Of a stretch of 64,000 bases of DNA, positions 1-64,000 are shown piece after piece (position 1 is the first letter of the stretch; every line of letters begins with the position of its first letter). The stretch lies in NCBI GenBank assembly GCA_014871385.1, contig CM026421.1, positions 23,240,865 to 23,304,864 on the forward strand, given 5' to 3'. Under the pieces are notes generated by a model that was given only the letters and a program-made list of their open reading frames with translations, did not search any database and was not told the origin of the DNA. Position numbers and translations under genes: made by a program. The stretch comes from Ceratodon purpureus (Eukaryota; Streptophyta; Bryopsida; Pseudoditrichales; Ditrichaceae).

Positions 1-3000
1 ATTCGTGGTCCGAGTGGTAGATCGCCGAAGAAGCAGACGAAGAAACCCATGAAGGCCGAGACAAAAACTGTCCCTGATAGGTTGGCTGTGAGGACTTATG
101 ATATGGTGCTCAGCAGTTCAGATTCCGAGGCAGAGGCAGACAGTGACTTTGAGGCCTCGGACTCGCCCGTGGTGGAGCGAAGACCCCATAGTAGGCCCCC
201 GTTCATCGCCAATCCCGAGACAGCACCGACGCCTGCTGTTGTCCCTATCATCCTCTCACCGCCCCGGCGAGACACATCTGCAGGCGAAGACGACGCCACG
301 GGAGCTGTACCTGATACGTTTGTCGTTGTTCCTCGGGCAGGACTCCCTCCTCGACAGCGAGACAAATAAGGACGAGATATTTCTGTGAGGGCTTATAAGC
401 CGGTGAAGGAACTCGAGGACAGGGAGTTTAACTCTCGGAAAAAAAAACGCAAGACAACCCCGGCACAGAAGGTCCCAGCGGCAAAGAGCGAGACAAACAC
501 GACGGCAACGAAGCGACCGAAACCATCGGACGAGAAACCGCCATCCCCAATCCGGGACAAGACAGCCGGATACGCCTCGGATACGTCTCGGATACGTCCC
601 GGATACGGCTCTAATACGCCCGTCTCCACTCCCACTGTCCACACAGAGGATACTGGAGCGGAGGCTATGGTGGTCGACGAGGCCCCGATGGAGGTTCCCC
701 TGAGCACAATGTCCGCCTTAATGCGAGACAAGGAGAAGGTTGTGGAGGAGGCTCAAGAGGCAGCGGAGTCCCTGTTCACACTAGATCCAATTCGCCAGCC
801 CGAGACACGCTTGGGACACACGGGCCTCACCATCCTAATGGATTACGGACTTTTTGGGGAGGAGAGGGAGTTCCACACGTGGGACAGGGGAACTCTTCGG
901 ACCAGACTGGGGGAGTTTTTGAAGAAGGAGGGGCTCGAGACAATCATCTCGCTTACCTACTTCCAATTCCAGAAGTTGAATCGAAAGGTACGGCATCTCC
1001 TCCCTGGAGTTCTCAACTTATTTATTTTATAATAACTTGTATTTGTCGTTAATATGTTGCGATATTTTAATTCTTTTTCGTCTATCTTTCATACTTGTCT
1101 CGCACTTCAATCTGTGCCTCAAGGTTGCTAACGGGGGAGGACTGCCGTACTCTCTGAATTGCAGAATTCTCTATACTCCGAGAGAGATAGCGGTCTAGCG
1201 GCAGATCTTTCTGAAGTGTTGGACACCGGGGAAATGTCCGAGACAGAGATGGACCGTCTCGCGAACGCCTCCATGGACTACTACGTCAATGTCCACGACT
1301 CGAAGAAACACGAGGAGGCCGTAGATGCCCAGCGCCTTCATAACGCCAGTCTGAAGGAGAAATTCATCGCAGACAGGGTTGCAGCGTGGGAGGAGTCCAA
1401 GGCTGGGGAGTTGGAGGAAGTGTCATGGGGTTGGAATCCTCTGTACCACATATGCGCGAAGAACCCCGCTGTCTCGGAGAGGCTACCTCCCATGCCCTGG
1501 AAGCACAACGAAACGGAGGCGCGAGACGTGGTCAAGGCACTCGGTACGAGACGGACGCTGCCAATCGGAGCAGGCCTGGAGCCAAAGATCATTCGCGTTT
1601 TCCTCCTCGTCCACAATATTTGGTACAGGTCAGTAGAGTGTACTTGTTTATTTTTATTTTTTCGTCCTGAGGTACCTTATTCAATTCAAACTAATTTTGA
1701 AAAAAAAAAAACGGCACGGGCCCCTCATATTCTCCTCGTGCTCTGGTATACCAGCTCAGCGGACCCACTGCAAGGAGCACTGGACAAAAGTGTCCAGGAG
1801 AAGTTGTCTTTGCCTGGAGCTCTAGACACAGCGAGGTGTCTCGTTCAGGCCGCTGGGAGTACACTATTTGCTGCTGATCCAGTCGCGGAGACGGCGGACG
1901 CCATTACAGCAGCATGCATGTCCCTCCAGGGCGGTGTCTTGGATGCCCTGCAGGCGTGGCTCCTGACAGTCCAGGCTCGGGCACTGGAAGACTTTGCAGC
2001 TTCCGAGACGGAGTCCTTCATGACGGCGTGGCAGTTGACGGCGCCCGTCTCGGAAGAGGTATTCCTAGAGTGCTTGAATATTTTGCGACGAGCATTAAGT
2101 CGACGGGAGGACCTAGATCTCCGTTGGATCCCTCTCGCGGATGGTAAGTTCATATCCGACACAGAGGCCATGTTCTGATGTCTTGTAGTAAGAATGTCTC
2201 GGAAACAGTTCAGTCGTTCCGAAGCTAACGGCGTGGACCCTGTTTGCAGAGCCGGCCTGGGCCTCTGGTTTGCGCAGTACGTTGTCAGTGCGCACTTTCT
2301 TGAATGGTGTCGCTCAAGACCGGTGGTCCGCTGCCGAGACGGCTGTTGACGGGGTTTCGCGAGACAGGTTGGTGTACGGCCACTTGAACGTTCATGGTCA
2401 CCAAATACCTGTCGACGAACCTGCACAAGAGTCGGAAGGGACCGTGACAGCGAGCCCTTCATCCCCATACCACAACAAAATGAATGAGGTTGTTGACCTG
2501 GCCTCCGTGGATTCGCCTCGCCGGTACGAGAGCCCGCAAAAGGAGACTGCCTCATTCGAGACAGTGGCAGCCGCAAAACCCAGAGGTGAGTGTCCCGGAA
2601 CATGGACCCAAGAATTGCGAGACGGGTTCAGTTCCCTGCCATTGGGCGATGGCATTCCCTCTGCATCCCAGATGGACTGTTTCGGATTCTCGCAATTACT
2701 TTCTTGCACACCAACTCATCATACAGTGTCCAGAGAGACATTAATTAACAGGGGTTGCAATATTGTGTCTTTACTAGACGCAGTGGCGGCGTCCAAGACA
2801 GTGGTCGAGGAGGACAAGGAGCCAGAGTCAGACGAGGGACAGTCCTCTGGAATTGGGTCACGAGAGGAAGGACTCAAGATTTGGGACCTCGACTTTGGCG
2901 CACCAATACCGCCGAGTAAATTGAAACCGGGGAGCCACTGGATTTTTAAATTCATGGACCCTGCCACGCCTGTTCCGAACACATTGGAGCCCCCGAAGGA

Positions 3001-4424
3001 TTTCAAGACGGAGCTTGTCTCGGAGGGAGTACAGATGGATTGGAAGGCAGTGCTTGGCGTATTGATGATTCCATTCCACGTTGGCTGCTTCAAGTAAGTT
3101 CTTAAGTCCGTGAATGGCATGTTTTATTAGTCATGGTATGTTTAGGCTCGTTGCACGTCCATGTTTTTTATTCTTGAAAATGTTTCGCGGTGTCCCGAGA
3201 TCATGTTCCTATAGCGCTGTCCAGGTCGTACCCTGTCTCGGATCTAACATGATCACTGTCTCGTATTTCAGGCAAAGGCATGTGGACGAGATGGAATACG
3301 GGGATTACATCATCTACTTTGGTAACGACCCACGGATTGCCGTGAAGATCCCTGTCCTGGTCCAAGAGTGGGAGTGCGTACTGAGACCACAGGCGTGCAT
3401 GATTGGGCCATTCGTGGACCTCCTCCTTCGGCACTTGGTTTTGAGATCGCCGGACAACGTCGCGAGACAGTATGTGGTGGCAGAATCCAACATCAATACT
3501 GTCTTGGCTGCGCACATCCTGGAGTGCAACGGGGACTGGGAATGGCTGGGGAGTTTCGGAATCCGGTGGCTCTCAGGTTGCAATGGCCGGGAGAACACGT
3601 TGGTGATCCCTTATTGCGATAAGGATCACTGGACCCTGTTTGTTGTGGAGCAAGACACGACATATCACCTTGGATCGCTCCTCCACATACACGACACGGA
3701 GGCTCGAGACAACTTCGTCACGTTGGTGCACATCGAGTGGGCAAGCTCCAGGGGAATTGTTCCGGGATCGCAGGACTGGTGGAAGGTAGTGTCTCGCGGA
3801 TGTGTCTCGCTCAAGGCTCCGAAGCAGAAGGAGTCATGGGAGTGCGGTTACGCGATGAGTTTCCAGTTCTGGCAGTACATGGTCACTCGTGGATATGCTT
3901 GTCGTTTCCCGAAGCCTGCGGAGAAAATGAAGAAGAAGCGGTGGTTGAAATGGACTGGGCAGCAAATGCAGTTGTGGTTCATTGAGCAGCTGTACATCGA
4001 GACAGCCCGTGGGGACGACAGATTACCAAGACCGAGGATCTGCAGGACTAGTTTGCAGGACTTGCCTAACCTGATGGAGGTGGATATCGTTGTCCTGGAC
4101 TACGTCACAGTTAAAGGCGGGGTCCAAGTGTTCGGTATTTCGCCTGCGATGTCTCGGACCGGGTATACCGTGGATGCGTTCCACATCCGTGAACCACGAG
4201 CACCAAGTTCTGAGGAGGAGGAAGACACAAAGACGAGGCTCGGAAGCGCCACCAAGTCCAGGAAGTCTAAGCGTGAGAAATTCGAGAAGATGATGCACTC
4301 TCCTTCAGGCTCGGCGAGACGACGGCTGCAGACTGCGTTTTTCTTTTGGGGCGAGACAGGCAGGAGACTTGTACAGGACTGCTCAGTACATAGTACCAGT
4401 TTTGGGGATGGGAGCGAGACGTAG
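1..4424 (+). CDS. MULE-borne Ulp1-like (C48) cysteine protease gene, 5' partial
   Basis: Multi-exon gene, open at the left window edge. Exons by eye: 1 to about 986, 1163-1627, about 1757-2142, about 2251-3092, about 3272-4424, all joined by GT..AG introns that keep frame. The first exon encodes a charged, low-complexity region with a KKKRK-type nuclear signal near 440. The last exon carries the Ulp1 fold: His in KDHWTLFVV (codon 3627-3629), a likely catalytic Asp in HIHDTEAR (3693-3695), and Gln and Cys in APKQKESWECGYAM (Cys codon 3843-3845). Ulp1/SENP proteases remove SUMO; TE-borne copies are of unknown function. A TAA at 367-369 interrupts the first exon in frame, so either the gene is damaged or translation starts downstream. 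It faces the transposase gene tail to tail. Confidence 0.7.
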
Positions 4425-5359
4425 AGTTGTAGAGATGTAGTGCAGAGTTGAAGGACACAATGACAGTGTATAGATGAATGGTATAGTCCGAGACAGTCCA
4501 AGGAAGGGGAGTGACTGTCTCGCCTCTCGTTTGTAGTGGACTCGCTGTGAGTAGTTGAGAGCTCAGTGTCTCGTATGTGGGATGCTTGGCTCCCAGGAGT
4601 CGGAGAGGAAAGAAGAAATTTTTTTGTACAAAATTTTCCACGGGAAACCGTGTGACGTATAATTAGAAAACGGAAGATTCTTTTACATACGATACTTGTC
4701 TACATTGCGCATGAAAGAGTATCGATAATTCCTAAACTTCTATCCGAGACAGAACTTCAAAAAATTCGCTACAACACAATCTAGAGCTACAGTTTACCGA
4801 ATGCTGATGGTCCTAACATCCTCCTTGACCTAGTGGGGTTCCAGGGGGTGAGACACATGCCAACGTACGTAAGGGACTCGTAGTCGACCCCGTCTCGTCT
4901 CGAGACAGTTGGTGTTCGGGACTGCCCGCCAAGGTATTGTCTCGGTTTACGGTACACGTCCACCTGATTCCGTTTCGCACAGCTCATTCTCCGAGACGAT
5001 AATGCTATATCATATGATGCCTCCAAAAACAATTGCTCCAGTACCTCTAAAGCGTCGGCCTCCAATTCCTGGAGATCACAGCAGTCTGTGGCACCCGAGA
5101 CAAGCCCCTCTGGATGAACTCCCGGGACCGGGTCTTCCCTCCCATTGAAGAAGTTAACGTTCATGGACTCCATTCTGCGAACCCAAATTGTACGCCAAAC
5201 GCGAACTACAAAAACTGGTACCCCGTGATTATGAATCCCACTCAACACCAGCAGAAATAAAAGAAAGTACGAGTGGTGGCGGGTATACTTATAGGTAGAG
5301 ATCCCGCTGTCTCGATCCGAGACACATCAACTATAGAAATCCGAGACAGGGACGTGGGG
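4425..5359. other. Convergent intergenic region inside the MULE
   Basis: This is the 3' space between the Ulp1 gene and the transposase gene, rich in CGAGAC/GTCTCG (three copies overlap in 4890-4904). A minus-strand open frame at 4787-5248 (153 codons) has no recognisable domain; it could be a 3' exon of the transposase transcript or chance. No terminator-like element is identifiable in a plant context. Confidence 0.4.
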
Positions 5360-8300
5360 TCACTCCTGCGTGGATCTGGGCGGACGTCCGACGCGTCCCC
5401 CGTCGAGGAAATCCCTATTCCGTTTCAGCGAGTTCGGCTTGTTCGGGTCATTCCTCTCAAATCTTGGGGCGTCTGGCTCCGTTGGATGAAGGAGACCGGC
5501 TAGAATCCTCGTTTCCATGGCAGCGTGTCTTGTATTCATCTCTGCCGATTCCGCCGCCAAGTGCTTCTGAATGACATAGTGTCTCGCAGCTCGTTCCGTG
5601 ATTTCTCTTCCCGTTTGGTCTATGATGCGCTTCATTCTTGCCACCTCGTCTTCTTGTCTCGGTGGAGGGTCGACCGTGGGCACTTCCTGTGTCTCGCTGT
5701 TGGCATTCCAGTCTTCGGGCACATCCTGCGACGGTCCGGTTTCAGTCTCGCTTGGAATTCCCGGTCTCGGGGGATTTAGGAGAGCCGAGACACCGCCTAG
5801 CTTGGTACCGTACAGTGTCCCGCAGACCTTCACAATCGTCCCGTCGGCAAGGTCAGGCCTCATTACCCGAAGAACCTTCAGCTGATGTTTGCAAAGATTT
5901 CCTTTCTGGGCCCATACACATTTGCAAACAGCCCACTCGGTATCGGGGTTGTACACGGCGTATCTAATGTGGGCTCGCTTGGACGACGTGACTATGGCGG
6001 GGTCACCGGGTCGAGACGGCAGCGAGACAGAGGAGTTCGGGATCTTGTTCGCCGATATAATGGAGTTTCTAACGATCTGCTCTGCCTTCTTGTTCGTTAT
6101 GAAGCCATTCTCCTTCATTTACTGGTTGTAGTCCTATTTCGTTACGACGTCGTTTGTGAGCTCGTGAATGAGCCAATCGAGACGCCTTCCATCCAACCGA
6201 CTCTTCTCGGCCTTCAGAGTGGCCTTTGTGTGTCCATGATATGACTCAATCCCTGCGTTAGTGTCTTGACCAGCATGTGGTATGTGCCTGTTCCCTGTCA
6301 CCCACATTTCGGGCTTTATCATCCAGTACTTTTCAATGAACGCCCAGAATGCAGCAGCGCCGGACACCAATGTCTTCAGTCTCGCGAACCTAGCCTTCAC
6401 GTAGTCCAAGACAGACAACCTCAAATCGGGAGACTCCTCGATGTACATGAGCGCTCCCATTTCCCGCAGCGCCCACGCTCTGGTGATTATTCCTTTAATT
6501 TTGGCACAGGCGTTCTTTTGCCAGGCCCGCCTCACATGCCAGAGGCATAAGAATACTTTAATCTTCGGCCATACCAACCTATGAAACGCACGAGACATAT
6601 CAGAGGGACAGAAATGGAGATGCAGTATGCGTGATGGGGAATCACGAGACACTGTGTAGAACGGTATGTCACGAGACAGCTTGCGAGTCGGCAAATCACG
6701 AGACAGTACGCAGAAAGAGATATCAGAATACGTACATTATGGCGTTTATCTCAGCTAATGCATCATCGACAGTGAATGCACTCGGTAGCCACTCTGGCAT
6801 CTTCGAAACTAGCTTCTGCTTGATTGCGGTGAGCCAGGGAGTGATGTCTTTCTCTTTTGCGGATTGCGCGACAATGAAAGCAACCGGGACTCCATTCCGC
6901 CACTTGTCGAACACCATCAGAGTGTATAGGGGATACTGCAAGAGCGAGACAGATGTCAATGTCTCGGAAAACAAAATGAGTACTGAACGAGACAAGGTCG
7001 AAATATATGGGCCTCACCTTCCAATGATTTGTTCCGAACGTAGCGTCCATTGAGACAATACTTTCGTGGCCGTGTTGTAGCATCATCTTGAACTGGAACT
7101 CGTTTTGGATGCCGATGACAAACGGCAAATTCGCAGATGTGAGAGTTCCCGAGACAGTGCCTTTCTTAACGAGACGGTAGAAAAAAACATCGTCCGGGTT
7201 AGCCTCCACCCACATCTTCACGGATTCGGCGTCGTTGTCGTCTCTCTGATACTCTGTTTTCCTCAATTCCTTGGCGATGTTTCGGACATCCCACTCCCGT
7301 AGAAAGTGACATCGTTCAGGCGGAACACCCTGGGCTACGAGACGCATCACCTCGGCACGGTGGGTAGAAAGAATCTTGTTACTGGAAACGCCAGACCGGA
7401 GGCTCAACAGTACCCAATTCCGGAGCTCCGCCGGGATTTGTTTTTCGAAACGACCACGCTCGCCGGGTAGGACGTCGCCGTGGACCACTAGCGATGCAGA
7501 ATTTTCGTGTCTCGGATTATAATATACAATCTCGACCACGTCTTGGAGGTAGTAGAGCTGCTTCACCTGGAATCTGCACACGCATCCTCTTTTGATGCTC
7601 ATTCCACTCGCAGCAGCGCCAATTCTGGGCCTCCCCTTCCCACGCCCGTTGGGAATCAACTTGCCCTTGACGTTGTATTTCGGTTTCTTCGTCTCCATTT
7701 CGGGAGTAATTGTGAGGACCTTGTCGGACAAGTCCTTTGGCCCGTACTGGCACTCGTACCTGTGCCGAAAATACAACACCAAGTTAGCAAACTGTTATCG
7801 ACTGTCTCGGAACCCGTTTTGCGAATGCTGTCTCGTTATCAAAGAACATCGAGACGCGGACATCACGTATATACAGATAGAAGAACATAAAAAACGTTAC
7901 CCAGAAGTATTCGGTTTCGGAAATGAACTAACCAGAAAGTATGAAGGCCAGTATTGTGTCTCGGCTCGTGACCAGGCGGCTTCCCCTTGGGTCGTTTCAA
8001 GAATCTTGTCTTGACATCGGACCTTCGTTTGCTTTCGCCTTCGACGAACTCCTCCACTCTTTCCCACGGAATGTAAGCAACATGATACCTTTTCTCCGAG
8101 ACATCACCCTCGGAGCGCCCGATTCCAAGCCCGGACTCCGGAACGTTCCGTCTACAGTATTCGACAACATCAGGATACGAATTCGGTGAGCGGAAGTCCC
8201 ACTTGATGTCTTTGAACGTGAAGGGACCGCGAGGTGGGAACTGTACCGCGTCTCGGTATCCCTGCAGAATGTGACCGTTCTTCTGCATGTAGATTGTCTC

Positions 8301-8465
8301 CCACGGTCCAATCCAGGAGGTGTCTACCTCCACCTTCACGTCGACAGAATGAGAAGCCACGGTCGCTCCATTGTCTCGCGGAAGATCGTCCTTCAGGATT
8401 CGTCTCGCGGCGTCCTCTTGCAGGGTCTCCATCCCGACCGCACCTCTCGGGATATCACGCGTCAT
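5360..8465 (-). CDS. MULE transposase (MURA-like, SWIM zinc finger), probably disrupted
   Basis: This is a Mutator-family DDE transposase spread over several exons. Clear introns are 6936-7017 and 6579-6735; both rejoin conserved motifs in frame. A further intron lies between about 7973 and 7759, but its exact ends do not resolve. Order along the protein: an N-terminal region, a basic DNA-binding segment with Cys residues (GCVCRFQVKQ), first catalytic Asp in SMDATFGTNHW, second Asp in FTVDDALAEINAI, the CLWHVRRAW block, catalytic Glu in NAGIESYHG, then a SWIM finger CKC-x8-CKH near 5960-5895. Two in-frame stops, TAG at 6134-6136 and TAA at 6119-6121, fall between the Glu block and the SWIM finger. 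Both could be former CAG/CAA codons. The copy is therefore probably inactive unless the stops are bypassed, although the rest of the frame is intact. Confidence 0.75.
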
Positions 8466-9150
8466 GCATCACAACAGATTGCGCTTGTCCCGCAAACAGC
8501 TGCGGTACAAGCCGATGCCACTCCTGTAGACACCTTCGGTCTCGCGTTCACGGGTTCGGCGTCGACACGGCCAAAGAGACGAGCGGTATCGGACGATGCA
8601 TCGCGGGAACATGCAAGACACAGGGAGGGCACCGAAACGGGTCCGCCGTAGACAGACACCGATGCCACTCGTCTGGGCCTGGCGAGACGGCGGGTAACCC
8701 TAGAATTTGAAAACGATAGAGCACTTAGAGACAACAAACTCCCGCCTGGGAATCGCGAGCGGGAAACCAAGACGAGACTTATTCCACGTCTCAGTCCTAC
8801 GAGAGGGAAGCCCCGGAAAGGTAGGAAAATCTCCATGCATGCCCATGGGCCATGGTGCCATGAGGCTGTCTCGCGAGACAGCCCATGCATGGGGTGTCTC
8901 GTCTTTCTGGGTTCCGAGACGAGACAAGGTGGAGGATGCGGACGTGGCAGGGAGGGTTTCGAGACGGGGTCCGACGTGGCATCCCGAGCCCGGGCACGGC
9001 TCGCGAGAGGGGGGGAGCGACGGAAAGAATTCTGGAGCGTAAGAAGGGTCTCGCGCCGTGGGCCATGTCTCGCGGGACCGCCGCGGAAGGGAACAGAAAT
9101 AGCGAACGCCATTAAGACGAGGGCGAGGATTATAGTCAGGGACAAACTTC
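8466..9150. other. Transposase upstream / element terminal region
   Basis: GC-rich stretch upstream of the transposase start with about a dozen CGAGAC/GTCTCG hexamers and nested palindromes (8831-8892). Open frames here on both strands have unusual composition and no domain; I treat them as chance. It is likely to hold the transposase promoter and the element's right terminal region. Confidence 0.4.
8864..8883. repeat. Perfect 20-bp palindrome made of two facing CGAGAC motifs
   Basis: The sequence ggctgtctcgcgagacagcc reads the same on both strands. It consists of GTCTCG and CGAGAC abutting at CGCG. Further self-complementary words, CCATGCATG, CCCATGGG and CCATGG, lie just left of it, and CATGCATG lies just right. 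It sits upstream of the transposase gene, so it may be a dimeric binding site for an element protein. Confidence 0.8.
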
Positions 9151-9421
9151 GGAATCCATGTAATTTAATTTAATTTTTTTAAGTATTTTCATTATCTAGG
9201 AAATATCTGAAGGAGCAGATTTAGCCACTTTTGAGGGGCTATAGTGGTGAAATCTTTTCGTAATATTTTCTGTTTTTTAAGATACAAATGCATGTTAGAA
9301 TAGTCTAGAAGGCAAGCCAAATTTCATAATTTTTTATTACTCTTTATGATTATAGTAAGAATAAAGAGTAATATGCATAAATAACAGTAGAATGCAAACT
9401 AGATTTTATGTATATATATAT
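9151..9421. other. AT-rich spacer, nothing recognisable
   Basis: Very AT-rich DNA immediately after the MULE, ending in a (TA)n tract that abuts the next TIR element. I see no gene or repeat in it. Confidence 0.5.
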
Positions 9422-10351
9422 CCCCTAACTATCCTTAAAACCCAAAATGGGTTTTGGCTATTTCGGGCAGCCTAGATGGGGAGGTAAAAATTAATATTTT
9501 TTTTCAAGATTTTTACTGGGATCTCCCTTTACTGTAAGGTCTATGTAGTAAAAATTTTGAAGCCAAATTCCAATTTTAGAACCTTCATCTAGAAATTTTA
9601 GGTTTCAAGTCCAAAACGGGCAGTCTAAAATTAAGTCTTTTAAAAAAAAAAAAAAATTGAAATATTTTCATAACCTAATCACTAATCAAGTTCCATAGTG
9701 ACCCAAGTCAAAAAGTTTACCAATTTTACAAGGGCAGCCTCCAAAACTTACAAAGACAAGCTTCAAAGTTTTTAGTAATTTTTGAATTTTTTCTTTAGAA
9801 ATTTGTCAAAATTCGAGATTTTTGAATTTTTTTAAAATATTTTTTTCTTAAAATCACAAATTTATAAAGGTACCTACTCACCGTTCACTTTTTCTTTAGC
9901 TCACAAATTGTTTTTGTAATGCATGTTTTACTATTTTATCAATTTTATACCTTCTTATAGAAAATAATTTTTATGAAGGTCTAAAAAGCGTTTTTTTGGC
10001 CTAAAATTTTGCATGAGCATACCTAACTTAGTAAGCTACATGGAAAAAAATGTGACCAAAATGTTTGAAGTAATTAGCATCAAGTCTCCCTTTGGCCCAT
10101 TTGCACTGTGCCTCTCGGCCAAGGCCGAAAAAAATATTTGCTAAAACTTTGAACACTACGATCTCCCTAATGAAAAACATCCAACGGTTGAAATTTGGAT
10201 CAGTTCTTCTAAGTAGGGTTAGGTACAAGATCTTATGGTTGAAATTCCAAAAAAGGTTAAAAAGTTTGTTTCATATCCTCGGGAGGGCATAGTGGTAAAA
10301 AATCGCAGTTTTGAGGATTCAAGCTCTCTAAAACACAAGGAAATTTAGGGG
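9422..10351 (-). mobile_element. Non-autonomous TIR element, CCCCTAAA family, copy E
   Basis: Starts CCCCTAACTATCC and ends AAATTTAGGGG, 930 bp, with no coding capacity. Its first 250 bp match, in reverse complement, the right end of the element at 35113-36049. Shared words include the block around 'gggcagcctagatgggg' and 'ttttaggtttcaagtccaaa'. The flanks are ATAT on both sides rather than the TTAA seen for the other copies, so either the target duplication has mutated or it used a variant site. It is one of five copies in the window. Confidence 0.6.
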
Positions 10352-11601
10352 ATATATGAACAGAAACACTCCTTGACAAGATTCCGGCATGCATCTTCAG
10401 ACTTAGCAAAAGGGTATAAGCACACTAAGGTATACCAAAAATGTTGTCACACACTGCAGTTTCAGAAGATTCATGCATTCAATTCATTGTAGAGTTTGAA
10501 ATACTATCTCTTTGAGGGATAGTATGGAAAAATATAGTTGTATATATGGATGAGCAACAATTTGTCTAGTTTCTATTAATAATATCATCATGGTTTGGTT
10601 GTAGTGAGTATGTTTATATACCAAGGCTGTGACAGACAGAGTATATATATTTTTTTAATATACTTTCATTTTGTGGGTTTTAGGTTATAGATTTTGATTA
10701 CCCCTTCGTGATAAGTGTAATATATGTTTATGAAGCATATTGTGTGAAAAAATCCCTACAATTGCAATCCACTCAACCGTTGATAAAGAGAATGGGGTTA
10801 TTTTTGTAAGTGATACAAATGTAAGGGAAAAGAACTTTTTAACGAATTTTCATTTATGCCCATACAGAACACACATAATAGTACATGGGCTTCCTACATC
10901 TTCATGCAACAAAAGCTTTTTCCTTTAAGATATCGTAACTTTGCCGAAAAAATGTACTTAACATGTACTCAAAATATACTTTTTTTTTTTTTTTTGCCCA
11001 ATTTGTACTCACCTTAGCTTGCTTTTACCCAAAAAAGTAGGATGATTCTGGAATTTTGGATGGCTCACGTAACATTCCAATGATTCACAAACGACAAAAA
11101 AATAAAATAATAATACTAATTTTTTTTTTAAAATTATATATATATATATATCAAATCAAGATTCTAGTGAAACAGTGCTCGTGCAAAGAAACACCACATG
11201 AATATGTAGGAACCTCGAAATGTCCCGGAACCGATGCACTCACAATATCACAATTCAAGGAGCCAAAATTTTGTGTGCACGCAACCTGTACGTTGTTGCG
11301 GTTTGTAGTCAGAATTTTATGCCGTCAATACGACATCATTATAGCTAGGTCATGACTGCATCTGCTTGTTCATTGCTATCAATGTTAACATAATCTCTTA
11401 TTTTGTATACTGGAATTGATTGCATGCAATTCTAGAGCAATTGTAGTATAGAAGCAAGTGTAATTGATTTGGATTGGTACCATCATATATTGGGGGATAT
11501 TTTATTTGTATGTTAATCTCTAAAGAATTAAGACTGTTTTTTCATCAAAACTATCGTTTAATACGTCTTACTAGAGCAAGTGTGTATTGGATTGGCTTTA
11601 A
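10352..11601. other. AT-rich intergenic DNA
   Basis: No gene is supported. It contains homopolymer T runs and a (TA)n tract near 11139-11153. Open frames up to about 100 codons have no recognisable features. Confidence 0.5.
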
Positions 11602-12649
11602 CCCCTAAAGTTCCTTGACTATGTTTCACCAAAAAACGCTCCAAAATTGCCATTTCCAATGTAAAAAGCATGAATGACTAATTTTTTTTTTTTCTTCCTA
11701 ATTCTAACCATAAGATCTTCAACTAGATTACTGTAATTGACAGCTCAAAAAAATTCAATATAATTGGCCGTAAAGATAAGAAGATTTTAGTAATTGAAAT
11801 TTGAAAACAAACTTTTATGACAAGATTTTTGACTAGGTTGATACACTCTAACTTTTTTTCCCTTAGGTTTCTTGCATTGTAGATTGTGGGGGTTTTGATG
11901 CGTGTCAAAGAAGACTAAGTTACCTAAATGTATTAAAAACATTACTCTCAAAAGTCAAGTGTAGCATGTTGAAAACAATATTCTTATTAAGTTGAATACA
12001 AAAACATGCTAATTTATAATTTATTTCCTAGAAATTCCATTATTTAATAAAGTCTCAATCCAAACGGTCAAAGTAAAGATTGATATCCATCCTTTCACTG
12101 AAGAAAAGAAAAAACCTAAAATAATGCTTTTTCTAACTTTTATGAAGGAAAGAAGAAGTTTTTTTTTTACACAGCCCGAAACGGTGATAAAACTTTGATA
12201 TTTTGTGGAGTGAACATTATGCACTCAAAGTATTTTTTTTTGAAAACCTCAAAGATGACATCATAAAGTATTTCTAGAAATACTTTTTAGAGGTAATTGA
12301 TATATTTAGCATGGCTGCCCGAATTGCCCTTTGAGCAGCTTTTTCCACTTTGGGTACCATAAGTATTTTTATAAATGTCCAATTGAAAAAAAATAGACTC
12401 CCTCAAAGTTCTTGTTATAGCCTATATTCACAAAAAGTTTCAAAAAATCTTGACTTTAATTAGAGTCACAGGTACATGCCCAAATTCTAAAAAAGCCCAT
12501 TCTAGGACTAAGGTAGAGGGCCCTAGAACCGACCCCCTGTTTCCAAAACCGATCAGGCTAAAATGTACAAACTAGGTACATTTTAGCCTGATCGGTTTTG
12601 GAAACAGGGGGTCGGTTCTAGGGCCCTCTACCTTATTGTCCTTTAGGAG
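11602..12649. mobile_element. Non-autonomous TIR element, CCCCTAAA family, copy D
   Basis: Begins CCCCTAAAGTTCC and ends GTCCTTTAGGAG, flanked by TTAA at 11598-11601 and 12650-12653. Total length is 1048 bp, but 127 bp of that is the hairpin insert at 12509-12635, leaving about 920 bp, close to copies A and E. It has no coding capacity. Confidence 0.6.
12509..12635. repeat. Perfect 60-bp inverted repeat, 7-nt loop (foldback MITE)
   Basis: The arms 12509-12568 and 12576-12635 are exact reverse complements over all 60 bases, separated by aaactag. Each arm begins TAAGGTAGAGGGCCC. The block is much more GC-rich than its surroundings and lies about 14 bp inside the end of copy D. The outer TA dinucleotides could be a TA target duplication as in Tc1/mariner-type MITEs. 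As RNA it would form a long perfect hairpin suitable for DCL processing. A sequencing foldback artefact is possible but less likely. Confidence 0.9.
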
Positions 12650-12653
12650 TTAA

Positions 12654-13742
12654 TGGATTATTTAGGCCATATAGGTCGTTTCTTGCTATCTAATGTTGTT
12701 TCCAAAGCTAGTATAGTTTACTTTGGGAATGGTGACTTTGGATTGGGGGTGGATCAAACAAACCCTTCATTCACGTCGGCCTCCTCTGGAGGCCGAAGTT
12801 TCTCTCTCTCTCTTTGGGAATGGTGAAGAGATATTTTTTGTTATCTTTGTAAATGTAGGTGACATCAATTTTTTTTATTTGTGGAATTGTATTCATTAAT
12901 AGATATATGAGCTAGTGGAATGTTTAGTGCGTGTGTAATAAATCATATGCCACTGTTGATTTATTGAGAAGAATGCTTGTATTAAGTTTGAAAAGTGTTG
13001 GTGTTGTTTTTTATTGTGATATAGGATGAATAGTTTGTATTGTGGTTATGAGTATTTGAATCATTTCAAGGAAAAAGCTCACCTTGAAGCTTCTATTTAT
13101 TATATATGTTATGGTTTGGTAATCTCCATTGGCATGTGTATAATGTAATATTTTTTTCTACAATATTTGAATCTATGTAGTGTTGTTGTTTATGATCTAA
13201 TATCATGTATATAGAAGATTGGCCAAAAATGTTTTAGAATATTTTGGACAAAGAAGTTGGTATAGATGTGGTGGGGGAAAATGGTGGATTAGGGATTCAA
13301 TTTGTTTAGAAAGGATGATGTGATTTTTTATGATGTAATTGACTTTTAAAAATTTGGATGGGTAATGATATAGGGATGATAGGTAACATTATGGTAGGCA
13401 GAATGGGTGGCAAAATAGTTCTCTAGCAATGTGCTCTGCACTTTTACTTGATTTGTTGGGGGCTAAATGATAATTTCTAAAGTCACATGTATTCATCATT
13501 TTTAAAACACTAGATAATACAACTTGTTTGAAATCAATTATGTTATTTAGAAGTGATTTTGTAGTAATTTAATGGATGTTTTAGGATTAAGTCTAGAGAT
13601 GTTGCAAACATCTTTTATCCATACATTTTCAAATGGCAAGGCATCTAATAAAATAATGTGTCCAATTATTGTTGATTTGACACACTATGGTATTTAATCT
13701 GTGGCATTTCTTTGAACCTCCTAATTTGGCTAGTATGCAAAA
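12654..13742. other. AT-rich intergenic DNA
   Basis: No coding sequence or RNA gene recognised. A short CT microsatellite lies near 12801-12814. Confidence 0.5.
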
Positions 13743-14900
13743 TTATAAACCATTATAATTTTTTCCAAATTTACTTGTGTCATTAGAGGTGTTTTGGATT
13801 TGCTCACTAATGCATTCTAAATAGGCGTTTTTTTGAAAAAAGGCTTTAATGCCAAATAAGTCATGAAAGAATTGAATGACTATGTTTGATGTGCATTTGG
13901 AAAGTCCACATATTGTTCTATCTAGGGCTATTAATTTTTTGTTTAGGCTTGTAATAGAAGGCAAGAAATGTGGTACACCACAAAACCTATATGCACTTCC
14001 AAGTATGAATGTGTTAACTTTGTTAATATTTTGTTTCATTGTGGTTGAGCAAACTGCTAATTTTTTACATTGTTTTATGACTTTTATAGCAGTGATCCGT
14101 GTTTTTATTTTCCATTTCAATGATAGAGCTACGTATATTCTAAGATATCTAGCTATATGGTTCAATTTGATAAAACCTAGGTAAAAGTTGATTTTTATAC
14201 TTGACAATTGTAGCTTTGATTTAAGCTTTTAATGCTTAAAGGCTCGTTTCGGGTTTTTTGGTACATTTTGAAATTGTCAATTTAGAAATATCAAGGTCCT
14301 TTCGTGCAAAATTACAATATTTATCTATGTTGTTTAATTAAAATGTAATAATTTTAGCTTATTGTCAATTGTAACTAAGTCATCAACGCATGCAACATAA
14401 GAGAATGTTTTAGATTGTAATGAGTGAAGTTTTTTGAAGGTGTTTTCTAATGATATGGTAAAGAACTATGGATATATTTTCTATTAATGTTATTGCACTT
14501 GTTGGATATTCAAGGTTTTTAATTATGGCTAATAGTCTAAAGTGGTCAATATTATTTCGTAAATCTAGCATCTTCTACTACATCAATAAGAACTTATGAT
14601 CGTCTCAAAGTGCCCCTTTGGCTTGACAAGTCCTTTGTGGATAAAGTGTGGTATTTGGTGTTTTAAAATATATGATATGAGGATGAACAGTAATTTTCTA
14701 GTGTTGGTTAGGGCTACAAATGTATGACTTGTATATTGAAATTGATTACTCTCTCATACAACAATATTCTAACCCTTGAAATCATGATGCAAGTATCTAT
14801 TTATGTTTATAGCTATTTTTGAAGAATAAACATGTAGTTTAGAAGATCAAGTTTGCATGATCTTTAAATTTTACTCTAGAATTTAGATTCTACTAGATGC
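13743..14900 (-). pseudogene. Decayed LINE reverse transcriptase relic
   Basis: Minus-strand translation shows fragments in LINE ORF2 order. A segment reading RLLAIIKNLEYPTSAITLIE lies near 14540. Next comes ACVDDLVTIDNKLKLL near 14390, which resembles the (Y/F)xDD catalytic box with a following helix. Then a 154-codon open frame at 14207-13743 contains FCGVPHFLPS..LNKKL and CGLSKCTSNIVIQFFHDLFGI. These resemble the thumb and post-RT region (VPFxPSDxxKLD..., GLPKSTPN...FGLG) of plant non-LTR elements. Many stops and frameshifts separate the pieces and the composition has drifted to AT. The assignment is by motif order only. Confidence 0.45.
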
Positions 14901-15888
14901 TTTATTATTACAAAATATTGAACACATCTCATACGCTTAATGGTCAAAATATGTGTGTATGTAGACAAGTAAATATCATCTTGGATCAATGGTAAAATGG
15001 ATTAGATTGTACCATAATTATCCTACTCCATATCTATATTCTGGCATCTAATTTACTAAATCAGAGTAAAAAATAACCATGAGTGTAGTACTTGTTTAAA
15101 TTGTTGTATATCTTATTTTCTTCTTCTTCAAGAATGGACATAAACCTTTATTTTGACCGCATGGAGTTGTATTCTAACAAAAAATGTAATTTATTTGCAA
15201 TAACATTGAAGCTAGTAAAAATGTCATTGTGCAATAAGAATAAACGCTAATTGTTTTAGTTCAAAACCTCTCTAAGTCACCAAAATTGAATCTGTTTATA
15301 ATGTCATTTCTAATTACCATAATTGAGTTTCTCAAAACTAAAACAGTAAATATATATAAACTATCAAAGATTACTAGTATATTAGGTGATGTATACTTAT
15401 TTTTTTTACAAAAGAGCAATTTTAGATAAGGTATTCTAAAACATATTAAAAGTCCACATTTTCCAATTTGTAATTTTGATGAACATTTGGATCAAAATTC
15501 ATTTAAATTTTTGTAAATTCCATGTAGGATGGCATATATTCTATTACTAGACCTCAAATCAATATTTTTTAAATTTGATTGGATACTACAACCATTTATC
15601 AGTTTCTATAAACCTTTCTAGGTGCCTAAACAACATGTCTAATTTGAACAAAATCATACTTTTACAAAAAGAAATATCGTATTTATGTATTTCACCCCAC
15701 GGAACTTGTAATTCTATAATTCAAGGCAATACTTCAATTGATGACTATGATGTCTTTGGCAACCGACCAAAATGTTTTTATTGAACCTTCTTTTAGATAA
15801 GATTTCTACCTAAGTACCTAGTAGTCTCTCAAACACAGCTACATCTAGATGTATATAGAAAAATGAACAAATGTCATTTTAAAGCTAA
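14901..15888. other. AT-rich intergenic DNA
   Basis: No gene recognised. It may include more of the decayed LINE, but no motif survives that I can name. Confidence 0.4.
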
Positions 15889-15892
15889 TTAA

Positions 15893-16716
15893 CCCCTAAA
15901 GGACGGAGGGATATTTCCACAGTTTTTCAGTACCTACAGTGCCATTCTTGCATTTTCCAAAGTGAGACAAATTTGAGAATCACCATAAGCAATTTAACGA
16001 TAAGATCTTTGAAAGTAGTGGGCTACTAAAATCTGTACCAAATTTTGGGTTTGAAGACTCCAACGGATTGGGAGATAATAACATGTGAAGTTTGGAAGAT
16101 TAGTAAATTTCTGAAATACTAACAATGAGTTTCCAAATTTGACTAAAAATTGCTACTTCAAAAATTTATATAAACTTGACAACTAAAGCTAATTCTCTTT
16201 TCTAGTATGTAAGGAACATGTGCAAACTGTTTTAGATTTTTCCGAGTTACCAATTTGGAGAAAATGGGTTTGATATAAGTGTCACTTTGAATTTTCTTTT
16301 TTTCAATATGGCACTTTTTGGCAAATTGAAAAGGATTTTTGATAAATCTAAAACGGTGAAGCCATAAAGTAGTGGTCATATAAGCATAATTCAAAAAAAT
16401 AAAAATAAAATGCTAAAAACAAATTCCACAAACAGAGATCTTCATTTCAATGCACAATGTGCTCAAAGTACAGTTGAAACCTTATCACTGTAGAAACACT
16501 GGCTTCAGTGTAGAAACACCTCACCGACCCATGTTGTTTCTTTTTTCTAAAATCAGGGTTTCACTCTCTCACTAAAATTTCAGCGTATTCTTATTGCCAA
16601 CTTGATTCTAAAGAGGTTAGGAACAAAAAAACACTCAAATCTAATCCTTCTAGGGCATTTTACTGGGTTTTCTATTTCTGGCATAACCCAAAAGTGGTTG
16701 CTTTGTCCTTTAGGGA
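15893..16716. mobile_element. Non-autonomous TIR element, CCCCTAAA family, copy C
   Basis: Starts CCCCTAAAGGAC and ends GTCCTTTAGGGA, 824 bp, flanked by TTAA at 15889-15892 and 16717-16720. No coding capacity. Its right end plus flanking DNA recurs at 20404-20488. Confidence 0.6.
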
Positions 16717-16776
16717 TTAAAACAATACACTAAAGGTTGATTTGCACCTGGCAATAGGTAATGTTCACAGTAAAAC
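16692..16776 (+). repeat. 85-bp direct repeat, copy 1 (element end plus flank)
   Basis: Matches 20404-20488 over 85 bp with three mismatches and no gap. It spans the last 25 bp of copy C, its TTAA and about 56 bp of flanking DNA, so the junction itself has been duplicated rather than the element having inserted twice. Confidence 0.8.
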
Positions 16777-16779
16777 GAT

Positions 16780-17608
16780 AAGACTAGGGGCCACCGAAAA
16801 GGTCATTTGTGTTCACACTAGAAATCCCGTTCAGGGTGAATGCCGTATATATGGGCCGGTAATATGTATCTGGCGTTCACCGTACAGAGGGTATTACATA
16901 TGTATCTTGCCACGTAAGCAGAGGGTGTGACATTCCATACCCTGTGTTCAGACCTGTCTCATCGGTGTTACGGGTTTTAGTGGGGTAGTGGATGTCTCAA
17001 GTCTCATGGAGACTGTCGTTTCTCTTTCCTTTTGTTGTCTCCCTTAGCAGCTTTTTGGTTGAACTGTCTGCTCTTGTCTCTTGCCTCCCCCGGATTGTCT
17101 GTTCGCAGTTGTGGAAGAGCACTCTCTCGTTTTGCAAAGCTGTCTTTGATTTTTTGGCGCACTCCACCAGACTGTGGTTTGTGAGTACGCATTTTTGGTC
17201 AAGAGTGATTCTGCGAAGGGATTCGACGCACGTTGTGTTTGAGGAGGACGTTCTGTGTTGCTATCGAATCACTTTTGGACAAGGATGTGTCGTTTACAGG
17301 CAGTCCTTTTGATTTTAGTTGTCGCCGCGGCTGAGGTTTGTGAGCATCTGTTTTTTTTGTTTTCCTTTGTCAATTTTTTTTTTTAATCGGTGCTGCGTGA
17401 AGATTGGTTGAGTAGGTTCGCAGCTTTTGAATTTCTAAAAGCGACTAGGCTTTGTGTTCAAAAATCGTTTGGGTGCGGTCTGTAACCTACTGCAGCTAAT
17501 GAATTGGCAAGGATCAATGAATAATTGAAGGGAGTTGGATTTTGTAAGGTCTCGGAAGATTGACAATTTTGGCTGCTTTATTTTGTAGGGTTTCGTAGGA
17601 GGTCGTAG
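16780..17608. other. Region upstream of the Harbinger pseudogene
   Basis: Moderate GC content and no recognised domain. It may hold the 5' part of the Harbinger element and its promoter. Its terminal inverted repeats were not found. Confidence 0.35.
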
Positions 17609-18735
17609 ATGGATACTGCAATGCATCCCAGCTCGTTACTAGTATTCCCGGCATCGGTTATCCTACAGTTGCTGAATGAGTCTCAACACTCATATTGCGC
17701 AACCATGGCTGTCGAATCTGATGAAGAAGCCAAAGATTCGTTCACAGCAATGGTTGGCGCTTTGATGGCGCCCATAAATGACGCCCACTCCATCCTTAGT
17801 TTGGGCTTGAATCATTACAAGTTCTGTACTCTTTTCCCTATGCTCGATGAAGAGGTCGGTTACTCGGTTTGACAAAGGTCGAAAACATGGTTTAGTCGTT
17901 TCTTATTGGAACAATACGATGATCGAAGGTGGGGTCAGATGTTCAGAATGTCTAAAAGATCTATCATGGCATTAGCCGATCTCTTGAAGCCTCATGTGCA
18001 GAGGCAAGATACAAGATACCAGCTTGCCATTCCTGTTCTGATAAGGGTCGCGTGCACATTGTTCAAGTTATCTCATGGTGCAAGCCTACTCATCTGTAGC
18101 AAAATGTTTGCCATAGGCAAAAGCACAGTTTCCATTCTGTTACGTGAAGTTGTGAACGCAATAAATGATACAATGTGTCATGAACTCACGTGGCCATCAG
18201 GCAACAGACTGAGGGATTGCCAAGCTGATTTCCAGACCCTATGCAACTTGCCAGCCTGAGTCGGTGCCATTGATGGAACACACATCTCCATTGCTAAAAC
18301 CGCAACATGGGCCTACTGACTACTACTATTTTATGTCAGGGGGATACACTCTCAATTGCGAGGCCGTTGTAGACAGCCATAAACACTTTCTTGATTTGTT
18401 CCTTGGCATGCCAAGTTCCATTAATGATGCTCGAATGTTTAGAAGGTCGTCCTTGCATCATTTAGGAATGCACAATAACCTTTTTGATAGACACCATGGA
18501 GCCGAAGGTTTTTTCCCTTTCTTTGTTGGAGACTTTGGTTACCCATTGCTCCCGTAATTGATGGTACCACATCGAGGCCCAAGTCAGCTTAGCATAGCAG
18601 AGCAATTGTTCAACAGGCGACAAATGAGGGGTAGGTGCGTCGTGGAAAATGCGTTTGGGATTCTAAAGCAAACTTTTAAGGAGTTGCTTGTGAAATCCTA
18701 GTTGCATGGCGGTTTTTTGCCTGACACTAGAACAG
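17609..18735 (+). pseudogene. PIF/Harbinger transposase pseudogene
   Basis: Plus-strand frames give a Harbinger (DDE_Tnp_4) transposase. It has a helix-turn-helix-like segment RMSKRSIMALADLL ... GKSTVSILLREVVNAI, first Asp in VGAIDGTHISI (about 18260), second Asp in SSINDARMFRRSSL (about 18420), and Glu in VENAFGILKQTF (about 18640). It is broken by TGA at 17870-17872 (likely CGA before), TGA at 18257-18259 (likely TGG), a one-base frameshift near 18317 and TAA at 18555-18557. The C-terminus fades after KELLVKS. The companion Myb/SANT ORF of Harbinger elements is not present. Confidence 0.85.
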
Positions 18736-18739
18736 AAGA

Positions 18740-19345
18740 GTGTCCAAAGTGACGTCGTTTAACGTAGTTTTTAACGCGGTTTAACGCAGTTTAACATGGA
18801 CAGTTTTTTTGACGCAAAAATGGCAAAAATGTCACGGACGTCACTTTGGTTTAACGTGTTGCGTTAAAACATGTTAAACCAGTTAACACGATTTAATGTG
18901 CTGGGTAAAAAGTGACACAAACACGAATTATGGAAGTTACCCAGGGTGAATAACTTTGAAAGTACGTTTTTTGCCACATGAGCAATTCCCTCCTTTTTGC
19001 ATTCCACGTTGCATGTGACATGGACATTTCCCAATGTTAATTAATTCCATGTCAGATATGACGTGGGCAAGGCTCCGTCGTCCTGATGGATGAAAAATTT
19101 GCTGATGTGGCATGGAAATCTGACGTGTCATTTAGGTTCCCAATGGCCAAGATCGTGACACGTGGAGTGATTGTGGATTGAGGATATATTTTCGCATCAA
19201 ATTTGGGATTTGTGTTATTTTGTGTTTATGTAAACACAATGTGACGTGTTTTGAAAGTGCGTCTTGGGCGTTAACTTTGACGTTGTTTGACGCTGATAAA
19301 CACATGTGCCATTTATTTTAACGCGTTTCGGAAAACGTCTTTAGA
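18740..19345. repeat. TTTAACG-rich region
   Basis: The words TTTAACG/CGTTAAA and GTTTAAC recur many times on both strands, especially at 18755-18900 and 19260-19345, together with GACGT words. This may be the subterminal region of the Harbinger element or a separate MITE. No gene is present. Confidence 0.45.
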
Positions 19346-19393
19346 CGTAGGATGCCGTAACATAAGGGGCTGCTCATGCTGGATCCTTCTTAA

Positions 19394-20234
19394 CCCCTAA
19401 ACAGCCATTGTCCTAGAATGGGCGTTTTTGAAATTTGGGCAGGTTCCTAAAAATTCAAATTTACTTGAAATTTTTTGAAATTTTTTGTGGAAAAAGGTTT
19501 TTTCAAGAGGTTTATGGGGATATTTTTTTAATTTTTTTTGGATGAAGTGAGAAAAAGTTATGCTCCTCTGAGCATAAAACGCCCTTCCACGGGCAGGCTC
19601 TCAGCCACTGTGAATGCAGCAATTTCTGCCCGAAAGTGCCCAAATCTGCCCAAATCTGCCTAAAGACGAAACTTTGAAATTCCACCAAAAATTGATATTT
19701 AGATATTTTTCAAAAATGAAAATTTTTATGTATAGAGAAAGTAGTAGAGCATGTTCCCACCGTTCGGATTTTTAATCCAATTTTTTTTCATATGCTATTT
19801 TTATTGTCAAAAAACGGCCTTTGTTTGTGAATTTCAGTATACCCCCTAGCGGAAAATGATTTATTTGGCAAACTTCCACAAATTTTTTGAATATAATTTT
19901 TTTAGCACAATTAGTTAACTCAGTCTTCTTTGACATGCATCAAAACCCCCAAATTCCATAATGCAAAAAAATGGTTTTTTGGGCCTTTAAAACTCTGCTG
20001 ATCCCTTTTTGCGCAGGGAAAAAAACCTTGTTTTTCAACTTTGAACGTTACGATCTTGCAATTGGTAAGTAATGAGTGTGTAAGATTTGGTGGACATGTA
20101 GACATAGAAGTTAGCTACAAGATCTTACGGTTAGATGTACTAATTAAGACCCCAAGTTTGCAAAATCCACCTTGCTTTGAAGAGGGGCTGTTTTCAGGTA
20201 GTTTTGATGAAAAACACCCTTGGCCGTTTAGGGG
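19394..20234. mobile_element. Non-autonomous TIR element, CCCCTAAA family, copy B
   Basis: Ends are CCCCTAAACAGCCA and TGGCCGTTTAGGGG, a 14-bp TIR with one mismatch. The 841-bp element is flanked by TTAA at 19390-19393 and 20235-20238. The interior has repeated 'cccaaatctgcc' words and no coding capacity. Confidence 0.7.
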
Positions 20235-20403
20235 TTAATCTACACAGCCCACATCACTGTGCTCACGGTGAGTTCATAGCAACACATCATCCAAGGAACA
20301 AGGGAAGAATGGAGACAAGAAGAAGATGGAGAACAAGAATAAAGTTAGGAGAACCCTCCCCCCCCAGTGGATTTTATTGAAGTGCCTTTTAGTTTATAGG
20401 TAT

Positions 20404-20488
20404 AAGTGGTTGCTTTGTCCTTTAGGGGTTAAAACAATACACTAAAGGTTGATTTGCACATGGCAATACGTAATGTTCACAGTAAAAC
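20404..20488 (+). repeat. 85-bp direct repeat, copy 2
   Basis: Second copy of the repeat at 16692-16776. Here the CCTTTAGGGG-TTAA terminus is present without a matching left end nearby, so it is a solo element end carried with its flank. Confidence 0.8.
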
Positions 20489-20891
20489 ATCAATGGAGGC
20501 TGTGAAAACGTCTAGAAGGAGGCAGGTTTTTAAAACCAGACCTTTGGGCAACCGAACATGACAAGGATGTTGGGTATTGTGAGCATGGCAGAGAGGTGAG
20601 TTCTGTAAGCGTGGGAAATGGGTGCAGCATTGTGCTGGGTGAAACTTAGCTCTGGCACACTAGGGCAGTCTCTGTTGAGCGGAGGCCCGGAGGGGGATCG
20701 TGGATGGAGTCGGCAATGCTGGTGTCAATCACCTACCCTCCAAGTAGCATTTTCACTTGGTAAGCCGAGCCACCCAGGGTAAAGCGAGCAGTATAGGGTA
20801 AAGCGGATTGCAACTGCACATGACCCTGGGATCCGGCACATGAACAGGTTGACCAGAACATGTCTGGTTTTCTGGGTAGCACCGGGTTCCG

Positions 20892-21023
20892 GTTCTCGTG
20901 GTGTAGTTGGTTATCACATCAATCTTCCCGCGCTTTGGCGCCACGTTTACCCTGGTGGGGTTTTATGGTTATCACATTAGTCTAACACACTGAAAGTCTC
21001 CGGTTCGAACCCGGGCGAGAACA
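20892..21023 (+). tRNA. tRNA-Val(AAC) interrupted by a 58-bp insertion
   Basis: Removing 58 bp restores a complete 74-nt tRNA-Val. The acceptor stem GTTCTCG pairs perfectly with CGAGAAC, and A is the discriminator. The D-arm is GTGTAGTTGGTTATCAC, the anticodon loop CTAACAC (anticodon AAC), and the T-arm TCCGG-TTCGAAC-CCGGG. The insertion follows the D-arm and is bounded by an 11-bp direct repeat, ggttatcacat, at 20909-20919 and 20967-20977. Plant nuclear tRNA introns sit after position 37, so this is not an intron. It looks like an inserted 47-bp segment with an 11-bp duplication, and the gene should be dead unless spliced in an unknown way. Confidence 0.8.
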
Positions 21024-21034
21024 ACGTTGACTTT

Positions 21035-21106
21035 TCCGTAATAGTCTAGTAGTTAGGATACATGGCTTTCACCCAAGCGACCCGGGTTCGAGCCCCGGTT
21101 ACGGAA
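21035..21106 (+). tRNA. tRNA-Glu(UUC)
   Basis: A 72-nt cloverleaf. TCCGTAA pairs with TTACGGA and is followed by discriminator A. The anticodon loop CTTTCAC gives UUC, and the T-arm contains GGTTCGA. The sequence matches plant nuclear rather than plastid tRNA-Glu. It starts 12 bp after the interrupted tRNA-Val. Internal A and B boxes look intact, so it may be functional. Confidence 0.85.
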
Positions 21107-21107
21107 A

Positions 21108-21134
21108 GACACGTGTCCAAGGGTGACACGTGTC
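21108..21134. promoter_or_regulatory. Two perfect GACACGTGTC G-box palindromes
   Basis: The decamer GACACGTGTC occurs at 21108-21117 and 21125-21134, separated by caagggt, directly after tRNA-Glu. CACGTG is the plant G-box core bound by bZIP and bHLH factors. No adjacent protein gene is obvious, so a regulatory role is uncertain. Confidence 0.4.
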
Positions 21135-21303
21135 GTGCGGAGATAGATCAGTTGGAAGAGCTCTGTCGTAGTCCCCCGTTGGTCGTCGCCTGACGTGCCT
21201 GGCCTTGCTCTGACAGCCGTTTGGTTGGGCCGCAATGGCGGTTACCTTGGATGACTGTCATTCGATGTAATTGTTTGTGTTGCTCTTTAATTCATCCATG
21301 ATT

Positions 21304-21378
21304 GGGACTTTCAGCTCAGTTGTGAAGAGCGTCAGACTGAAGATTTGAAGGTCGCGTGTTCGATCCACGCTCACCGCA
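21304..21378 (+). tRNA. tRNA-Phe(GAA) with damaged 5' acceptor strand
   Basis: From the D-arm on, the sequence follows plant tRNA-Phe: anticodon loop CTGAAGA (GAA), T-arm GCGTG-TTCGATC-CACGC and 3' end CACCGCA. The 5' acceptor strand reads GGGACTT and does not pair with the 3' strand, and the D-loop has an extra base. It is most likely a pseudogene. Confidence 0.75.
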
Positions 21379-23691
21379 TCCACTTTTTTCCCAACTTCAA
21401 ACAGCAACGTATGTGCCTTTTAGGCCATCTCTAGATGATTCCAATGCACTAAACCATTTCTTATTTGAACATCGTATGAATTATCTATGAATTTTCAAAA
21501 TATCTCATCAACTTATTTACCCTCTCCAAGTCAAAACCAAAAACTAGCTTCCACTCTTTCACTATTGAAGTCATTGGTAAACTCACCATGTTTCTCTTTA
21601 GCATTGAAATCCACCGTGCTTGCATTGCAACATGTCCTTCTACCAAGTCAATCAAACAACAATATCACAACATTGACAACCTGCACTTGTCAATAAAATG
21701 CTAAAGATGCATCTGCCCCACTTTCACAACACATGCGGAAAATGCTCGTTTAGGCATCGACAAGGTTCATCGGTTACTCACTTCCACTCGCAGCAACCTC
21801 TGATAAGGTGGACTCAAAGAGTCATCTGTGGTTTCAAAGATGATTTCATGGAGTGCCATCATCTTTATATCTAAAAATACTAGTGTGTCCCCATAAAGGA
21901 CTAGAAAACAATTCTACTTTTTAAAGAACAAGCACACTAGGCCATCCAACCAATTCTTCAATTGGACTATATAGACTTGTTGATTCAATGTGGCCCCAAT
22001 TACAACTAGCGTAGATTATTGTGGTGGCTTGGAACAAATGTTTCGCTCTCTTGCATGTCAAGTCTCAAATGGACTACTCCATCATGAATCTCTAGAAATA
22101 AGCATGAACTCCAAATCACTATGAAATCAATCATTTTATAATATAACTATAGTGTGTGTTGATATTGTTGATAATGCCTTACTACAGGAAACCACAAACA
22201 ATGTTAGACTTTTGAAGGTATTTATACTCGGTGTTTGTATTACTTTAATTATACTTTTGAATAATGTTATCTAATTTTGTTTTGTCTTAAAATTGTCTTT
22301 TTGTTTGCCATGGCACTGAAGTTGTTGTTTAGTATTTATAACTCTAAGTTTGAACAACAACACACTTGATATTTTGAGTAACAAAAATCATTATAGACCT
22401 ATTTTTCCTTCTTTTTCCAATGAAGTTTGTTTGCAAGATTCCACATCAAGTCTAATTTTTGTGGACAAGATGTAAATTCAAAATCGCTTGTCTTTAAGAA
22501 TATGCAGCTATGGTTTTTTATTGGCGGTTATATATTTGGTTCTTTTGCTTTGTAAGATGTAGCCTTCTTTAGATACTTTCTAACCTTTTTTGTTCCAAAT
22601 TATGATTTTTATTTCTAATTTTTTCAATTGATATCTATTCTTGAGGGTATAATGAATATTATGATGTTTAAGTTCTTTCTAAGACAATAGGTGGTTTGTT
22701 AATTCTCGAGAGCTAAAAGTGAGTATATAATATACATTGTGTAGACTAATTTACAAATAGAATAAACAATTAGAAATCTATTTCTTGCTTTGACTTGTGC
22801 CTTTGGCATTTTAGAAGCAATTATAGGTTCTTATTGAAAAAATCAGATGTCTTTGAAAGCCAATAAGTTCATTGATCAAGTGATCCCTCCATTTATTCAT
22901 AGCTAAGGTCATAATATTTTAAGGTTCTTCTTGCTGCGGAGAAGGAACAAGGAGCTGCTATGCGGGAGAAGACAATGTTTCTTGCAGGAAGTCGAGAGGA
23001 GCCCACGGACGGCCGAACACTCGCATTCTACTCATTCTAGGTTAATTTCCACGAGTTATGCTACACAGTCGGTTTGCGAGGAGATCCCTAAATACTTGGT
23101 CCAAGTAAAATGGCTGTTGTGACTCCAAACTTTTATTTGCTACCAATTTGAAAGCTCGGCACTGAATGGAAACGAGTGGTACATGTTATGTGCGGCAGAG
23201 TCAAGTGCCGATATCAGGTGTAAGAGCTGTTCACATCGGTTCACTGGCGAGATTGTCCCATATTTACAGCTTCATCAGACCTGCAAATCATCGGCGTACT
23301 TGCCCAGAACTTGGATATCCGGTAGCAGATGGATGCTGCTAAAATCAGCAACTACTCCAATGATCATCGTATACTCCCGGCAAATCTTCTGCCGATCACG
23401 GCCCTCTGACGACAACAGAATATCCAAATTTGTCAATTATCATATACACAAAAATCAACTCTTGTTTTCAATCTAATCTAATAGAATGATTGTCGAAGTG
23501 GAGTAGCAGACACTTGCAAGATTGACACTCTTGTTGTCCGGCAATAGCAGGAAAGGAGGACCCAACTCTCACCTCTGTACAGTACAGAAATACAGCTGGT
23601 GGTTCTCAAGCTAGTCCAACCAAATGTATGCCGAGTGGCCATCTCTAGTGGCATACACCGTCACGATGTTCTTTGAGGCAGCTACTACCTA
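21379..23691. other. Intergenic DNA and 3' flank of the PPR gene
   Basis: No gene is recognisable to about 23000. The part nearest 23691 is expected to contain the 3' UTR of the minus-strand PPR gene. Short open frames near 22931 and 23183 show no domain. Confidence 0.4.
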
Positions 23692-26023
23692 CTACTCAGC
23701 TCCGTCAGACGAAAGATTCAGGATGTCGGAGCTGGAAATCTCGGGTCCCTCAGATACGGCGACATCATCATGTCCGTCATCAGCGTCGCCAATACCATCA
23801 CCATCTTCATCATCGGCTAGAACCTCCACAGCAGATTCTGTAAAGGTTCCTTCAACTCCACCCGACAAGCCGAACGATGCGAGAATTTCAAGAAACGTGG
23901 CTGTAGATGGTGCAATACCAGCTATTTTCATGTGTTCTACTAGCCCCTCCATGTCACTTAATCGATTCACCTTCGAATAGGCCCTACAAATCCAGCACCA
24001 CACATATCAAGCAGTTACCGAATCTGTCGAGAATAAATGAATGACCGTAAACTATCACCACCACCAGTTCATGACCATAGGATTCAGCTGTTGTTGAGGA
24101 TGGATACTGCAGTCGTCTTGTAATATTGGCACCTGATTTGACACCCTTTGGTGCTGTTGAGTTTCTACATAAACAATGCTCTACGATTTTATTCTGAACG
24201 ATGTGCATAGGTATAAGAGTTTCAGTTTTTACCGTAGAATGATCAGGTGCGATGATGTTCGTGGACGTATTTGCCACTCCATGGCGTTGCTCAAAAGCTC
24301 CTCTGCTTCTTCGAATAAATTGTGCTGACAGTACGCACTAATCATAGTGTTCAACGTGGACAACTGTGGTTGTATACCAGCCTCCAGCAGTTGATAAAAA
24401 CACGCACGCATTTTTGTAAACGCGCCCACGTCCCCATATCCGGTCATTAGTATCTCATAACTTCTAAGATTAGGCGTGTAATTTGCAGCTTCCATCCTTT
24501 CGAGTGACCATTCCATCTTTTCCACCTCTCCCACCCGGGCATAGTTGCTCATCACGATGTTATAAGTTTTTAGGTCAGGTTTATGTCGAGACTGGGAACT
24601 TGACATGCTCTTCAGCACCTGCAACACACCAGCGTCAGAAACAATACACAAGCTCCTAATGAACAGCTGATGAAAAATATTCCACAATACACAAACACCA
24701 AAGAGATCCGTTCACAAATAATATACTCACTTGCTCCATCTTAACAAAGTCCTTCCCACGGCCATATGATTCAATGAGGGTGTTAGATGTCACATTGTCA
24801 GGCTTAATGTGCTTCTGCATTCTCATGACAAACAACGTCTTCTCCATTTGCACATAGTCTCCAGCTTTGCCATAAGCACCAATGACCCCGTTGTATGACA
24901 CATTGTCTGGATATATCCTGGCTGCCTCCATCTCTTTGAATAATCCCTCCACCCGGGCAACATCACATGCTTGTGCACTAGCCCTCAGAAGAATATTATA
25001 CGTCACCAAATTCGGTTGGCATCTGAAAAAAACGAAATCAAAATGTGTTGAGGTGCTTCATCCAGCAAGTCAATTCGTACATTTACTTATCAAGGAGCGG
25101 GCAGCAGTTAGAAATATGAAGCAGATTACATACTAGAGCACACAACTAGAGGTAATTTGCAGCCCACCAGGAAAAGAACCACATACTTTGTTTTCTTCTT
25201 CATTTCTTCAAAGAGTTTCAGAGCTTTCTCGAATCCTCTCCCCTTGTCCTTGCTGAAAAGGTAGGCAGTTATGAGTGCATTGTACAAAGAAGTGTCAGGA
25301 CGAGCTCCACTTCGTCTCACTTCATTGAAGAGCCAGACGGCCATCCGTAGCTGCTTAGCCTTACCCATAATCACAATGAGCTTGGAATAGAATCCATCAT
25401 CATGTTTATACCATTTCTGTCTTTGTATCCACCTGAACACCTGAAACGAATTGAATAAACATCCATCCGTTTCAAAAAACCAAAACAATATCTGAAACAA
25501 ATCCACATCATACCAAGTTTTATCATGGTCGTAATTCTACACTCAACGTACACAAGTAGCAAAGCATAAAAGGTGATTGCAAAACCAACTGAAGATACCT
25601 CAAGAGTAAGAGTCCATTTGTTTTGCTTCCCAAGGCCTTCCAAAATTGCAAACCCGTCACATGACCTCAGATACGGCGACTGGCTCTCAAGAACCTGGAA
25701 CAGCATATGAAAGCAATAGATTGAGTATAAAGCAATGTGGGAAACACTAAAAGCAACTGAAGAGAATAGAAATATGGAGCTGGTTTGTGGTAAGATCATG
25801 AAAAGAAACCGATTATCACCTGAGCAACAGAGGCTTGGTCAGAATTGAGGGATTTGAGGATGGAGGGGATGGAGGGGCGGAAATAAGGTGCAGCATCCGG
25901 GGAATACCGTCTCCCGGCGCAGACGACGAGGGAGCGGCCAGGAAGCACAGTTGCAGGACGGCCAAAAGAAAACCCACACGGTGGGAGACTTCGTGTGGGC
26001 ATAAAAACGACAGACATCATCAC
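23692..26023 (-). CDS. PPR5: P-class PPR protein, PPR5/EMB2453-like
   Basis: Six exons by eye (approximate): 26023-25819, 25694-25599, 25440-25193, 25023-24731, 24618-24237 and 23979-23692, with canonical GT..AG sites. The protein has an N-terminal chloroplast-type leader rich in Arg and Ser, then VFRWIQRQKWYKHDDGFYSK and a series of 35-residue PPR motifs such as PDTSLYNALITAYL, PNLVTYNILLRAS, PDNVSYNGVIGAYGKAGD and PDLKTYNIVMSNYARVG. An acidic, Asp-rich tail (ADDEDGDGIGDADDG) ends it. Motif order and wording agree with the PPR5/EMB2453 family, which binds and protects the plastid trnG-UCC precursor and its group II intron. The orthology is from memory of the family, not a search. The gene is head-to-head with the METTL13 gene. 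Confidence 0.8.
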
Positions 26024-26789
26024 TGAAGAGAATCCCCAATTGATCCTCTGTTAGCCGAACACCTCAACAGCGCACAAGAACAACCCAACTCCAAACCCCA
26101 ATTCCCTGCTACTAACTACCTCCAAAGAAACTATCATGGCGCAATCAAATCACCCAGAAACGCAATGTAAGCCCTCACTTCCATCCTCCAAACCACGCAC
26201 ACGGAACTACCAAACTCAACTCCCGCAAACCTTAAACCCTGAAGATCATAAAACCTCAAAGAGATATCCTCTCGCACATTCTCAATTGAATGCAACAAGA
26301 TGGCACAACTTAAATGACAAACACGCTGCAACGGAAGCGCATCGCTCTGCTGGAAACCAAACCCAAATCCACTATACCACTAACTGAAAACACATCACCC
26401 AACATGACATATCCACAAAACAGTACAAGTTCTGAAATGGGATTCATATCTTCCTCCGGAGAAAACAAAATACCCGGATGATACCATGAGCGATACCATG
26501 TGATACCCATAAGACTAACCTTGTTTCACATGCGTCGGCCGAAGAAGAAGACGCAGAAGTAGAAGAATAACAACTTAGGTTGATAGCAGACGATTTCCTT
26601 GATTCAACAAAGTGGTGGTATTTGTTTGCCTCCGTTGGTAGCCTTCGACAGACTGATTCTCAGAAGTTGTCGAGGTTTAGTGTCGAGGATATCAGAGGCA
26701 GCCGCTTCAATCGGTGACCTAGTGGGTGAATTTCTAGCATTCTAGTGGGTGTAGAGCTCAGGAGGAGGCGAGTGAGGGATTGCGGGGAG
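26024..26789. promoter_or_regulatory. Shared upstream region of the PPR and METTL13 genes
   Basis: 766 bp separate the two divergent start codons, so both promoters and 5' UTRs must lie here. I see no convincing TATA box on either side. A repeated 'gatacca'-type word clusters at 26477-26510. Confidence 0.5.
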
Positions 26790-29700
26790 ATGGGGAAGAT
26801 GAAGAAGGTGGAGGGGATGCCGGGGGCAGCGGGGTCGGTGCCACTGCCGGCCGCGCTGACAGATTTCAGGCAGGAGAGTTACTGGGACCAGTTCTTCAAG
26901 GCCAGCCAGGGGCGGCCGTTCGAGTGGTACGGGGACTGGGTGTCGCTGCCGAGGGTGTTCCGGGAGCTGCTGGGCTTGAGCGCTGATCGCAAGCCGCCGC
27001 TGGAGATTCTGGTGCCCGGGTGCGGGAATTCGAGGCTGTCGGCGGCGATGTATGACGCTGGGTTTCAGAAGATTGTCAATGTGGATTTCAACAAGCGCGT
27101 CGTGGCTGAGATGTTGCGGTTGAATGTGCGCGCCAGGCCTTTGATGCGATGGCAGGTCATGGATATCACCAAAATGCAGGTCATTGCTCTCACTGCCTTA
27201 AACCCTGAACCCCTAGAAATCCTTAGCTCGTATTTTTCGTGTTTTTTATGTGCTTGTTTAGGATCTCCAACCTGGGCTTAATGGATTCTGATCATGAGAT
27301 ACCATCTGTACAATGGCCTGTTTTACGGTGTCAAGTTCTGGACCTGAATTGGAAAAATCATCGGGTCGACATAGCTGTGTCTAACTGTGTTTAAGTGCAG
27401 ATTCCTTCGGCTTGAATGTTGTGTAACATCTAGATACTAGCTTTCTACTGTACCGAATGTTAGTATTGTTGTGGAAGGTCGATTGATTCTTGGGGCAGCT
27501 GGAGGTTTTTGATGCTCTTAAAGTTGTCACTGTTTTACTGCAAAGCTTGAGAGATGTGGAGTTATATTGAGTCGTGATATGAAATGTTTCGGGCCTTTTA
27601 CAGTTTGCAGATAATTCTTTCGACGTGGTGTTGGACAAAGGAAGTCTAGATGCACTTACGGGAGAGCCAGATGAACCTCAAATTGCAGCGGAGGGGCTTC
27701 TTTCAGAGGTCTTATTCCATCTTCTTATTCGGCTGTGTTTGTGTTAGTGTCTCTTTAATTTGAAGCGCATCTTCAGGTAGAAATGTAGGATTGTTATGTT
27801 GGTATGTTTTTTGGATGAGTAGCACCTTCAAATCTGGTGACGATCATTTGTTTACATATGGCAGGTGAAGCGAGTGCTGAGACATGGTGGAAAATATGTT
27901 TGCATCACACTTGCTCAGCAACATGTTATAGGTGCGTGAACTACTTTTACGTCTAGTCTTTCACAGATTGGCAACTAATGTATGAGCAAGGATTGAGCAT
28001 ATTGTGTGATCTTTATGTTCTGATTGATGCCATCTGAACATGTGGGGGAACCAGAATTACTGCTCGGACATTTTAGGATTGGCTGGGACGTTGTGGTATA
28101 TCAAGTGCAAGATGAGTCGAATGATACATCAGCAATGTTACAGCCTCTGCTCGTCGTGGCTACGAAGACGGATTCGGTTGAGGTTTCTCCTGTGAGATCT
28201 TCCTTAGAAGAATTCAATCCTGCAGCAGCTAATGCAGAGCAGGTCAGGCTTGTGTACACCTCTCTCGCTGCTAACATATTGCTGCAGATATGGAGGACTT
28301 TGTTCCGATTGCAGTGTTATCGTGTCCAGCGGTTCAAATGCTAGACATCTTTGTTGTAATGTCTATTCTACGGAACTTCAAGTTTACAAGTGATTATCAG
28401 AAGAATTATCATGCTAGTTTGATGTTCATTGAGCTACAGTAAACTATCAAGCATGAATAATTTGACTTGTTTTATATTATTCGTGTTCTGAGGGCTTTTC
28501 GACGATGCAGATGAAATGTGTGGTGAGCGTGATTGAAGTGGAAAACAAACTGCGTACTGCCTTTGAAGGTGGTAGATTTGGTGGTGCATTGGAAGATCAG
28601 ACAATCGAAGAAGACTATTCTGAATTTGATGAATTAAGTCCAGGCAAAGTAAGAGCAGTGAAGTTAGGAGGTCACTATCCTGCAGTGATCCTTGATGCCA
28701 AGCCCGATTCTGGATCTCACATGTTCAAGGCAGCTGTTTTCTTAGTCCCAAGGGTAAGCTTCTGAAGACTTCAGCTCTCTCAAGCGATGATTGCTTGATT
28801 TGCAAGTTGATTAGTTCGTTTCTTGCATTGTTCTAATCATGAGAAATGGGCTATTGCAATTAAAACACCTCAATCCTTGCAACTTTTAGCTTACCTTTGG
28901 AGATATCTCTGCATCATGCATAGTTCATGTCTATGTTATACTTGTGAAGAGGTTAAGCAAGAGGCTAGTTCTCTCTGAGGTTAATATGGTTGAAGGATAT
29001 TATTGGAATGTACATTTTGTATGGTATGCTTCATAAGCTGTTTATGCCGACGTGCAGGGTCGAGCTCATGAATGGCTTTTCTCTACGGAAGAAGGACAGT
29101 GGGAAATTGTCGAGGCTGCAAAAGCAGGTCGTCTTATAATGGTAAGTAGTTTCGCTATTTTTACTTTAAACTTTCCGTTTTTGACCCTAGACTATTATAT
29201 ACCTACGTTGGGTCGTTAGGGGTTTTCATCCAAGATGCTGAAGGCTTCCTTACCAAAAATTAATGGAAATTTAGGATACTTTAACAATTCGAGTTGAGTC
29301 TCACTTGTCACTGGTTCTAAAATTCTATCAACAACCATCACCTTGTACTCTGTAAGAATATTGACGTCATTAGAGCTTATGGAGGATCATCAAATTCATT
29401 GCTGTTGGGCATGTAACTTACATTCTTACGTCACTTACATACAGGTCATGTTAGATACCCAGCAATATCCAGGAAGCTTAGCCGCTGTTCAGGTATTTCC
29501 AAGTTTCATATCCTTTTCAAAGAATCTCTCTCCTGTCGTCTACAAATTCATTTTTATGTTTGAAAAAGAAACAGTTGGACCGGCTATTGGTGCTTGCTGT
29601 GAATTTGTTGTTTCTGAAGACCTTGACTCCTGCTTTCAAGTGTTTTTCTCTATGAATACGCTTTAATTTGTCTATGGATGCTAGCTTATACATTCAAGTG

Positions 29701-32531
29701 ATTACATGGGCTTCTGCTGACTTATCATGTATATTTGGGATTGGACCTGTACGATGCAGGATGAGCTGTCTCATGTAGTAAAGTTTTTTCTTCCACTGGA
29801 CTGCAAGGAGTCTAAAGATATTCCGTAAGCTTTCACAACTGTCCACCACCATTTTTTCAATTTTTGGGTAGTCTTACCTTTTGGTATCAATACGCCACTT
29901 TCGTTTAGCTTGGAATTTTTGCTCATGTATATGAGTTCCTCTTTTGACGTGGTATGATACTGTACCCTATCAGAACCACAGAACAAGGGTTGTTCTGAAA
30001 AATAATACTTGTTTGTCATTCTTTAGTCCTTTGGTCTTTAAAATTACGTTGAAATTATATGCGTTTCTGGAAACAGCTGGCTAAGAAATGCCTGATTGAA
30101 CAGATACATGACCACAGATGACGGAGTACACCGAAGAACTGTTATAGAAGAGGTATGCATACACATGGAGATATAATCATGTGTTTTCTTAGCTTAAGCT
30201 TTCGAAATACTTAAATGTTGCAACTAGAGGTACATTTTCGCAGTTAAATCTGACCTTGAATGCTTTTTTATGTTCAACATATTGATAATGCTGCTTTCAA
30301 CCTTTGAGTCTTTGACACATCTATTAATGCCAAACTCGTGTCTGGGTTTTGTGTAGAGAAATTCACCAATTACAGGTATAATCAAGGTAGAAGACGTGGT
30401 ACTTGAATATAAGAAAAGCAGCGAAGATGGTGTGTCCGCCACAACGCAGAGCTTCTATCGTCGCCTCGTTTTTGACAGAAATCCCAATCTTATTCAGTCT
30501 GATGCAATATTATTACCATACTCAGCAGTTGTTGACGATGCGCAACAAAGAACGCAGAAGAAGAAAAAGAAGAAGGGGAAGGCGAAGGAATCAGTGCAGG
30601 ACACTAAAGAAGGTACTCTCGAAAAGAATCCTCGTTTGTAATTATCTTGATTTCCCCACTCTTAATTTGTGTGCGGAATCAGGTTAGATACGTCGGGTAC
30701 CTCTTGCTAGTTAAGCACATTTCGGGACTCACCTTTTGCAAACCTTTGGTTACAGGTGCGAAGGAAGAATACAGGGTAGACCACAGTCAGTTGGCTAGTA
30801 GCTACCATGCAGGGATGGTTGCTGGTCTTGCATTAATTTCTCACAACCTAGATCAAAGTTTTTCCACCAAAGAGCCTGTAAGTATACTACGCTTTATTCT
30901 TGTCTTCGTAACATGTCTTCAAAACATACCTTGTACATGTTATAGACTCTACTCCTGTTAAAAAGTTGTGGATGAAACAGTGTTTCATCACTAACACTGG
31001 ACGTGCTTTGATGTCTGTTGTGAAGTGTTTCTTTGAAATATGAAGGTAGTTTTTGAACCAACAGTGGACATCCTATGTAATACATCTGATCTCTGAAAAT
31101 ATTTCAAGCTTCATTCGTGATGGTAACGACCAAATCAATGTCCTGACTTGCAGGTAAGAGTAATGGTGGTGGGGCTTGGAGCAGGGTTATTACCCATGTT
31201 TTTGCATAATCATCTCCCAGTTGATCACATTGAGGTTCGTCTCAACGTACTAAAATTTACTGCGGAAAAATACGTAGCAGATATAGATGGATAGAATATC
31301 TGATTACTTTTTCAGTAACAGAAGTCAATTGGAAAATGCCATGTTTTTCTGTCTGCTTCATGGAGTCATCTCATGCCACTGCTTTCTTGTTTCAGGTGGT
31401 TGAGCTGGATGGTGTAATTGGAGATTTGGCTAAGCGTCACTTTGGGTTTGTAGAGAATGATCGGATGAAGGTAAACTATTATGTGTATCCTTAATCGGCA
31501 ATATAGGATTCCATCTGCTTTAGTTTAGTCAAGCATCAATTGATGCACGAAACCCGGAATTGCTCTTGGTATAAGGGAAAATTGCTTGAATCTCTTACTG
31601 GTATTTTTGGCACCCCTGTGCTAACTTGACATTTCTATTTCCAATATTGCAGTTACATATAGGAGATGGTATAGAAGCAGTGCATGCCATTGGACGGACA
31701 GCTGGTGTACCTGTTTCAGAGCCATCAATTGCAGAGCTTTCAGATAATCTGGCTGCCAGTCATATTAGCGGAAACTCAAAGCCAGCGAAAGACCAAATGT
31801 TGCATGTTCTTATTATCGATGCAGATGCTGGTGACTCAAGGTACGCATTTGGACCTGCGAAATCTTTTAATGGGGGTAATACTTATTCAGTAATGCTCAC
31901 TTCTGTTCGTGCATGACGTGAGAAGCAACCACTATTGAGAGGGTTGTCTTAACACTGGGCATGGTTTGGGTGTGTTTGCCAGCTTGGAAATGAGCTGTCC
32001 ACCTCAAGGATTCCTAGAAGAATCCTTCCTTAGTGCAGCGAAGGCAGCACTTGTGGACGGGGGTGTACTGGCTGTCAATGTGGTCTCTCGAGCTGCAGGA
32101 GCACATTCTTCAGCAGTAGCAAAGCTTCAGAAGGTAAATCTTTAGAAGCAATATATAAGACTAAAACATTCACTTCTAACCGATTCAACTGAATAATCTC
32201 CTGCATAATGATTGAAATATCAATGCAAAAAGAAACTATTCACTGGTTGGGTGATCTTCACTAGGATAATGCACCATCTCATGTTCGTGCATGGAATTTG
32301 CTGCAGGTGTTTGACGAGGTATACGAGTTGAAGGTCGACGAGGACGTGAATCGTGTTCTATTTGCACTCCCACGTGAAAGTCCTGTGCGCAACGATTCCC
32401 TAATAACCAACCTACGTACCGCAACCAAGAGACTGAAGCAATTGGCAACAGATTTTGCACCTTGGCAGAATGGCCCGATCCTAGAAGACTACCTACAAGA
32501 AGGAAAGATCCGATTGGTCCCTAGAGCATAG
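26790..32531 (+). CDS. METTL13: METTL13-like eEF1A lysine/N-terminal methyltransferase
   Basis: About fifteen exons starting at ATG 26790. The first is 26790-27179; the second starts at 27604 with FADNSFDVVLDKGSLDAL. The N-terminal class I SAM domain has YWDQFF, the glycine-rich loop LVPGCGNSRLS, NVDFNKRVV and DVVLDKG. The C-terminal half is a second, spermidine-synthase-like SAM domain: VMVVGLGAGLLPMFL, then VELDGVIGDLAKRHFGF and LHIGDGIEAV, and it ends VRLVPRA-type at the stop 32529-32531. In animals the METTL13 N-domain methylates eEF1A Lys55 and the C-domain its N-terminus; plants have homologues. A Lys-rich linker (KKKKKKGKAK) lies near 30555. No frame damage was seen. Confidence 0.9.
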
Positions 32532-33832
32532 TTCATAGGCTATCAGAATGCAAATCGAGACACTTGTTCGCCTGGCAACCGATAATATTCAAGTCCTAAG
32601 GACAGCAACCACGCTGCTCCACCAGTTCGTATACCATCTCTGGGAATCATACTACAGAAAATAAAGAGAAAAAAATATCTATACTTCGCACCTGCTTCCA
32701 AAATATCCTCTCCATTATTAAAAATTTCACCACACAATATCGTTGCTCCGAGCTCCCGAAGTGAATCTCACAAATTCCGCAGCTTGCCAACAGCTACCTT
32801 CAGGTTACGAGTCCCTTTCCAGCAAAGCTAGCCTCAAAATTACGAGAAAGACAAACCTCCCAGGACATCTCCATCCCGAGCCAGCGGACATGACGAAGGA
32901 ATGAGGAAATGGTATTAAGAGATGATTCCAAGCATTGTGAGTGTACACATAATATCCTACTTTGAACATGGACCTTGACCTTCCATTTCACCTTCATTCA
33001 GAATTACGAGCCAGATAAACTTTGCTTCACTCAAGGGATTTTGGTTCAGGGGGATGTCTTTGCAACGCAATGAGCAATGTGCAACAATACCTAGAAGGAG
33101 GATGTCCAGTGCAAAACTTACCAACTTACCAACTTCGAAACCGTTTCGAAAAACAAGTTCAGGATATGTGTCTGGGATGTAATCGAGTTTGATAGACATA
33201 ACATGAGGTGTGGCCGATGCAGGTGCCACAATTTTCAAGCTAAATTGTACTGAAGGAAAACAACTTCATCAAAATTCTTAATGTCGCGTCGGCAGACCTA
33301 CGCCACGGCAGTATTGGTAAGACGGATTGAACCTCAAAACATCTACCGTATTGCACGCGATGAACTACAGAAAGCGTGCCCAGCAGGTCTGCATCAACAT
33401 GAGCATCCACACATCCACACACCCACGCCGCAGACACAGACGCCTTCCACAAGCCCACCCCGGCCACACGCCAGGCTCCAGAAGACGTAGCAAGACGTAG
33501 TGCCTCACAAGCGCAATTGAAGGACATGCGCCGCACCTGACCAGAAGGACAACTTAACCGGGAGCACCCGCGCGGCTGGCGAGGCGGCTCCGGCGTGGGC
33601 ATCGGCTTGTACAGACAGACGGGGTGCAGCAAAATATCAATATGACTGAGTCGGCTAATTTCGGCTCCGAACGTCCGAGACCAAGGAGGGAGCGCGGTGC
33701 ATGATGTGTGCATGACCTTGGAGGTGGCAGTGCTGCTGAGGTGAGGTTACAGGTCCAAAAAAAACGCAAGCAAAAGAGTGGGGGATGCTGGAGGTGTCGC
33801 TGGATTGATGTGTAATCATCATCATCATCATG

Positions 33833-33859
33833 TCTCGTGGGAGTCGAACCCCCACGAGA
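33833..33859 (-). repeat. tRNA T-arm-like hairpin next to tRNA-Ser
   Basis: A 9-bp perfect stem, TCTCGTGGG/CCCACGAGA, closes a loop containing GGTTCGACT, the consensus of a tRNA T-loop. On the minus strand it lies 11 bp after the tRNA-Ser gene. It looks like the 3' remnant of a second tRNA. Confidence 0.6.
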
Positions 33860-33870
33860 GCTGTCTGTGT

Positions 33871-33952
33871 CGTCGCCTAAGAGATTCGAACTCTTGCGGG
33901 GAAACCCCATGTACTTAGCAGGCACACGCCTTAACCACTCGGCCAAAGCGAC
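33871..33952 (-). tRNA. tRNA-Ser(GCU), left-arm copy
   Basis: An 82-nt class II tRNA. GTCGCTT pairs with AGGCGAC (one G-U), followed by discriminator G. The D-arm contains GGCCGAGTGG, the anticodon loop CTGCTAA (GCU), then a long variable arm with GGGGTTTCCCC and T-arm AGAGTTCGAATCTCT. It is intact and identical to the right-arm copy. Confidence 0.93.
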
Positions 33953-33959
33953 CCGTTTT

Positions 33960-35108
33960 CCGACATCGTCCCTCGCCCCACCTCGCCGCACAGGGCCAGG
34001 CTTGGGCTCGATGTCCCAAGCCCCGCGCTCTCTGCCCCTAACCCCTCCTCCCTGGCAGTAGCAGTCGGTGGCCCTTGGCCCTAGCTACGAAGGAAGGAAG
34101 AAGCGCTTTCGCTTTCGGCAAAAGGAGGGTGTGTGAGTTGTGGAGGCTGGCACCCGTCAGAACGCTCTCCGCCCATCACCGCCTGCGGAATGGGCAGGCG
34201 GGACGTTCATCTAGCAGGCCCTACTGCAATCCCGAAGGCTTGCAGTGGAGCCGCGGTAATCGCGCTCTGAGCGGAGAGCCCTGAATCATCGTCCGGGTCG
34301 ATAGTCTTGTCTGTGTTGGAGAACACAGATCAGATGTACGCACTATAGAACAGATCCTGTTCAAGTATAGTCGTACCAGGGGAGCCGCCACCTGCTCCTC
34401 TTATACCTCCCTCCCTGCCCACCTGCAAACCATATGGCTCAACTCATCAACTCTCCTCAACTCAACCTCAACTCTACCCCAAGTTCCCAAGTCCCCAATT
34501 TCCAGCTTCCTGTCCTACCTAGCCTTCAAGTCACTTTCTCTGTAACAACAACCGATTACTCTGGGACGTGCCTGCCTTTTGTTATCACTCAAACCATTTC
34601 AATATCACCTAAACATCCAAACCATGCTACCATTGGTTCGGGAACCTATCACTGGTACCTTTGAATTTACACATTATTCAATTTTCTCCTCTTCCCCAAC
34701 ACCAAATATTAGATTCTTCACTCAATTCTTTCCACGGGGCAAACATTTCATTCCAAATTCAACCAATTTTGCCGTACTCTCTCTTGCAAAACCCATCTTT
34801 TTTCTGGATTGCATGCCACTCAAAATCAGTCCTCCACAGTCCTATTTGCTTGCTTACTCTAGCACTATGTATATATTGCCTTCTAACAAAAATCATCCAA
34901 CGCAATCTAGTTCTCTACTCAAGGAACAACGCACGCCTAGCTCCCACCGTCATCTTTGTGGTTGGAATCATGATTTTTTATATGGATGTAGATGTTTCGA
35001 GTAGTTTAATTTTTCTAATATTTTATTGCTTTATTCACATATCTTTTGAAGATGAAAATCGAGTTTCAACCTTCAATTTTGTTTTAAATTTTCAAAATTA
35101 TCAATTTA
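33960..35108. other. Arm sequence without a recognised gene
   Basis: The stretch 33960-34430 is GC-rich with a CT/GA-rich promoter-like character. The stretch 34430-35108 is open in two plus-strand frames of about 140-150 codons, with no domain or signal. These may be a non-coding transcript or chance; they are duplicated in the right arm. Confidence 0.4.
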
Positions 35109-35112
35109 TTAA

Positions 35113-36049
35113 CCCTTAAAGGTTTAAGCCGTTTTTGGACCTCCAAAACCAAAAACTATGATTTTTGACGACCTTGTAGAAGTAGAAGTATGATTCTTAA
35201 TTTTTTAATTTTTTGATACATCCAACCGTAAGATCTTAAACCTAACTACCTGCACTAATACCATGTTAAATTTCAACGGTTGGATCTTTACCATTTCTGA
35301 GATTATAACGACGTTCAAAGTTTACTGTTTTTTTTTTTTGGCTTTGCGGGAAAGGCATACTCTAAATGGTGCCAAGGGAGACTTGAATATCGTTTCCTCA
35401 AACATTTTGCTCATATTTTTTTCCATGTAGGTAACTAAGTTGAGCACCTCCATGCAAAATTTTAGCGTCTCATTACAGTTCTTTGGCCTTCATGCAAATT
35501 AATTTTCACAAGAAGGTGCAAAAACCACAATATGGTAAAACCTAAATGACATGAGATACTTTTGGTTTTTTAAGAAAGTGAACAGTTAAAAGTTATGTCC
35601 ATGATTTTTTGAATTATTGGAAAAAAAAATTTTGAAAAATTCCTAAATCTCAAATTTTGACAAATTTTGAAAGAAAAAATAGTAAAATTACCAAAAACTA
35701 ATAGTAAGAAGGTTGTTTCTGTGATTTTTGGAGGCTGCCCTTCTAAAATTGGTAAGCTTTTTGACATAGGCCACTTTGGATTTTGAGTAGTGAATTGGTT
35801 ATGAACAGATTTCCAAAAAAAAAAATCTAAAAAAACCTAATTTTAAACTGCCCGTTTTGGACTTGAAACCTAAAATTCCTAGATGAAGGTTCTAAAAGTG
35901 AAATTTGGCGTCGAAATTTTTACCGCATACAGTTTGCTATATAACGAGCATCCAGTAAAATTCTTAGGCAAAAATATTACTTTTAATCCCTTCATCTAGG
36001 CTGCCCGAAACAGCCGAGAGCCATTTTGGATTTCCAGAACCTTTAGGGG
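35113..36049 (+). mobile_element. Non-autonomous TIR element, CCCCTAAA family, copy A
   Basis: 937 bp, from CCCTTAAAGG to CCTTTAGGGG, flanked by TTAA at 35109-35112 and 36050-36053. The matching spot in the right arm (60673-60676) has a single TTAA and no element, which proves the boundaries and the 4-bp target duplication. It has no coding capacity. TTAA duplication with a CCC(T/C) start is typical of piggyBac-type transposons; Harbinger MITEs duplicate TWA and are the main alternative. Confidence 0.85.
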
Positions 36050-36704
36050 TTAATCGAAAATGGATTTTGCCAGAATAATTTAGTGAATTTCAATTTATAA
36101 AAATTAATTGAAGATAAGATTTCAGGTTTTTGAAGAATAAAAAATAATTAGGTTTTGAGCTTAAACGTTTGAGTGGTACAATTGGTTTTGTTCCAAACTT
36201 CAGAAATTTGTAAAAATTGTTTTTAGAAGTTGGTTTTAAGATCCTAGTAAAGAATTTGGCAAAGAAGGTTATACGATTTTTTAAAAATTAGTCTGCTTTA
36301 CATATAGGTTGTGAAATGTAGTTTTTAATCTTAAATTCATAAGAACATATATTTATTAATCTGTAGTATATTTGTTCTTTAATCTTGTAGTGAGGAGATG
36401 TATTGTCAACAAAGAAATATGATTTTTTCGTCTTTGGTTTTGAATACAATAAAGGCATAAGTGAGTATGTCAATTTCTGACCATGTGAAAATTTACCTCA
36501 AAACTCTGGAGAAGCACGTTTATAAATGTTGGAAATGTTTCTTAGGATTATGCATTAGATTGCCTTTATTCATATTTGAAATTTACTAGGTCTTCTTTCT
36601 TGAATGGTCCACACTTGTTGTTAAGTGCTACTCATTCTTTATCTCCTAATCTTTGAAGAATTAGAAATCTATGTCATTTTATAATGAAGTGCCAATGAAA
36701 GTGA

Positions 36705-37732
36705 TATTTTGAGGTGTATATTAATTTTGAGGACAATCCACGGTTTAGAATGCAAAATTATAACAATTTGAAGTCACTGTATAAGTTTTTTAACAAAACC
36801 GTGAGTAGACCTGAACACGGATGCTCAAAAACTAGATTTTGCAAACACATTTGATCTATGGAAGATCATCATTTCCTTTAGGTATGGAAGTTAGGTATAA
36901 GCTCATGAAGTTTAAGCCGTATACAGGCTTGATATGGCAAAAAACCTTTGATTTTGTAGAAGGGGGTGTGCTGAAATTGCCTTGCATTCTTCAAAATTGA
37001 AACTACTTATGTGGTAGTCTATAATTGTCAAATTGGAAATCTGAACTGTAGATATGTTGAAGTGAATGTAGAAAAGAACCACACAAAACTTTTAATGCAA
37101 TCAAAGTAGATCTCAAATTTCTAGAAATTTTCGAAGTGTGAATTGTATATTTTCTTTTTATTGCGAAAGGCAGTTTTGGTAAGAGGGGGCCTTGTGGATG
37201 GACCCCCGCCACGTCATAGATATTGGATGAAATTTATTAAGTTTGGATGATAAGTGAAGATTAAATGAAATAGTGAATATGGATGAAAACAAATTTTGGA
37301 TGAAAACTAAACTTTGGATGATAATTGTCAATTGGATGAAAAAATAGCAACCTCTTTAGATGGAAATTATTAGTTAGATGAAGATTTTATATTGGATAGA
37401 AACCGTCATAAATGTGTATGGATGAAAAAATATTGGACTCACCACTTTGCAAGTGCCCACCCTTTGAAATTTTGTCTTGATAATATTTGTCCTTGTGAAG
37501 GACGGGCAACTTCAGCAAAACATGGGAGATTTTGATTGGTTATTGGCTGTTCGAATTTAGAACAGATTCTTTTGAAATTCATTACTTATACATCATAACT
37601 CCAAATTCCTTGAAATTTGCGCCACTGGAAAGCTATTATTGAGAGCTACATGGAGTCAGAAAATAGTAAAATTCTGAAACCTTAGAATAGCTTGCCCAAA
37701 AGTGCTGCGACCCGAATCGGGTCTCAATGGCC
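36705..37732. other. AT-rich spacer with degenerate TTGGATGAAAA repeats
   Basis: Between about 37220 and 37440 the word TTGGATGAAAA and variants recur roughly a dozen times at irregular spacing. No gene is supported elsewhere. The end (37725-37732, ggcctttaggg) resembles a CCCTAAA-family terminus. Confidence 0.5.
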
Positions 37733-38135
37733 TTTAGGGTGTAGGATCCGAGAATGTCGAGAATAACCGGATGTTCCCCTACAGAAGTTAGATTTCAATT
37801 AATTTTTCATTTGTTTGGTTAAGTAGGTAAAAATAGACAAGAAACAATCCGAGTTAGTAATTAGTCAGAACCGGATACTTAAAAATCATTAAACCAGTTA
37901 AAACCGGAACCTTTTCTCAGATTGAGAAACCGGATCTGATCCGGTCAAAAGTTGACCGTTACAATAACCGCGTCCGGGATCCGATCCAACGCGGAAGTGA
38001 TCATGATCGGATAACCGTCGGACCGGTACGATGGCGGCTGCAATTAAAGCGCCGCCCTGGAATAATGATTCACTCAGTATATAACCGGGTATGTTAAGGG
38101 TTTGGAGTTCTTTGTGCGAACTGTAAGTAGATAGT
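37733..38135 (+). mobile_element. LTR-like CCGG-rich segment, possible solo LTR
   Basis: Starts TGTAGGATCC, is rich in CCGG/GATCCG words unlike its surroundings, and contains TATATAA at about 38079 followed by a likely transcript start region. It resembles a retroelement LTR promoter. No second copy or target duplication was found in the window, so the call is tentative. Confidence 0.3.
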
Positions 38136-40508
38136 GAACGTGAAAAGGCATAACAAAGTATGTCAAATGAAGGGCGTGTAAGTTTTAATAATTTATCTCA
38201 AAAATTTAAAATGACATATTTTGATACAAGCGAATAGTCTTCAAGAAAGACACATAGGAACGTGATATTTTATGTTCAAGATTTATAGCAGCCACATCCT
38301 TGAATTACCTACATTTTTTTTCAATTGATGTTTATTCTTCATCTAGTCATGTCTAAAGAACTGAACATTCACCTATGTAATGGAAAAGTAAGAATGGCAT
38401 TGAAGAATACATCTTTAATCCAAAAGGGGATGTTTCCAGCAAGGAATTCATAATGACCTACAATCTTAACAGTCTTCACCTAGGAAGTATTTGGGAGGTC
38501 AAAGATTCCATGTCACTAGAAATAATGATTTTCCAAGAGACTCTTTGGCAAACAATTCAATGTTTGTTGCAAATCATGACATGCATGTTTGATCTCCAAT
38601 GCATGCTTGATCTTCCTTGAGGACGCCAATTAACAATTTAAAGTGCATTCTTACTACACTATAATATCTATTCCATATGATTTTGCAACTTCCATTAAGG
38701 TCTATTTGATTGTGCAACAACAAAACATAAAAACTTTGTTTATAGTTTGATTGAAACAACATCCTATTCAATGGATGCACTAGTTCTTTCTATTGATGAA
38801 ATTTATGACTTTCATTGCAAGTTGAATACAATTAATCTAAGAATTTAGTTGATGTTTCTAGAAGTAGGTCAACTGCTCAAAGTGCCATAATAGAATGATA
38901 AAGGAGACATAAAGAATTGGTTACAACTGATGTCGATATTTTTTAATTAATAGGTTATGCTTTGGCTAATCATGCAAGAGAAAATACAAGCACATAGCTT
39001 TCACTTGCATTGTCTCAAATCCTTCTAAAGAATGCAACAACATTATGGTCTAAGGGTGTCCCAAATGCATTTGTACAGAATTGGATTTTGAATCATGTTG
39101 TTTAGATATGCTAAAGTACAACATACATCTTTAGAAAAAAACAAATTTTCAAAACGGAGTTGTACAACTATCAAAACATCTATAAACAAAACTCATAAAT
39201 CTAGCAAATACTTAAAATATAGATAATACTTGCAAATTAAATACATTGTGTACTATGTGGAATTTCTTTTGTTTGAGAGTTAGTTATTTTGTTCTCATTT
39301 TGTGGATTTTATTTATTTAATTCATGTTCCATAAGTTTATTTATTTTAAGCTTCATCAATATACCAACCCCATCCTCTTTTTAACATATAATCTTTTCTA
39401 TTAATCTATATATGGATAACTCATTGTTACTTCAAAAAATCTCAATAATTCTATTTTTTTTGACAAAGAAGATTGCAATAAAAAGGTGTTCATATACAAG
39501 ATTACAACCAAAAGATCCTTGGTGAATCTCGTCAATTTTATTTTTGATAAGTTAACAAAAAATTCCTTTGATCCCTTGCCGGAACACAGAAACTTGCTTT
39601 TCATCCGGTTAACACCAAAACCAAGCAAAAACTCCCTTCCTATCCGTTTGATTCCCAGTATCGTCCACAGATTCAATAGTGCTTTTCCAGGTATCCACTC
39701 ATAAACAATCCGGTTTCATTCTCTTCTTGGATTGTATCTCCGGAACCGAATACTTCTTCTTTCTCTCTTTCCTCCTTCTCTCGTATCTTCTTCCCTCGGT
39801 GATTTGATCAACTCAACCCCAACGTATCCCGCAAGGCACCACCTCACAACTAACCTAGAAAGCTCTGGTTAGCAGGTCACACAAGTGGTTCCTCCCGATC
39901 CGTGAGACTACAACAACACATTGATCCGGATCCGAGAGAACTAAGATCCGGCTATCCCTAGGCGACCCGTTCCACCGTCCGTACCTCCTTTCACTAAGTG
40001 AGGAACTTATTCAGAAGTTCAGGGAGCCCGATCAAGTACCACTCAATCCACTACGACCCTAGCGACGGCTATTCCGCGTGAGATGTATTTAGAGGTTTCA
40101 GAAGGTGAGGCTTCCACTCCTATGACAGCCTCGTCAACACTTCTGCTCAATCTCAGAGTCGTCACAATCCGGGTCCTGTCCAACAACTTCCGTCACCTTC
40201 ACATCCAGTCTACAATAGAACTCTTACTATCCTCTCGGATCATTCACACTTAGACGGAAATCACGCAGAGTGTAGGAAAACACAAATACTTTACTAATAA
40301 GGAATATGGGAAGGAATCATGCAAAAACAAGGATCCAGCAGACGGCGCCAGCCTCTCTTAAATAAGCGGAATCTTAATTCACCGTAAGCAACTACGCCGA
40401 AAGGTTAAGCGAAAACCCTAATTTCTAATCAACTACCTAGAATCCTACTACTACGACTAATCCGGATCTCAGATCCGATTTCTACTCCTATAAACATAGA
40501 AACTGACA
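38136..40508. other. Intergenic DNA, no gene recognised
   Basis: AT-rich to about 39480, then a GC-richer stretch with many CCGGAT words that may belong to the same retroelement as 37733-38135. A G17 homopolymer closes it at 40509-40525. Confidence 0.4.
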
Positions 40509-40528
40509 GGGGGGGGGGGGGGGGGCTA

Positions 40529-41837
40529 CTAGGCCTTTGTCTTCTTTGTCTTGCCCTTGCCATCCTTTGACCGCGTCGACTTTGGCTTCTGCTCCAATCC
40601 TCCCGCCTTCAAAGCTCTACGTGCCTTCCGCGCAGCCATCTTCTCCGCCTTCTTCTCCTTGGCCTTGTCGTCCTGTGCCCTAGTGATGATGATCCGCGTT
40701 TGAGGGGACTTAGTCAGAGTATCAACCGGTGTTGGGGTCCGGGTAAGGGATTTGGTCGTACCGGATGGAGAACTCTCGGAAGAATCCGAATCAGCTGACT
40801 CCTCGTCGGAAACTAAATCAACTGTATCTGGTTTAACCGGTCCTTTCTGCTTCCTCAATCTGCGACATGTCTTTGTAGAAGGTGTCGGTGACTCCGACAG
40901 TGGAGTCACGGTTGGTGTCGGAGTATCGTTAGGAGTTTGGGAGGTGGGAGAAGGAGTGATTACCCGGATGCATCCAGGTGGAGACGGAACGATATTTTAT
41001 TCCAATCCTATCGCTAATTCCTCCCTCTTTGGGCTCACCAAGATGTCTACAAGCGGAGCGAGGGCGGGAAAGTAACCTATTGCTGGATTGCGACCGGATC
41101 ATTTCCGTGTGGAGAAGGAGGATGGGCATACCTCTCTCCGCTTGACTAGCCTTGGGTGATGCCACCCACGCCTCCTTGTTACGAATCAAGTCCTCAATTG
41201 TCACCACCGTGTCTCTCATTGGGGAATTGACCCGATACCGAACCGGGGACCGGATCGAGGACTGAACTCCGGATGGCTCTCTAGCCTGTCCCTTACTCAT
41301 CCTTGGTGATTGAATCGGCTCCCTCTCCGTCACCTATGGCACTTTAAACGGCGTCCCGCTGGACTCCCCTTCGCTCACGACAACCACAGTGAGGGGGATC
41401 CGGGATCGTGTGATGTTTCTGATCGTGGATCACCCGGATCGTGGGTTCCAGATCCAGCGACTTCTCCATGAGCTTCAGAGTCTTGTTCATTGCCAAGTCG
41501 TATTGGCACAAGATCGTAATGATCTTCTTTGCATGGGCCTCGCCGTCGTGGCCCGGAATTCCTCGTCTAACATCCTGGCCTTGTTGACGACGTGGCTTGG
41601 TTGTCCGACTAACTTCTGGATCTTGTTCAAGACTTGCTTCTCCTCTGCGTGGAACTTCCAAACCTCTTCACTCTTGATTGCCAGATCCGCCGTTAGTTCC
41701 GCCACCAGGATCTCCAACCACTGCTTCTCTGCTCGGTGTTGGGGCTGCACCTTCAAAAGCTCAATTTCCCGGAGCAGATCCTCAGGTGCACATCCTTTTA
41801 TCGACACATACACCCTCTTGGGCATGGACTCAATCCG
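40529..41837 (-). pseudogene. Decayed coiled-coil transposon/gag-like protein
   Basis: Minus-strand open frames 41825-41487, 41661-41344, 41333-40929 and 40909-40529 join by single frameshifts. The first part is strongly helical (KSEEVWKFHAEEKQVLNKIQKL), then ILCQYDLAMNKTLKLMEKSL. The tail is Ser/Thr/Pro-rich and ends in a Lys-rich stretch. It is similar in character to coiled-coil proteins encoded by plant retroelements, but I do not recognise a named family. The MULE-like unit starts directly beside it and may have inserted into it. Confidence 0.35.
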
Positions 41838-44800
41838 CTCGTACCATCACCGAGAACCTTCGTAATGAGACTGCTCGGGGCCAAGCACAGTTGGATTGGG
41901 ACAATCGCGGACAGAATTCGTCTCTCCCAACATTCATCGATTCGAGATGAAAAACAAACATGTGATGGGAGTGCCCAAGTGTGCTCGGCCCCGAGCACAC
42001 TTGCTCCAGCACTGCTAGACACTGCGGAATGAGCACTGACCTGAGGTAGAGGGAAACGCGAGGTATTGATCTGAAAACTCTCATTCGAAATTAACTATCA
42101 ACATTGATGTGAACTTTCGACATACCAAGAGACTGAATCACTGGTTTTTTTTAAGCTTAAATGAATGTTTAGAATTAAGGAAATAATAGTGTTAAGGGAT
42201 AAGCAACGGATACTTACCTCACGCAGCCACGCTGGTGTTAGTTCAGGGTTCGCCACGGCAAGAAACTTAGTCATTTTAGAGCGAAGTTTTCGTGTTTCGC
42301 TCTTCACCGCGGCCTTCATGGCCCTAATCTTATCAGCTTCTGTGACATCGCCGTCGTTGTGTTCCAAGAACCCTCGAAGACCATCATCAGCGGCACGGCT
42401 TATCTCATGCTGCAATACCAATCCAATTCCCACAGGGGCAAATACCAACTTAATGTCAAATACGAACTTAGTCAGACAAGGTTCTTTAAAGCCAAGCTAC
42501 CAATGATCCAATGATGCTACGATAGAGATTTAGCATAGTCTGCGATGGACATAGATAGATGATGCTGAATAATGCTACATAGACCAGGGCAGACCATGAT
42601 GATCATCCACTGCTGATGCCCCATGGCATTCGACAAAGACTAGGACAGCCTGCGTGTGGTTTTTGGGGACATTCGAGATTATTGAAATCATTAGCCAGTG
42701 AACCATGCAGAAAAATTAAATAACAATGAAAGGGGATCATGAAAATGTACCTGGAAAATGAAACTCGTGAACACGTTCACAGGCAAGGTTTGCCAAGTAC
42801 TGTGCTTTGTTTTCTTGCACCTCTTCAAATCAATACTTGACAAAATTTCAGTGAATTGCTCCAGTGGCATGAGGCCGTACTTCTGTACCCTGAAGAGGGT
42901 GTGAACTGGATTGGTCTTAACATGAGCATCCTCCGTGTTCCTGTCACGCAAAATATCAGCACAGGAATCAAATTATAGAATGGTTTCTAAAACAGCTGAG
43001 TGTATTGAAGGTGCTATTGTTTAAGGGTGCAACTCACTTGTTGATGTTGTGCATCACCTGCATTACTAGGCCAATTCTACCTCTAGTTTCCAAGAGAATA
43101 GAATCAACCGAGTAGTGCCATGACTCATCCGTCTTGTGCAGGCGCTCAATGTGGTTCCACCAGGCCTGGTACCGATGGTTACCGTCGCAAACAAAAAACA
43201 TCAGATTGGTAAGGGAAGCCAACTCGGGAATGGAGAGAAGGTAGTTGTTGAGTTCATCGTTTTTCTTCTCCCAAATTGGTCCCCACTTGGCCTTGTCAGT
43301 ATCAGAAATCTCCCGGGTTCTCCCCTCCTCGTCAGTGGTTGACAAGTAGAATACCGAGGCACCCTCGCGATAGCCATGCACAAATTCCTGCTCAAGTCTG
43401 GATAGATCACTCTGTAACGTAGGCCGCACCATCGGCATTGCAAGCATACGGCAAAGAGGAACTTCAAATCTTGATGCATAATGTGGCTGCATTCGGAGCT
43501 CAGCAATTGTCGAAACAGAATTTAGCTTCTGGCGGTTCCGAATTTCGTCCTCATTCCCCACAAATGTATCACCAGTTGAGTCCGCTTCTCCATCTGAATC
43601 TCCATCTTGACCGTCAGATTTTTGGGTCAGGGCCAGTTGGGACTCATCCAGATTGCCTCCTACTTCAAGTTGGTGCTCCTGTAATCTCAAGCAATACCAC
43701 ATTAGAAAGGCGAATGCTGAATTCAAATTTTACGAGAGAACGCAGAGCAGCAGGTACAAAGTTCTGATCAGAGTTATGCATGATCAAAGTTCTTCGATAC
43801 GTGGTTGAAGACAGAGCACAATAGTTGCCAAACGAAGAAAGAGTAATATCCAATATGAATAAGTATTGATCAATAGCCCTTGCTTCAATTTAAACTCATT
43901 ATACGGCCTCAATTAAAAAACAATGTACCTAATTCTCAACAGAACTTCGCAGCCATCACAGGAAGCAGAAGAATTAGTACACTATGTCACACCTCACTAT
44001 CCTCTGTGAGTCGATGAATTCAAGTAAATAAAAAAGAAATTTATCCTGCTCGGCCCAAACCAAATGTCAACGACCACCTGAACGACATCAAATAAGTCCA
44101 AACAACGCTGCTGCAAGCAAGCTAGGAGACGAGCAGACCATCAGCACATGTCTCTAAGCTTTGTGTCTTTCCTGCCAGGACTCTGCCACGGCCCTTGCAC
44201 CTTGCTCCACCAAGTCAATGCAGTTGATTGACCACCCTCCTGCGAGTCTGCTCACTTGGTTAAACTACATCGATTTAGTTCTAAGATGACCCTGGTGCGA
44301 CTCTGCTCGGGCCCTTCCAGCTGGTTACACTACCGAGATCACATGCCTTCAAGTGCCTGATGCAAGTCTGCTCGGGCCCTTCCAGCTGGTTACACTACCG
44401 AGATCACATACCTTCTAGTGCTTGCTGTGAGTCTGCTCGGGCCCTTCCCCCAGGTAATACTACCGAATTCTAAATTCATTAGAGCGTACTGCGAGTCTGC
44501 TCGGGCCCTTCCAGCTGGTTACACTACCGAGATCACATGCCTTCAAGTGCCTGCTGCAAGTCTGCTCGGGCCCTTCCCCCAGGTAATACTACCGAATTCT
44601 AAATTCATTAGAGCCTACTGCGAGTCTGCTCCGGCCCTTCCAGCTGGTTACACTACCGAGATCACATACCTTCTAGTGCTTGCTGTGAGTCTGCTCGGGC
44701 CCATCCACCTGGTTACACTACCGAGATCACATACCTCCAAGTGCCTGCTGCGAGACTGCTCGGGCCCTGTTACCTGGTTACACTACATCATTCCAATATT

Positions 44801-47800
44801 TTTTTCGAGAAATACCAAGGAATAAGCTCAATATATGAACATATCCGGGCCGAGTTGACTTCTGAACCAACAAATGAACTGTGGATTTACGTAATCATGA
44901 TAGTAAGAAGTATAAAAATGAATATGTTCGTCTGGGAGATCTACTTCTATCATTTTCTACACTTGATTTTGTCATTTGTTTCAATATTGCGAGTCTGCTC
45001 GGGCCCTACCCCATGGTTACACTACCGAGATCACATACCTTCTAGTGCCTGCAGAGAGTCTGCTCGGGCCCTACCTCCTGTTTGCACTACCGAGATGACA
45101 TACCCTCAAGTACCTGCTCCAAGTCTGCTCGGGCCCTTCCCCCTGGTGATACTACCGAATTCTAAATTCATTAGAGCCTACTGCGAGTCTGCTCGGGCCC
45201 TTCCAGCGGGTTACACTACCGAGATCACATACCTTCTAGTGCTTGCTGTGAGTCTGCTCGGGCCCTTCGAGCTAGTTACACTACCGAGATCACATGCCTT
45301 CAAGTGCCTGCTGCAAGTCTGCTCGGGCCCTTCCCCCAGGTAATACTACCGAATTCTAAATTCATTAGAGCGTACTGCAAGTCTGCTCGGGCCCTACCTC
45401 ATGGTTACACTACCGAGATCACATACCTTCTAGTGCCTGCAGAGAGTCTGCTCGGGCCCTACCTCCTGTTTGCACTACCGAGATGACATACCCTCAAGTA
45501 CCTGCTGCAAGTCTGCTCGGGCCCTTCCAGCGGGTTACACTACCGAGATCACATACCTTCTAGTGCTTGCTGTGAGTCTGCTCGGGCCCTTCCAGCTGGT
45601 TACACTACCGAGATCACATGCCTTCAAGTGCCTGCTGCAAGTCTGCTCGGGCCCTTCCCCCTGGTGATACTACCGAATTCTAAATTCATTAGAGCCTACT
45701 GCAAGTCTGCTCGGGCCCTTCCAGCGGGTTACACTACCGAGATCACATACCTTCTAGTGCTTGCTGTGAGTCTGCTCGGGCCCTTCCAGCTGGTTACACT
45801 ACCGAGATCACATACCTTCTAGTGCCTGCTGCAAGTCTGCTCGGGCCCTTCCCCCTGGTGATACTACCGAATTCTAAATTCATTAGAGCCTACTGCGAGT
45901 CTGCTCGGGCCCTTCCAGCGGGTTACACTACCGAGATCACATACCTTCTACTGCTTGCTGTGAGTCTGCTCGGGCCCTTTCAGCTGGTTACACTACCGAG
46001 ATCACATGCCTTCAAGTGCCTGCTGCAAGTCTGCTCGGGCCCTTCCCCCAGGTAATACTACCGAATTCTAAATTCATTAGAGCGTACTGCGAGTCTGCTC
46101 GGGCCCTACCTCATGGTTACACTACCGAGATCACATACCTTCTAGTGCTTGCTGTGAGTCTGCTCGGGCCCATCCACCTGGTTACACTACCGAGATCACA
46201 TGCCTCCAAGTGCCTGCTGCGAGACTGCTCGGGCCCTGTTACCTGGTTACACTACATCATTCCAATATTTTTTTCGAGAAATACCAAGGAATAAGCTCAA
46301 TATATGAACATATCCAGGCCGAGTTGACTTCTGAACCAACAAATGAACTGTGGATTTACGTAATCATGGTAGTAAGAAGTATAAAAATGAATATGTTTGT
46401 CTGGGAGATCTACTTCTATCATTTTTTACACTTGATTTTGTCATTTGTTTCAATATTGCGAGTCTGCTCGGGCCCTACCCCATGGTTACACTACCGAGAT
46501 CACATACCTTCTAGTGCCTGCAGAGAGTCTGCTCGGGCCCTACCTCCTGTTTGCACTACCGAGATGACATACCCTCAAGTACCTGCTCCAAGTCTGCTCG
46601 GGCCCTTCCCCCTGGTGATACTACCGAATTCTAAATTCATTAGAGCCTACTGCGAGTCTGCTCGGGCCCTTCCAGCGGGTTACACTACCGAGATCACATA
46701 CCTTCTAGTGCTTGCTGTGAGTCTGCTCGGGCCCTTCCAGCTGGTTACACTACCGAGATCACATGCCTTCAAGTGCCTGCTGCAAGTCTGCTCGGGCCCT
46801 TCCCCCTGGTGATACTACCGAATTCTAAATTCATTAGAGCCTAGTGCGAGTGTGCTCGGGCCCTTCCAGCGGGTTACACTACCGAGATCACATGCCTTCA
46901 AGTGCCTGCTGCAAGTCTGCTCGGGCCCTTCCCCCTGGTGATACTACCGAATTCTAAATTCATTAGAGCCTACTGCGAGTTTGCTCGGGCCCTTCCAGCT
47001 GGTTACACTACCGAGATCACATGCCTTCAGGTGCCTGCTGCAAGTCTGCTCGGGCCCTTCGCCCTGGTGATACTACCGAATTCTAAATTCATTAGAGCCT
47101 ACTGCGAGTCTGCTCGGGCCCTTCCAGCTGGTTACACTACCGAGATCACATGCCTTCAAGTGCCGGCTGCAAGTCTGCTCGGGCCCTTCCCCCTGGTGAT
47201 ACTACCGAATTCTAAATTCATTAGAGCCTACTGCGAGTTTGCTCGGGCCCTTCCAGCTGGTTACACTACCGAGATCACATACCTTCTAGTGCTTGCTGTG
47301 AGTCTGCTCGGGCCCTTCGAGCTAGTTACACTACCGAGATCACATGCCTTCAAGTGCCTGCTGCAAGTCTGCTCGGGCCCTTCCCCCTGGTAATACTACC
47401 GAATTCTTAGTTGAGAAGACCTTGCAGCGAGTTTGCTCGGGCCCTTGCCCCTGGCAACACTAGCGAATTCTAAATGGAGAAGAGCCTGTAGAGAGTCTGC
47501 TCGGGCCCTTCCACCTGGTTACACTACCGAGATCACATATCTTCAAGTGCCTGCTGCGAGTCTGCTAATCTTTGGCTATGATGACCTACGATATGGCTAT
47601 GATGACCTACGATATGGCTATGATGACCTACGAAGAGGCAATAATGACATTTCAAATGGCTGTGATTTCCTGTTATGCTGTGATTTAGAGCAATCCTAGA
47701 ATCTTCAAATGTCGGAATGTGATGGTCCATATGCCTTAGCAATAAGACCGTACTAACTTGACTTCATCTAGTTGAACCGAAATACACGAAGACCTTGACA

Positions 47801-49216
47801 GAAATAAATAATAGGGCCACATGGGAACCCGACCAGAAGTGACGTTACAGTACCTCATCGTAAGTTCTTGAAGAGCCTGCTGCGAGTCTGCTCGGGCCAT
47901 TCTACCTGGTAACACTACCGAATTCTAAATTCACAAGAGCGTGCTGCGAGTCTAGTCAGGCCGATTCTCCTCGTTATACTACCGAATTCAAGTACCTTCG
48001 AGTGTGGGCTGCGAGTCTGCTCGGGCCCTTTCATGAAAATTAGCATTCAGATTTGTATCCAAGTAGAGTAGGATAGAATGTTCGCAATTCATCCTAGGCT
48101 TGGACAGAGAAACAAAGTCATATAATGTAGATCAAGAACCACACAAGTGGTAGCTCACTGGCACATGTACAGCCCATGATAACCACTCTGTTCCTCTCCG
48201 ACCACACCGAATCCCTATCTCATTTTCTAGTACTGCGCCTGTGAAGAATACCCACTCGACCACCTGTAACCATCGCATGATGGGTTCTATCTATACATGA
48301 TCAAGGAGCCCCGTGGAGAGAAAGCAGCAAATAAATCCCTGCTGGTCACATTACCTGGTCTCCATCGACTTCGATCTCTTCACGTCCAACGCTTGAGGCG
48401 CCTAATTCCACCATCCTTTGAGATGGCTCAGGGCAGAAGGAATGCGAATCCGACTTCTGAAGCTGGGGTCGACCGCGCCTCTGTTGAACTTCCGAAGCCC
48501 CTTCCTGCGAAGCCCCTTCCTGCGAATCCCCTTCCTGCGAATCCACTTCCTGCGAATCCCCTTCCTGCGAAAAAATTCCACTAGCTTAGAACAGGTTTGG
48601 TGATTACATTTTCAGAGCTAACACTTTGCAGATCTTGCAGGGGGTGGATGCCTCGAGGCCAAGCATTACCTAGTGAACCAGGGTTTCAAAGGACAGCCTC
48701 CATGGGCTCATCTGCCTTGTGTACCGACTGCCTAAGGTCCAGTTGCCCTAAATGATGTTATTAAAGTACTACGTACTGGTTTATTACTCTTGAGTCTACT
48801 CGGAATAAAATGCATGTAGTGACTGGAATATGGGCAGCGGTAATCATTCTAGCTAAGAGGTCTCTTTTTAACGTGAACTAGTAATCAATGAATAATGTAT
48901 GAAATCAAGTACGTGACTGGAATGTGAACTACATATCAACATAACTTACCTTCGTAGTCTCTATTAAAGTTGAACAACCGCCGTCGGCAAGAAACTGAAG
49001 TTTCTTTGGCTGGACCTCGGCTTCATCAAACGCATCCCCGTCACCCACTTCTCCTCGAGTAACAACCTTACTAGAGTTTCCTCCCTTCCTCCCCATGGTT
49101 GAACGCAAATTGTATGGAGTAGTTATGCCGTCTCTAAGCGCTAACTTCTGTAACCTCTCTAGACGTCGCTCTCTTCTAGATTCTAGCTTAGCTTTTGCAC
49201 CCGATCTGGTTATCAT
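41798..49216 (-). CDS. Unrecognised multi-exon gene of the second MULE-like unit
   Basis: Five exons keep frame through GT..AG sites: 49216-48960, 43678-43038, 42940-42751, 42409-42218 and 42040 to the stop near 41798. Exon 1 is basic (MITRSGAKAKLESRRERR). Exon 2 is acidic at first (SDGQDGDSDGEAD) and then contains FVCDGNHRYQAWWNHIERLH, vaguely like a ParB/Srx-type DGNHR box. Exons 3-4 are unremarkable. The first intron is 5.3 kb and contains the whole 64/65-bp satellite. Divergent from the 49542 gene with a 325-bp gap. It could be an accessory protein of the element, in the sense of vanB/vanC of VANDAL MULEs, but no homology supports that directly. The last exon may run into the neighbouring pseudogene. 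Confidence 0.5.
44281..47570 (+). repeat. Satellite of 64/65-bp monomers with 1469-bp higher-order repeat
   Basis: About 45 monomers each carry TCTGCTCGGGCCC; spacing measured from 44305 is 65, 65, 64, 65, 64, 65. Two monomer types alternate: one with TGGTTACACTACCGAGATCAC, the other with TACTACCGAATTCTAAATTC. Dimers are 129 bp, so reading frames stay open. The block 44741-45343 recurs at 46210-46812 (offset 1469) with only a few differences, including a roughly 200-bp non-monomer segment with 'gaaataccaaggaataagc'. Stray monomers continue to 48030. The array lies inside the first intron of the minus-strand gene. Confidence 0.95.
47573..47635 (+). repeat. 21-bp tandem repeat, 3 copies
   Basis: Three copies of a 21-bp unit beginning tggctatgatgacctacg, directly after the satellite. 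In frame it would read GYDDLRY repeated, but no real gene is implied. Confidence 0.85.
48494..48571 (+). repeat. 15-bp tandem repeat, 5 copies
   Basis: About five copies of ccccttcctgcgaat with minor variants, in the intron of the minus-strand gene. The plus frame would read LPANP repeated; I do not treat it as coding. Confidence 0.85.
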
Positions 49217-49541
49217 CTCTGCTTGTATGCTAAAAAAAGACTTGCTCTTTTATCCATGACATTGCTGTGCTTGAACAATCTATGAACAGACCAAATGTTC
49301 ATATGTACTCGACTGCTTGATAACACTTCGACGCATATCATGGTTAAGATCCGGTAACCAAGTCTTAATTACTGTTGTACAGACAAAGTTAGTTCAACTT
49401 TCATACTGTCAGCTGTTTACTGCATGTTAAGAAGAATATCATCAAGGCCGCCGTCTTTGATATGCCGCTTGCATTTACAATAACCCCTTTATTTATACCC
49501 GCCTAATCCAATGTCAAGTTGTGTCATTCTGTATATAAGAC

Positions 49542-50051
49542 ATGCGAACGCCACATTCAGTATCGGACTTCTCACATGATTTTTTCACTCCTGACGTAAT
49601 GGACTCGCATCAGTCCCGTACTCCTTCAGTTCCGGTTACACAGCAGGAGAGAGAGGATAGATTGTCCTTAGTAAATTTTGACGGGCCTTTTGAACCAATT
49701 CAGGATTCTAAGACTTTGCTTGATTGCAGCCAGAGCAAGGCACCGATCATACAGTCGGATGTGATGACTTTGGACGCAAAGGCGTGTGATCGGTCGTTGC
49801 CAGCAGCCACTGTTGAAGTTCAAGAGTCCAAGGGCAATTCTAGTAATGCTTCCCATGCCTACGCAAATGTCGGGGTCATCAAGCCTGGAACATATTCCAG
49901 ACTTCTTTTAAGAAGTATCCCTCGGCCCAAAGGGCGTAAGCTACAGAGTAGAGGATGCCGAGCAATTCATAGCACAGAAGAACGAGAAGAAGATAGTAAT
50001 AATGATTCCGTTGCCGCTCAGAGACCTATGAAACGCAGTCGTCAATTTTGA
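49542..50051 (+). CDS. Unrecognised 169-aa protein, second MULE-like unit
   Basis: Single open frame beginning MRTPHSVSDFSHDFF. It is hydrophilic and Ser/Asp-rich, with a basic middle (SRLLLRSIPRPKGRKLQSRG) and a C-terminal PMKRSRQF that could be a nuclear signal. No domain was recognised. It lies between the divergent minus-strand gene and the transposase, in the transposase orientation, so an accessory role in the element is likely. Introns could extend it on either side. Confidence 0.45.
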   Translation: MRTPHSVSDFSHDFFTPDVMDSHQSRTPSVPVTQQEREDRLSLVNFDGPFEPIQDSKTLLDCSQSKAPIIQSDVMTLDAKACDRSLPAATVEVQESKGNSSNASHAYANVGVIKPGTYSRLLLRSIPRPKGRKLQSRGCRAIHSTEEREEDSNNDSVAAQRPMKRSRQF

Positions 50052-50354
50052 TATAGGTCCCAGGAGTCGCGTTTATTGGTTACATCTAGCCCATTATGAA
50101 TTGAGTGGTTCCAATGTAACACTGAACTATTCCCGTCCATTTTTCAGGATAATATTTTAGGAAGTTGCTGTGATTAAGTCATGACAGTCGTATCCCAGCC
50201 TCTGGATTAATTCTGCTGATTAGGGCGGGTACGTGTACTAATCCCTATGTAATAAATTACAGTTGCCAAAATAAGTACGTACAAAGCGTCTCATTAAGAT
50301 TACAATGCTAAAGCATGCAAATTCGGGTTCCTTCCTATTCCACCACTCGTAGAT

Positions 50355-53300
50355 ATGCACTCGATGATTGAATTTGGCGTCATACTTAACCATGGGAGAA
50401 TTCTTATGCGTCTTCACCTCTTTGTTTTTTATTCCTCTTTAGAGTTCTCATTGTTGCAGGTGCCCCTTAATCTGAACACGATGGCCTTTCTTTGTGCGGA
50501 TTCGCATTCCGTTCCTATTACCTTTCCTCTAGGTGTAGATGGCCGCGCTATGATCAGTTCCACCACTCTGAGTCTTCGATTTCGGTTTCGTGAGGAATCA
50601 CTGCATGTAGAAGAGGAGTTCTTTGACGATATCACCGGTGCTCTCTCGCATGCCGTTGGTCAGTTGTCAACTCAGAATGAGATTGGAACGTTCTGGATTC
50701 TCAAACCTGGAAAGTATAGAGTTTACGGAGTTCCTGAGTCTCTACTAGCTACCTCTACTGAATTGCTTACTCCCCGATCGTCCACAACAGTGTGCCTTGA
50801 GTCTGAGCCGTTGTTGAGGAAGGTCAAGACCGAGCCAGGTCTTCAGACCATCTATGAGCTCAGTGATGGCTCCGATGGTGAAAACGCAGACGAGATTCCG
50901 GTGACCCATGAGAGCAAGGAGAAGACTCTACCAGTTGCAGATGATAATCGTGAGGAGGTGGTTGTCCCTGTGGAGTCCTCGGTTCCTTCTAGTGTTGCAG
51001 ATGATAATTGTGAGGAGGTGGTTGTCCCTGCGAAGTCCTCGGTTCCATCTACTGTTGCAGTCTCCCCTTCAGAAAGTGTTGTTCAATGCCTCATGAAGCT
51101 TAGCGCTCGTAAGAGGTCAAAGAGTGTTCTGTCGCGCATCAATTTTAATGCAATTAGAATGCAGGAAGTTCAATACCTTCCACCTCAGTACAACGGCGAT
51201 GTCATTTTCGAGTTCCCACCCCTAGGTGCTCACGGTCATCATTCCGCTGCAAAGCAGCTACGGGGAATGGATAGAAAATACGATGGACACCCTTGGACTT
51301 GCACAGTGACTTCAAATATTCAGAACGACCTGAAGTTGGTCTTCCGTTCTTCGTCGTGCCTTGGCCATCTCCGTTGTGACAATGTCAAATGTGAGTATCT
51401 AACACGTGGAAACAGGACTTCGGTAGTGAACGAGACTGAATGGGATGGGATATCTGAGAGACTGTTTGAAGTCGGATCTAACCCGCCGCAGAGTTCTAGT
51501 GTGGTCTGTAAGTCTTGCAATACACCACCGACCTGCGTTGCACTTTGCCCTGCAAGGATATACTACGTCAGTGCTGGACCTCACATGACGAGAGCATGCG
51601 TTCATCTGGGAACTCATGACCATCCAGTGAAGTCCGGCGAGAACCGCGATTTTGTCGAACACACGGAGAATTTGATCAGGGAGTAGGTGGAGCGTACTCC
51701 ATCCGCCACCAATTCCGCCATCGTCCTCGAAACTGCGAAGGAGCTGCTGGGCCCATTACTTCTGGCCAAGGAAGGTGAACCGCAGAAGATTCTGGAATTG
51801 GAGGAGCTCGAACCAATCTTCGACCGCTGTAAGCACCTTTCTTCCCTAAACATCAGAAATTGCATTACCTCGTTCAAGGCTGTTAGACGCTTTGGGACCA
51901 TGGACAGCATCAGAATGCTGCGAGGCTTCAGCAACTAGAAGTTTATCCAAAACAACTTGTTTCCGGGGCAAGGCGATGATGCTGCGAAGGTGTATGTCTT
52001 CAAGATGTCTGAGGTAGGGCCGGGTAGTGGAGTCGATTTAGTTAAGCGTATACAGACTGGCGGTGACTTGGAGAATGCGTGGATCATGTTTGACCACGTG
52101 AGGCGAGTCAGGGATTGGGTTACGATGGCTTGCCACGTCTATGACCCCACCTATTGTCGGATAATGACAATCGCAGCGTGCGATATGCAGTCGGAGGACA
52201 CGGCTGCCCAGTCCGTCCTCTGGAAGAATCTGAATGCTATCATGCAGACTCACGGGGTCGAGAGAGTTAACTTTAAGGGCTTCATGGCGGATGGTGCCCA
52301 AGCGAACTTCAATGCAGTTCGCATTATCTATGGAAGCGGTAACGCCTCCGAGATGATGATTGATAGGGAGAGGACATGCCTATTCCATTGGAGGCAGTCT
52401 CTAGAGCAACATACAAAGGCTCACATTCGTCCGGACCTCCGAGCGCAGCACATCAAACTCTGCCAGCAGTACAAGAACGCCACGACTATGGCGGAAGCTG
52501 AAACAATGTTCTTGGCAATCCGAGCATGGTGGATGTCATCCGGCGCTGCAACAGAAAAAGGGCTCTCAGATCTGGAAACGTGGCTTTCGTTCTGGCACTA
52601 CCGGTATCGCCAATGGGGAGGTTTCATGGAATTGGTAATTAAACCCTATCCTTTAAATCTCTGTCGCATCTGAAGTTTGGTGCCCTACAGTTAGGTATTG
52701 GACACTCAGATATCTAACCTAACCTCCACTGTGTGCAGAATCACAGCGAAGATGAGCTCGCAGAGATGCCGTCCTGCAACCTTGCTGAATCAATCCACAA
52801 CCGGTGGAAGCAGCAGTCCGGAGATCGTGGTAGCGACTTGTATGTTGCAGCTGTGGACGACTTTGTAAGGGCCTTCATGCAATGCGTTGCCTACTTCCAG
52901 TTCTTGAAGGGGGAGCGTCCCGGGAAAGGTCCGTCCAAAGAGGAGCTGAAGCTCCGACGTGCACAAAGATCTGCAGCAAGGACAGGAAACCCGAAAGTCC
53001 TTCACGAAGCGATTATGAACATGCCAGGAGCGGACGAATGGTGCACCAGGGACCCGCATCTTGAAGGGGAAGAGGTCTGTGTCTCTCTAAAACGAAAACC
53101 TGATGTTGCCTTTGGAGATGAACGGGAGTCTCATAGGCCAGACAAGATCAGCGTGTCAAGACCTCGTGTCCAAACTAGAGCTGCACGCCGGGAGAGCGAC
53201 TATCCTCCGACGGTGGTAATAACGGACTCTCCTACAAGCAGCGAAGAGGACCAAGCCGACCTTCAACCTGACCAGTCTCCACCTCGAGTGGACTACCATC

Positions 53301-54190
53301 ACGTCACTTCAGTTGAGGAGACCGCCTGCAACCCTTCTGAGTGGCACATTGCACGACTTCCTAAGACATCCGCCAAGGCGTGCTTCGCCCAACATGCTGT
53401 GACTAAGAAGAAATGCGTGGCACGGATCGTGCAGCACGGGAAGAGCACTGCGGCGCCGACATACACGGGCCCCATGAAGAACTACAGGAAAGACAGAATA
53501 GAGACTCATCAGTTCTTTTTCTGCAATGACGACATTGACAGGTGCGTCAAGGGTAGCAAACGGAAGTGGGTCCTATCGGTGCCAAAGGTACCTGAGGTGT
53601 GGCCCGTGAAACTTGGAACAAAGTTGACGAAGAAAGAGATACTTTCTCTAGAAAATGCCGGGTTCAGACTCCCGCAGCAGAAGGAGATGTCACCGAGAAG
53701 ACTCTTTCAAGACCGGGCAGCGGCAGTGGACTTCTCGGCCTACCCTACGCCGGCATACCCGGACGAGTTCTCTACCCGGCGATCAGTAAAGCTCATCCGA
53801 CGGAACAAGAAGGCTCCGTCGACCAAGCACAGCAATAATTGTGCCTCCGCCTTATCGTTGCAAGCGAAGGTGAGCAAGTTGTGCATGCTGCCTGCCCCAG
53901 CCCTCGGATGCATCGTCACATTGGATTCTGGGAAGCCTCCAAAGGTACAGCAATATTACCTGACCATATCGCAACACCCTGCCTGCACTTGCCCGAATTT
54001 CAAGGAGATGGCAATTGCGGCACTTGGGAAGCGGGGTCAACGGGCTAATTGTAAGCATTTGTATTACCTATTCAGTGTAGTCTGCGGTCTTGAATCAGAG
54101 TCGGATACTTTCATTCATGCAGCTAGTTTTAGCTTCAACGAAGTGAAGCGAGTCCTGGTGAGTGGCCTTCTGAAATTCTTGGAGACCTAG
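50355..54190 (+). pseudogene. MULE-like transposase with two in-frame TAG codons
   Basis: One reading frame runs from 50355 to a donor near 52636, then from about 52739 to the stop at 54190. Order: Cys/His-rich DNA-binding region (CLGHLRCDNVKCEY, then CKSCNTPPTCVALC and HLGTHDH, WRKY/GCM-like spacing), first Asp in MTIAACDMQ, second Asp in FMADGAQANF, CLFHW, then catalytic Glu in NLAESIHNRW. Last comes a SWIM finger, CTC with a distant CKH, at about 53983-54060. TAG codons at 51684-51686 (between LIRE and VERTPS) and 51936-51938 (between GFSN and KFIQN) interrupt an otherwise intact frame; both could be former CAG. An acidic linker duplicates 'VADDN.EEVVVP' near 50930-51050. Confidence 0.7.
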
Positions 54191-54403
54191 TGATATCTGA
54201 GTTGGTGTTCGCACATGTGTAGCCTGTATTTATTTTAATGGTGAAGTAGTGAGACTAAAAGGGCCACTACCAAAAATTTGCACTAGCACTGGATTCCATT
54301 TCCTCAAATTCGTGTGAGTCTCGCTCTGAATATACATTGGCTCCGTAAAGAAGTATTTTCTACTAAGCAATGTAAGGAACTGTGTAATCCCCAATAGAAT
54401 GGA

Positions 54404-54890
54404 GTCACGTAAGTGTACTCGGGACCGAGCAAACCTTTTTCAGTGTTTAGGAGGGGGTCATGTAAGTGTGTTCGGGACTGAGCAAACGTTCTCCAGGGTT
54501 AAGGAGGGGATCACGTAAGTGTCCTCGAGACCGAGCAAACATTTTTCAGGGTTTAGGAGGGGGTCACGTAAGTGTGCTCGGGACCGAGCAAACATTTTTC
54601 AAGGTTTAGGAGGGGGTCACGTAAGTGTGCTCGGGACCGAGCAAACATTTTTCAGGGTTTAGGAGGGGGTCACGTAAGTGTGCTCGGGACTGAGCAAACG
54701 TTCTCCAGGGTTAAGGAGGGGATCACGTAAGTGTCCTCGAGACCGTGCAAACCTTTTTCATGGTTTAGGAGGGGGTCACGTAAGTGTGTTCGGGACCGAG
54801 CAAACGTTTTCCAGGGTTTTGGAGTGGGTCACGTAAGTGTGTTCGGGACTGAGCAAACGTTTTCCAGGGTTTAGGAGTGGGTCACATAAG
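54404..54890 (+). repeat. 53-bp minisatellite carrying TGCTCGGGACCGAGCA
   Basis: About nine to ten copies at a constant 53-bp spacing (54411, 54464, 54517, 54570 for the aagtgt word). Each unit contains the near-palindrome TGCTCGGGACCGAGCA, then 'ttttcagggtttaggagg' and GTCACGTAAG. It lies downstream of the transposase and shares TGCTCGG with the 44.3-47.6 kb satellite. Confidence 0.95.
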
Positions 54891-54899
54891 TGCTTGGGC

Positions 54900-55323
54900 A
54901 TTCCCAATCCCTTCTCAGACTCCTAGAACACGGCGAACTTTGTTTCAAAGAGCGATATACCAGCGGCCCAGCTTTGTCAGTATATATATTGAGTAAGGTA
55001 GAAGCTTCTGACCGTATTAACCCCACCACTAGATTTATGCATGACCATTGAGACTGTACACCGTTTTGAAATCAAGGTCCTCTACAGTAATTTATATCCT
55101 CCTGAGAACTGCTCTTTCTGTCGTTGATTGTTGTACGTGCGTATGTGTGTATGTTATGTTGCATATCTATGTTTCAATCACCTCTCACATGCACACTGTA
55201 GTCATAATTCGTTGTGTTCCAGTTTTGGGCGCTTGCTTGGATTTTCATCGTCCACATTGGCTGTTGAGTGACGGTCCTCGACATCAGCTACTGCCTCACG
55301 ACGTCCAATCCAATCAAATTGTT
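54900..55323. other. Spacer between the MULE-like unit and the S1 genes
   Basis: Nothing recognisable. The right end of the MULE-like unit should lie near its left side, but no TIR or target duplication was found. Confidence 0.4.
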
Positions 55324-55695
55324 TCACCCACTTAGGGCCGTTCTAGTACAGGTTCTGGTATCCAGGAAAATACCACTGTCATTTGCTTTCCAAGCGCAAT
55401 CAATACACAACATGGGCTGATCGGGGACATCATGTGGTATCCATAGGAACACGTCATTGCGGGATTTCCTTGTTGGTATTAGAATGAAGTTGCATATCCA
55501 TTTTGTAATAAAATGTGGATGTGTAGCTCTTCTTAAGATAACTCTTGTGGTACGTTCATTCTCAGATTCTCTCTGAAGACGGGATGGCAGTGTTCTGACT
55601 GTCGTTGCACCATTTACTGGCCCGTAAACCAGCATCAATTCGTGGTCGAGGTCATTAAGTATTGAAACAAAGTAGTCGCCAAGTCTATCAATCAA
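55324..55695 (-). pseudogene. S1/self-incompatibility-like protein fragment
   Basis: A 123-codon frame with WICNFILIPTRKS, then LCIDCAWKANDSGIFL near its C-terminus. This resembles the 'Cys...C-x-W-x-(3-4)-G-(I/V)-Y/F' end of plant S1 (SPH) proteins, as in the neighbouring gene. It has no signal peptide and no clear start, so it is likely a truncated tandem copy. Confidence 0.4.
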
Positions 55696-55698
55696 TCC

Positions 55699-56265
55699 TC
55701 AGGTGTATGGATTTCTCCCGAACTGGCCCTTCTTCAGGAAGTGCTTACTACCTCGAGGAGGACTGAATTGAGAGACATATACTCCATCGGCCTGAATTCT
55801 CCAATGACATTGAGGTTCCTCAGTATGCGGCCATTCATCACATATTGGACAATCATCGTCCGAGTATCCTGCCATTTTGTTTCGCTTGCTCAGCACTTTT
55901 GGATTTTCATAAACGCAGACAGGTTCAACAATATAGGATTCCACGCAATTCCAACTCCTGGTTTTGTATGTAAATCTGCAGAACAGATTGTTTGTGAACA
56001 TTTCCAAATTCATACGTTGTTGAAGCGGAGAACCAAGAAGAGCTACCGAATTCGGACTAAGATTTTTAGAGAAACTGTATTCCATTCTAACTAGTCCATC
56101 GGCGTCTTTCTTTTCGGCACAATTCACTATAACCGGATGAGGAGATGCGTTTTGAATCTGAAGGGGACTATGTGTATTCGGTTGCAAAGCATGTACGCAA
56201 TAAAAATCTAAGAACATTAAAAAAATCAGAGAACAAAGTTGATTCTTAGAGACCTGGTTTCGCAT
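55699..56265 (-). CDS. Secreted S-protein homologue (plant self-incompatibility S1 family)
   Basis: 188 codons from ATG 56265. An N-terminal hydrophobic stretch, LCSLIFLMFLDFYCVHA, is a probable signal peptide. The mature part shows the S1 pattern: HPVIVNCAEKKDADGLV, then EYSFSKN, NLFCRFTY, an inserted segment, CDEWPHTEEPQCHWRIQADG and VYVSQF. S1/SPH proteins are small secreted beta-sandwich ligands; the poppy member acts in self-incompatibility, and most others are of unknown role in vegetative and reproductive tissue. The copy is longer than the usual 110-130 mature residues because of the segment around SYIVEPVCVYENPKV. The frame is intact. Confidence 0.65.
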   Translation of the reverse strand: MRNQVSKNQLCSLIFLMFLDFYCVHALQPNTHSPLQIQNASPHPVIVNCAEKKDADGLVRMEYSFSKNLSPNSVALLGSPLQQRMNLEMFTNNLFCRFTYKTRSWNCVESYIVEPVCVYENPKVLSKRNKMAGYSDDDCPICDEWPHTEEPQCHWRIQADGVYVSQFSPPRGSKHFLKKGQFGRNPYT

Positions 56266-56387
56266 ATCTACAAATGGGCGAGAACTATTACTATGTGCAA
56301 CAATGTTATTTTTTGATTCTGCCTGGAAATTGTAACAGAGGAATTACTGGCACACAGATATTGTGTTCAAAAAGGATTACGATGTAT

Positions 56388-56735
56388 TCAACTCAAATTC
56401 AAGCAGTCATTCACTCGGTTGAATTTAGGCAAGAAGTGATCAATAAATGAAGTTTGATGTTTTGAATCGTCAGAGGCATTTGAGGAGGTGACCCGTTGAA
56501 AGGTTCTTGACATATGAAAGGTCACTTTAGCATGTTTAGGAAGGCACAAATTCCCAACTGTCATAAAAGAGTGATACATTCTGCACTTCGGACCAATGTT
56601 TGCAAAATAAGTACCGACCGAACAGTTCTTATGACAGCATTCCACGAGTATTGGCCCGTACTGTCCACTGACCCTAACACCAAGATTTCCACGGTCATAG
56701 ATCTACGTCCTCTAGTCATTTCACTGAAATTGTCC
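56388..56735 (-). other. Unrecognised Cys-rich open frame
   Basis: Open on the minus strand from just before DRGNLGVRVSGQYGP through VECCHKNCSVGTYFANIG to a stop at 56388. It lies upstream of the S1 gene on the same strand. It might be another S1-like relic, since 'D.GN.V..SGQYGPI' recalls a beta-rich domain, but I cannot assign it. Confidence 0.3.
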
Positions 56736-56838
56736 ACGGCCATAGGTCACATTCCGAACTATATTTAGAATTTTCAAAAAGAAAAATAATGTTACTCCAT
56801 AAAATACCGTAATCTTACCGCTCTAATTCACATTTTCA

Positions 56839-57580
56839 TCAAAATATCCGAAAAGTTACCGCTCTCCGCTCACCGCTCACCGCTCGCACTTTAGCGACGT
56901 CCTCCGGAAAGCCTCGCTCAGAGATGACCGTATTCCTCACCACCTTGTCTTTCACGGTTGAAGGTTCCGCGTGATGGGAGGTCGTCCGCTGGGACTGCGA
57001 CTTGGAGTGAGATCTCGCCAGAGCCGGCTCCAGAAGTGGTTCCACTTCCGGTGCTACTTTCGTTGACCCCGTATTCGTATCGTCCCCCCCCCCCCCCCCC
57101 CCCCCTCCCCTGTTTACCTTCCTGGTTGTCCTAGTCCTCCTTGAAGTGCACAAGGGCTACTGCCACCTTCATGTTGTTCTCCTCACCCTCCATCAGATTG
57201 CCCTTCTTCTTGTAAAGGTGATACAAGAATGGGGTGATGGAGGTCGGCTTCTTCCCGATTCTGGGCAGTAACTTCAAGGCGACATCTTCGAGGATCCGAG
57301 CCCAGTTGACTGCTCTGTCACCGGTAAGGGCATCAAAGATGGTGTTCCCTACCGTAACTGTCACTAAGTCCGGTTTCAACGGGTACAGGATCGGAACGAG
57401 AAAAGCTAAGACTTGCCTATCTCTCCGATCTCTACAGGCCTCTACCGAGTACGCATCGTTCTTGTGGATCTTCCTGGTGAACCTCTCCACAATGAACGTA
57501 TATGTTCTGGTCGCCCAACCAAACCCTTCTGGAACGATCCCGTAAGTGTCCGCCCACATTTCCGTGGTCCATAGAGTCAT
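56839..57580 (-). pseudogene. Plant-transposon protein fragment interrupted by C22 tract
   Basis: Minus-strand frames 57580-57131 and 57153-56839. The first contains RKIHKNDAYSVEACRDRRDR and VNWARILEDVALKLLPRIG, phrases typical of N-terminal 'plant transposon protein' domains in retroelements. The second begins after a poly-G (plus-strand C22 at 57084-57105) and is low in complexity. No intact gene. Confidence 0.4.
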
Positions 57581-57670
57581 ATGTCCCCGGATTGTGTGGT
57601 ACTACTACTTCCCCGGACTCTCCACTATCTCTCTCACCATCCCCTCATCTCTCAGAATCCATATCCGGGA

Positions 57671-58701
57671 GAGTAACCCTTAGCACCTCATCCGGGTGGA
57701 ATCGTCTATCACCATTTGTTCCTTTCCCCAGTCCTCTAGAAGAAGATCAAGAATGTGAGCACAACACCCTTGAGGATATTCTCGTATAATGTCATCCATG
57801 GATCCAAGCATATTACTTGCATTGTCTATACAAATTTGGGTGACATTGTGAGCAACAACCTCTTCAATATAATTCTTCATCTATCCTGCTATGTAAGCCT
57901 TTGTCTTCTTCTAGCCAGTTGTATCAACTGAGCCAAGGAATACATCGTTTGCCGGACATACGAGCATGACATTCATCAATGGTCGGTGATTCACATTAGC
58001 CCATACATCAGAACAAAATATAGCTCCGTATAATCCGATTGGTGTTTTGGTACATTCATCAATCTTTGCTTGAACTTCCTTGCGTTTTGTTTTTATGTGC
58101 GTTGTTTGCATCGCATTATAAGTAGGGGGATTGTAGTCAAATCCGGCACTTGCTGTTGAGTTTACCGCCTTTATAAATGCAGGATGTCCGACCACGTTAA
58201 ATGCCATGTTTGCCTCGTAAAACAAAGTTGCCCACAACATGTCCAATTCCTTTCGCTTTGTAAATTGATGTGGTTCATTCATATCCTCCTGGCGCATACA
58301 CTCCTTGTTGTATTCGAACCAGCCCTACTAGGCGCCACACTACAATCAACTCGATCTTCTGCACAATCATTGTTATTGGGTTCAGATCCACCAAACACAA
58401 TATCGTGTGTGGAAGCACTAGTGCACGGAAGTTGAACTGGTGCCGAAGATGTTGGCCTACTACCATTCATCTCTACCTGTGACATTTCCTTGGGAACTAC
58501 TCTACTACGAAACCGAAATTTTATCTTCCTGCAATAGGTGCCTTTTGGCAAATCTACACTATAGGTTTTTGGTAACAACCGTAATGATGGAAGCACCTCC
58601 TTTTGACATATTAGGCAAATTTCTTCTTGCAATACACACATTCCACAAACTTGTCGGACAGTGTATCTACTTTGATGGTGAACTTTAACCATGGCTTCCA
58701 C
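57671..58701 (-). pseudogene. hAT transposase pseudogene (BED plus DUF659)
   Basis: Minus strand: a degenerate BED-like finger (ICLICQKEV) near 58620, a linker, then the DUF659-type core. The core shows FCSDVWANVNHRPLMNVML, VFLGSVDTTG, KKTKAYIAG and MKNYIEEVVAHNVTQICIDN, with GCCAHILDLLLEDWGK at 57765-57715. TAG codons at 57911-57913 and 57881-57883 interrupt the frame, and the frame shifts between 58279 and 58297. The C-terminal dimerisation region is missing. Confidence 0.7.
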
Positions 58702-58709
58702 TCTTTTGT

Positions 58710-59370
58710 AGCCCTATGAACCACTTCCATGGCAAAAGAGTTGGGACCGCAATCTGAATATTGGACTATGAAGATCTGAAAATTATTATCTGATATAATT
58801 TAGTGTCTCAAAGAAAATGTCTAACAACTTGATTTCTGAAAGAAAGAATTTTTACATTCTCTCAATAGAATCCAAATTCACATCCAAGTTCAGACTCTCA
58901 TGCAAGGAGCCCACAAGGAGACCCAGGACACTAAACACACTATGGGGGAGAGATGATTGTCATCGGAAAGGAGGGCAGTTAATTATGCCTAGCTGTCTTG
59001 GGCGTGCGCGGATGGGACGTGTCCCGGCCGATGGGCGTGATCACTCAGGCGTGTGCCAAAGTCAGACCACCACTAAAAAATAAGAACTAGACTTCCTTGT
59101 GGAAGTCCTGCGCGAGCATGGTGGCTCAGGCCTAATTTGATTTTCCAAACTGATGGAAAACCAGACTGCCAGGTAGAATTCCATTGCGCATACTCTGGTG
59201 CATCCGTGTGGGCCCGCGCTATAGAGAACACTAAGTCCAAAAAATAAATAAATAAATTCATAACTAAATGCTAGAAGTTTTGAACTATACGAATATTATT
59301 TCTTCAAAGTAAGCAAATTCATAATCTCATTAAAAAAATTAGGATACGTAAATTGAGATACCGCGTAATT
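58710..59370. other. Spacer, no gene recognised
   Basis: Mixed composition with a GC-rich patch at 59000-59230. Nothing assignable. Confidence 0.4.
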
Positions 59371-59379
59371 ATTCCATCA

Positions 59380-59850
59380 TCATTCCATTTGTCCACCATC
59401 ATTAGTTTGAGCACAAGAACTATCTGCTGCGTTACTTTCAGCCCCATGACTACCAATGAGTTTACGTTTGGCAGCCCGCGTTCTTCTAACAGGGCCATCT
59501 GCTCCTAGTACTCCTTCCAAGAACTTAGATTCTTGCATTTGGCAAAGCACACGTAGGGTCCGCGCGCTATATTCTTTGAGCAAGAAATCAAGCGTCGAGT
59601 TCTTGAATTTATCTTTCCTCTCTGATTCTTCTCTGTTAAATGCATTGCGAATGTTGATGTCCTATGGAGTCAATTGCACGTACTCCTTATGTTGATCCAC
59701 GACCAATTTCCCTTCAACGTTCTACAATAAATTGTAAGGATGAGTCCCAAATTGAAACTTATTAGCACTTTCATCCTAATAGCCATCCATCATTTGGTAA
59801 ACGAAACTCCTCTTTCCTTTGTCCTTGGGTCCGCTATGACCGCAATACCT
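59380..59850 (-). pseudogene. Unrecognised decayed ORF with three in-frame TAGs
   Basis: Reading in one frame gives GPKDKGKRSFVYQMMDGY, then DESANKFQFGTHPYNLL, NVEGKLVVDQHKEYVQLTP and DINIRNAFNREESERKDK. It ends with RRTRAAKRKL and an acidic tail. The breaks are TAG at 59776-59778, 59722-59724 and 59662-59664. All surviving Gln codons I read in this stretch are CAA, which fits loss of CAG to TAG. Family unknown; it lies upstream of the hAT relic on the same strand. Confidence 0.45.
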
Positions 59851-61832
59851 TGAATTTAACGCTTTGCTTCTGGTAAAGGAGATTTTTGGAAAACAATTGT
59901 GTGTTCTACAAGATGTAATTTATTTATCTACAAAACTACCTTCAAAATTTGTATTGTCAGCATTGTAGTGCACCATAAAATCACCTTGATAATTATTCCC
60001 TCTCGATCAACAATGTAATCTTCACTTTCATTGGCACTTCATTATAAAATGACATAGATTTCTAACTCTTCAAAGATTAGGAGATAAAGAATGAGTAGCA
60101 CTTAACAACAAGTGTGGACCATTCAAGAAAGAAGACCTAGTAAATTTCAAATATGAATAAAGGCAATCTAATGCATAATCCTAAGAAACATTTCCAACAT
60201 TTATAAACGTGCTTCTTCAGAGTTTTGAGGTAAATTTTCACATGGTCAGAAATTGACATACTCACTTATGCCTTTATTGTATTCAAAACCAAAGACGAAA
60301 AAATCATATTTCTTTGTTGACAATACATCTCCTCACTACAAGATTAAAGAACAAATATACTACAGATTAATAAATATATGTTCTTATGAATTTAAGATTA
60401 AAAACTACATTTCACAACCTATATGTAAAGCAGACTAATTTTTAAAAAATCGTATAACCTTCTTTGCCAAATTCTTTACTAGGATCTTAAAACCAACTTC
60501 TAAAAACAATTTTTACAAATTTCTGAAGTTTGGAACAAAACCAATTGTACCACTCAAACGTTTAAGCTCAAAACCTAATTATTTTTTATTCTTCAAAAAC
60601 CTGAAATCTTATCTTCAAGTAATTTTTATAAATTGAAATTCACTAAATTATTCCGGCAAAATCCATTTTCGATTAATAAATTGATAATTTTGAAAATTTA
60701 AAACAAAATTGAAGGTTGAAACTCGATTTTCATCTTCAAAAGATATGTGAATAAAGCAATAAAATATTAGAAAAATTAAACTACTCGAAACATCTACATC
60801 CATATAAAAAATCATGATTCCAACCACAAAGATGACGGTGGGAGCTAGGCGTGCGTTGTTCCTTGAGTAGAGAACTAGATTGCGTTGGATGATTTTTGTT
60901 AGAAGGCAATATATACATAGTGCTAGAGTAAGCAAGCAAATAGGACTGTGGAGGACTGATTTTGAGTGGCATGCAATCCAGAAAAAAGATGGGTTTTGCA
61001 AGAGAGAGTACGGCAAAATTGGTTGAATTTGGAATGAAATGTTTGCCCCGTGGAAAGAATTGAGTGAAGAATCTAATATTTGGTGTTGGGGAAGAGGAGA
61101 AGATTGAATAATGTGTAAATTCAAAGGTACCAGTGATAGGTTCCCGAACCAATGGTAGCATGGTTTGGATGTTTAGGTGATATTGAAATGGTTTGAGTGA
61201 TAACAAAAGGCAGGCACGTCCCAGAGTAATCGGTTGTTGTTACAGAGAAAGTGACTTGAAGGCTAGGTAGGACAGGAAGCTGGAAATTGGGGACTTGGGA
61301 ACTTGGGGTAGAGTTGAGGTTGAGTTGAGGAGAGTTGATGAGTTGAGCCATATGGTTTGCAGGTGGGCAGGGAGGGAGGTATAAGAGGAGCAGGTGGCGG
61401 CTCCCCTGGTACGACTATACTTGAACAGGATCTGTTCTATAGTGCGTACATCTGATCTGTGTTCTCCAACACAGACAAGACTATCGACCCGGACGATGAT
61501 TCAGGGCTCTCCGCTCAGAGCGCGATTACCGCGGCTCCACTGCAAGCCTTCGGGATTGCAGTAGGGCCTGCTAGATGAACGTCCCGCCTGCCCATTCCGC
61601 AGGCGGTGATGGGCGGAGAGCGTTCTGACGGGTGCCAGCCTCCACAACTCACACACCCTCCTTTTGCCGAAAGCGAAAGCGCTTCTTCCTTCCTTCGTAG
61701 CTAGGGCCAAGGGCCACCGACTGCTACTGCCAGGGAGGAGGGGTTAGGGGCAGAGAGCGCGGGGCTTGGGACATCGAGCCCAAGCCTGGCCCTGTGCGGC
61801 GAGGTGGGGCGAGGGACGATGTCGGAAAACGG

Positions 61833-61914
61833 GTCGCTTTGGCCGAGTGGTTAAGGCGTGTGCCTGCTAAGTACATGGGGTTTCCCCGCAAGAGTTCGAA
61901 TCTCTTAGGCGACG
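61833..61914 (+). tRNA. tRNA-Ser(GCU), right-arm copy
   Basis: Identical 82-nt mirror of 33871-33952. A B-box (GGTTCGA-like in AGAGTTCGAATCTCT) and an A-box (TGGCCGAGTGG) are both present. Confidence 0.93.
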
Positions 61915-61925
61915 ACACAGACAGC

Positions 61926-61952
61926 TCTCGTGGGGGTTCGACTCCCACGAGA
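61926..61952 (+). repeat. tRNA T-arm-like hairpin, right-arm copy
   Basis: Mirror of 33833-33859: a 9-bp stem around GGTTCGACT, 11 bp after tRNA-Ser. Confidence 0.6.
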
Positions 61953-62892
61953 CATGATGATGATGATGATTACACATCAATCCAGCGACACCTCCAGCAT
62001 CCCCCACTCTTTTGCTTGCGTTTTTTTTGGACCTGTAACCTCACCTCAGCAGCACTGCCACCTCCAAGGTCATGCACACATCATGCACCGCGCTCCCTCC
62101 TTGGTCTCGGACGTTCGGAGCCGAAATTAGCCGACTCAGTCATATTGATATTTTGCTGCACCCCGTCTGTCTGTACAAGCCGATGCCCACGCCGGAGCCG
62201 CCTCGCCAGCCGCGCGGGTGCTCCCGGTTAAGTTGTCCTTCTGGTCAGGTGCGGCGCATGTCCTTCAATTGCGCTTGTGAGGCACTACGTCTTGCTACGT
62301 CTTCTGGAGCCTGGCGTGTGGCCGGGGTGGGCTTGTGGAAGGCGTCTGTGTCTGCGGCGTGGGTGTGTGGATGTGTGGATGCTCATGTTGATGCAGACCT
62401 GCTGGGCACGCTTTCTGTAGTTCATCGCGTGCAATACGGTAGATGTTTTGAGGTTCAATCCGTCTTACCAATACTGCCGTGGCGTAGGTCTGCCGACGCG
62501 ACATTAAGAATTTTGATGAAGTTGTTTTCCTTCAGTACAATTTAGCTTGAAAATTGTGGCACCTGCATCGGCCACACCTCATGTTATGTCTATCAAACTC
62601 GATTACATCCCAGACACATATCCTGAACTTGTTTTTCGAAACGGTTTCGAAGTTGGTAAGTTGGTAAGTTTTGCACTGGACATCCTCCTTCTAGGTATTG
62701 TTGCACATTGCTCATTGCGTTGCAAAGACATCCCCCTGAACCAAAATCCCTTGAGTGAAGCAAAGTTTATCTGGCTCGTAATTCTGAATGAAGGTGAAAT
62801 GGAAGGTCAAGGTCCATGTTCAAAGTAGGATATTATGTGTACACTCACAATGCTTGGAATCATCTCTTAATACCATTTCCTCATTCCTTCGT

Positions 62893-63364
62893 TTTTTATC
62901 ATTATATAATCGTCTCTCGTGCACTGGAATATATTGAAAGCATTGGTCTTAACCTTCACCATAACCATGTGTAAGTTGCTGAGTCTGGAGCATCCACCCG
63001 GAATCTGTTTACAACACACAAGATCAAACAGGAGTGCAGCCTATTGATACTCCAATTCATATCCTAACACACCAAAACAGATCAACTGAAAGACCACCTA
63101 TCAACAATCCATAACTAGAATCAATGTAAATAAACATGCCTACATGTGGACTGATAATCTCGTTCGGAAACTAATATTCGCATAATCTCATAATCTCACA
63201 ATGATACTAACAATCTCATTATCTCATTATCTCACAATGAACTGATAATTTCATTCGGAATTTCGGTGGATTGATAGCATTACATTGCCTGTCAAGACAC
63301 AAATAATAATACTAAAAACTTCCTGCAATGATCAGTACTGTTGTCCAACCCTCCGAAGCAAAGT
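62893..63364. other. Spacer between inverted repeat and kinase gene
   Basis: No gene. An aatctcat-type repeat lies at about 63175-63245. It is likely to include the 3' UTR of the minus-strand kinase gene. Confidence 0.4.
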
Positions 63365-63732
63365 TCATCTGGCTCGTAATCTAGTGATTTCAATTGACCC
63401 ACTTGTATACAGCGGCGTGGTGCTCGACTCAGCTCCAGACCGGAGCCAAGTATCATCACCGCTCTCCGGAACTGTAATCTGGGAGATCGACTGCTGCGAT
63501 GAAGCTCTCTCCGAGAAAGGATAGTTTCCGATTACCAACGGCGTGTCCGTGTCGTAATTTTGTAGCATGGTTACCACCTGGGCCATGGTGGGCCGCCTCT
63601 CGGCGACGATCTGCAAGCACGAGAGTGCGACTTGAATGAACCGGTGTGCTTGCCGGAGCTCTTCATCGGATCTTAATACCAGTCGTGCGTCGACGAGGTC
63701 TGTAATCCTGCCTTCCTCGTGCATGTTCCAAG
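63365..63732 (-). CDS. Receptor-like kinase, last exon only
   Basis: The exon follows an acceptor at tgcatgcag and reads AWNMHEEGRITDLVDARL, then VALSCLQIVAERRPTMAQVVTML. This is kinase subdomain XI, with the conserved Arg of RPTM. A Ser/Thr-rich tail ends at TGA 63365-63367. The wording fits the cysteine-rich/DUF26 or related RLK subfamily. The rest of the gene lies beyond the right edge. Confidence 0.8.
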
Positions 63733-63750
63733 CCTGCATGCAAATTATGA

Positions 63751-63990
63751 GCTCAGAATCATCTGAGTTAGCAATTCTTGTTCATAGTCCTGAGTAAGCA
63801 ATTCTTGTTCATAATCCTGTGTTAGCAATTCTTGTTCATAATCCTGAGTTAGCTTGAATTCTTAGTCATAATCCTGAGTTAGCAATTCTTAGTCATAATC
63901 CTGAGTTAGCAATTCTTAGTCATAATCCTGAGTTAGCAATTCTTAGTCATAATCCTGAGTTAGCAATTCTTGTTCATAATTTTGAGTTAG
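63751..63990. repeat. 27-bp intronic minisatellite, about 9 copies
   Basis: Units of about 27 bp built on cctgagttagcaattctt, with alternating 'gttcat' and 'agtcat' variants, inside the last intron of the kinase gene. Confidence 0.9.
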
Positions 63991-64000
63991 CCTGCAAATA

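Follow-up and report, generated by a model that had tools for sequence, protein, structure and literature searches.

A MULE at the left end of the window (the whole 64-kb stretch of moss DNA analysed here) is saturated with one short word, CGAGAC/GTCTCG. The saturation is independent of coding, the copies in non-coding DNA are constrained, their positions turn over, and a sister clade in the same genome is enriched for a different word. Our preferred reading, to which we assign a probability of about 0.5, is that the extended form CGAGACR is a lineage-specific address of the MULE, and that it would be read by a protein encoded by the element, most likely the product of its second gene (U), so as to counter silencing.

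Structure of the element and distribution of the hexamer

The full MULE extends from window position -1966 to 9141 (11,108 bp); its left part lies outside the window, and the first-pass annotation was mistaken in placing the whole element inside it (Table 1). MULE target-site duplications are typically 8-11 bp long. Duplications of 9 bp are found at the window element and at copies c6_434, c11_120, c6_5828 and c6_5835, the last two sharing one, and no matching duplication is present at c7_27, one of the six full copies; the nine-copy alignment leaves out copies c6_588 and c10_140. In c6_434, the exon model of the window transposase gives an open protein of 886 aa with a PF10551 match (E 3.7e-15, 56.6 bits, cut-off 27.6) and, by eye, a SWIM-like C-x-C...C-x-H stretch. 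The PF10551 domain of this spliced transposase, together with the 9-bp duplications and the terminal inverted repeats (TIRs), bears out the earlier assignment to the MULEs. The window copy of the transposase has two in-frame stops in its last exon, and its single exons gave no PF10551 match and no convincing match to any other Pfam family.

Table 1. Features of the MULE, in window coordinates
Feature	Position	Strand	Basis and details
MULE part inside window	1..9141	.	blastn against ten other genomic copies, target-site duplications, hexamer counts; 88 of 109 hexamers
Second gene (U)	1..4424, start ~-443	+	inferred exons to 987, 1165-1628, 1755-2143, 2250-3093, 3272-4424; joins approximate
Ulp1-like catalytic stretch	3627..3848	+	alignment and 6dg4 match; conserved His (DHW), Gln and Cys (ECG)
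Spacer separating the convergent gene pair	4425..5359	.	13 hexamers, 4489 to 5342
Transposase gene	5360..8432	-	inferred exons 8432-7933, 7759-7018, 6935-6736, 6578-5360; splice sites placed by GT/AG and an open frame
Transposase intron, 82 bp	6936..7017	-	hexamers at 6945, 6961, 6988; 37/kb, densest of 12 features counted (in c6_434)
Right TIR, ~317 bp	8825..9141	-	97% identical to left TIR at -1966 to -1650
Right 9-bp target-site duplicate, acaaacttc	9142..9150	+	left copy directly before -1966

By count, window positions 1-9150 hold 88 hexamers (CGAGAC 50, GTCTCG 38) and the remaining 54,850 bases 13, in agreement with the 85-90 and the dozen or so estimated earlier. None of 100 dinucleotide-keeping shuffles of the whole 64-kb window was as high as the observed 101 (shuffle mean 18.1, maximum 27). 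The earlier chance expectation of 4-5 is correct as a uniform-base figure, but the element's own dinucleotide frequencies give 9.8 for the full 11,108 bp, in which 109 are found. The six full-length copies carry 109-114 hexamers each, compared with 0.27/kb in flanking DNA, and the density ends at the element's right edge, 9141. Each TIR contains 8, with none in the outermost 69 bp; in c6_434 the hexamers run from position 70 (first start) to 11031 (last end) of 11100.

As had been claimed from the first reading, hexamers occur on both strands, in exons, introns and spacers, and, within coding segments, in each of the six frames, though unevenly (sense 12/8/15, antisense 11/5/4). The TIRs hold them too, and one of the seven introns counted in c6_434 has none. 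Non-coding DNA is denser than coding DNA (12.7 versus 8.4/kb), with 10 hexamers in the 413 bp of the three transposase introns, 12.6/kb in the intergenic spacer of c6_434, and dense 5' spacers and TIRs; 55 of the 114 hexamers of c6_434 lie in coding segments. The spacing along the element is broad, and the strands are nearly equally used (58 versus 51) without order, which fits duplex DNA better than RNA. The base following the hexamer is A in 75 and G in 26 copies, so that 101 of 109 read CGAGACR, with about 2.5 expected for each of CGAGACA and CGAGACG. Other one-base variants of CGAGACA are rare: CAAGACA is the highest at 12, followed by CGGGACA (6), CGAAACA (5), and TGAGACA, CGAGACC and CGAGACT (4 each).

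Codon independence, constraint and turnover

The codon-preserving shuffles, set beforehand as the refuting check, did not reproduce the counts in either gene. The U exons (3.9 kb) contain 35 hexamers against a shuffle mean of 8.3, and the transposase exons 20 against 3.3, with 0 of 1000 shuffles as high in each case; protein coding thus fails to explain the hexamers, as the first-pass annotation had argued, and the same holds in the relatives. Among the coding positions that permit the hexamer, 55 of 103 are occupied, compared with 2-13% for 12 decoys. The five rows (four arrays) that Tandem Repeats Finder reported for window 1-9150 include two that touch a hexamer, one in each case. Since the flanking preference reaches no further than about one base ahead of the hexamer and two beyond it, the copies did not spread as parts of longer repeats.

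The hexamer bases show fewer changes than predicted from trinucleotide context in 12 of 13 comparisons (for example, 7 versus 17.7), the remaining one showing no deficit (4 versus 3.7). When compared with 47 decoy words, non-coding hexamers changed less often in all eight comparisons (P < 0.05 in four), and coding hexamers in six of eight (P < 0.05 in one), with more changes in the other two. Between subfamilies the hexamers are therefore conserved above decoy words, clearly so outside coding sequence only and weakly inside it. Exon hexamers that could be aligned with the distant loci L030, L031 and L032 number 14, 8 and 17, and these loci have 12, 7 and 15 of their own in the aligned exons; 3, 2 and 2, respectively, are common to both. 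The positions turn over while the enrichment is kept.

Related elements and the U protein

All relatives were found with the transposase as query. Checked for a loss of the enrichment, the full-length copies were found to keep it, as were all four distant relatives sampled from their transposase clade (clade 1), which have 45-65% protein identity and few hexamer positions in common. The sister clade is different, since in all eight sampled loci CGAGAC occurs only 1-3 times per 5 kb, and GTGACACTG-like sites number 8-15 versus 1.1-2.4 expected (the weakest locus, L038, has 8 versus 2.4). The sister-clade word is GTGACAYTR (YGTGACAYTR), its excess lies mainly in non-coding DNA, and the split between the two words agrees with the tree of transposases (support 1.0). 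That a single host harbours two words speaks for readers encoded by the elements, and enrichment for another word in the sister clade is what the VANDAL precedent, discussed below, would predict. A genome-wide search with three clustered hexamers was not element-specific (331 matches versus 410 in the reversed control); simple or tandem repeats account for many of the places first listed.

The U protein is large; its N terminus is Cys/His-rich and the last exon of its gene Ulp1-like. The window copy of the gene has a premature stop at window positions 367-369. Opposite the catalytic Asp, the window copy has Gly and the L041 protein, from the sister clade, has Asp. The earlier call of an Ulp1 gene, here a putative one, is supported at the profile level, where a two-sequence profile of the region matches the Ulp1-like SUMO protease 6dg4 (E 3.1e-5), but single proteins fall below the Pfam cut-off: the L041 protein reached E 0.19 and 12 bits for C48 (cut-off 20.7), and the window's U exon gave no C48 match. 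Searched singly against the PDB, the L041 protein gave four weak matches, none to proteases, and the predicted structures were unusable (pLDDT 42 for the U N terminus, 30 for the Ulp1 region). In the U pieces scanned, each shorter than the spliced protein, Pfam found neither a recognised DNA-binding domain nor the VANC families DUF1985/DUF287. The statement that the element carries an Ulp1 gene instead of VANC may be a false contrast, the Cys/His-rich N terminus of U being itself a candidate reader. Matches to the Ulp1 region lie within 10 kb of four of four sampled clade-1 transposases, two of eight sampled sister-clade loci and 21 of 89 distant transposase rows, the rest having no such gene or one too diverged. 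Among L030, L031 and L032, three distant clade-1 loci, a neighbouring U-type N-terminal domain is found only at L032 (39%), and the domain thus does not track CGAGAC cleanly.

Possible readers of the word

Under the preferred reading, CGAGACR would label the whole MULE, and U, with its Cys/His-rich N terminus and Ulp1-like C terminus, would be the most likely candidate to bind the many double-stranded copies. Such binding would keep the element's chromatin open, the dense word countering silencing from end to end, and selection for density would make and maintain copies through single substitutions wherever neutral or synonymous change permits. The mode would resemble VANDAL/VANC anti-silencing, but its sites are scattered, use both strands, extend into exons and would have arisen by point substitution. 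More tentatively, and a little short of an even chance, the entire element body, exons included, could serve its own address protein as an array of binding sites, with synonymous recoding filling about half of the permitted positions, sites turning over while saturation lasts as long as the clade itself, and sister lineages switching the word (CGAGACR versus YGTGACAYTR); this would amount to a whole-length DNA coat or self-recognition, separate from VANC or far diverged from it.

In the VANDAL literature consulted, VANC is the Arabidopsis precedent for anti-silencing through a short word, with YAGTATTAY as the motif of VANC21 in VANDAL21/Hiun, and AGTTGTCC and AGTTGTAC as those of VANC6 in VANDAL6/8 (PMC5735166, PMC10398659). 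The same sources place the motifs chiefly in non-coding tandem repeats in a single orientation, and give VANDAL TIRs of 46-174 bp or none (PMC5735166, PMC10398659, PMC6446971). So far as these sources go, the moss MULE shares with VANDALs the 9-bp duplication, a SWIM-type transposase, an extra gene, and a short word per family, with a related family in that genome having a word of its own (here four of four clade-1 and eight of eight sister-clade loci). It differs in its moss host, its 317-bp TIRs, its lack of a VANC homologue recognised by Pfam in the pieces scanned, and its dispersed sites, which occupy both strands and the exons of both genes and hardly fall in tandem repeats. The Kaonashi (KI) MULEs likewise carry Ulp1/C48 genes (PMC6117577; Hoen et al. 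2006 as cited there); the consulted passages of PMC6117577 make no mention of word saturation in them, and the C48-like domain of the moss MULE is, in comparison, highly diverged, with the Gly noted above. Among the literature matches listed, there was no report of the CGAGAC word or of word-saturated moss MULEs.

If the preferred reading is true, sequence-specific counter-silencing by transposons extends beyond Arabidopsis VANDALs to a moss-type genome, where it can even remodel coding sequence. The two clades with two words in one genome would then be a natural experiment on the joint change of a DNA-binding specificity and about 100 target sites, and would supply a compact word/protein pair with which targeted methylation removal could be tested.

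The TIRs of maize MuDR are bound by its own protein MURA, at terminal sites; the moss sites are comparable in this respect but fill the entire element. That the transposase likewise binds the hexamer here, and coats the element to transpose it or pair its ends instead of to counter silencing, we regard as unlikely. The dense TIRs and transposase introns would suit it, as would the recovery of all relatives with the transposase query and the scarcity of the Ulp1 region near sister-clade loci, but the outermost 69 bp of the TIRs are free of hexamers, and occupation of more than half of the permitted exon positions in both genes is not needed for end recognition. Less likely still is a host reader, be it a defence factor or a transcription or chromatin factor that the element puts to use: six bases is a usual size of host factor sites, and the TIRs and 5' spacers are dense, but the sister clade prefers a different word in the same nucleus, and a defence target should disappear, yet the non-coding copies are constrained. 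We give slightly less credence again to the hexamer working through the DNA itself (nucleosome exclusion, methylation resistance or replication) with no dedicated reader, since a single exact word is preferred here and another exact word in the sister clade, for all that strand symmetry, broad spacing and a CpG content close to expectation are in its favour. A mutational or compositional artefact is scarcely credible: codon usage and amino-acid composition do lift the shuffle mean in the U exons, but the shuffles (including those of relatives), the decoy occupancy, the higher non-coding density and the repeat scan led us to reject codon use, amino-acid content and tandem duplication as causes.

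With hexamers masked, the observed/expected CpG ratio is 0.90 in the element and 0.61-0.72 in the rest of the window, which would suit the preferred reading. Twelve relatives, similarly masked, give 0.76-0.91, so this ratio is not special to the present MULE family and may reflect youth.

Hexamer density within and outside coding sequence

By count, CGAGAC/GTCTCG occurs 88 times in window positions 1-9150 and 13 times in the remaining 54.85 kb, and this total of 101 compares with a maximum of 27 in whole-window shuffles (n = 100). The window belongs to a genome of 362.5 Mb, and comparison with ten other genomic copies places the limits of the MULE at −1966 to 9141 (negative positions lying upstream of the window), so that the window cuts an 11,108-bp element whose inverted repeats measure ~317 bp (97% identical) and whose target duplication is 9 bp long. 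The full element holds 109 hexamers versus 9.8 expected from its own dinucleotides; the six full-length copies, the window's among them, carry 109-114 each, and their joint flanks contain 14 in 51,150 bases. Two copies, c6_5828 and c6_5835, have common flank ends and target duplication and diverge by 0.06%, and therefore represent a single insertion that was later duplicated. They lie near 58.28 and 58.35 Mb of the 110-Mb contig C6 in opposite orientation, ~67 kb apart, as a recent duplication.

In c6_434, another copy of the family, nine conservative coding segments (6,534 bp) hold 55 hexamers (8.4/kb), and the 4,566 bp outside them hold 58 (12.7/kb), with one more straddling. The exons of the transposase gene contain 20 hexamers, against a mean of 3.3 and a maximum of 10 in 1000 codon-preserving shuffles, and those of the second gene, U, contain 35 (mean 8.3, maximum 17, again 1000 shuffles). 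Where synonymous choice would permit the hexamer it is present at 55 of 103 coding positions, compared with 2-13% for 12 decoys chosen at random among words made up of those letters. Arg-Asp is encoded by CGAGAC in 12 of 17 cases and Val-Ser by GTCTCG in 11 of 20. A coding effect as the cause of the excess is rejected on the shuffles and on the occupancy of permitted positions relative to decoys. The density is uneven, with 25/kb in each terminal inverted repeat, 17-37/kb in the transposase introns and 0-9/kb in the four U introns.

Genes of the element

When spliced at inferred sites, the c6_434 transposase is open over 886 amino acids and matches the MULE domain with a score above the cut-off. 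The U gene, likewise with inferred splice sites, is convergent to it, Cys/His-rich at its start and with a diverged Ulp1-like domain at its end; a two-sequence profile of this region matches the Ulp1-like SUMO protease 6dg4 at 3e-5, while the single proteins fall below the Pfam cut-off. In the window copy (3627-3848), a Gly is aligned to the catalytic Asp that is kept in a sister-clade protein (L041:658-1500) and in the solved relative, and this Ulp1-like domain may thus be a pseudo-protease. The inferred U start codon is overlapped by a hexamer (L009:9550-9560, GCGAGACATGG; L009 is a genomic piece numbered from upstream of the element). Stops interrupt both genes of the window copy. Among the segments examined in nine aligned copies, c7_27, c6_5835 and c7_167 have no stop, and c6_434 has none within them but one just upstream; thus, open or nearly open copies exist.

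Constraint, turnover and a second word

Eleven comparisons between subfamilies 2.8-3.7% apart gave 4-11 changes at hexamer bases versus 16-27 predicted from trinucleotide context, and two between copies 0.6% apart gave 4 versus 3.7 and 0 versus 5.6. Set against 47 decoys, hexamers outside coding sequence changed less often in all eight comparisons (P below 0.05 in four), and those within it less often in six of eight (P below 0.05 in one) and more often in two. The comparisons in both tests have sequences in common and are not independent.

Base preference around the hexamer is limited to a shortage of T just before it, R in position 7 and, weakly, G in position 8. Since, in addition, its strands follow no order along the element, its spacing is broad (mean 101.5, SD 87) and tandem repeats are few, the copies did not spread within longer repeated units; the simplest route would be single substitutions favoured by selection. 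At site 5764 the window copy reads CGAGAC where the other eight aligned copies read CGGGAC, which looks like a one-step gain. Seven of the 11 private hexamer losses of the window copy are CpG-type transitions, a share as would be expected of a dead, methylated copy.

Twelve more distant relatives were hand-picked from 118 transposase-match rows and a 5-kb piece of each was taken; this word sampling covered loci L029-L040, which lie outside the transposase groups of 35-38% identity. The transposase tree separates two clades with support of 1.0. In the window's clade (clade 1), L029, L030, L031 and L032 (65, 46, 49 and 45% protein identity) carry 26-29 CGAGAC per 5 kb, about half the density of the window's family. 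Their exons hold 9, 12, 7 and 15 hexamers, against codon-shuffle means of 1.8, 1.1, 1.1 and 1.5 and maxima of 7, 6, 6 and 6, and pooled they show a weak preference for A as the next base (35 A, 25 C, 33 G, 16 T). Few positions are held in common with the window's family: 7 for L029 (19 in the family, 9 in L029), 3 for L030 (14 and 12), 2 for L031 (8 and 7) and 2 for L032 (17 and 15). Judged from these alignments, hexamer positions turn over within the clade.

The eight sister-clade loci (L033-L040) have 1-3 CGAGAC per 5 kb and 8-15 sites within one mismatch of GTGACACTG, versus 1.1-2.4 expected, with a consensus of about YGTGACAYTR. The excess is weakest in L038 (8 versus 2.4), and an unbiased list places other hexamers ahead of this word for L035, L036 and L038. 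Since L035/L036 are 99% and L037/L039 91% identical, the eight loci amount to about six lineages. Coding stretches hold 1-2 sites in six of the eight and six in each of L035 and L036, so the sister clade, with its word mostly outside coding sequence, looks more VANDAL-like. Given the tree, one word switch is enough for the loci sampled. Both words have GACA in common, after G-A or G-T (CG-A-GACA versus YG-T-GACA), and speculatively may be a drift of one specificity. Ulp1-region matches lie within 10 kb of all four sampled clade-1 transposases, two of the eight sampled sister-clade ones and 21 of 89 distant transposase rows overall. The sister-clade locus L041 encodes an 809-aa Ulp1-like frame with DHW, YHLDS and ECG stretches, and has seven GTGACAC and zero CGAGAC. 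In the transposase frame at L033:444-2864, the N-terminal part is separated from the catalytic domain by a long insertion rich in Lys, Arg and Pro, which by eye resembles AT-hooks.

Candidate readers and neighbouring features

Three observations point to readers that the elements themselves encode: a separate exact word in each of two lineages sharing a nucleus, the constraint, and the turnover of positions while saturation persists. The near-equal strand counts point to duplex DNA as the form recognised. The U protein is the first candidate, since it has a Cys/His-rich N terminus and evolves fast: no matches to its linker exon turned up outside close relatives and L029-type elements. As a counterpoint, of three distant clade-1 loci just one had this N-terminal domain next to it; the transposase is the other candidate reader. 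The precedent is the Arabidopsis protein VANC, which is associated with a short word that differs between related families, and with loss of methylation across the whole element (PMC5735166, PMC10398659). The logic of a word-addressed MULE would be similar here, but tandem, non-coding arrays in a single orientation were looked for and not found, and no VANC homologue was recognised in the U pieces scanned; the element is therefore read as a variant of a word-addressed MULE.

Further features in and near the window
Feature	Position	Setting or basis
Perfect 60-bp inverted repeat, 7 nt between arms	window 12509-12635	AT-rich DNA right of the element
Long frames in which CSGP..LHYRDHIPSSACCESARA-like units recur (translated repeats)	window about 44612-47393	
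Frames similar to a further transposase; a SWIM-like C-x-C...C-x-H stretch is present	window 50298-54190	by eye
Tandem repeat, units of ~303 bp, 97-98% identical	L009 3478-4916 (window −6522 to −5084)	upstream of the element

Three CGAGAC lie at 54318-54738, near the transposase-like frames.
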